Under the pieces are notes generated by a model. It saw only the letters and a program-made list of their open reading frames with translations, was not told the origin of the DNA and searched no databases. A stretch of DNA of 33,608 nucleotides, taken from assembly GCF_016744155.1 (NCBI RefSeq), contig NZ_JADGEW010000033.1, positions 1-33,608 on the forward strand, written 5' to 3'. Below are positions 1 to 33,608 of this stretch, piece by piece. The position numbers were made by a program, and so were the translations under genes. Source of the stretch: Amphritea sp. (GTDB lineage Bacteria > Pseudomonadota > Gammaproteobacteria > Pseudomonadales > Balneatricaceae). Each line of letters opens with the position of its first letter. The first letter of the stretch is position 1.

Positions 1-550
1 CTTCAGCATGATCAACCCGGGTTTCTGGAGACCAGGTTGCAGGTGTGTGACAGGCTTCACAGTTGTTAGTGGTGTTGATGTGGTTATTGTTCTTCCCTGT
101 GGCAATAGTGCCGTTATGACAGCTAGAGCAGCTGCCGGTGACACCACTGTGATCAAACACTGCGCCGGTGAAGCTGTTGGTATTGTGACAGTCGTCACAG
201 GTATTGCCGCTCTGGATATGATTAGCTGATTTACCTAATGCAATGGTGCCATTATGACAGCTGTTACAGGTGCCATTTACTTCAGCATGATCAACCCGGG
301 TTTCTGGAGACCAGGTTGCAGGTGTGTGACAGGCTTCACAGTTGTTAGTGGTGTTGATGTGGTTATTGTTCTTCCCTGCGGCAATAGTGCCGTTATGACA
401 GCTAGAGCAGCTGCCGGTGACACCGCTGTGATCAAACACTGCGCCGGTGAAACTGTTGGTATTGTGACAGTCGTCACAGGTATTGCCGCTCTGGATATGA
501 TTAGCTGATTTACCTAATGCAATGGTGCCATTATGACAGCTTGAGCAGGT
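1..550 (-). repeat. 279-nt in-frame tandem repeat (four-heme unit)
   Basis: The stretch 272-550 repeats the preceding 271 bases with only a few substitutions (for example in the ccctgt/ccctgc and accact/accgct segments) until the last heme codons. Each unit encodes 93 residues and four CxxCH motifs. The first copy is cut by the window edge, so more copies may follow. The near identity implies recent duplication or ongoing homogenisation. Confidence 0.9.
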
Positions 551-3388
551 CCCTAATACTTCATTATGATCGACCCGGGTCTCCGGAGACCAGGTGGAGG
601 GAGTATGACAGGCTTCACAGTTATTGCTGGTGTTGATATGGCTGGTGTTTTTGCCGGTGGCAGTACTGCCGTTATGGCAGCTTCCACAGCTACCCAGTAC
701 CTCAGCATGGTCAACCTGGGTTGCAGGTGACCAGTTAGTATTCGCATGACAGCTTTCACAGCTGTTGGTGGTATTGATATGGCCGCTGTTCTTTCCAGTG
801 GCTGTGCTGCCGTTGTGACAGGTAGCGCAGTTAGCGGTGGTACCGGCGTGGTCAAAGGTCGCTTCGGCCCAGCCCAGTTGAGGGTTGTGACAATCCTCAC
901 AGGTATTAGCGCTCGGAATATGATTGGCTGACTTGCCTGTAGCTATCGAACCGTTATGACAGCTTGAGCAGGTCCCTAATACTTCATTATGATCGACCCG
1001 GGTCTCCGGAGACCAAGTTGCGGAAGTGTGACAAGCTTCACAGTTATTGCTGGTATTGATATGGCTGGTGTTTTTGCCGGTGGCAGTACTGCCGTTATGG
1101 CAGCTTCCGCAGCTACCCAGTACCTCAGCATGGTCAACCTGGGTTGCAGGCGACCAGTTAGTGTTCGCATGACAGCTTTCACAGCTGTTGGTGGTATTGA
1201 TATGGCCGCTGTTCTTTCCAGTGGCTGTGCTGCCGTTGTGACAGGTAGCACAATTAGCGGTAGTGCCTGCGTGGTCAAAGGTCGCTTCGGCCCAGCCCAG
1301 TTGTGGGTTGTGGCAATCCTCACAGGTATTAGCGCTCGGAATATGATTGGCTGATTTGCCTGTAGCTATCGAACCGTTATGACAGCTTGAGCAGGTCCCT
1401 AATACTTCATTATGATCGACCCGGGTCTCAGGAGACCAGGTGGAGGGAGTATGACAGGCTTCACAGTTATTGCTGGTATTGATATGGCTGGTGTTTTTGC
1501 CGGTGGCAGTACTCCCGTTATGACAGCTTCCACAGCTACCCAGTACCTCAGCATGGTCAACCTGGGTTTCAGGTGTCCAGTTAGTATTCGCATGACAGCT
1601 TTCACAGCTGTTGGTGGTATTGATATGGCCGCTGTTCTTTCCAGTGGCTGTGCTACCGTTGTGACAGGTAGCACAGTTTGCTGTGGTGCCTGCGTGGTCA
1701 AAGATCGCTTCAGCCCAGCCAAGCTGAGGGTTATGGCAATCCTCACAGGTATTAGCACTCGGAATATGATTAGCTGATTTACCGGTGGCTATCGAACCGT
1801 TATGGCAGCTTTCACAGGTTCCCAGCACCTCATTATGATCGACCCGGGTCTCAGGAGACCAGGTGGAGGGAGTATGACAGGCTTCACAGTTATTGCTGGT
1901 ATTGATATGGCTGGTGTTTTTGCCGGTGGCAGTACTGCCGTTATGGCAGCTTTCACATGTGCCAATAACCTCTGCATGGTCAACCTGGGTTGCAGGAGTC
2001 CAGTTGCTGTTTACGTGACAGCTTTCACAACTGTTGGTGGTGTTGATATGTGCGCTGTTTTTGCCAGTGGCAATGGTGCCGTTGTGACAGCTGGAACAGT
2101 TGGTTGCATCGGCTGGGTGAACAAAGGTTGCATCGGCCCAGCCGCGATCTGGATTGTGGCAGTCCACGCAGGAATTACTGCTGGGAATATGGTTGGCTGA
2201 CTTTCCGGTAGCCGTGGTGCCGTTGTGACAGCTTTCGCAGCTGCCTATTACTTGATCATGGTCGACCTGAGCAACGGGCGACCATGTTGTATTGGTGTGG
2301 CAAGCTTCACAGACGGGAGTGGTAGTGATGTGTCCTGAGTTTTTGCCAGTGGCTGTGGTGCCGTTGTGGCAGGTTGTACAGTTTTCAGCAATACCTGCAT
2401 GGTCAAAAGTTGCATCGCTCCAACTACCGGAAGTCGTGTGACAGTCTTCACAACTGTTATTACTGGGAATATGGTTGGCAGATTTTCCGGTTGTAAATGA
2501 GCCGTTATGACAAGTTGCACAACTCCCAGTTGTTTCTGAAGGAGGGTGATCAAAAGTAGTAATTTTCCAGGTACTTATAGAATGACAGTTGGAGCAGGTG
2601 GTGCTGCTAGGTATGTGGTTGCCGGATTTGCCTTCGGCACTAAAACTGCCGTTATGGCAGCTGCTACAGTTACTAGCGCTGTCTGGGTGGCTCCACAGGC
2701 TAAGATCACTAAAGTTGGTTGGACGGTGACAATCCTCACAGACATTATTGGTGGGTATATGATTGCCACCTTTACCTGTAGCCTCAACGCCATTGTGGCA
2801 GCTGGAACAGTTGTTTTCGATACCGGTATGGTCAAACGAAGAGGTTTGCCAGCCGCTTGTAGAGTGGCAGTCTTCACAGTTATCACTAGAGGGTGGGTGA
2901 TCACTCGGTTTGCCGAAAGCGACTTGATTATTGTGGCAGGAAGTACAACTGCCAGTTACTTCATCATGGTCGACTTTCGGTACATCATTCCAACTGCTCG
3001 GGCTGTGGCAGCTGTCACAACTATTACTACTATTGATATGGTCGTTGGCCTTGGTGGACGCCGGAATAATGCTGGAGGAGGAGTGGCAGGCGGTACAAGT
3101 GCTGGGAGTGCCTTTAAATACGCCTTTAATGTGACAGCTGGAGCAATCAAGGTTGGCGTGCTGGCCATCAAGCATAAAGCCGGTACTTAGGTGGTCGAAT
3201 ACCGCTTTGGGGTCATTATTGGTTGCAGTCTGATCTTGGGTATCCAGTTGTTCCAGATTATCTGGGTCGGACATCGCCTGAACAGATAATGGCAGCATCA
3301 GGCTGAGTACCAGTAGCATCAGCAAAGGTATAGCTTGCCCCAAGATACCGGCGGCGAATGAAACTGATGGCGTTCTTGTTAATGACAT
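1..3388 (-). CDS. Giant secreted multiheme cytochrome c, at least 45 hemes (partial, C-terminus beyond left edge)
   Basis: The frame opens with ATG at 3388, preceded by AGGTGA about 5 nt upstream, and stays open to position 1, giving at least 1129 codons. Residues 1-38 are a signal peptide (basic start, Leu-rich core, cleavage near VQA). I count 45 CxxCH motifs, so it is an exported protein with covalent c-type hemes. Motifs alternate between a CHNG type followed by ATGK and HI, and a CEDCH/CEACH/CESCH type followed by a Trp and a DH that can supply the distal heme ligand. Spacing is 23-24 residues per heme. From about residue 360 onward the gene becomes tandem repeats of 141 residues (six hemes) and then 93 residues (four hemes). 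It starts 23 nt after the 21-heme gene, so the two are probably cotranscribed. The role as a periplasmic or extracellular electron carrier is inferred. The heme count is a minimum and the far end is unknown. Confidence 0.93.
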   Translation of the reverse strand, partial: MSLTRTPSVSFAAGILGQAIPLLMLLVLSLMLPLSVQAMSDPDNLEQLDTQDQTATNNDPKAVFDHLSTGFMLDGQHANLDCSSCHIKGVFKGTPSTCTACHSSSSIIPASTKANDHINSSNSCDSCHSPSSWNDVPKVDHDEVTGSCTSCHNNQVAFGKPSDHPPSSDNCEDCHSTSGWQTSSFDHTGIENNCSSCHNGVEATGKGGNHIPTNNVCEDCHRPTNFSDLSLWSHPDSASNCSSCHNGSFSAEGKSGNHIPSSTTCSNCHSISTWKITTFDHPPSETTGSCATCHNGSFTTGKSANHIPSNNSCEDCHTTSGSWSDATFDHAGIAENCTTCHNGTTATGKNSGHITTTPVCEACHTNTTWSPVAQVDHDQVIGSCESCHNGTTATGKSANHIPSSNSCVDCHNPDRGWADATFVHPADATNCSSCHNGTIATGKNSAHINTTNSCESCHVNSNWTPATQVDHAEVIGTCESCHNGSTATGKNTSHINTSNNCEACHTPSTWSPETRVDHNEVLGTCESCHNGSIATGKSANHIPSANTCEDCHNPQLGWAEAIFDHAGTTANCATCHNGSTATGKNSGHINTTNSCESCHANTNWTPETQVDHAEVLGSCGSCHNGSTATGKNTSHINTSNNCEACHTPSTWSPETRVDHNEVLGTCSSCHNGSIATGKSANHIPSANTCEDCHNPQLGWAEATFDHAGTTANCATCHNGSTATGKNSGHINTTNSCESCHANTNWSPATQVDHAEVLGSCGSCHNGSTATGKNTSHINTSNNCEACHTSATWSPETRVDHNEVLGTCSSCHNGSIATGKSANHIPSANTCEDCHNPQLGWAEATFDHAGTTANCATCHNGSTATGKNSGHINTTNSCESCHANTNWSPATQVDHAEVLGSCGSCHNGSTATGKNTSHINTSNNCEACHTPSTWSPETRVDHNEVLGTCSSCHNGTIALGKSANHIQSGNTCDDCHNTNSFTGAVFDHSGVTGSCSSCHNGTIAAGKNNNHINTTNNCEACHTPATWSPETRVDHAEVNGTCNSCHNGTIALGKSANHIQSGNTCDDCHNTNSFTGAVFDHSGVTGSCSSCHNGTIATGKNNNHINTTNNCEACHTPATWSPETRVDHAE
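551..2242 (-). repeat. 423-nt in-frame tandem repeat (six-heme unit), four copies
   Basis: Units lie at 551-973, 974-1396, 1397-1819 and 1820-2242. The CEACH codons fall at 605, 1028, 1451, 1874 and again at 2297, exactly 423 nt apart. The first three units are nearly identical and the fourth is more diverged. Each encodes 141 residues with six CxxCH motifs. The 279-nt units further left look like the same unit lacking two hemes. Repeats this similar are a hazard for short-read assembly. Confidence 0.92.
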
Positions 3389-3411
3389 ACTGATCACCTA
3401 TATCCCCTGGA

Positions 3412-4998
3412 CTACTGACTCAGGTTGCTTGTGTCGTCAAACGATTCGGTCGTGTGGCATCGTTCACAAAAACGTCCGAAACCGCCAAAATGAATATCGT
3501 CGCTGCGATGGCAGCTGAAACAGTCTGAAGCCTGATCTATATCGTCTTGATCTTTTACAGGCTTCAGGTGGCAAGCTTCACAGGGTTGTTCCTGATGCTT
3601 GCCGGTAAGTTCGAAATCGGTCTGGGTGTCGTGGTCAAACTGCCAGATGCCCCAGTCATTAGGGGTGTGACACTGTTCGCAGCGTCCACCAAGTGTTTCT
3701 TTATGTACATCGTCATCTCTGTGACAGCTGGTGCATGCCAGAGCAGTATCTTTAAAGGTTTGTTCCAGATGGCACTCTTCACAACTGGTAACTGCATGCT
3801 GACCAATTAACGGAAAACGGGTCAGGTCATGATCAAAACTAATCACGCCAGAAAAAGACTCTTCGTCATGGCATCGATTGCAGCTATCGCCCTGTTGGCC
3901 TTTATGTACATCATCACCTTTATGACAGCTGATGCAGTTGGTCGGTAATTCATCCTCAAGACTGCCTTTATGGCAGCTATGGCACTCTAGTGGTTCATGG
4001 CTACCCTTAAGTTTGAAATCGGTATCCCTATCGTGGTTGAAACTGCTTTTTTGCCATCGGTTCTCTGTATGACACTCTTTACACTCTTCGCCGTTCTTTC
4101 CCTGATGGGTATCATCACTGCTGTGACAGTCAATACAGCTTTCACCAGGTGATTTATCAAAAGGAGGATCAATGTGGCAGCTATTACAACTGGTCTCTTT
4201 GTGTGATCCCTTCAGATCGAATTCAGTATCCTTGTCATGGTCAAATTTTGATTCATCCCAATCTTTCTCTGAGTGGCACTTTTCACACTCATTGCCAAAG
4301 TGACCGCCATGAGCATCGTTCAGGCGATGGCAGGAAGCACACTCTGTAGGTATGTCTTCATATTGCTCATCGGCATGACAACTACTGCAGTTAACCTCCG
4401 CGTGTTTATCCAGAAGTGGGAAGTCTGTGTCGTCGTGATCAAATTCGGTATCTTGCCAGCCTGTTTCTTTATGACAGTCATCACATTGTTCGCCTAACTC
4501 ACCTTCATGCTTATCATCGTCTTTGTGGCAATCGATACATTGGTTCGGTGCTTCGCGGAAGTTTTGCGAAGCTTCATGGCAATTAGCGCAAGCTGCTGTT
4601 CGATGTTTACCTTCAAGTGGGTAGTCGGTTAGGTCATGGTTAAAGGTGGAATGCGTTAACTGCACAATATCGGCATCTCTTCCCATGTGATCGGAATGAC
4701 ATGTCTTACACTCAATATTCTTGCTGTTTTCCATGAGCCCATGAAAACCGGTGCCCTCTTCAATGTCTTTGGCTATGTTCTTATGGTCATGGCAAGCCAG
4801 GCATCTGTTTCTCTGCTTGCTCTGGTCAAAAGATTCATGGCAGTTATCACACTCGAGTTCGAACTGTTCATGGCCATTGATTACTTTGCCGGGCATAAAT
4901 ATAGTTTCGAAAATATTTGCTTCTCCGGGCGCACTGAAGCCTAGCAGTACCAATAGGACAAGAGACTTCAGGGTTAAAAGACGATCAGAGAGCTTCAC
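3412..4998 (-). CDS. Secreted 21-heme cytochrome c
   Basis: The protein has 528 residues and starts at GTG 4998 behind a strong GGAGG. Residues 1-28 are a signal peptide ending near GEA. There are 21 CxxCH motifs in seven groups of three. The first group (about residues 50-107) is distinct, with a CLACH, GFHG and CKTCHSDH arrangement. The other six are one module of about 67 residues: an FDHD...F.L.GKH segment, CxxCH, CxxCH followed by DDxHxG, then CxxCH and a Trp or Phe. The repeated His residues outside the motifs could be the sixth heme ligands. This module is common in cytochrome c7/c3-like proteins of metal- and sulfur-respiring bacteria. With no second membrane segment, it should be a soluble periplasmic carrier between the cytochrome b-like protein upstream and the giant cytochrome downstream. 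Its substrate is unknown. Confidence 0.93.
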   Translation of the reverse strand: MKLSDRLLTLKSLVLLVLLGFSAPGEANIFETIFMPGKVINGHEQFELECDNCHESFDQSKQRNRCLACHDHKNIAKDIEEGTGFHGLMENSKNIECKTCHSDHMGRDADIVQLTHSTFNHDLTDYPLEGKHRTAACANCHEASQNFREAPNQCIDCHKDDDKHEGELGEQCDDCHKETGWQDTEFDHDDTDFPLLDKHAEVNCSSCHADEQYEDIPTECASCHRLNDAHGGHFGNECEKCHSEKDWDESKFDHDKDTEFDLKGSHKETSCNSCHIDPPFDKSPGESCIDCHSSDDTHQGKNGEECKECHTENRWQKSSFNHDRDTDFKLKGSHEPLECHSCHKGSLEDELPTNCISCHKGDDVHKGQQGDSCNRCHDEESFSGVISFDHDLTRFPLIGQHAVTSCEECHLEQTFKDTALACTSCHRDDDVHKETLGGRCEQCHTPNDWGIWQFDHDTQTDFELTGKHQEQPCEACHLKPVKDQDDIDQASDCFSCHRSDDIHFGGFGRFCERCHTTESFDDTSNLSQ

Positions 4999-5414
4999 TT
5001 AACCTCCGGTATTGTTTGTCCGTAAACCCAGGTGAACGATGTAAGAGGGTTACGGATAGAAAAACGAAGGAATAGCTATGGCCACTCCCCCGAAAAGGCC
5101 TTAAGTTGTCAGGTTGAATATATTAAAAAATGATTATCTGACTAGGGAGTTAAGTTGCCTCTCCCTTAAATCAATTCAGCCCAACCTCTTTTATATAGCA
5201 ATAATCGAGCCTGATAATTAAACACTATATTTATCAGTTGGTTATGCTTGCAGGCCTGAGTTGAATTCATAGAATAGCAATGAAGGAGGAGGTGCGGTTG
5301 TCTCGTAGTTCGTACAGATATTAAGCGTTGCAGGTCTGTTTCTTTATTAAACAACAGGTTAGAGTGTCTCCTTTTTTAGACTCTCAGTAATGAGAAAAAA
5401 TTCTCATATGAAAT
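4999..5414. other. 416-nt intergenic region inside the cytochrome gene cluster
   Basis: This gap separates the cytochrome b-like gene from the 21-heme gene. It is AT-rich and has short inverted repeats: arms agggag/ctccct at 5144-5149 and 5161-5166, and atgagaa/ttctcat at 5390-5407. Neither is followed by a convincing U-tract on the minus strand. No convincing gene is seen. The length suggests that the two large cytochrome genes have their own promoter or a long leader, but I could not identify a promoter. Confidence 0.5.
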
Positions 5415-6317
5415 TTAATACATATGAACAGCTGTAACATGAATGAGACCGGTGATCAGTAGCATGCTAAAGAATACTACGTGGATCTTATGCCAGTTAT
5501 GAAACAGCTTTTCATAAAAGGTATATACCGCCATCTTTCGAATGGCGCTTAGTAGGATTCCTATGAGTTTACAGCTCTCTTTATAGTGTTGTTTTTCTTG
5601 TTGTTTATCCCAGCCAGAGAGACGGGCCTGAGTGGCCATGATGGGGCGCAAACGCTGGCACAGAGTGAAGTAGGTAGCCCAGGTGCTTACGCCGATAAAT
5701 ACTTTGCGGGGGATGAAGCTAAACAGGCCGTTAGTAGGCTTCATTACATAATCTTCAAAAGACTTAATTTTGTGCTCTATGGCAGGTGCTAGTCCGCGAT
5801 GGTGTCCCAGTCGTTTTCGGGCTTCCTGGCTTATATCTACCAGTTCTTCAATCTTTGCATGTGTGCCGAATAGTCCGTAGTGAACCTGGGCATAAATGTA
5901 GCGTCCGGCAATACCACTGACAACAACGAAGAGCATGGAGTATAGGGCAACATTACTATTGGTCGCTCCCAGTGAAAAGTTACAATGAAAGGCGACCATA
6001 ACCGGTGCGATAACGCCCATAAACATGTGCAGGTTAAACCATATTTTTATAGCGCCGGTGTTGCGCATGAACTTAAATTTTTTCCTCAACGGGTAGATAA
6101 AAATCAGAATGAAAATCACACCCGCAATTAGTCCCAACCAGTAGCCGACGCCCCACTCAGCCGTTATTAAGAACTCCTCTCTCTGTTGCCAGCCCCATAT
6201 TAGTAATAGTGTTAGCGCTACCGAAAAAAAGGGTGCTGCAAACTGTTCCAGAGGGGATAGGTGGAGTTTGTTAATATCTGCTTTCTGTTGTTTTTCAGCC
6301 ACGGTGGTATCGCTCAT
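5415..6317 (-). CDS. Membrane cytochrome b-like protein, probable electron-transfer anchor
   Basis: The protein has 300 residues with about five membrane segments: 26-43, 56-77, 93-112, 122-144 and 278-298. A large loop of about 130 residues separates the fourth and fifth. His97 and His111 lie in segment three; His273, His276, His279, His293 and His298 cluster around the last segment. These are good candidates for bis-His b-heme ligands. The arrangement resembles ferric-reductase-like or cytochrome b561-like proteins, but I cannot assign a precise family. It sits 41 nt downstream of the CcmI-like gene and upstream of the two multiheme cytochromes. The likely role is passing electrons across or out of the inner membrane to periplasmic hemes. 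The partner and direction are inference. Confidence 0.75.
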   Translation of the reverse strand: MSDTTVAEKQQKADINKLHLSPLEQFAAPFFSVALTLLLIWGWQQREEFLITAEWGVGYWLGLIAGVIFILIFIYPLRKKFKFMRNTGAIKIWFNLHMFMGVIAPVMVAFHCNFSLGATNSNVALYSMLFVVVSGIAGRYIYAQVHYGLFGTHAKIEELVDISQEARKRLGHHRGLAPAIEHKIKSFEDYVMKPTNGLFSFIPRKVFIGVSTWATYFTLCQRLRPIMATQARLSGWDKQQEKQHYKESCKLIGILLSAIRKMAVYTFYEKLFHNWHKIHVVFFSMLLITGLIHVTAVHMY

Positions 6318-6358
6318 CTGTGTGTTTGCTCACTATGTACTATCGGTCGATAAAAGGG

Positions 6359-7228
6359 CTACTGGCGGGTCTGATTAATTTCAATCGTAACACCGCTATT
6401 GCTTGCTGGATCCACCGCTTGACTGAACCCTTCCAAGTCACCTTTGGACGCTGTAGCGCTGTCACTGAAAGAAATTCGAGCCCCAATAACAACTAAGTTA
6501 GAAGAGGAAAGTTTTCGGTCTGGAATAACGGCATTTGAATCATTGAGAGTGAAGCTTAATGGTAGTGTTACAGGTGTTTTGCGTATAGCGGCTAATGGCA
6601 TTGGTGGGCCTTTATCTGCCCGGGCGAAGATAAAAAGTGTGGCGTTTTTGTTAGTCAGCTGTTCAGCCAGTTCAGGTGCTATTTTAACTTCTCCGCTGAC
6701 TGATACCTGCTTTGAATCAGGGCCATCATTCAGTGCCTGGTCAATCATTACGGCGGTCAGGTTTCGAGATGTTTTTGGCGGGGGGAAGGCCCGTGTTGGC
6801 TGGGATTCCTGTTTAGCGGATATGCCACTGCGTACTTCCTCAAGGCGGGCAGGTGTCAGGCCCAAAGCGGTTGCTTTAGCGTAAGCCTGGTCAGCAGCAG
6901 CCTGATCTTTCATATATTGATAGGTTCGTCCCAATAGTACCCAGCCTTCCATATCCTCAGGCTCATTTTTAAGTCTATCTCTTAACTTCTGTGCCATCTG
7001 GTCTAGAGGTCCGGCCTGAATCTGGTTGGTGTTATCAGCGGCCTTTGCTGCCATTAAGGTGCTGGTTGTGCTGGATGGTTGAACCATGCTGGTTAAATAT
7101 TCACCAGATTGAGTAGGGCTGCTGTCTTGCAATACAAAGACAGCAGTCACAAGACCTGCAGCTAAAGCTACCGCGGTAAACAAGGTGTTTCTCGTCATTC
7201 TGCCTGAGACTCCATATATGGGTTTCAT
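6359..7228 (-). CDS. CcmI/NrfG-like TPR protein, cytochrome c assembly accessory
   Basis: The protein has 289 residues. One membrane segment (about 16-34) is followed by a linker, a TPR region (about 72-130, including PEDMEGWVLLGRTYQYM), and a C-terminal beta domain (about 165-285). The pattern ATLFIFARADKGPPMPLAA with a later VVIGARIS is typical of the C-terminal half of CcmI/CycH. That family presents apocytochrome to the heme ligation machinery. No other ccm genes are nearby, so this is an orphan copy beside genes encoding at least 66 CxxCH motifs, suggesting a dedicated chaperone. ATG 7228 has only a weak ribosome site; ATG 7198 with an AGG about 6 nt upstream is an alternative start that keeps the membrane segment. 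Confidence 0.8.
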   Translation of the reverse strand: MKPIYGVSGRMTRNTLFTAVALAAGLVTAVFVLQDSSPTQSGEYLTSMVQPSSTTSTLMAAKAADNTNQIQAGPLDQMAQKLRDRLKNEPEDMEGWVLLGRTYQYMKDQAAADQAYAKATALGLTPARLEEVRSGISAKQESQPTRAFPPPKTSRNLTAVMIDQALNDGPDSKQVSVSGEVKIAPELAEQLTNKNATLFIFARADKGPPMPLAAIRKTPVTLPLSFTLNDSNAVIPDRKLSSSNLVVIGARISFSDSATASKGDLEGFSQAVDPASNSGVTIEINQTRQ

Positions 7229-7488
7229 TAGTTAATGCATAACCTATACCGAAATTTTTTTTCTTAATACAATCAGATGGATACATATTGTTTAGTACCT
7301 AGTGTTCTCATTATTGCGAAGCGAGAGTTTAACTGGCGTCTCTAGACTGTACTTGGTTGGAGACAGTTGTTGGCATACAAATAACTCTTTAACCTATTAA
7401 CTAAGAAATCGGGTTTTCTTTTTAAGGGAGAGTATGTGAGAAAGCTGGTTAACACCGTTGTTTAAGAAGTTTTTAATAGGTATTACAT
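7229..7488. promoter_or_regulatory. Divergent intergenic region of the electron-transfer locus
   Basis: This 260-nt gap separates the minus-strand cytochrome operon from the plus-strand oxidoreductase operon and must hold promoters for both. It is AT-rich. I saw no clear FNR, NarL or other known box, and no promoter strong enough to place. Confidence 0.45.
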
Positions 7489-8814
7489 ATGAATATACAG
7501 GCTGAATTTTATCAATATCTGATTATAGCTACGCCGTTGCTGGCTATCTGGATACTGTATAACTGGTATAAAACAACTCAAACTCGGGCGAACCTTGCGA
7601 TTAAATCCGAAGCGGTTGTCGCCGGCCTGACTGAGCCTGCCTCTCTCCATCCAATTATCAATAGTAATATCTGTCTGGGCTGTGGCTCCTGTGTGAATGC
7701 CTGTCCAGAAGCTAAACATCAGGTGTTGGGTTTAATCGATAATAAAGCAGAATTGCTCAATCCCGCAGACTGTATTGGTCATGGCGCCTGTAAAACAGCT
7801 TGTCCCGCTGATGCGATAGAGCTGGTGTTTGGTACTGAGCGACGCGGGTTAGATATTCCCAACGTAAAACCTGATTTCCAGACCAATATTCCCGGTATCT
7901 ATATTGCCGGTGAACTTGGTGGCATGGGACTAATTAAAAATGCCACTGAGCAGGGGCGCAAAGCGATGGATGAAATTGCTAAAGTGTCTGGAATGGGCTC
8001 AGGTGGTGATCTTCTTGATGTGCTTGTAGTTGGTGCCGGACCTGCAGGAATAACAGCGACACTCGGCGCCATGGAGAAAAAACTTAAGGTTAAGACCATC
8101 GAACAGGAATCTTTGGGTGGCACTGTTGCACAGTTCCCCCGGGGTAAACTAGTTATGACTGCTCCGGCTAAACTACCGATAGTGGGTGAATTCCAGTTTA
8201 AAGAAACGACCAAAGAAAAACTGATTGAATTTTGGACAGAGGTTGAGCGTAAAACCGGCTTAAAGGTCAATTATAAAGAACGGGTCGATCATATTGATCA
8301 TCTGCCGGACGGTGGCTTTGAAGTTACCACTAATAAGTCTGTATATCGTACCCGAGCTGTTCTACTGGCGATTGGCCGGAGGGGAACACCGCGCAAATTA
8401 GGTGTGCCCGGTGAAGATCAGAATAAAGTTGTGTACAGGTTAGTCGATCCTGCTCAATATCAGGGTCAGCATGTTTTGATTGTCGGTGGTGGAGACAGTG
8501 CACTGGAAGCTGCAACCAGTATCGCTGAAGAGCCAGGTACTACAGTCACTCTTTCATATCGAAGTGGAGCATTTGGTAGGGCTAAAGAAAAAAACCGTCG
8601 TAAAGTTGATGCGGCTGTTGAAAGTGGACGTCTGAACTTAATGCTTAGCTCAACTATTAGCGAAGTGCTGAAATCTGAAGTCATACTCAATCATAACGAT
8701 GAGCAACATCGGATTCCCAATGACGGTGTAATTGTATGTGCTGGCGGTATCTTACCGACTGGTTTTTTAAAGAAGATAGGTATTGAGGTAGAAACGAAAT
8801 ATGGTACTGCCTGA
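7489..8814 (+). CDS. Membrane-anchored FAD/NAD(P) oxidoreductase with ferredoxin-like domain
   Basis: The protein has 441 residues, with ATG 7489 preceded by TAGG. It has an N-terminal membrane anchor (about 9-25) and a ferredoxin-like domain. One cluster motif is complete (Cys62, 65, 68, 72); the other reads Cys95, His98, Cys101, Cys105, with His in place of the second Cys. Residues 133-156 (TNIPGIYIAGELGGMG) resemble the C-terminal FAD motif of thioredoxin-reductase-like enzymes. The first FAD motif (VVGAGPAG, 180-187) and the NAD(P) motif (VGGGDSA, 332-338) follow, and the chain stops soon after VIVCAGG. The order of FAD elements thus looks permuted. There is no CxxC redox disulfide, so it is not a thioredoxin reductase. 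It probably moves electrons between NAD(P)H and a partner, perhaps the divergent cytochrome chain. Its last 14 nt overlap the next gene. Confidence 0.82.
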   Translation: MNIQAEFYQYLIIATPLLAIWILYNWYKTTQTRANLAIKSEAVVAGLTEPASLHPIINSNICLGCGSCVNACPEAKHQVLGLIDNKAELLNPADCIGHGACKTACPADAIELVFGTERRGLDIPNVKPDFQTNIPGIYIAGELGGMGLIKNATEQGRKAMDEIAKVSGMGSGGDLLDVLVVGAGPAGITATLGAMEKKLKVKTIEQESLGGTVAQFPRGKLVMTAPAKLPIVGEFQFKETTKEKLIEFWTEVERKTGLKVNYKERVDHIDHLPDGGFEVTTNKSVYRTRAVLLAIGRRGTPRKLGVPGEDQNKVVYRLVDPAQYQGQHVLIVGGGDSALEAATSIAEEPGTTVTLSYRSGAFGRAKEKNRRKVDAAVESGRLNLMLSSTISEVLKSEVILNHNDEQHRIPNDGVIVCAGGILPTGFLKKIGIEVETKYGTA

Positions 8815-10840
8815 TTGGGCTTTTAATGCGCGGTGGAAAACCATCGCACTGTACATCCTCGCAATCTGTGTGTTGAGTTCCGTTTTCAATTTATCACCGG
8901 CCCATGGTGCGAATCATGAATTGGGCGAGGTAAAAGCTGCAATCAGGGTTAAGGACTATACCGGGGCTCAAGTTCTGTTGAAGCCTATGGCCGATGCTGG
9001 GAACGCTGAAGCACAGTACCTTCTCTCAACCATGTATCGTAACGGGCAAGGGGTTAAGAAAAGTCACGAGAATGCTGTTTTCTGGCTGGAAAAGGCAGCG
9101 GCTCAGAATCATCTGAAAGCGACTTATAATCTTGCGATGATGTATCAAAAGGCCTGGGGAGTTGAGCAAGATCTTGATCGTGCAAATGAGTTGATGCAGG
9201 CCGCTGCTGCGGCAGGCCACCCGTTAGCGCAAAGAAAACTGAATAAGGATTCTTCAGAGACTCGTCAGAAAAAACAGCTGAAAGAGTATCGCTCAGTTGA
9301 TAAAGAGGAAACACTTCGCTGGCTGGCACAGAAGGGTAGTAACAACGAATTAAAGCAACTGTTAGAGCAAAAGCCCGATATAAATAGTCGTGATGATAAT
9401 ATGCGGACAGCGCTGCATGAAGCGGCAGAAGCTGGACATAAAGAAACGGTCAATTTGTTACTGCAGGCGGGTGCACAGATTGGTGTGAAGGATAAGTTTG
9501 CTATTACTCCTGTTATGGCTGCCGCTCAGCAAGGGCATACTGGAGTGGTAAAGCTCCTTCTGAAAGCCGGCTCAAACAAAGGTGCCCAAGATGCTAATGG
9601 CAATACTTTGATGCACTTTGCTGCCGGTAGTGGACACTTGGAAACGGTCAAGTTGTTGGGTTCAGTCGGTGTTGGTTTTAATGGCATAAATCGTAGCGAA
9701 TATAGTGTGCTTGATATGGCAGTTAACCGCGGGCATAAAAAAGTGGTTAGCTGGTTGAGTGCGAATGGAGCGAAGCGCAACAATATGGCGCCTCCAGAAC
9801 GGGATGCTTCTCTGGTTGCTCTGGAATCGCTGAACTCTGTTGATCAGGTCGTTACTGGTGAAAGTAATCCCTATCAGGGCTGGTCTGTACTGATGCTTTC
9901 AAGTTGGCGGGGGCAGGATAAAGTTGTATCCAAATTATTGCGCGGGAAACCCGATCTTAATCAGGTCGATCAGGAAGGTCATACCGCTCTCAGTCGTGCA
10001 GTATGGCAGGGGCATTTTGAGATTGCTAAGCTGTTGGTTGGCGCAGGTGCTGATGTTAATCATCAGTTGTCAGATGGCCATTCTGTACTGATGCTTGCAG
10101 CAGAAAAGGGTTTCGAAAAAATCACTGCTCTACTGATTAAGGCGAATGCAGATCAGCGGCCACTCCTGGAAAATGGTGACGGGGCGTTGATGCTTGCGGT
10201 GAAAGGAGGCCATGCTGAAATCGTCCGGCAACTGCTGGATAGTGGTTCGGGTGCGTTGTTGAAGAAAGAGCAAGCTAACGTACTGCTAGAGGCCGCAGCA
10301 GCGGATCTGCCGCAATTGATTGATCTGCTGGTAAGTTATGGTGTGTCTCCTGATACACAGGATAAACAGTCACGTTCTGCTCTCTGGTACGCTGCGGATG
10401 ATGGCGCAATTAAGGCGATGAAAGCGTTGCAGGATAAAGGCGCTAATCTGAATCTCGCTGATGTGAATGGTATCTCCCCTCTGATTCGTACGATCACACG
10501 TAAACGGATTGAAGCACTTAAATGGTTGATTGCTGCGGGTGCTGATATTAATCAGCCGGATAGTAAAGGTAATACTCCATTGATGGTTGCTGCAGGGGCA
10601 GGTAATCGGAACAGCATGATTTTACTGGCTGCTGAAAATGCCGCGGTTGATAGTCGCAATAAGTTTACTCAAACGGCATTAATGATGGCTGTCAACGCTG
10701 GTCATATTGAAGTGGTTCAATGGCTGCTTGAAAATGGAGCTAAGCCACGCAGAAAAAACCAGTTAGGGCAGGATAGCTTCCGTCTTGCTGAAGCAACGGG
10801 AAATAAGCCGATGCTGACTCTGTTAGACCAATATCGTTAA
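8801..10840 (+). CDS. Exported Sel1-repeat and ankyrin-repeat protein
   Basis: The protein has 679 residues; ATG 8801 lies inside the end of the oxidoreductase gene (14-nt overlap in another frame), suggesting translational coupling. Residues 1-37 form a signal peptide ending near AHG-A, so the repeats are likely periplasmic. Two to three Sel1 repeats (about 40-150, with EAQYLLSTMYRNGQGV) are followed by a charged linker and about 14 ankyrin repeats (about 170-675, with TALHEAAEAGHKETVNLLL and similar). Both repeat types bind proteins; no catalytic domain is seen. Its coupling to the oxidoreductase suggests a scaffold for the electron-transfer complex, but this is inference. It ends 10 nt before the convergent gspB. 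Confidence 0.88.
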   Translation: MVLPDWAFNARWKTIALYILAICVLSSVFNLSPAHGANHELGEVKAAIRVKDYTGAQVLLKPMADAGNAEAQYLLSTMYRNGQGVKKSHENAVFWLEKAAAQNHLKATYNLAMMYQKAWGVEQDLDRANELMQAAAAAGHPLAQRKLNKDSSETRQKKQLKEYRSVDKEETLRWLAQKGSNNELKQLLEQKPDINSRDDNMRTALHEAAEAGHKETVNLLLQAGAQIGVKDKFAITPVMAAAQQGHTGVVKLLLKAGSNKGAQDANGNTLMHFAAGSGHLETVKLLGSVGVGFNGINRSEYSVLDMAVNRGHKKVVSWLSANGAKRNNMAPPERDASLVALESLNSVDQVVTGESNPYQGWSVLMLSSWRGQDKVVSKLLRGKPDLNQVDQEGHTALSRAVWQGHFEIAKLLVGAGADVNHQLSDGHSVLMLAAEKGFEKITALLIKANADQRPLLENGDGALMLAVKGGHAEIVRQLLDSGSGALLKKEQANVLLEAAAADLPQLIDLLVSYGVSPDTQDKQSRSALWYAADDGAIKAMKALQDKGANLNLADVNGISPLIRTITRKRIEALKWLIAAGADINQPDSKGNTPLMVAAGAGNRNSMILLAAENAAVDSRNKFTQTALMMAVNAGHIEVVQWLLENGAKPRRKNQLGQDSFRLAEATGNKPMLTLLDQYR

Positions 10841-10850
10841 ACCTGCTTAA

Positions 10851-11753
10851 TTAGCGCATCAGTCTAAACTTTTCGCCACGAAAACTAAGTATTAGAGAAT
10901 CGGGCCTGATCTCTTCGAGAGTCAGGTCGCTACTCAGCTGTTGTCCCTGTCGGGTCATCGTCCCATTTATTCTCGCCATACGCTGTTCGGGAATATCGGT
11001 GTAGATATGCACTGAAACATTCAGTGCTGGAATTTCACGTTGAAGCGCTGATTTCAGTTCCCTCAATAGAGGGATGTTTGTTTGGTTTTCAACTGTTGAG
11101 GATGGACTCTCATATTGCTGCGTATTTTTTAGTATTGGTAGAGACGTCGGTGAAATACCTCTGCTGGTTAGCGCTTCGTCCGGTTCCTCTCTGAGAGGCG
11201 CTAGTTGCTCAATGAGTGCCTGATTTAGAAGGCTTCGATTGAGTTTTTCAATATTAGAGGCTGGCAGCGGTTGTACTGTTTTTGATTGATTCTTAACAGG
11301 CGTTTTCACAATGTCAGGCTTTATTTCGGTTCTGCCCGGCATTGGTGCGAATGGATTTCGGTGGTAGTGTGGAACCTGATCGATAGGTTTAGTGGTCGTT
11401 TGAGTTTCGATCGGATTCGGCGAGAGTAGAGCTTTGTTTAGGTGATTGCTCGGCTTTATAGTGTCAGCTAGCTCTGCTGTTTGCTCTGTTTCCGCTATTG
11501 CTTTGAGAGAGTTGTCAGCAGTATCGGGTATTTGATCCGTAATTCTTATCGTAGACGGATCTGCATCGGGTGTTGTTACAGGCCAGAGTAATAACAGAAT
11601 ATTGACTATCAGTAGTGCAGGTACTATCCATAACCATTTTTTTCGAGTCGGCTTAGGTTCTTCTATGGCTTGAATCGTCTGACTGATCCCGTAAACAGGC
11701 TCACTATCGCGTTCTTTCTCTGATTTTTTAAGGGCGTCCAGTATGTATGACAT
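10851..11753 (-). CDS. gspB: Type II secretion accessory protein GspB
   Basis: The protein has 300 residues. The start MSYILDALKKSEKER is the hallmark of GspB/ExeB/PulB-type proteins. A single membrane segment lies at about 41-60, followed by a long Pro/Thr-rich periplasmic linker and a C-terminal domain (about 225-300) with the ARINGT and LILSFRGEKFRL pattern typical of the family. GspB works with GspA to place the secretin GspD in the outer membrane through the peptidoglycan. Its ATG directly follows the gspA stop codon with no gap, so the pair is one translational unit. No other gsp genes are in the window. Confidence 0.9.
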   Translation of the reverse strand: MSYILDALKKSEKERDSEPVYGISQTIQAIEEPKPTRKKWLWIVPALLIVNILLLLWPVTTPDADPSTIRITDQIPDTADNSLKAIAETEQTAELADTIKPSNHLNKALLSPNPIETQTTTKPIDQVPHYHRNPFAPMPGRTEIKPDIVKTPVKNQSKTVQPLPASNIEKLNRSLLNQALIEQLAPLREEPDEALTSRGISPTSLPILKNTQQYESPSSTVENQTNIPLLRELKSALQREIPALNVSVHIYTDIPEQRMARINGTMTRQGQQLSSDLTLEEIRPDSLILSFRGEKFRLMR

Positions 11754-13748
11754 TCACGGCTCCCGGGAACTTAGCAGCATGGGAGCATCAGTATCTATTA
11801 GAGTATTCAGTCGGATCAAGGTTTCTGGGCCGACGACACCATCCTGCAATAGGTTCTGACTGCGTTGAAATGCTTTTACGTAGAGCACCAGTTGATCGTC
11901 AAAATAGGTGTTCATCTCGCTTTGGAATAGTGGAGATAGCCTTGCGAGTTGTTGTTTTAGCCAGAGAACATGAGGGCCTGAACTACCGGGCCTAGTCAGT
12001 TTGTAATACCCTTCCGGTGGGTTCCAGAGTAGGGTGTAGTTGAGTAAAACACTGTCGCTGAGTTGATCAAGAGGAGTCTGCCATTGTTGCGTTCCATCTG
12101 AGAAGCTGGCGATCCCCTGGTTGTGGTTGACCTGTACCAATACCCTATTAGAAATCAAACCATCGGTGTTTAGCATACGGATTAAAGCTGGGCGGTTGTT
12201 ACGATTTAATTGGGCCCAATTTCCCTGTTTATGAAGGCAGCGAAGGCCCTGGGAGAGAGCAAACAGACAGGGGTCTTGGTTCAGAGGCATATCCTGTTGC
12301 CATATTTTAAATAGGGTGTAATAAGCCTGAATTTCGGAAGTGTTATTGCCCATTGAGTCATGAACAGGTTGCTTAGTTTGAGTGGCAACCAGAGTATCCT
12401 GCCCTAAGGCTGCAATTGTCTCGGTGGAGGTGGTTATTACTGTTTTATTTTCCAGAATTGAATCAGAGGGCTCTGTCTTCGGGATAGGGGTGGTTTCTAT
12501 TGTTTGGGTAGTAGATGCTAAGCTCAAATCGGAGGGGGGAGCTATTTTTATCTCTGGTGCAACAATGACTTCCTTAGCAGTGGCCTGAACCAGAGATAGC
12601 TGTTCAGTTGTTGTTTGGTTCGGTTGATTAATATTTACAGCGGCTTCTGATCTGGTTATAGGAGCTCTTAAGGCATTTGTCTCTTCGGAAGTTTCTGCGG
12701 TAACAATTTCGGATTTAGTTCTAGCCTGCTTGGTATCAGATTCTGGTTGTAACTGTTGTATCTGAGGCTGAACGGATGCGTCAGACATTACCTGGTCTGC
12801 TGACTCTGTAAGCCAGTGGTTAGCAATAGGGTAGAGTCGGTACATAATCAAGGCTATAAAAATAACACCCAATACCGCGGTCACCTGCCTGAAATAAGAT
12901 TTTGTTGGTTGAAGAGGTTTCCGGCTTGTACCAAAGACTTCCGAAGCCGCTTGATAAAGGGTATCCGAGTTTATAGAGGGTTCATTACTAGCATAGGCGC
13001 CCAGTAGGGCTCGGTCACAGATGATATTAATAAGCCGTGGAACCCCACCACTCAGGTGGTGTATCTGAGCAAGTAATTTATTAGGAATAGGGTCTGGCCT
13101 ATTGGCGACCTGTTTATGCCCGGCAACGGCCATGCGATGACTAATATAGTGTTGTGTTTCAGCTAGTTTTAACGGTGAAAGGTGGAATCGGGCGGTGATT
13201 CTCTGCGCCAGCTGTTTTAACTCTGGTCGCTCAATCAATTCCCGTAGTTCTGGCTGGCCAAACATGACGATCTGTAACAGTTTTTTCTCGTTGGTTTCCA
13301 GATTTGTCAGTAGTCGCATCTGCTCCAGGACGTTAGGATTCAAGTTCTGTGCTTCATCAATAATCAGAACCGTATTTCTTCCCGCAGCATGGCTTTTTAA
13401 CAGATGGTGATAAATTGAATCAGAAAGTAATTTAATGCTGAGGTGGTGTTTATCATAGTCGATATGTAATTCATCGCAGATACTGGCAAGTAACTCCTCT
13501 GAATTCAGTGTCGGATTGAGAATAAAGGCAACATCGGTTTTGTCACTGGTGTGGTTCAGCATGCAACGGCATAGGGTTGTTTTACCGGTACCAATGTCAC
13601 CGGTTAACATGACAAAGCCACCATTGCCCTGAATGCCATAGATCAGATGAGCTAAAGCATCCCGATGCTGGGGGCTCATATAGAGATAGTTCGGATCAGG
13701 TGCGATCGCGAAAGGTGATGATGTAAGTCCGAAATAGTGGTTATACAT
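11754..13748 (-). CDS. gspA: Type II secretion ATPase GspA (ExeA-like)
   Basis: The protein has 664 residues. It starts MYNHYFGLTSSPFAIAPDP, the family signature. It has an AAA domain with Walker A GDIGTGKTT (50-58) and Walker B VLIIDEAQNL (127-136), and a membrane segment at about 287-306. A Thr/Glu-rich periplasmic linker of about 150 residues follows, then a peptidoglycan-binding domain near the C-terminus (about 600-655, including QDGVVGPETLIRLN). GspA uses ATP in the cytoplasm while binding peptidoglycan in the periplasm, with GspB as partner. The ATG has AGGG about 9 nt upstream. Confidence 0.92.
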   Translation of the reverse strand: MYNHYFGLTSSPFAIAPDPNYLYMSPQHRDALAHLIYGIQGNGGFVMLTGDIGTGKTTLCRCMLNHTSDKTDVAFILNPTLNSEELLASICDELHIDYDKHHLSIKLLSDSIYHHLLKSHAAGRNTVLIIDEAQNLNPNVLEQMRLLTNLETNEKKLLQIVMFGQPELRELIERPELKQLAQRITARFHLSPLKLAETQHYISHRMAVAGHKQVANRPDPIPNKLLAQIHHLSGGVPRLINIICDRALLGAYASNEPSINSDTLYQAASEVFGTSRKPLQPTKSYFRQVTAVLGVIFIALIMYRLYPIANHWLTESADQVMSDASVQPQIQQLQPESDTKQARTKSEIVTAETSEETNALRAPITRSEAAVNINQPNQTTTEQLSLVQATAKEVIVAPEIKIAPPSDLSLASTTQTIETTPIPKTEPSDSILENKTVITTSTETIAALGQDTLVATQTKQPVHDSMGNNTSEIQAYYTLFKIWQQDMPLNQDPCLFALSQGLRCLHKQGNWAQLNRNNRPALIRMLNTDGLISNRVLVQVNHNQGIASFSDGTQQWQTPLDQLSDSVLLNYTLLWNPPEGYYKLTRPGSSGPHVLWLKQQLARLSPLFQSEMNTYFDDQLVLYVKAFQRSQNLLQDGVVGPETLIRLNTLIDTDAPMLLSSREP

Positions 13749-13855
13749 ATGCCTAACCCTGGCGCTGCAGACCCTAATAAAGATATGACATCAATTACCC
13801 AGAGTAAAGAAAAGGGTTCATAATCAGAGACTAAAGAATATTTCGAGCAGTTTTT

Positions 13856-15292
13856 CTATAAAACAGTACTCCTAAGACCTGAATAAGCTGTCAACGCTTC
13901 ATTCCGGGTTGTGCCCAAATCTAGAATAGGCTTCGGGTAGTTTATGCCCAATACTATTTTCGCTTCGGCCAAAATATTTTCAGGTGCTTCCCAGGGGGAG
14001 TGTATGTAGCGCTCAGGAAGCTTTGATAGCTCTGGAATATAGCGGCGAACATATTCCCCATGAGGGTCAAATTTTCGTCCCTGGATTATAGGGTTAAAAA
14101 TACGAAAGTAGGGGGCCGCATCGGTACCGCATCCTGCCACCCACTGCCAACTGGCGCTATTAGACGCAAGATCGGCATCTACCAGAGTGTCCCAGAACCA
14201 GCGGGCGCCGTTATGCCAATGCTGACGTTGGTTTTTAACCAGAAATGAGGCGACGAGCATTCTGACTCTGTTATGCATATAGCCTGTTTGCCAGAGTTCC
14301 CGCATACCCGCGTCTATAATGGGGAATCCGGTCTGTCCCTGTTGCCAGTTTTGGCAGCTCTCTTTTTGATTCTGCCAGGGAAAGTGGTTGAATTTATGAT
14401 TCAGGTTATCGTCGGTCATGGAGGGATTGTGATACAGCTGATAGTAAGAAAATTCCCTCCAGGCTAACTCTTTTAAAAAGGTGTCCAGTGGTTGTTCCAG
14501 GGATGCTATGGAACATTGTTGCTGGCTGTAATGCCAGATCTGCCTGGGCGAAATCTGCCCCCATCGAAGGTATGGGGAAAGATTAGAAGTTGCCTGTTCT
14601 GCGGGGTAATCTCTATCCTGATTATATGTCCTTAGCCGCTCGTCGGTAAATTTATGCAGCAGTGCCCATGCCGAATCTTCGGAGATGTCCCAGTGTTCAG
14701 TTATGCGGTCAGCCCAGGGGTGGCCTGGCAGAAGCCCCAGTTGATCTAGATTCACTTGATTACAGCTGTCCTCGCCAAAATAAAGTTGTAGCTTTGGTCT
14801 GGGAAGCGGAGCATCCGGCGGCTTAGCATTAAAACATCCTTTACGATAATAGGGGGTAAAAACTTTATAGGGAGTACCGCTCTGAGTATGAATTTCCCAG
14901 GGTTCCCAGAGAAGAGAACCGTTAAAACTGGCTACTTCTATTCCTTCCGTTAGCAGTCGCTCTTTAATATAAGTATCACGGCCGATTGCATGGGGCGTAT
15001 AGCAGCGATTCCAGACAACCGTTTTAGCACCTGTTTCTTTAATCAGCTTAATTAAGATGTTTAATGGTTCCCCCTGAAACAGCTTCAGACCACCTGTTAA
15101 CTGGTGATTTAAGCTATGTAGACTGTGATGGAGCCAGCATCGACTGGCTGCGCCAGGGTTCCACTCAGAGTTGTCGGATCTGTCGTCTATAAAAATGGGA
15201 ATCACAGACCCTTTCTGCGCTGCGAAGAAAAGCGCAGGGTTATCTGCGAGTCTGATGTCCTGTCTGAACCATACAATGATTGGGCTAGTCAT
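13856..15292 (-). CDS. phrB: Deoxyribodipyrimidine photolyase (class I CPD photolyase)
   Basis: The protein has 478 residues, close to the usual 470-480. The N-terminal antenna-binding fold (MTSPIIVWFRQDIRLADNPAL, about 1-135) precedes the FAD-binding catalytic domain (about 200-470). The latter contains the RVRMLVASFLVKN and ASWQWVAGCGTDAAPYFRIF signatures with the conserved Trp residues of the electron-transfer path. It repairs cyclobutane pyrimidine dimers using blue light. It starts 8 nt after the upstream DUF523-DUF1722 gene, so the two form an operon; the same two families are neighbours in E. coli (ybgA-phrB). Confidence 0.96.
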   Translation of the reverse strand: MTSPIIVWFRQDIRLADNPALFFAAQKGSVIPIFIDDRSDNSEWNPGAASRCWLHHSLHSLNHQLTGGLKLFQGEPLNILIKLIKETGAKTVVWNRCYTPHAIGRDTYIKERLLTEGIEVASFNGSLLWEPWEIHTQSGTPYKVFTPYYRKGCFNAKPPDAPLPRPKLQLYFGEDSCNQVNLDQLGLLPGHPWADRITEHWDISEDSAWALLHKFTDERLRTYNQDRDYPAEQATSNLSPYLRWGQISPRQIWHYSQQQCSIASLEQPLDTFLKELAWREFSYYQLYHNPSMTDDNLNHKFNHFPWQNQKESCQNWQQGQTGFPIIDAGMRELWQTGYMHNRVRMLVASFLVKNQRQHWHNGARWFWDTLVDADLASNSASWQWVAGCGTDAAPYFRIFNPIIQGRKFDPHGEYVRRYIPELSKLPERYIHSPWEAPENILAEAKIVLGINYPKPILDLGTTRNEALTAYSGLRSTVL

Positions 15293-15300
15293 AATAAAAC

Positions 15301-16266
15301 CTAGAGTAGATTTCTTAACCCTAAATGGGTTGGGTAGGGTTCCAGGTATCTCTGAGTACGGATGTATACACTGCCGTTCTGATTTATATAGTGCGAGAGC
15401 AGTGTCATAGGGGTTATCAGGTTAATATCCCCAATTCTGTATTGCTCAAAGACCTTTAAGATTTCCCTACGGGCCTTGCTGTCTACGGATCGTTTCAGAT
15501 AGCCCATGATATGCTGCATAACGTTACAGTGTGAACCTCTGGAGGCAGGTGTTTTTATAGCTTCCATGAATTGCTGGTGGTAAGTTGTCAACAAGGCTTC
15601 TAATGGCTCCAGATGAGCTTCAGCCAGCATTTTTCCTAGTGTTTTATAAGCCGTTTGATTGTGTGCCATCAGAAGATATTTATAGCTGCTATGAAACTGA
15701 AGCAGGTTGTGAAGGCTGGGCTGTTCCAGTACTTCTGTTCTTAAATTGTGATGCGCGAATACCCGCATCACAAAATTCTCTCTCAAACGGGGGTCATTTA
15801 ACCGTCCATCTTCCTCAATAGGTAGGTTGGGGTAGCGCCCCATTAAAGCTTTAGCAAACAGGCCCGATCCTCTCTGAGCATGAGGGTAGCCTGAACTCTG
15901 ATAGATTTTCACCCGTTCCATGCCGCAACTGGGAGAGTCCTTCTTCAGTATGAATCCATCCAGCCCGTTACATCTTTCAAGTATCGGCTCAATGGCATCT
16001 GTTAATTGTTCGGTGAGATCCTGTTCCTGATCTTTCGTATAGGTCAGCGTTGGATTATCAGGTTCGCCTATCAGGCGCATCGTAGGGCGGGGGATACCGA
16101 AACCAGCTGCCACTTCGGGGCAGAATGCCTGATAACTAAAATGCGATGCTAATTGGTTACGGCAAATTTTTGATTGGCTGTGCCCGCCGTTAAAACGGAC
16201 TTCTTCGCCCATAACGCATGCGCTTATGCCAACTGGAATATCGATTATCTCGTTTATCCTGTTCAT
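15301..16266 (-). CDS. DUF523-DUF1722 fusion protein (TudS-like / YbgA-like)
   Basis: The protein has 321 residues. The N-terminal DUF523 domain (about 10-155) carries three conserved Cys in ISACVMGEEVRF (Cys17), FCPEV (Cys49) and DSPSCG (Cys114). In the characterised family member TudS, three Cys bind a [4Fe-4S] cluster used for thiouracil desulfuration. The C-terminal DUF1722 domain (about 190-310, with LLQFHSSYKYLLMAHN) has no established function. The gene is cotranscribed with phrB, suggesting a role in handling damaged or modified nucleobases; that is inference from context. ATG 16266 has GAGAAG just upstream. Confidence 0.88.
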   Translation of the reverse strand: MNRINEIIDIPVGISACVMGEEVRFNGGHSQSKICRNQLASHFSYQAFCPEVAAGFGIPRPTMRLIGEPDNPTLTYTKDQEQDLTEQLTDAIEPILERCNGLDGFILKKDSPSCGMERVKIYQSSGYPHAQRGSGLFAKALMGRYPNLPIEEDGRLNDPRLRENFVMRVFAHHNLRTEVLEQPSLHNLLQFHSSYKYLLMAHNQTAYKTLGKMLAEAHLEPLEALLTTYHQQFMEAIKTPASRGSHCNVMQHIMGYLKRSVDSKARREILKVFEQYRIGDINLITPMTLLSHYINQNGSVYIRTQRYLEPYPTHLGLRNLL

Positions 16267-16386
16267 CTCTTCTCACCATCGCCAGAGTATTTAAAGCTTC
16301 TTACGTCGGTCATTTAAAAACGGATCACTCTATAACGGATGGCAAACAATGGAATTGGAGGGGCGATGATAAGGCGGGGAATATTC

Positions 16387-16414
16387 TTGACTAAAATGCT
16401 AGGTTTTATATAAT
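16387..16414 (+). promoter_or_regulatory. Strong sigma70-type promoter for a small RNA
   Basis: The -35 box is TTGACT (16387-16392) and the -10 box is a perfect TATAAT (16409-16414), separated by 16 nt. Transcription should start near 16420-16423. No plus-strand protein gene follows; the next plus-strand signal is the terminator at 16566-16594. Confidence 0.75.
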
Positions 16415-16419
16415 ACCCT

Positions 16420-16594
16420 ACTGATTGACTCGGGTAATAACTGATTTGTATTTTGAGTCTGCTCTCTCACTCAGATAAATTTTACAGTTATGTGTTTCCG
16501 ATGATGTTCAACTGCTGTGGCCAATTTTTTCATTCAAAGCTTTGAATAGAGATTGTCCTTTTTAGAGCCGCTGTGTTTACAGCGGCTTTTTTTT
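16420..16594 (+). ncRNA. Candidate small RNA (about 175 nt), family not recognised
   Basis: The region is bounded by a near-consensus sigma70 promoter and an intrinsic terminator, and both flanking genes (the DUF523-DUF1722 gene and pta) run the opposite way. No credible reading frame lies inside: the best is 14 codons from two adjacent ATGs near 16502, without a ribosome site. It contains a perfect palindrome attcaaagctttgaat just before the terminator stem, and a single-stranded-looking ccaattttttc that could be an Hfq or pairing site. I do not recognise it as 6S, GcvB, Spot 42 or another named RNA. Expression is inferred from the signals only. Confidence 0.68.
16566..16594 (+). terminator. 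Intrinsic terminator of the candidate small RNA
   Basis: The stem agccgctgt/acagcggct (16566-16574 with 16579-16587) has a 4-nt loop and is followed by eight T (16587-16594). The T-run lies only on the plus strand. On the minus strand the hairpin is followed by CTAAAAAGG, so it is not a good terminator for pta. Confidence 0.88.
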
Positions 16595-16621
16595 CTTTAT
16601 GCTTTGTTAGACCCTAGTCAA

Positions 16622-18763
16622 CTAGTTACTTTCACAGGCGCCAGCTTGTATGGCCGTTAGGGCGATAGTGAATACAATGTCGTCTACTAATGCGCCTCGG
16701 GAAAGATCATTCACTGGCTTTCGCATTCCCTGTAACATCGGGCCGATACTGATAACATCCGCGCTTCTCTGTACCGCTTTATAGGTGGTATTGCCTGTAT
16801 TCAGATCCGGGAATATAAAGACTGTTGCCTGGCCTGCGACGTTGCTGTCGGGAGCCTTAGACTTAGCTACGCTCTCCATCACCGCAGCATCATATTGCAG
16901 TGGACCATCGATCAGTAGATCAGGGCGTTTTGCCCGGGCGATTCGGGTAGCTTCCCGAACTTTATCGACGTCAACGCCCTGACCAGAAACACCGGTGGAG
17001 TAACTGATCATCGCGACACGGGGGGGGATCCCGAACGCGGTTGCTGAATCTGCAGACTGAATGGCGATATCAGCAAGTTGCTCTGCGTTAGGGTCGGGGT
17101 TGATAGCGCAGTCACCGTAGATCAGTACCTGTTCCGGCAGACACATGAAGAAAATTGACGAGACAAGGTTGCAGCCAGGCGCAGTTTTAATCAATTGCAT
17201 CGGCGGACGAATAGTATTGGCGGTGGTATGAACTGCGCCACTGACCAAACCATCCACATGATCCATTTCCAGCATCAGAGTGCCAAGAACCACATTGTCC
17301 TGTAACTGTTCTTCAGCGATGATCCCGGTCATCCCTTTGTGGCTGCGAAGCTCAATCAACCGGTTAATATAATCTTTACGGATCAACTCAGGATCATGAA
17401 TAAGGACATTGTCATTCAGCAACACTCCCTGGTTTTTGGCGATCTGAATAATCTCTTTTGCGTTGCCTAATAATACGCAGCGAGCAATTCCCCGCTCAGC
17501 GCAGATCGCGGCGGCTTTAACGGTGCGAGGTTCGTTTCCTTCAGGAAGGACGATGATCTTATTTGCCTGGCGGGCACGGTTTATCAGTTGGTAACGGAAT
17601 GCAGGAGGAGAGAGGCGTCGTTGATAGCTGTTATCGACCAGGGTAGTTAGCCAGTCCCGATTGATATGGGTAGCAGTCGCTTCCTTTATATCCCGGATAC
17701 GAGCCTCATCATTGGGGCGGGTTTCCTGGTTAAGCTGGGTCATTGCAATGGCGGTTTGCCAACTATCTTGTTCAATGCTGAGAATCGGCAAACCGGTTTT
17801 GCAAGCCCCTGCACAGAGTTTCAATACCGCGGCAGAGGGCATAAAGCCGCCGGTGAGAACCAGAGCTGCGAGCTCGATTCCATTTACAGCAGCCATACAG
17901 GCAGCGACGATCATATCGTCTCGGTCACCGGGGGTAATAATAAGTGAGCCTGGGCGCAACTCGTTAACGGCGTTTGCGACGGTTCGGGCGCACATGGTGA
18001 TACGGGTCACCCGGCGTGTTTTGATTTCACCGGTGTTGATAACTGTCGCATTCAGGTGTTGGGCAATATCCCTGACTCTGGGAGTGATCAGGTCACGATT
18101 CCAGGGGATGCAGCCGAGTAAACGGAACTTGTCATTGAAAATGGTCGCGTGCTCACGGATAACCTCTTCGGTAAGGCTGTGAGTAACGGTGCCGCTGGTG
18201 CCAAGAAAAGGTTGCATATAGCCTTCCCGGTTAACCGGAGCCCCCAGCTTACTGATGATGCAGCCCAGTAACTTCTTGTTCTTAACTCCGCCGTAAGCAC
18301 GGGCAGTAATATCGATATGATCTTGCAGGGCTTCAATGCTGTCGTTACCCGGTGCCGCAACCAGTACAACCTGAGCATCCAGTGCCTTGGCGATCTCTTT
18401 GTTTATGCGGGTCGCGTATGGCTGGCTTTCGGTATGCACCATCCCTTCAATAATGACGACTTCATTATCACCGGGCAGACTTTGTTCATAGCGGGCGACT
18501 ATTTGTTCGAGTAACTGATCACCCTTGTCCTGGCTGACGAGATGTTCCGCTTCGCGAATCGCCACAGGTTCAGCGATGGCAGAGCTACAGTCGCCTTCCA
18601 GCATCATGATAGAGCTATCTTTGCCACTGCCGTTGCCCTGAGCGATAGGTTTAAAGAAGTGAACTTTAATACCTTGTCGGTTCATTGCTTGAAACAGGCC
18701 TAATACAGCGGTGGTAAGTCCGGCGCCGACGCCTGTCGGTGCGAGAAGTAATGCTTGAGACAT
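16622..18763 (-). CDS. pta: Phosphate acetyltransferase
   Basis: The protein has 713 residues, matching the long E. coli-type Pta (714). The N-terminal P-loop-like domain (about 1-200, LLLAPTGVGAGLTTAVLG) is followed by a DRTGG domain (about 215-330) and the catalytic PTA_PTB domain (about 390-710), with GLVSGAVHTTANTIRPPMQLI and VFIFPDLNTGNTTYKAVQR. It interconverts acetyl-CoA and acetyl phosphate in the cytoplasm. The usual partner ackA is not adjacent within the window. ATG 18763 has AAGGAACT upstream. No terminator pointing in its direction was found. Confidence 0.97.
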   Translation of the reverse strand: MSQALLLAPTGVGAGLTTAVLGLFQAMNRQGIKVHFFKPIAQGNGSGKDSSIMMLEGDCSSAIAEPVAIREAEHLVSQDKGDQLLEQIVARYEQSLPGDNEVVIIEGMVHTESQPYATRINKEIAKALDAQVVLVAAPGNDSIEALQDHIDITARAYGGVKNKKLLGCIISKLGAPVNREGYMQPFLGTSGTVTHSLTEEVIREHATIFNDKFRLLGCIPWNRDLITPRVRDIAQHLNATVINTGEIKTRRVTRITMCARTVANAVNELRPGSLIITPGDRDDMIVAACMAAVNGIELAALVLTGGFMPSAAVLKLCAGACKTGLPILSIEQDSWQTAIAMTQLNQETRPNDEARIRDIKEATATHINRDWLTTLVDNSYQRRLSPPAFRYQLINRARQANKIIVLPEGNEPRTVKAAAICAERGIARCVLLGNAKEIIQIAKNQGVLLNDNVLIHDPELIRKDYINRLIELRSHKGMTGIIAEEQLQDNVVLGTLMLEMDHVDGLVSGAVHTTANTIRPPMQLIKTAPGCNLVSSIFFMCLPEQVLIYGDCAINPDPNAEQLADIAIQSADSATAFGIPPRVAMISYSTGVSGQGVDVDKVREATRIARAKRPDLLIDGPLQYDAAVMESVAKSKAPDSNVAGQATVFIFPDLNTGNTTYKAVQRSADVISIGPMLQGMRKPVNDLSRGALVDDIVFTIALTAIQAGACESN

Positions 18764-19470
18764 CAGAGTTCCTTAGGGTCTTTAACGACCGGTGTTCATC
18801 CCGGCACTTTAAGCGGGTATTGAATCATATTAGTAAAAAAAGGAACCAGATTTAGAAGTGTTTTTATTGACTGGTATGACGAGCAATTCTACGGGGTTGA
18901 TCTGAGAAATTACAGTTATTCCTCTGTGCTTGGGATATTTGTTGATTAGGCTCAAGTCTGTCTAAGGTCTTCGTTGTAGTGTAAACACAAAGTTAAGGGC
19001 TCGATATCGTTATATTTTCAATTAATTCAATGTAGCCCGTTTGGGGTGTGGTAGTAAGGCTAAAATTTTGGTTGGTGTTTTGTTTGTAATATTGAACGGC
19101 TTCATCCCCTGAAAGGGGTAGGTCTGATTGGAAACAGTATTCAACGCAATATGCTGACTTTAATGAGTACTTTATATTTATTGATTAGTGTCATTAAAAC
19201 AAGGGATTAGGGTTGATTTACGTTGCTTTTGCTGCGCCGCAGCAAGTCGGGTTGTATATAGTGTAAAGTTCACCGGGTATAGCCTTGCTGGTGGTTTCTT
19301 GACCAGTGGCTTCTTTCTATTTATAAAAAATGGTGTTAAAAATAACGAACACTTACCCGCTAAGAGGTAGGCGAGTTATCAGGACGCTTACGGCTGTTTC
19401 TAGTGAAGAGGATAGCCGTGAGTTTACGAAGACCTTAGCCATCAGAATATACAATAAAAGGAAGACGATA
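18764..19470. other. 707-nt intergenic region and leader upstream of the TRAP operon
   Basis: This long gap lies between divergent pta and dctP. It holds a small cccct/agggg hairpin near 19107-19120, a 17-nt palindrome (19229-19245), and an imperfect stem at 19389-19398 with 19411-19420. An in-frame extension of dctP from 19330 exists but lacks a ribosome site and does not encode a signal peptide. No gene is seen. I could not place a promoter with confidence. Confidence 0.5.
19229..19245. promoter_or_regulatory. 17-nt perfect palindrome, candidate operator for the TRAP operon
   Basis: The sequence ttgctgcgccgcagcaa has 8-nt arms around a single central C. It lies about 225 nt upstream of the dctP start. 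No T-run follows, so it is not a terminator, and its symmetry fits a dimeric regulator. The regulator is unknown; the LuxR-type gene at 23158-24039 is one candidate. Confidence 0.5.
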
Positions 19471-20487
19471 GTGAAAAGAAGAGATCTGCTTAAAGTTGCT
19501 GCTACTGGTATTGCTGCTGCCCCATTGGCCCTGTCCTCTACAACTGCACAGGCAGGTGATTCGGTTCGTCTGCGGATGCAGACTCTGTATGGAACAGAAA
19601 CTGACGACCTGTACAAAGAATTTGCTAACGATGTAAAAACAGTTTCTAACAAGACTGTACGTATCCAGCGTTTCCGTGGTTCTGAACTGGTTCCTAATGA
19701 CCAGATGCTGGATGCGGTATCTAAAGGAACTCTGGATATGTGCCAGGGTTATGCAGGATACTGGGCCGGTCAACTTGATATTGCTAAGATCGAGTCTGGT
19801 ATTCCAGGTGCCTGGACTACCTATGATGAGGCTATCTATCTGCATCAAAAACAGGGTCTGACGGCTCTTCTGGAAGAAGCTTACGCAGAGAAGGGTGTAA
19901 AATACCTGGGTGCTATTTTCGGTGGTCCATATGACCTGCTGACAACTAAGCCTGTAAACAGCATTGAAGACCTGAAAAAGATGAAGATTCGCGCAACCGC
20001 TACTGTTGCAGGAATTCTAGAAAAATTCGGTATCCCTACCGTATACCTGCCAAGCCAGGAGCTATATATTGCCCTGTCTACTGGTGCTATCGATGGTGTT
20101 ATTTATGGCGGTTCTCTAGAATATAAAGCGCTGAAATTGCACGAATCTGCTAAGTACTACACTCACCTGAACATGATCAACCCTGGCTATGCCGATGGTA
20201 TGTTGATCAACATGAAGAAGTGGGACTCTATGTCAGAAGATCAGCAGAAAGCTATCGAACTGGCTACCGAAAAGCACGGAAAGAACATGCATGCCTGGAA
20301 TGTAAATGGCTGCCTGGATGTAAACGGCGAAGGAATCTTTGAGTTTGCTTCTCTGCCTGAAGCGGATTCTAAAGCACTGACGGCTGCAGCAATGGACGTA
20401 TGGAAAGAGGAAGGAGCCAAGTCGCCACGTAATGCCAAAGCAATTGAGGCGATCACAGCGACAGCTAAGGCTACCGGGAGAGTTTAA
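19471..20487 (+). CDS. dctP: TRAP transporter periplasmic solute-binding protein (DctP family)
   Basis: I place the start at GTG 19471, behind AAGGAAG about 8 nt upstream, giving 338 residues. From there the protein begins KRRDLLKVAATGIAAAPLAL, a twin-arginine-type signal ending near AQA. A longer in-frame start at 19330 would bury this signal and is unlikely. The DctP fold is evident from TLYGTETDDLYKEF, VSKGTLDMCQGYAGYWAG, the KIRATATVAGIL segment with the conserved substrate-carboxylate Arg, and LSTGAIDGVIYGG. It binds an organic acid in the periplasm and delivers it to DctQM. The substrate cannot be read from the sequence. The stop overlaps the dctQ start by one base (TAATG). Confidence 0.93.
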   Translation: MKRRDLLKVAATGIAAAPLALSSTTAQAGDSVRLRMQTLYGTETDDLYKEFANDVKTVSNKTVRIQRFRGSELVPNDQMLDAVSKGTLDMCQGYAGYWAGQLDIAKIESGIPGAWTTYDEAIYLHQKQGLTALLEEAYAEKGVKYLGAIFGGPYDLLTTKPVNSIEDLKKMKIRATATVAGILEKFGIPTVYLPSQELYIALSTGAIDGVIYGGSLEYKALKLHESAKYYTHLNMINPGYADGMLINMKKWDSMSEDQQKAIELATEKHGKNMHAWNVNGCLDVNGEGIFEFASLPEADSKALTAAAMDVWKEEGAKSPRNAKAIEAITATAKATGRV

Positions 20488-21008
20488 TGTCAAAACTTTC
20501 TCAATATCTTGCTTTTCAAGACAGGGTATCTGAGTGGGTCGGCCGGACCTTCTGTTGGTTGTGTCTGGTCATGATTGCAGTGCTTTGCTACGAGGTGGCG
20601 GCGCGTTATTTGTTTAACAGCCCCACCTCGTGGGCACACGAATCGACAACTATGCTGTACGGTACTTTCTGCATTCTGGCGGGTGTTTATACGCATAAAC
20701 ACCATGGCCATGTTCGCAGTGAAGTTATCTATAACTTGTTCCCTGAACGGGTTCGTGCAGCATTGGATGTGATTACCGGTGTAATCGGTTTGGTTGTGTT
20801 TTCAGTGTTTTTCTACATATCCTTTAATTTCGCTGCCGATTCCTGGGCGATTGGAGAGGTTTCGTCGAAAAGTACCTGGGGGCCGGTCGTATACCCATTC
20901 AAGTCTGTGATCCCTCTGGCTGTTGGCCTGATGATTTTACAGAGTATTGCTGCGCTAATTCGCAGTGCAATGATTGTTATCGGGATGCAGCCAGAACCAC
21001 AGGTTTGA
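20487..21008 (+). CDS. dctQ: TRAP transporter small membrane subunit DctQ
   Basis: The protein has 173 residues with four membrane segments (about 17-36, 50-67, 91-113 and 133-157). VLCYEVAARYLFNSPTSWAHE and a HGHVRSEVIY segment are characteristic of DctQ. It pairs with DctM in the inner membrane as a sodium-driven importer. It is translationally coupled to dctP through a 1-nt overlap. Confidence 0.93.
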   Translation: MSKLSQYLAFQDRVSEWVGRTFCWLCLVMIAVLCYEVAARYLFNSPTSWAHESTTMLYGTFCILAGVYTHKHHGHVRSEVIYNLFPERVRAALDVITGVIGLVVFSVFFYISFNFAADSWAIGEVSSKSTWGPVVYPFKSVIPLAVGLMILQSIAALIRSAMIVIGMQPEPQV

Positions 21009-21048
21009 TGCTGGTTATTGTCCTGATTATAGCTCTGTAACTCCCTCT

Positions 21049-21084
21049 GTCTGACCGGTAAATAGTGTCTTTTTCCGGTCAGAC
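21049..21084 (+). other. Intercistronic hairpin between dctQ and dctM
   Basis: A perfect 10-bp inverted repeat, gtctgaccgg/ccggtcagac, has a 16-nt loop (21059-21074). It lies in the 100-nt gap between two genes whose products are needed together. No T-run follows directly. It may stabilise or process the mRNA, or tune DctM levels. Confidence 0.6.
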
Positions 21085-21108
21085 CTTCAATAAAGCAAAG
21101 GTGTTTTT

Positions 21109-22434
21109 GTGTTAGATCTAGATCCTTTATTGGTTACCTTTGGCATGTTTTTCACTATGCTGATTCTGTTGGCAATAGGTGCTCCCTTAACCTGGGCCCT
21201 GCTAACAGTGGGTGTAGGCTCGGCATATTTTCTATGGGGACCGGCTGGCCTTGAACTGCTAGCGACCAGTTCTTTCTCGGCAATGGATAACTTCCTGCTG
21301 GTAGCACTGCCTATGTTTATCTTCATGGGACTTATGTTACAGCGTTCGGGTATTACCGATGACCTGTTTGACATGATCAATAAGCTCATGGGTGGTATCC
21401 CGGGCGGTTTGGGCATGGGAACAGTGATTATCTGCGCGATTATTGCAGCGATGGCCGGAGTTTCCGGTGCCGCTACAGTTAGCTTAGGTATTATCGCTTT
21501 GCCGTCTATGCTTAAGCGTGGTTATGACAAGAAGCTTGTGACGGGCACGATTATGGCGGGCGGAGCATTAGGCTTTCTGATTCCGCCGAGCGTACTGATG
21601 ATCGTCTATGCGTTTCTAGCCCGTGAATCCGTAGGTAAGCTGTTTGCAGCAGGTATGATGCCGGGCTTAATGCTAGCTGGCATCTATATGCTGTACATTT
21701 TCCTGTTCGCATTAAAGAACCCGGAAAAAGCACCGACGATCGCGTTGTCAGAGCGTCTTGGGGCAATAGATAAGATAAAAGCGTTGAAGGCATTAATTCT
21801 GCCAGGTGCGCTGATCACAACGGTACTAGGCTTTATTATTGGTGGTGTGACTTCACCTTCTGAAGCATCAGCTATTGGTGCAGCAGGATCGCTGCTGTGT
21901 GCTGCTATCTATCGCACTCTTAATGTGAAGATGCTGAAAGAAGTGCTGATGAGCACCACTCAGCTGATGGGTATGCTGTTGTGGATCACACTTGCTGCGG
22001 TATTCTTCAGTAAGGTCTATATTGGCCTGGGTGCTGGTATGTTGATTACTGAGCTGGTGGAAGACTCTAATCTGTCGCCTTACATGGTAATTGTAGCGAT
22101 GTTGTTAACCTATTTCGTTCTAGGGATGTTCCTGGATGATTTCGCTATCGTCTTTATCACAGTGCCGTTGTTTGTGCCGATAGTGCAAGAGTTGGGCTTC
22201 GATACAGTATGGTTCGCAGTGCTCTTTATTATCAGTATGCAGACTGCCTATCTGACGCCCCCCTTCGGGTATAATCTATTTTATATGCGATCGGTGGCGC
22301 CGCCCTCGATTACGATCTATGACCTGTATAAGGCGGTAATTCCGTTTATTATTCTACAAGTTATTGGATTGACGCTGGTGGTTATCTACCCTCAGATTGC
22401 GCTTTGGTTGCCTAATCTGATATTTGGTTCGTAA
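21109..22434 (+). CDS. dctM: TRAP transporter large membrane subunit DctM
   Basis: The protein has 441 residues, the normal length, with about 11-12 membrane segments. It starts at GTG 21109 with AAAGG about 7 nt upstream. Signatures include MFIFMGLMLQRSGI, the AAMAGVSGAATVSLG loop, GALGFLIPPSVLMIVYA, GGVTSPSEASAIGA, and FLDDFAIVFITVPLFVPI. It forms the transport channel. A shared terminator follows at 22469-22492. Confidence 0.95.
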   Translation: MLDLDPLLVTFGMFFTMLILLAIGAPLTWALLTVGVGSAYFLWGPAGLELLATSSFSAMDNFLLVALPMFIFMGLMLQRSGITDDLFDMINKLMGGIPGGLGMGTVIICAIIAAMAGVSGAATVSLGIIALPSMLKRGYDKKLVTGTIMAGGALGFLIPPSVLMIVYAFLARESVGKLFAAGMMPGLMLAGIYMLYIFLFALKNPEKAPTIALSERLGAIDKIKALKALILPGALITTVLGFIIGGVTSPSEASAIGAAGSLLCAAIYRTLNVKMLKEVLMSTTQLMGMLLWITLAAVFFSKVYIGLGAGMLITELVEDSNLSPYMVIVAMLLTYFVLGMFLDDFAIVFITVPLFVPIVQELGFDTVWFAVLFIISMQTAYLTPPFGYNLFYMRSVAPPSITIYDLYKAVIPFIILQVIGLTLVVIYPQIALWLPNLIFGS

Positions 22435-22468
22435 AGATAATGTTTATCTGAATGGATTGATTTCAAAA

Positions 22469-22492
22469 AGCCGCTCTCTGAGCGGCTTTTTT
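22469..22492. terminator. Bidirectional terminator between dctM and the STAS-like gene
   Basis: The stem agccgct/agcggct (22469-22475 with 22481-22487) has a 5-nt loop, six T on the plus side and five A on the other. It ends the dctM transcript and can also end the convergent gene at 22498-22893. Confidence 0.85.
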
Positions 22493-22497
22493 GTTTG

Positions 22498-22893
22498 CTA
22501 ATGACGGTGGGTAGAATGCATAGCTTTCAGCCAATGAATACCATCTTCTTCTGTGAGGAAAGTTCGGAAGTTGATACCGTGCATCATGGCGGACTGCTCA
22601 ACAACGGTGTTTTCTTTGCGATTTTGAGTATCCATATCGACGTAGGCTATCGCCAGTTCAGGCCAGATCCACTTCTGCACCCCTTCGACAATATTAAAAG
22701 TGTCCATGATGTTGCGAACACCAGTCAGATGGAACACTGCGAGTATCTGGTTAAATCCTTTCTCACGACATAGCGTGGCGACGCCTTGCCACATGTTTAA
22801 TGATTCCTGAGTTACATCGGACTCGGTTCTTGAACCATGTACTTCAATTCGAAGATAGTCACCGCATTCCGTGATGGTGAACTGATAGGCCAT
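22498..22893 (-). CDS. SpoIIAA/STAS-like domain protein
   Basis: The protein has 131 residues, soluble, with an alternating beta-alpha pattern: a YLRIEVHGSRTESDV start, an ILAVFHLTGVRNIMDTFN middle, WIWPELAIAYVD, and a C-terminal FRTFLTEEDGIHWL. This fits the SpoIIAA-like family of the STAS superfamily, usually 115-130 residues. The residue pattern gives no enzyme function; lipid or nucleotide binding has been suggested for relatives. It is convergent with dctM and shares its terminator. Confidence 0.7.
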   Translation of the reverse strand: MAYQFTITECGDYLRIEVHGSRTESDVTQESLNMWQGVATLCREKGFNQILAVFHLTGVRNIMDTFNIVEGVQKWIWPELAIAYVDMDTQNRKENTVVEQSAMMHGINFRTFLTEEDGIHWLKAMHSTHRH

Positions 22894-23157
22894 AAAATAA
22901 TTCCTCTTTCCTTGAGTGGTTATTCAAGCACATGTTTTTCATTTTAGAAATAAGCAGTCAGAAATTAATGCCAATGATCCGATAACTATATCCAATTCAG
23001 CTTGAATCATGAGGGGTGTTAGAAGTGCATTGGAGCGAGAAGTAAGAGTACAAAAACAAACGGAAGTCGTTCTGTTTATGCAATGCTATTGAGAGCCCTG
23101 TATGCCACAGGGCTTATAGTTGCTTGTACTTATGAGGTGCTCTTAAGTAGCTATGTG
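22894..23157. other. 264-nt intergenic region with a terminator-like hairpin
   Basis: A hairpin agccctgt/acagggct (23094-23101 with 23107-23114, 5-nt loop) lies about 45 nt past the stop of the LuxR-type gene. It has no U-tract on either strand, so termination would be weak or Rho-assisted. Upstream sequence for the STAS-like gene is also here, but no clear promoter was seen. Confidence 0.45.
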
Positions 23158-24039
23158 CTATTTGGTTGCTGGAGGTTTCAGGTAGTTAGTTAACGGGTCG
23201 GGTGGTGAGTCCGCTGTTACCATCCGTAGTGAGTCAATAAACAGATGGAACATCTCTGCCTGAGAATTAATATCCAGCTTCGCGTAGATGTTTTTGCGGT
23301 GATGTTTGATAGTTTCAGGACTGATTTCAAGCTTCTCAGCGATGTATTTTACCGCATACCCACGCAGTACTAGCTGAAGTATTTGTGTTTCTCTCTGAGT
23401 GAGCACTGAACTACCGAAATTACTTAGGGCACATTCAAGGTGCGAGTCCAGGAAGTGTTCTTTCTGTTCATTCTGCGAGCCGGTCCACCATTTCAGCAGA
23501 ATCGCCTCGACGGTTGAGAATATACGCTGAATAAGTGCTTGCTGGGCTAGGGTGAATTTGGGTTTGTCATCCTGACGGCTAATAGAAACCTGAATGCTGG
23601 CATTCTCAGTCGGAACGATCAGGCAGATCTCGTCACCAAAATTAACCAGACGATAGTAGACCCGGTAGAACTCACTCTGTTTGAATGCTCCAGGTGCGAC
23701 ATCTGTAAGGCTGTAAACACCTTCGGCCGGACCGTCTACTGCCAGGCGATAAAATGGATCAAGCAGATAAGCGCTTTCGAGGTAATGATCGATATGGGTA
23801 CGAGGGTCTTCACCTTTACGCCGCTTTCGAAATGGGCAGTATGGATGACTATTCGCCGGATAGACGATTAGCGTACTGCCATCGGCATCAACAATCCTAC
23901 GCATCGTATCCATCAGATTATCCAGAGCATCGTCGTTGACGCCATGGGTGATGATACCTGCAATAGCGTCATGCCACTGCATCAGCGGCTCTTTTGCTAC
24001 GCGGTGATATTTTGATTCTGAACGTTGAGGCTTAGTCAC
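23158..24039 (-). CDS. LuxR-family transcriptional regulator
   Basis: The protein has 293 residues. A C-terminal LuxR-type HTH lies at about 212-268 (LTQRETQILQLVLRGYAVKYIAEKLEISPETIKHHRKNIY). The N-terminal 200 residues have no obvious response-regulator Asp domain and look like a GAF/PAS-type sensing region, so the signal is unknown. The GTG start at 24039 has a weak ribosome site and Met20 is an alternative. Being next to the TRAP operon, it may regulate uptake, but this is only proximity. Confidence 0.85.
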   Translation of the reverse strand: MTKPQRSESKYHRVAKEPLMQWHDAIAGIITHGVNDDALDNLMDTMRRIVDADGSTLIVYPANSHPYCPFRKRRKGEDPRTHIDHYLESAYLLDPFYRLAVDGPAEGVYSLTDVAPGAFKQSEFYRVYYRLVNFGDEICLIVPTENASIQVSISRQDDKPKFTLAQQALIQRIFSTVEAILLKWWTGSQNEQKEHFLDSHLECALSNFGSSVLTQRETQILQLVLRGYAVKYIAEKLEISPETIKHHRKNIYAKLDINSQAEMFHLFIDSLRMVTADSPPDPLTNYLKPPATK

Positions 24040-24457
24040 AGGTCAGCAAACCTTAATTCGACATGATTTTAATGGCTAATTAAAGCCTGCTTTGACAGGG
24101 GAGGCAAGAGCCCGATTGTCTTAGGGCGAAAGAAGTGGATTTTTGCTATGTTGTATCGTTTTCTGGACGATTTCACTGCTACAGCGTCCCCAATCGGCGA
24201 TGCGAGTCTGCGAGTGGCTCGGCGTCGCTTCGTAACTTGATAGATCGGAGTCATATTATGGCTTTGTTATAACGCAAAAGTCGCTTTCATAATTTCCGGC
24301 ATTCGTCAGACGTAAACGATTTTTTAAATAAAACGTAAGAAAGAATCACCGTTAAGGCCTTGTAGTCTTTGATAAAAAAGCATGAAATGCAGAGAGCTTT
24401 CCTCTCTGGAAACGATGGGGATCTGTTTATTTATGATTTCGGCGTATAGGTGGGTAT
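24040..24457. other. 418-nt divergent intergenic region with one imperfect hairpin
   Basis: It lies between the LuxR-type gene and the SMR pump. It contains a hairpin with a 7-bp stem gcgatgc/gcgtcgc (24197-24203 with 24222-24228, one T-G pair), extended by gag/ctc past a bulged G. No T-run follows. I looked for a guanidine riboswitch because the downstream gene is an SMR transporter and did not find the paired ACGR hairpins. No gene was found. Confidence 0.45.
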
Positions 24458-24787
24458 ATGGGGTATTGGTATTTGGCCATAGCGATTGGGGCTGAAGTGA
24501 TGGGTACTATCGCTTTAAAGGCGTCAGATGGATTTAGCAAACCCGTTGCAACGATGCTTTGTGTGATCGGTTACTTAATCGCTTTTTATTTTCTCTCGCT
24601 GGTACTTAAAACTGTACCTGTAGGTATCGCGTATGCGATATGGGCGGGGATGGGGATCGTATTAATAGCGTCTATCAGTGCGGTGATTTATAAAGAGATA
24701 CCAGACCTACCGGCTGTTATCGGTATGCTGTTGATCGTTGTCGGTGTTGGTATTATCAATGTGTTCTCTACAAGCGCTGCCCATTAA
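24458..24787 (+). CDS. Small multidrug resistance efflux pump (EmrE/Qac type)
   Basis: The protein has 109 residues and four membrane helices. It carries the essential membrane Glu in AEVMGTIALK (Glu13) and the PVGIAYAIWAGMGIVLI motif. The latter matches the EmrE/Qac subtype rather than the Gdx/SugE guanidine exporters. It functions as an antiparallel dimer exchanging protons for cationic drugs. ATG 24458 has AGGTGGG upstream. Its stop is 6 nt from the convergent LysR gene. Confidence 0.93.
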   Translation: MGYWYLAIAIGAEVMGTIALKASDGFSKPVATMLCVIGYLIAFYFLSLVLKTVPVGIAYAIWAGMGIVLIASISAVIYKEIPDLPAVIGMLLIVVGVGIINVFSTSAAH

Positions 24788-24793
24788 GCTTTT

Positions 24794-25696
24794 TTATTGA
24801 TGGAGTTGCTGTAGCAGCCACTTCAAACTAGGGTCATTTGCATAGAGAGGGTGGTGTAGGGTTACCATCTCTATTTGTGGAATACCTTTTGGTGGTGCTA
24901 CTAGTTTTACCGGCAACATCTCTGTAAATAGCCGGGCCATCTCCAGAGGTAACGTCATGATGGCATCCGTTGCGGCAACTATCCGGGCGCCCGCCATATA
25001 GTTCACAGTACGCGCGATATCATTTCTTTTTAACTGCTGAGATTCCAGCCAGTGATCTATCTGGTTTGAGCTTACGCCTGTCAGATCAGTAAATAATACG
25101 TGTTTAAGCTGACAGTACTGTTCGACAGAGAGCCTATCTTTGACCTGTTTGTTTTGGTTGGCTGCAAGGCAGGCCAGAGGTTCCTGTTGCCAGGAACGGC
25201 TGATAAGCAATGGGTCAACAGGCTGGCTGCTGTCGAGCCCTGCGATCAGATCAATTTCGCGGCTTTCCAATCGCTCAGTAGTACCTGATTCACTAATCAT
25301 CTCTATCTCTATACGTATTCCGGAGGCGATCTGCTGAAGCCGCTGCATTAGTGGAGGCAGGGTAACCGCTTCGAAGTAATCGGTGCAGGCAATTGTAAAA
25401 CAGTGGTCTGAGTCAGCGTGATCAAAGGGTTCAAGAGGTGCCAGACTGCGTTCGATAATGCGGATCGCCTGGCGGATATCCGGCAGCATCGCTTCTGCTC
25501 TTGGGGTTGGTTTCAGTCCGTTACCGGTTCTCACCAGTAGTGGATCATCCAGTTGTTGCCGCAGACGGTTTAGTGCATGACTCATGGCGGATTGGCTGAG
25601 AAACATTCGTTCGGCAGCGCGACTGACATGACACTCAGTCAGCAGTGCTTCCAGCAGGAGTAATAGATTCAGGTCGAACTGGCGCAGGGATTTCAT
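24794..25696 (-). CDS. LysR-family transcriptional regulator
   Basis: The protein has 300 residues. The N-terminal winged HTH (about 6-65) includes LLLLLEALLTECHVSRAAERMFLSQSAMSHALNRLR. The substrate-binding domain (about 92-295) begins HCFTIACTDYFEAVTLPPLM, of the NodD/SyrM-like type. It is divergent from agmatinase speB, the classic layout for a LysR regulator and its target, so control of speB is likely. The inducer is unknown. Confidence 0.92.
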   Translation of the reverse strand: MKSLRQFDLNLLLLLEALLTECHVSRAAERMFLSQSAMSHALNRLRQQLDDPLLVRTGNGLKPTPRAEAMLPDIRQAIRIIERSLAPLEPFDHADSDHCFTIACTDYFEAVTLPPLMQRLQQIASGIRIEIEMISESGTTERLESREIDLIAGLDSSQPVDPLLISRSWQQEPLACLAANQNKQVKDRLSVEQYCQLKHVLFTDLTGVSSNQIDHWLESQQLKRNDIARTVNYMAGARIVAATDAIMTLPLEMARLFTEMLPVKLVAPPKGIPQIEMVTLHHPLYANDPSLKWLLQQLHQ

Positions 25697-25730
25697 CGCT
25701 TCACTCTACTTTTTCTAAGTATTAATTCTG

Positions 25731-25755
25731 TGCATGTAGATATTATAACTATGCA
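25731..25755. promoter_or_regulatory. Candidate LysR operator between the LysR gene and speB
   Basis: The arms tgcat and atgca flank 15 nt in the short intergenic region between the divergent genes. A spaced dyad of this kind is expected for a LysR site, but the arms are only 5 nt. Confidence 0.35.
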
Positions 25756-25827
25756 TTTCAATAATTTCATGTGAGAAGGTACTCTGAATTCAATAACTGG
25801 AAATTAAACTGAGTTTTGAGGTGCATG

Positions 25828-26763
25828 ATGTCTGATAAGCAAAATAATGTGGCCAATGCCGATCTTCCGATCTATGGCTCGTTAGGTATGACTTTTATGG
25901 AGTTTCCGGTTGTAAGTGATCTGACTTCATCTGATGCTGAAGTGGTTGTAGCCGGGGTGCCATTCGATCTTGCAACATCGGGTCGTTCCGGCGCCCGTTT
26001 CGGGCCGCAGGGAGTACGTCAGGCCTCATCTCAATTGATCTGGGAAGGGGCGCGTTGGCCCTGGCAGTTTGCTCTGGATGATCATCTAAAAGTGGCTGAT
26101 TCCGGTAATGTGCTGTTTAAGCATGGAGAGCCGCAGACGATGGTGGATAATCTTCAGGCCCATATTAGTACTATTTTGGATTCTGGAAAATCCGCTCTGA
26201 CCTTTGGTGGCGATCACTTTATCACTTTGCCGGTGTTACGTGCGTATGCTAAGAAGCATGGCCCGATGGCGCTAATTCACTTTGATGCCCACACCGATAC
26301 CTATTCCGGTGGTACTAAATATGATCACGGGACGCTGTTTCATCACGCTGTCGAAGAGGGGCTAGTCGATACCGAACACTCAATTCAGATCGGTATTCGT
26401 ACCGCTTATGATCTCGATGGCCATCCGTTTGAGGTACTGGATGCTGCCTGGGTAGGTGATCATGGTCCCAGGGCTATTCTCGAACGTATCCATGCGCGTG
26501 TCGGTGATAAAAAAACCTATGTGAGTTTTGATATTGATGGTCTCGATCCGTCCTGTGCCCCTGGTACTGGGACCCCTGTCGCAGGTGGTATGACGATGGA
26601 TTGTGCCTTAAAAGTAATCAGGGGATTGCAGGGCTTAAATTTAGTAGGAATGGATGTTGTGGAAGTGGCGCCTGCCTATGATCATGCCGAGATTACTTCG
26701 CTGGCCGGAGCAACTCTGGCGTTGGAATACCTCTATGTACTGGCAGCCAACAAAATGCCTTAG
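25828..26763 (+). CDS. speB: Agmatinase (ureohydrolase)
   Basis: The protein has about 311 residues from ATG 25828 (ATG 25825 is equally in frame), behind GAGG. It is very close in pattern to E. coli SpeB. Manganese-binding motifs are FGGDHF, LIHFDAHTDT and SFDIDGLDPSCAPGTGTP, and the end MDVVEVAPAYDHAEITSLAGATLALEYLY is shared with that family. It hydrolyses agmatine to putrescine and urea in the cytoplasm; guanidinobutyrase activity is an alternative in this superfamily. It is probably controlled by the divergent LysR protein. A terminator follows at 26812-26834. Confidence 0.93.
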   Translation: MSDKQNNVANADLPIYGSLGMTFMEFPVVSDLTSSDAEVVVAGVPFDLATSGRSGARFGPQGVRQASSQLIWEGARWPWQFALDDHLKVADSGNVLFKHGEPQTMVDNLQAHISTILDSGKSALTFGGDHFITLPVLRAYAKKHGPMALIHFDAHTDTYSGGTKYDHGTLFHHAVEEGLVDTEHSIQIGIRTAYDLDGHPFEVLDAAWVGDHGPRAILERIHARVGDKKTYVSFDIDGLDPSCAPGTGTPVAGGMTMDCALKVIRGLQGLNLVGMDVVEVAPAYDHAEITSLAGATLALEYLYVLAANKMP

Positions 26764-26811
26764 TAGACCTTTTTAGTATCTTCTTTGTTTTCTTTGAGCT
26801 TTGGCTGCTAC

Positions 26812-26834
26812 CTTTCTTAGGCGCAGCCTTTTTT
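26812..26834 (+). terminator. Terminator of speB
   Basis: The stem ggctgc/gcagcc (26812-26817 with 26823-26828) is followed by six T (26829-26834). It ends just before the convergent MocR stop codon at 26836. Confidence 0.65.
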
Positions 26835-26835
26835 A

Positions 26836-28323
26836 TTATTGCAGATGCTGGTCAATAATTGGCTGCAAGCGGGTGAGTCCAGTATCAATCTGCGTCTCAG
26901 TGTAACCGGAGAAACCTATAACCAGGCCGCTGAGAGGTGGCTGTTTATCATAATAATAGGATAACGGGCGAAGCCCGAGGCCTACAGTATTCGCTTGTTC
27001 TACAATCGCTTTGTCATCCGTGCCCGGCGGGAGTAGAAATACCCCGTGCATTCCGCCGTCGCTGGGCTCCCATACTAACTGATTGTTAAACCTTTTCTCG
27101 ATCTGTTGCAGCAAGTATTCGCGACGGGCTTTGTAGAGTTTGCGCATTCGTCGCAGGTGACTGGCAAACAGGCCCCGTGACATAAAGTCTGCTAAAGCTA
27201 GCTGGGGCAGTGAAGAGAGGCCGCCGTCGAGAAATCCGCGCATCTGGTTGAAGGAGGGTACTAAAGCTGGTGGGAGCACCAGATAGCCGAGTCGGATTGC
27301 GGGATGTAGAATGCGACTAAAAGTGCCTGAATAGATCACAGAGTGCTCTCCATCCAGCCCCTGAAGCGCCGTAAGGGGCGGCCCGTCAAAACGGAACTCA
27401 CTATCGTAGTCATCTTCAATAATACAACTGCCGTGCTGTCTGGCCCATTGGAGGAGCTGTAGGCGGCGTTCAAGGCTCAGGGTGTAGCCCATTGGGAAGT
27501 TACGTGAAGGGGTAATGAAGGCGAGGCGTGCATCTTGTTTATCGGTCAGTGCGATATCAGTGCGGAAGCCTTGTCGGTCGATCGGCACTGAAACTTTGAT
27601 TCCTCCAACAGTACTGATCGCACCGTCGATACCGGGAAAACCAGGGTCTTCGACCAGTACTTTATCACCGGGATTGATGAGCATAGAAAAGGCCAGTTGC
27701 ATTCCCTGCTGTGAACCGGAGCAGATCATTACCTGTTCAATATCACAGTGTATTCCTCGGCTGGCATTGAGGTAATTTACTATTTCCTGTCTCAGTTTGG
27801 GTTCCCCCATAAAGCTGCGTCCGCCACTGAATTTCATCTGTTTCCCAGCGTGACTGACTGAGCGCTGCCACTCGGGCCAGGGGAATTGGTCCAGAGCAGG
27901 GCTTGCAGGCAGTAATAGTTGCTGATTACTTTGGTGGTAAAGAGGGCGAATCTGCTGAAGTAATTTGCTCTTGTCGGACAGCTTGATCGGCCTAAGGTCA
28001 GGGCGATGGTTTTTCTGTATTGCTTTTTTGCTGAGGGATAGCTGCGTAGAGATATAGCTTCCATCACCCTGTCGGGTTTCGATATAACCCTCTGCCTGCA
28101 GCATCTCATAGACTTGTTTTATGGTGTTGCGGGATAGATTCAGCAGCTCTGCCAGCTCACGGCTGGAAGGAAGACGGCTATCTGCAACCAACTCTCCGCA
28201 AAGAATCTGTTGCTGCATGTAGTTAAATAGTGCCCGGTATCGGGGTCGTTGAGATTCATCCTGTTCCAGAAAGGGGGTAAATAGTTTTGAGTAGACCTGT
28301 TTCTTATAGTTTGGCTTAATCAA
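26836..28323 (-). CDS. MocR-family regulator (GntR HTH plus aminotransferase-like domain), PLP lysine replaced
   Basis: The protein has 495 residues, starting at TTG 28323 with AAGG about 8 nt upstream; later Met codons would cut into the DNA-binding domain. The GntR winged HTH (about 25-95) includes LPSSRELAELLNLSRNTIKQVYEML. The fold-type I aminotransferase domain (about 110-490) keeps EDDYDSEF. The motif that normally reads GTFSK, holding the PLP-binding Lys, reads GTFSR (AGT CGC, near 27306-27320). The PSHQFP segment is also altered, to PSRNFP. PLP could not form the usual internal aldimine at this Arg, so the effector mode is probably different from GabR or PdxR. It is divergent from the PNPOx-like gene, its likely target. 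Confidence 0.9.
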   Translation of the reverse strand: MIKPNYKKQVYSKLFTPFLEQDESQRPRYRALFNYMQQQILCGELVADSRLPSSRELAELLNLSRNTIKQVYEMLQAEGYIETRQGDGSYISTQLSLSKKAIQKNHRPDLRPIKLSDKSKLLQQIRPLYHQSNQQLLLPASPALDQFPWPEWQRSVSHAGKQMKFSGGRSFMGEPKLRQEIVNYLNASRGIHCDIEQVMICSGSQQGMQLAFSMLINPGDKVLVEDPGFPGIDGAISTVGGIKVSVPIDRQGFRTDIALTDKQDARLAFITPSRNFPMGYTLSLERRLQLLQWARQHGSCIIEDDYDSEFRFDGPPLTALQGLDGEHSVIYSGTFSRILHPAIRLGYLVLPPALVPSFNQMRGFLDGGLSSLPQLALADFMSRGLFASHLRRMRKLYKARREYLLQQIEKRFNNQLVWEPSDGGMHGVFLLPPGTDDKAIVEQANTVGLGLRPLSYYYDKQPPLSGLVIGFSGYTETQIDTGLTRLQPIIDQHLQ

Positions 28324-28367
28324 ATTGGGCCTTAATAATATGTATAAATTGGATCTTAAATAGATCC
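28322..28367. promoter_or_regulatory. Direct repeats and dyad in the MocR/PNPOx-like divergent region
   Basis: Two direct repeats of the form aaattggRYcttaa start at 28322 and 28346, 24 nt apart. The second also begins a dyad, ggatct-taaat-agatcc (28351-28367). Paired direct repeats are typical of MocR operators, and the first overlaps the regulator's own start, fitting autoregulation. Confidence 0.55.
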
Positions 28368-28423
28368 ACTATAGCGGTTAACCTTGGCCTGTCGCAAATT
28401 TAAACAGCGTTAAGGGCAAGGTT

Positions 28424-29020
28424 ATGAGTGAGATAAGGGTGACGGAGCGGACCCGGGTAAAAAGGGGGCGTAAAATAGCCAGCTATGATCGAGGCGTAGT
28501 TAATAATGTTATTGATGAATCCTGGGTATGCAATATTGGCGTCAGCGTGGATGGAGAAGCGATGGTGCAACCCAGCTCCCACTGGCGAATTGGCAATGAG
28601 ATTTATCTACATGGCTCGGTTAAAAATGGTCTGTTTCAGACGGTGATGAAGGGGCAGACTATATGCATTACGCTGTGTATTTTGGATGGACTGGTGTTTT
28701 CCCGTTCTGCTTACCATCATTCAGTTAATTTTCGCTCAGTGGTTATCTATGGTAAAGGTCGGTTGGTTGATGATGCTGATGAGAAACGCGCTGCGCTGGA
28801 CGCTATGTTAGATAAATATAGTCCAGGCCGTTCGGCAGAAGTGCGTCCGCCGAATGAAACAGAGATGAAGGTGACAGGGGTGTTTGCTTTTCCAATCGAA
28901 GAGGTTTCTGCCAAGGTTTCCACCGGCGGGCCAAATGAGGAACCGGAAGATATGGATCTGGATATATGGGCGGGGGTTAAGCCGGTGACGACGGTGGTCG
29001 GTAATTTAATTCCCGATTAA
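28424..29020 (+). CDS. Pyridoxamine 5'-phosphate oxidase-like flavin-binding protein
   Basis: The protein has 198 residues. ATG 28424 has AAGG upstream. The split-barrel pattern fits the PNPOx/NimA-like family: a YDRGVVNNVIDESWVCNIGVSVDGEAMVQPS start, IYLHGSVKNGLFQTVMKGQTICITLCILDGLVFSRSAYHHSVNFRSVVIYGKG, and an ITG-like late segment. Members bind FMN or heme and reduce small molecules; the substrate is unknown. Pairing with a divergent MocR regulator is common in this family. Confidence 0.82.
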   Translation: MSEIRVTERTRVKRGRKIASYDRGVVNNVIDESWVCNIGVSVDGEAMVQPSSHWRIGNEIYLHGSVKNGLFQTVMKGQTICITLCILDGLVFSRSAYHHSVNFRSVVIYGKGRLVDDADEKRAALDAMLDKYSPGRSAEVRPPNETEMKVTGVFAFPIEEVSAKVSTGGPNEEPEDMDLDIWAGVKPVTTVVGNLIPD

Positions 29021-29101
29021 AGCGTAGAGATCGGCATAGGTATCATTGACATAAGGCTCCCTGTTTCGCCTATACTGCCTGTAATAGAAATAGGGGGTCT
29101 A

Positions 29102-29932
29102 ATGTTTCTTCGAGGAAAATCATCGTTAGCTTTGTTAGTCGCTTTTATATTGGTTGTATTAACCGGCTGTAGCTCTCTGCAGGGCTTAGATGTTTCTGTG
29201 AAGGATAATCCTCAGTTGGCTAAACAGAAGTTTAGGGCGGGGTTGGATGTCACTCAGGGAAAAGGTACCGAGCAGGATTACAAAGAGGGTGTAGAGCTTT
29301 TTAAGGATGCCGCACTGAATGGCTCGGCAAAAGGTGCGTACCTGGCCGGAATGTCATATCTCACAGGACGTGGTGTTGCTGTTAACTACGCTGAGTCAGC
29401 GATATGGCTGGATTTGGCCGCTCAAAAAGATCACCCGGCTGCGTTATATGAGCTGTCTGTTCTCTACATGAATGGACGCGGTGTTGAAAAGAGCCGTCTG
29501 TGGGCAGGATATCTGTTGAGTCGAGCGGCTGACCTTGGGCATAAACAGGCAATGTTTGATCTGGGGGTAGTCTATGCACGTGGTCTGGGTCTTCCCCAAA
29601 ATCTTGCTGTTGCCTGGTATTGGTTTGCTCAGGCGGAAAAACAGGGTGTAGCGCTTTCAACAGAACTTAAACGAAGAATGTACGCCAAGACTAATGCAGG
29701 TTCCCGCGGAACAGCTCGTCGTTTGATGAGTTATCGTTCGGGTGATATAGACCGTTCGACGACTTTGTTTCTTCAGCTTCGGCTATCAGCGTTAGACTAC
29801 TCACCAGGCCCTGCTGATGGCATCTGGGGGCAGAAAACAAAGGTTTCTTACCGCCGGTTTACGCAAAAGGAGTTTTTGCTGAGTGATCTGGAGATCAATT
29901 GGCACAACCTGCAGATGATTAGAGATTATTAA
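29102..29932 (+). CDS. Sel1-repeat lipoprotein with C-terminal peptidoglycan-binding-like domain
   Basis: The protein has 276 residues. A lipoprotein signal has lipobox LTGC with Cys23 followed by Ser, predicting the outer membrane. About four Sel1 repeats (about 60-190) include AKGAYLAGMSYLTGRGV and PAALYELSVLYMNGRGV. The C-terminus (about 220-265), with LSALDYSPGPADGIWGQKT, resembles a PG_binding_1 domain. It probably anchors or organises envelope proteins at the cell wall. The ATG follows a GGGGGT. Confidence 0.85.
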   Translation: MFLRGKSSLALLVAFILVVLTGCSSLQGLDVSVKDNPQLAKQKFRAGLDVTQGKGTEQDYKEGVELFKDAALNGSAKGAYLAGMSYLTGRGVAVNYAESAIWLDLAAQKDHPAALYELSVLYMNGRGVEKSRLWAGYLLSRAADLGHKQAMFDLGVVYARGLGLPQNLAVAWYWFAQAEKQGVALSTELKRRMYAKTNAGSRGTARRLMSYRSGDIDRSTTLFLQLRLSALDYSPGPADGIWGQKTKVSYRRFTQKEFLLSDLEINWHNLQMIRDY

Positions 29933-29959
29933 GACCCGAGCAAAGTAAAGGATCAGACG

Positions 29960-30739
29960 TTAAGTCTCGGCGTTTTCTGGGTCAGCTTCTGAATTGTTGT
30001 CTGTTTCGGCGTCCGGCGCCGATTCAATACCTAATAAAGCATCTACTGCGCTAACCACTTCTTCGTTGAGTTCTTTATTAGCGGCCTGCCCAAGAATTTC
30101 AATTGCGGTTTGTTCCAGATCTGCGCGCTCTTCTTCGCTAATTGCATCTCGTGCTGCGTTTACCGCCGCTTCATACTGGCCCAGTAAGCCTACCGCAGAG
30201 TTGGGTGACGCATTGGCCCTTGCTGTTGCTGATGCATGGGCTGCATTCAGTCGTCCGAGCTTAGCTGAAACTGCTTTATGATCATTTCCCAGTCCATTAT
30301 TACTGCTAAATCCCTTATTAGCAGATTTGTTCGACTTGCCCTGCACGCTATTACCCAGACCAAATGCGTTACCATTACCCTTACTATTTCCGCCAGCGTT
30401 ACTGCTGTTACCACCGCCGTTACCACCGCCGTTACCACCGCCGTTTCCACCACCGTTTCCACCACCGTTTCCACCGCCGTTTCCACCACCGTTTCCACCA
30501 CCGTTTCCACCGCCGTTTCCACCGCCGTTTCCACCGCCGTTTCCACCGCCGTTTCCACCGCCGTTTCCACCGCCGTTTCCACCGCCGTTTCCACCACCGT
30601 TTCCACCACCGTCGCCTTTCGCCAGAGCTATGCTCCCGAGATCCAGACCGGTCATTTGCTGAGTGATAACAGGTGAAACCGCCAAAGTGACAGCGAGAGT
30701 TGTTGCGTTAAGAAGGGGAAAAGCTGCTTTAAGGTGCAT
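29960..30739 (-). CDS. Secreted low-complexity GGGN-repeat protein
   Basis: The protein has 259 residues. A signal-like N-terminus (1-40) precedes 17 perfect Gly-Gly-Gly-Asn units (about 43-111). These are followed by a Ser/Asn/Gly linker, an Ala-rich helical domain (about 160-225, with QYEAAVNAARDAISEEERADLE), and an acidic tail. The C-terminal part resembles domains found at the ends of other Gly/Asn-rich surface proteins, but the function is not known. AAAGG lies about 8 nt before ATG 30739. It lies 66 nt downstream of the HD-GYP gene on the same strand. The repeat array probably varies in length. Confidence 0.75.
   Translation of the reverse strand: MHLKAAFPLLNATTLAVTLAVSPVITQQMTGLDLGSIALAKGDGGGNGGGNGGGNGGGNGGGNGGGNGGGNGGGNGGGNGGGNGGGNGGGNGGGNGGGNGGGNGGGNGGGNSSNAGGNSKGNGNAFGLGNSVQGKSNKSANKGFSSNNGLGNDHKAVSAKLGRLNAAHASATARANASPNSAVGLLGQYEAAVNAARDAISEEERADLEQTAIEILGQAANKELNEEVVSAVDALLGIESAPDAETDNNSEADPENAET
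30407..30610 (-). repeat. 12-nt minisatellite, 17 copies (GGGN codons)
   Basis: There are 17 consecutive units of the form gttNccaccNcc on the plus strand, 204 nt in total, differing only at two synonymous positions. They encode the GGGN array. Arrays like this change copy number by slippage in steps that keep the frame. Confidence 0.95.
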
Positions 30740-30805
30740 GGAGGTTACCTTTGTATACCTATATCCATTAGCCTACTGGGGTTATTGCATTGTTACAAAT
30801 GAAAA

Positions 30806-31411
30806 TTATTCCACCCGGTTACTGCTTCGCTCAATGATGTTACAGAAGTACTTAACCAGCAGTGGGTCGTGTTTAGTGCCTGATTCCATCTCGATCGTAT
30901 CGATAATATACCGGTGGCTTCGTCCTTCATGGTAAGCGCGGGTATACGCCATAGCGTCATAGCTGTCGACGATGCTGATGATGCGGGCACCTACCGGAAT
31001 AGCTTCTCCTGAAATTTTGTCAGGATAACCGCCACCATTAAAGTGTTCATGGTGGTGACGGATAATGTGCGCGGTTTGAGAGGCGCCATCCAGTTCGGTT
31101 GATAATACGATCTGTTCACCGATAATCGGGTGCTGGTGCATCATTTTCCAATCATCTTGATCGAGTATGCCAGGCTTCATCAGAATTCTATCTGGAATGC
31201 CGATTTTTCCAATGTCATGAAACTTTGAACTAATGCGCAGAGCGCTTATATCATCCTCTGATAGCCCCGCTGCTTTAGCCAGTTCAGTTGCCATCGTTTG
31301 TACCCGATCGGAATGCTCCAGTGTTGACTGATCCCTGAAGCCCAGTGCTGTTGCTAGTGCTTTGGTACGAATCTCTAAGGCTTGATAAGTGAATTTCTCA
31401 GTCGGGCTCAT
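30806..31411 (-). CDS. Stand-alone HD-GYP domain phosphodiesterase
   Basis: The protein has 201 residues with no sensor or receiver domain. It contains EHSDRVQTMA, HDIGKIGIPD and HHEHFNGGGYP, the metal-binding and GYP motifs of cyclic-di-GMP phosphodiesterases (canonical HHExxDGxGYP; here Asn replaces Asp). It should hydrolyse c-di-GMP in the cytoplasm. AGGAACTGGA precedes ATG 31411. The GGGN-repeat surface protein lies downstream on the same strand, a possible functional link between c-di-GMP and the cell surface. Confidence 0.88.
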   Translation of the reverse strand: MSPTEKFTYQALEIRTKALATALGFRDQSTLEHSDRVQTMATELAKAAGLSEDDISALRISSKFHDIGKIGIPDRILMKPGILDQDDWKMMHQHPIIGEQIVLSTELDGASQTAHIIRHHHEHFNGGGYPDKISGEAIPVGARIISIVDSYDAMAYTRAYHEGRSHRYIIDTIEMESGTKHDPLLVKYFCNIIERSSNRVE

Positions 31412-31550
31412 TCCAGTTCCTAGTGTAATCGACCTGATTGTCGTACCGCTTTACTAGCGAAAGTATTTTGTCGCTCTGTCTCAATTTCTGAGAGAGTCTT
31501 TACTAGCATAAACAGATGCTATTTTAATATGTTTGGAGCGTTGTTGGCAT

Positions 31551-32171
31551 TTATCCTAGTGCTAACCATATGCCGACCCCTATCATAAGAGAACCGGCAA
31601 TTCTGTTCATCAGTTTTACATTGCCACGATCCAGTAGCAGATGGCGCAGGGCTTTACCTCCGCTGGCGTAGATTAATAGACAGCTAAACTCTAACAATAA
31701 AATCATCGCTATGAGTATTGAAAGCTGAGGGGCAAGCGGCTGATTCTGGTCCAGAAAGGGTGGCAGCAGGGTGACAAAGAATGCCCAGCCTTTGGGGTTG
31801 GCTATAGCAGTAATGAAACCGTTAAGGGCTAACTGAAAATTACCCTGTTGTTTTACTTCTGATCCCGGCTCTGGCATCACTAGTTTGCCTTTCGACTGCC
31901 ACATCTGAATACCTATCCAGCCCAGATAGGCTCCACCGCCGAGCTTCAAAAAGATGAAGGCTTCGGGGAATTGCAGCATGAGGGCAGCGACACCAATAGC
32001 GGCGGCTGTGGCAACCAGACCTACTCCAATCAATTCACCCCACATCATATGCAGACTGCGCCGCACACCGATGGACATACCTAGGCTTAATGCCAGCGTC
32101 ATGCACATACCCGGAGTGATAGAGACGAAGAAAAACGTAGGTATGAAAATAGAGAGTATAGCGACTGACAT
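31551..32171 (-). CDS. LysE/RhtB-family amino-acid exporter
   Basis: The protein has 206 residues with six membrane segments. The family start TPGMCMTLALSLGMSIGVRRSL, the LKLGGGAYLGWIGIQMW segment and FITAIANPKGWAFFVTLLPPF are typical. It exports an amino acid or related metabolite across the inner membrane. The substrate cannot be predicted. Confidence 0.93.
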   Translation of the reverse strand: MSVAILSIFIPTFFFVSITPGMCMTLALSLGMSIGVRRSLHMMWGELIGVGLVATAAAIGVAALMLQFPEAFIFLKLGGGAYLGWIGIQMWQSKGKLVMPEPGSEVKQQGNFQLALNGFITAIANPKGWAFFVTLLPPFLDQNQPLAPQLSILIAMILLLEFSCLLIYASGGKALRHLLLDRGNVKLMNRIAGSLMIGVGIWLALG

Positions 32172-32225
32172 CCATGCCTCAGAAATCGATAATTAAAGCG
32201 GGAGTTTACTCTTTCATTAGGCAAT

Positions 32226-32257
32226 AAAAAAGGCCACCCGATAAAGTCGGTGTGGCC
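32226..32257 (-). terminator. Terminator of the TorF-like porin gene
   Basis: Read on the minus strand, the stem ggccac/gtggcc has an inner ccga/tcgg and is followed by six T. It lies about 55 nt past the porin stop at 32313. Confidence 0.8.
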
Positions 32258-32312
32258 CTAATCAGGCAGAAGAAGGGGATCTGTACGTGCCTGATTCAAT
32301 GGTGAACGATTT

Positions 32313-33002
32313 TTAGAAAGTACGCGATACGCTTAACAGCAGAGTATTATCATTGCGGAATGCACCTGAATCGGTTTCATCAGCACTTTCGATGCTATTA
32401 AAGAGATAGGCTGCGGAAAGATCCAGACCTACTGCAGAGCCAGAGATGCCAATAGAATAGTCCTGGAAATCATTGATATCAGTGGTGCCATCCCAATAGT
32501 CGCCAGTGCTGTATCCGGCATGCAGATCTAAACTAACTTCCTCGGTCACCCCAACACTATAATCAGCGCTGTAGTACTGAGCAGACTCGCCTGTGTTAAA
32601 GAAATCATCGGAGTAAGCAAAGGTGAAGCCAAGATCGCCGTAGTACAGACCTAGTGCTAATTCGCCATACTCTGCATCAGAGTTGTAGCCAGGGTATGTA
32701 TAGAACGCGTACGAAACGTCATAGCTCAAATCATCATTGATATCGTTACCATAGCCAACGTAGTAATCGATCTCCAGCTTCGCATCATCTTCAAAATCGA
32801 CATTGCTGCCCCAGACGCCAGCATAAACGCCATTATCAAAAGCAACATCAAGACTTCCCTGTACGGCAGGGTCGCCAGCTGACTGTGAGATACCGCGGAA
32901 GCGGTAGTCATTAGTGAATGATACGGTACCGGACACTTCAGCCGCTTGAACTGTTGTTACTAGCGCCATAGAAGCAACCAGACCTGCAAAAATCTTTTTC
33001 AT
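32313..33002 (-). CDS. TorF-family putative porin
   Basis: The protein has 229 residues. The signal peptide (1-20) ends VQA-AEV. The mature part starts with VSGTVSFTNDYRFRGISQS, the hallmark of the TorF family (Gcw_chp). It continues as alternating aromatic beta strands with acidic loops and ends in SVSRTF, with the C-terminal Phe of outer-membrane barrels. The transported solute is unknown. Confidence 0.92.
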   Translation of the reverse strand: MKKIFAGLVASMALVTTVQAAEVSGTVSFTNDYRFRGISQSAGDPAVQGSLDVAFDNGVYAGVWGSNVDFEDDAKLEIDYYVGYGNDINDDLSYDVSYAFYTYPGYNSDAEYGELALGLYYGDLGFTFAYSDDFFNTGESAQYYSADYSVGVTEEVSLDLHAGYSTGDYWDGTTDINDFQDYSIGISGSAVGLDLSAAYLFNSIESADETDSGAFRNDNTLLLSVSRTF

Positions 33003-33262
33003 CGATTACACCCTGTTTTTTTTAGTATGAGTCTCGATTATCGGAAAACATGAGCTACTAAAGAAATACCTAGGGGTAGGTATCTACCAGGGGGTATATG
33101 ACTGAGGGAATCGGTTAGATACCTCTTCGTATATATAGAGACCAGAGTGAAGGGCTACATATACTGTCACAAATACGATTGGGTGAGTGGCTGAGCCTCT
33201 TACCTTATTCTGATTACGGCGAGCCGTAGTTATTGAGACAGAGATTGTGGAGAAGAAAACTG
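33003..33262. promoter_or_regulatory. Divergent intergenic region with a perfect inverted repeat
   Basis: This 260-nt gap separates the porin and aldehyde dehydrogenase genes. At 33066-33083 it holds a perfect dyad, ataccta-gggg-taggtat, with an overlapping small dyad ggtag/ctacc (33075-33088). These are good operator candidates; the regulator is not known. Confidence 0.5.
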
Positions 33263-33608
33263 ATGAAAAGCTATTCTGAATGGAAGGCAATGAGTGAAAC
33301 CCTGAGCCTCCATAATAAAGCTTATATCAATGGCGAGTTTCAGCCAGCAGTAAGTGGAGATACCTTCCCCTGTATCAACCCAGCGACGGAAAAGCTGCTA
33401 GCGGATGTGGCCAGCTGTGATGAGGCGGATGTTAATATTGCTGTGGCGCATGCCCGCGAAGTTTTCAGGTCTGGAGTCTGGTCTGAGATACACCCCAGGG
33501 AGCGCAAGAAGACGATGCAGAAGTGGGCTGATCTGATTGAACAGCACCAGGATGAGTTTGCCTTGCTTGATACCTTGGATATGGGTAAGTCTATCTCTGA
33601 GATGGTTA
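33263..33608 (+). CDS. PuuC-like aldehyde dehydrogenase (partial, runs past right edge)
   Basis: The frame opens at ATG 33263 behind GGAGAAG and is open to the window end (115 codons). The N-terminus, with AYINGEFQPAVSGDTFPCINPATEKLLADVASCDEADVNIAVAHAREVF and LLDTLDMGKSI, matches the NAD-dependent aldehyde dehydrogenase family. It is closest in pattern to gamma-glutamyl-gamma-aminobutyraldehyde dehydrogenase PuuC. With speB nearby, a role in putrescine breakdown is plausible. The catalytic Cys and Glu lie beyond the window. Confidence 0.85.
   Translation, partial: MKSYSEWKAMSETLSLHNKAYINGEFQPAVSGDTFPCINPATEKLLADVASCDEADVNIAVAHAREVFRSGVWSEIHPRERKKTMQKWADLIEQHQDEFALLDTLDMGKSISEMV

Follow-up and report, generated by a model that had tools for sequence, protein, structure and literature searches.

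A 60-heme PCC3 cytochrome encoded in one block with type II secretion and copper-protein genes in Amphritea

The window, a 33,608-bp stretch of DNA from Amphritea sp., is a whole contig (C26), and its left edge is an assembly break. A gene for a giant multiheme cytochrome runs off this edge, flanked by genes of a porin-cytochrome conduit and of a type II secretion system (T2SS) (Table 1); scanning the window for Rfam families and tRNAs returned no matches. Retranslation and recount of the giant frame reproduced the 1129 residues, zero stops and 45 CxxCH motifs of the original prediction; a GTG at 3397 is an alternative start. Shuffling of the protein gave a mean of 0.55 motifs and a maximum of 4 in 2000 trials, and the remaining five frames of this stretch contain 0–2 motifs and 18–132 stops each. 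The strand opposite the gene does carry open frames, as had been stated, the longest stop-free stretch being 216 codons. The heme motifs are spaced mostly by 23 or 24 residues, and all cysteines of the 1129-aa part are inside CxxCH. Outside the motifs, this part contains 46 histidines, with one in 43 of the 44 inter-motif intervals, which matches the need of bis-His ligation, that is, approximately one spare histidine per heme. By eye, the N-terminus shows a Sec-type signal.

Table 1. Features of the window and of the adjoining contig C10 (L006)
Feature	Position	Strand	Basis or remark
Giant extracellular PCC3 cytochrome (predicted), N-terminal 1129 aa (45 of 60 heme sites)	1..3388	-	continues at L006 (contig C10) 2-1069
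p21, periplasmic 21-heme PCC3 cytochrome, 528 aa	3412..4998	-	21 CxxCH; predicted location
IMP, PCC3 inner-membrane protein, 300 aa, two b-type hemes predicted	5415..6317	-	conserved motifs
CcmI/CycH-like cytochrome c biogenesis protein	6359..7228	-	Pfam PF23892, 103 bits
4Fe-4S + FAD/NAD(P) oxidoreductase, membrane-anchored (by eye)	7489..8814	+	Pfam Pyr_redox_3, Fer4_10
Sel1 + ankyrin repeat protein	8801..10840	+	Pfam
GspB (ExeB)	10851..11753	-	Pfam T2SSB PF16537, 74 bits; same place in G015, G016, G009
GspA (ExeA)-like ATPase with peptidoglycan-binding domain	11754..13748	-	Pfam AAA_22, PG_binding_1; named by architecture and neighbour
Porin, 742 aa	L006 (neighbouring contig C10) 1559-3787		AlphaFold2 model

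Contig C26 is broken inside the giant gene's own repeats. The gene's final 99 bp on C26 and the initial 99 bp of C10 both recur within the gene, where 7 bp lie between them; when the two contigs are joined through these 7 bp, the most parsimonious join, the frame stays open and stops after 1487 aa, with 59 CxxCH and one CX3CH motifs, i.e., 60 heme sites. Extension to the left, a check proposed with the original prediction, thus supplied the C-terminus and the higher full count that had been anticipated. That the repeats inflate the frame, or that the join is wrong, strikes us as very improbable. The break does fall within a repeat of 279 bp, there are 423-bp repeats that match at 88%, and further four-heme units of 93 aa could be present at this point; however, the joined protein aligns to a complete relative with no gap at the junction, and three congeners (G015, G016 and G009) carry, at the same place and in unbroken gene order, uninterrupted homologues of 1538, 1584 and 1585 aa with 62, 64 and 64 heme sites, one of them in a single-contig assembly. 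The chain ends 16 residues past the last heme motif. The suggested sortase, PEP-CTERM and T9SS anchors were not seen at the C-terminus by eye, and the 1129-aa part has no free cysteine for a lipobox.

The neighbouring genes place the giant cytochrome in the PCC3 class. In the available parts of He et al. 2017 (PMC5566968), this class is marked by an extracellular cytochrome with a residue-to-heme ratio of 22–39 (median 26), a periplasmic cytochrome with a median of 21 hemes, and an inner-membrane protein (IMP) of approximately 300 aa that has five transmembrane helices, an SGXXG motif and a pair of WX3HX13H motifs. Here, the giant cytochrome has 60 sites in 1487 aa, a ratio of ~25 that lies within this range; all 21 heme motifs of p21 are invariant in 30 aligned homologues (its AlphaFold model is of low confidence, pLDDT 69, pTM 0.29); and an alignment of 23 IMP sequences (A1) shows conservation of W93-X3-H97-X13-H111, W275-X3-H279-X13-H293 and S134-G-x-x-G138. 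The porin completes the cluster, with 22–23 strands after SPOR and TPR parts in the model (pLDDT 81.5) and with porins, FadL and ushers as best solved matches, at low TM-scores. The same parts of He et al. give Amphritea atlantica DSM 18887 as having 63 and 21 sites, near the 60–64 and 21 found in the genus here. Judged from sequence, a PCC3 conduit is encoded here with the giant protein as its extracellular cytochrome, and this protein probably moves electrons across the cell surface; the idea of a molecular wire is in line with the 60 sites, the spare histidine ligands and the PCC3 neighbours. The available descriptions of PCC3 list four components, whereas the oxidoreductase and the ankyrin protein are also constant here: with homologues in 74 and 65 of 80 PCC3 loci, respectively, both genes are, at the level of gene content, conserved PCC3 partners.

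Surface multiheme cytochromes paired with a porin are also known from the MtrC/OmcA family, and MtrC is the solved chain nearest to the giant cytochrome (E 5.8e-6). However, MtrC and OmcA are ten-heme lipoproteins, whereas the protein here has 60 sites, tandem repeats with ~23.5 residues for each heme and only motif cysteines in its 1129-aa part, and does not belong to that family. A DmsE-family decaheme label was rejected as well, since the giant protein exceeds the TIGR03508 cut-off (202 vs 192 bits) only across eight stretches of the repeat. As to size, the original prediction of one of the larger multiheme cytochromes stands, though not in the sense of a record: extracellular cytochromes of at least 60 sites occur in 10 of 67 PCC3 loci, three loci have at least 98, 96 and 90 sites (these genes run past the sequence examined), and He et al. 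(PMC5566968) give a count of 85. Overall, the giant cytochrome was correctly recognized, but it belongs to a kind already known.

What seems to set the locus apart is its gene context. Four of the 17 genomes of the genus carry PCC3 in a single block that also encodes a T2SS, three cupredoxin proteins in tandem (mcoA1-A2-A3), SCO1, a MofC-like cytochrome and a giant protein resembling adhesins. Like the porin, the T2SS lies on the neighbouring contig C10, with GspB and GspA encoded in the window. It comprises the secretin GspD (477 bits vs a cut-off of 351), the ATPase GspE, pseudopilins and assembly parts; GspM and the families T2SSE, T2SSK, T2SSB and T2SSM_b score above cut-off, T2SSC is just below, and GspF-J and GspL were named by place and size. 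The block's GspD is the sole match above 50% identity in its own genome, so that this T2SS may serve all secretion there and not the wire alone. Another congener (G004) has GspD, GspC/L/M and a subtilase, with no match to the 21-heme gene or mcoA1; because its contig starts right at the gene after mcoA3, loss and missing assembly are indistinguishable. No T2SS genes were found near 80 other PCC3 loci in the flanks examined (at most 5.1 kb beyond the porin in 45 of them). The multicopper oxidase motifs (HxxHxHG and HCH...H...M) are split over two adjacent proteins, mcoA1 (H132-x2-H135-x-H137-G and H177-C-H179) and mcoA2 (H276-x2-H279-x-H281-G and H421-S-H423), while mcoA3 matches multicopper oxidase weakly. 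The locus also has a kinase-regulator-kinase run, which may resemble MnxS1/R/S2 of Pseudomonas putida.

By make-up, the set resembles the Leptothrix MofABC and Geobacter OmpB systems: in the sources available in part, a multicopper oxidase that is secreted goes together with a MofC-like cytochrome, a periplasmic-binding protein and SCO1. In the present set, the copper motifs are divided between two adjacent proteins. By description only, it is also similar to Slit_1812-1818 of Sideroxydans lithotrophicus ES-1, for which the available text of PMC12016527 gives three cupredoxin-domain proteins (among them a large one whose parts resemble adhesins and polysaccharide lyases), SCO1 and a cytochrome, and that of PMC5566968 three tandem multicopper oxidase genes. 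The ES-1 cluster is raised on solid magnetite (PMC12016527), and its descriptions, as far as available, draw no tie to PCC3. In the accessible literature we found no description of PCC3, T2SS and copper-protein genes in one block; unlike the PCC3 described there, that of this genus shares its block with a T2SS and a set of cupredoxins. The apparent novelty, i.e., what looks new, lies in this setting and not in the cytochrome itself.

Of the 17 genomes of the genus, the four that carry the 21-heme gene are also the carriers of mcoA1 (at least 82% identity). In a class-level draw of 369 genomes, searched by scoring the best four candidates per genome, mcoA1 (E<=1e-25) is in the own genome and nine others; all nine have a strong IMP match, compared to 40 of 368 overall (hypergeometric 9e-10, or 8e-8 with a loose IMP set of 63/368). 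These p-values ignore relatedness, the nine genomes representing eight genera. In a phylum-level draw of 398, scored in the same way, the sole other genome with full-length mcoA1 is one of five other IMP carriers. Physical linkage of PCC3 and mcoA1 recurs in two further lineages (G173 and Rhodospirillales Ww62); most carriers do not have the two side by side. A single scan of GTDB contigs yielded 370 IMP relatives; it used a single peptide pattern that the IMP of this genus does not fit, hence the named set holds no close relatives. A tie between giant size and mcoA1 was not supported: in the 67 loci that have a second cytochrome, carriers of mcoA1 cover a range from 11 to at least 96 sites, and most of the large ones are relatives of symbionts.

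These results incline us, with modest confidence, to the view that the block is a secreted copper-protein metal-oxidation unit for a solid or mineral donor, Fe(II) or Mn(II), coupled to the 60-heme PCC3 wire. This view is based on the PCC3 parts and the IMP signature, the same order in three congeners, the block shared with T2SS, SCO1, MofC-like and cupredoxin genes, the co-occurrence and linkage of PCC3 and mcoA1, and the rise of the ES-1 cupredoxins on magnetite. We infer the coupling of the copper proteins to the wire and the direction of the electrons. Under such a scheme, the giant cytochrome would be exported, loaded with ~60 bis-His hemes and extended outside the cell as a chain; multiheme chains measure ~1 nm per heme, and this one would reach tens of nm. 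The T2SS would export the copper proteins, perhaps the cytochrome too. The copper proteins would act on the mineral while the heme wire takes electrons in; electrons picked up at the surface would run along the 60-heme chain, cross the outer membrane at the porin, and reach the two-heme-b IMP by way of the periplasmic 21-heme cytochrome, going on from there to quinone or, via the FeS-FAD oxidoreductase, to NAD(P). A stricter version, in which PCC3 and the cupredoxins form a single machine, with a secreted copper oxidase of two chains passing metal-derived electrons to the wire instead of, or besides, O2, appears rather unlikely to us.

The wire could also work alone in electron uptake or release, with the cupredoxin and T2SS neighbours doing a job of their own (metal oxidase, or copper and adhesion) and gathered by shared habitat. 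We consider this doubtful but worth weighing, because PCC3 is complete and widespread without cupredoxins: of the 80 named PCC3 genomes, no more than 12 have mcoA1 and 68 have no match at E<=1e-20, so PCC3 works without mcoA1. Multicopper oxidases, moreover, can give electrons to O2 without a wire, which counts against coupling, as do the separate positions of PCC3 and mcoA1 in most carriers and the lack of T2SS genes in the examined flanks of 80 other PCC3 loci. So does regulation in ES-1, which is opposite for PCC3 and cupredoxins in the available parts of two studies: both PCC3 clusters go down on Fe(II)-citrate (PMC8788666) and, in proteomics that speaks partly against coupling, Slit_1448, the PCC3 cytochrome assigned to the outside of the cell, has a listed value of 0 under each of the eight conditions, whereas the cupredoxins increase (PMC12016527). 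Conversely, separate functions sit poorly with PCC3 in all nine other mcoA1 carriers of the class draw, with linkage in three lineages and with the identical distribution within the genus. Respiration onto minerals or electrodes, in which electrons exit via the 60-heme chain and the copper proteins act like Geobacter OmpB, is in our judgment improbable. In the sources seen in part, OmpB is an outer-membrane multicopper protein needed for insoluble Fe(III) reduction and is secreted by an atypical T2SS (Mehta et al. 2006, title); MtrC as nearest solved chain points the same way, as does the lack of RuBisCO in the own genome, which also makes autotrophy on metals unlikely. However, PCC3 comes mainly from oxidizers and from aerobic or microaerobic habitats (PMC5566968, available parts), and SCO1 and cupredoxin chemistry suits oxic settings.

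PCC3 is widespread, yet its function has been put forward without experimental test in the cited literature, as far as available. The block joining PCC3, T2SS and copper proteins offers a concrete hypothesis on substrate, export route and partners, and the co-occurrence points to genomes worth testing, namely the carriers of both sets. If PCC3 and the cupredoxins did form one machine, solid Fe(II) or Mn(II) would supply the cell with electrons that it can use, and the complete machine, secretion system included, would be encoded in a single block in this genus.

The frame from 3388 to 1 on the minus strand runs through 1129 residues without a stop and contains 45 CxxCH motifs, as the original prediction stated. 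In 2000 shuffles of this protein, the motif count averaged 0.55 and did not exceed 4, and the five remaining frames of the same stretch contain 18-132 stops and 0-2 CxxCH each. All cysteines of this part of the giant cytochrome are within its CxxCH motifs; a further histidine is present in 43 of the 44 inter-motif intervals, which matches the need of bis-His ligation. The DNA of the gene is composed of 423-bp and 279-bp repeats that, from the motif spacing, are predicted to encode six-heme and four-heme units, respectively.

The window is a complete contig (C26), and the C-terminus, expected to the left of it together with additional hemes, was found on another contig of the same genome (C10). 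This contig starts with a 355-aa frame that shares the repeats of the giant gene, contains 14 CxxCH plus one CX3CH, and stops at position 1069. The terminal 99 bp of each of the two contig ends recur inside the giant gene, where they are separated by 7 bp; such paired end repeats have the look of a short-read assembly break. Joining C26, 7 bp and C10 preserves the frame and yields 1487 aa with 59 CxxCH and one CX3CH. In three congeners (G009, G015 and G016), the gene is unbroken, in the same position, with 1538 aa (61 + 1 motifs), 1584 aa (63 + 1) and 1585 aa (63 + 1), i.e., 62-64 sites, and the alignment with them is ungapped at the join, its two gaps (94 and 47 residues) falling elsewhere. 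Because the join is in frame, the congener genes are unbroken and no gap falls at the join, 60 predicted heme sites is the best count, and also a minimum.

By sequence, the giant is a new member of PCC3, the porin-cytochrome conduit described by He et al. 2017 (PMC5566968). The motifs of the PCC3 inner-membrane protein (IMP) were all found in the IMP encoded here and in 23 aligned sequences (one row is short at the C-terminus), and the AlphaFold2 model of the barrel protein has 22-23 strands (pLDDT 81.5). The 60-64 + 21 sites of the genus are near the 63 + 21 reported for Amphritea atlantica (PMC5566968). Scanning GTDB contigs with the IMP alignment, we obtained 370 relatives and retained the best 80. 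Closed extracellular cytochromes (n = 47) have a median of 30 and a maximum of 74 sites, whereas those of L113, L123 and L133 (two Bradyrhizobium and one groundwater gammaproteobacterium) continue past the end of the fetched sequence and show at least 98, 96 and 90 sites, respectively. Since 10 of 67 loci reach at least 60 sites, the giant belongs to the upper part of the known PCC3 range; it was rightly considered one of the larger multiheme cytochromes in this sense, although larger ones are known. Among the best 80 of 370 relatives, a 21-heme-like homologue adjoins the IMP in all 80 loci, the FeS-FAD oxidoreductase is found in 74, the ankyrin protein in 65, and the porin in 46, many contigs being short; of the six loci without FeS-FAD, two begin less than 300 bp from the IMP. 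The FeS-FAD oxidoreductase and the ankyrin/Sel1 protein are thus near-constant PCC3 partners (74 and 65 of 80, L062-L141); the published description of PCC3, in the sections covered here, lists four components, neither of these two among them.

Genes around the giant cytochrome in the window and on contig C10 of the same genome (loci L006 and L026)
Feature	Location	Remark
21-heme protein	window, first gene away from giant	
300-aa membrane protein (IMP)	window, after 21-heme gene	
CcmI/CycH-like protein	window, after IMP gene	
FeS-FAD oxidoreductase, then Sel1-ankyrin protein	window 7489-10840	opposite strand to giant
GspB, then GspA-like ATPase	window, beyond Sel1-ankyrin gene	
152-aa protein between giant and porin	L006 1073-1531	no Pfam match
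742-aa SPOR-TPR-barrel protein	C10, after 152-aa protein	
GspE, then GspF-K	C10, after barrel protein	
Kinase / sigma-54 regulator / hybrid kinase	C10, after GspK	
SCO1, then 546-aa protein with one CxxCH	C10, after regulators	
1979-aa SdrD-like protein and three tandem cupredoxin proteins (mcoA1-A3)	L026 292-11405 (C10)	
181-aa protein, then subtilase, then GspL/M/C/D	C10, after cupredoxins	

GspF-J and GspL were named by position, size and by-eye likeness, and GspC scores slightly below the Pfam cut-off. The gene order is common to G015, G016 and G009 over the fetched extent, with their GspD genes directly beyond, and the SdrD-like gene and the three cupredoxin genes recur as one run in unrelated PCC3 carriers. 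A homologue of the 152-aa protein was detected by BLAST in 8 of the 80 loci (best 80 of 370). The window also encodes a 259-aa protein (29960-30739) that lacks a Pfam match and includes a long GNGGG repeat, encoded by 17 copies of a 12-bp unit. In alignments, HxxHxHG and HCH...EH..MGM are invariant in mcoA1, and HxxHxHG and HSHxE in mcoA2; the solved chains closest to mcoA1 are two-domain multicopper oxidases. We infer that one oxidase is divided between the two chains.

Among 17 genomes of the genus, the 21-heme gene and mcoA1 (at least 82% identity) are each present in exactly this genome and the same three congeners, and the block GspD (at least 83%) in these four and G004. The latter has no 21-heme or mcoA1 match; its contig (G004:C294, L163) carries GspC/L/M/D and the subtilase of the block and begins just past the cupredoxin position. 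In the 80 PCC3 loci, 45 of which show only 0-5.1 kb past the porin, the type II secretion (T2SS), cupredoxin, SCO1 and MofC-like genes have no match at E ≤ 1e-6 within the sequence fetched, and part of the SdrD-like gene is visible at one locus, L064. One set of 369 genomes of the class was searched with both IMP and mcoA1, four first-look mcoA1 candidates being scored per genome. The IMP was detected in 64 genomes at E ≤ 1e-3 and in 41 at E < 1e-35, a cut picked after the list was seen (own genome counted); mcoA1, at E ≤ 1e-25, was detected in the own genome and nine others (eight genera). All nine are among the 40 other strong IMP carriers (hypergeometric probability 9e-10, or 8e-8 against the 63 loose carriers, kinship ignored). 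In 398 genomes of the phylum, a draw partly overlapping that of the class (G122 is in both), two genomes, the own one and G632, have full-length mcoA1, and the IMP is present in both of these and in four others; G767 has a partial, weak mcoA1-like match (E 6e-21) and no IMP. Conversely, only 12 of the 80 named PCC3 genomes (best 80 of 370) carry mcoA1, including Candidatus Thiodiazotropha and Ctena symbionts. Thus, in the samples searched, mcoA1 is accompanied by PCC3, whereas PCC3 mostly occurs without mcoA1.

In all nine class carriers, mcoA1 and mcoA2 are adjacent, with mcoA3 next in eight; SCO1 and the MofC-like gene are in three of the nine fetched stretches. A single 36-kb stretch of G173 holds PCC3, FeS-FAD, ankyrin, regulators, SCO1, MofC-like and SdrD-like genes, mcoA1-A3, the small protein and the subtilase; one 24-kb contig of Rhodospirillales Ww62 carries PCC3, the SdrD-like gene and mcoA1, and in G249 T2SS-like genes adjoin mcoA1-A2. 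In the other carriers examined, the PCC3 and mcoA sets are far apart or on separate contigs. That the cupredoxins and the wire form a single machine is a bold hypothesis, which we regard as less likely than not.

Parts, order, motifs and co-occurrence are the directly observed properties of the PCC3/mcoA block. The giant would be exported (a Sec-type signal was read by eye), loaded with heme and form a chain; electrons would probably pass along this wire, with the copper proteins as possible partners. We favor uptake as the likelier direction over release, because the cupredoxin cluster resembles in gene make-up, by description, Slit_1812-1818 of Sideroxydans lithotrophicus ES-1, a cluster that is raised when the cells are on solid magnetite (PMC12016527). 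A second reason is that PCC3 is discussed alongside metal oxidizers. Against uptake, the same table (PMC12016527) lists 0 for Slit_1448, the extracellular cytochrome of PCC3 in ES-1, under each of its eight columns, the two PCC3 clusters of ES-1 decrease on Fe(II)-citrate (PMC8788666), and in Sideroxydans CL21 PCC3 expression is above the mean, the IMP of one copy being the only component clearly up (PMC12442390).

A 2026 Leptothrix paper lists PCC3 and MCO genes per genome, with no linkage stated in the sections covered here (PMC13386937); in the open-licence literature covered, we found no publication joining PCC3 with the cupredoxin cluster and T2SS. The block, in which T2SS and cupredoxins occur with PCC3, is a new variant of PCC3. 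Since a search of the own genome revealed no RuBisCO (the control search was positive in 5 of 14), any gain from electron uptake would probably be extra energy for a heterotroph.
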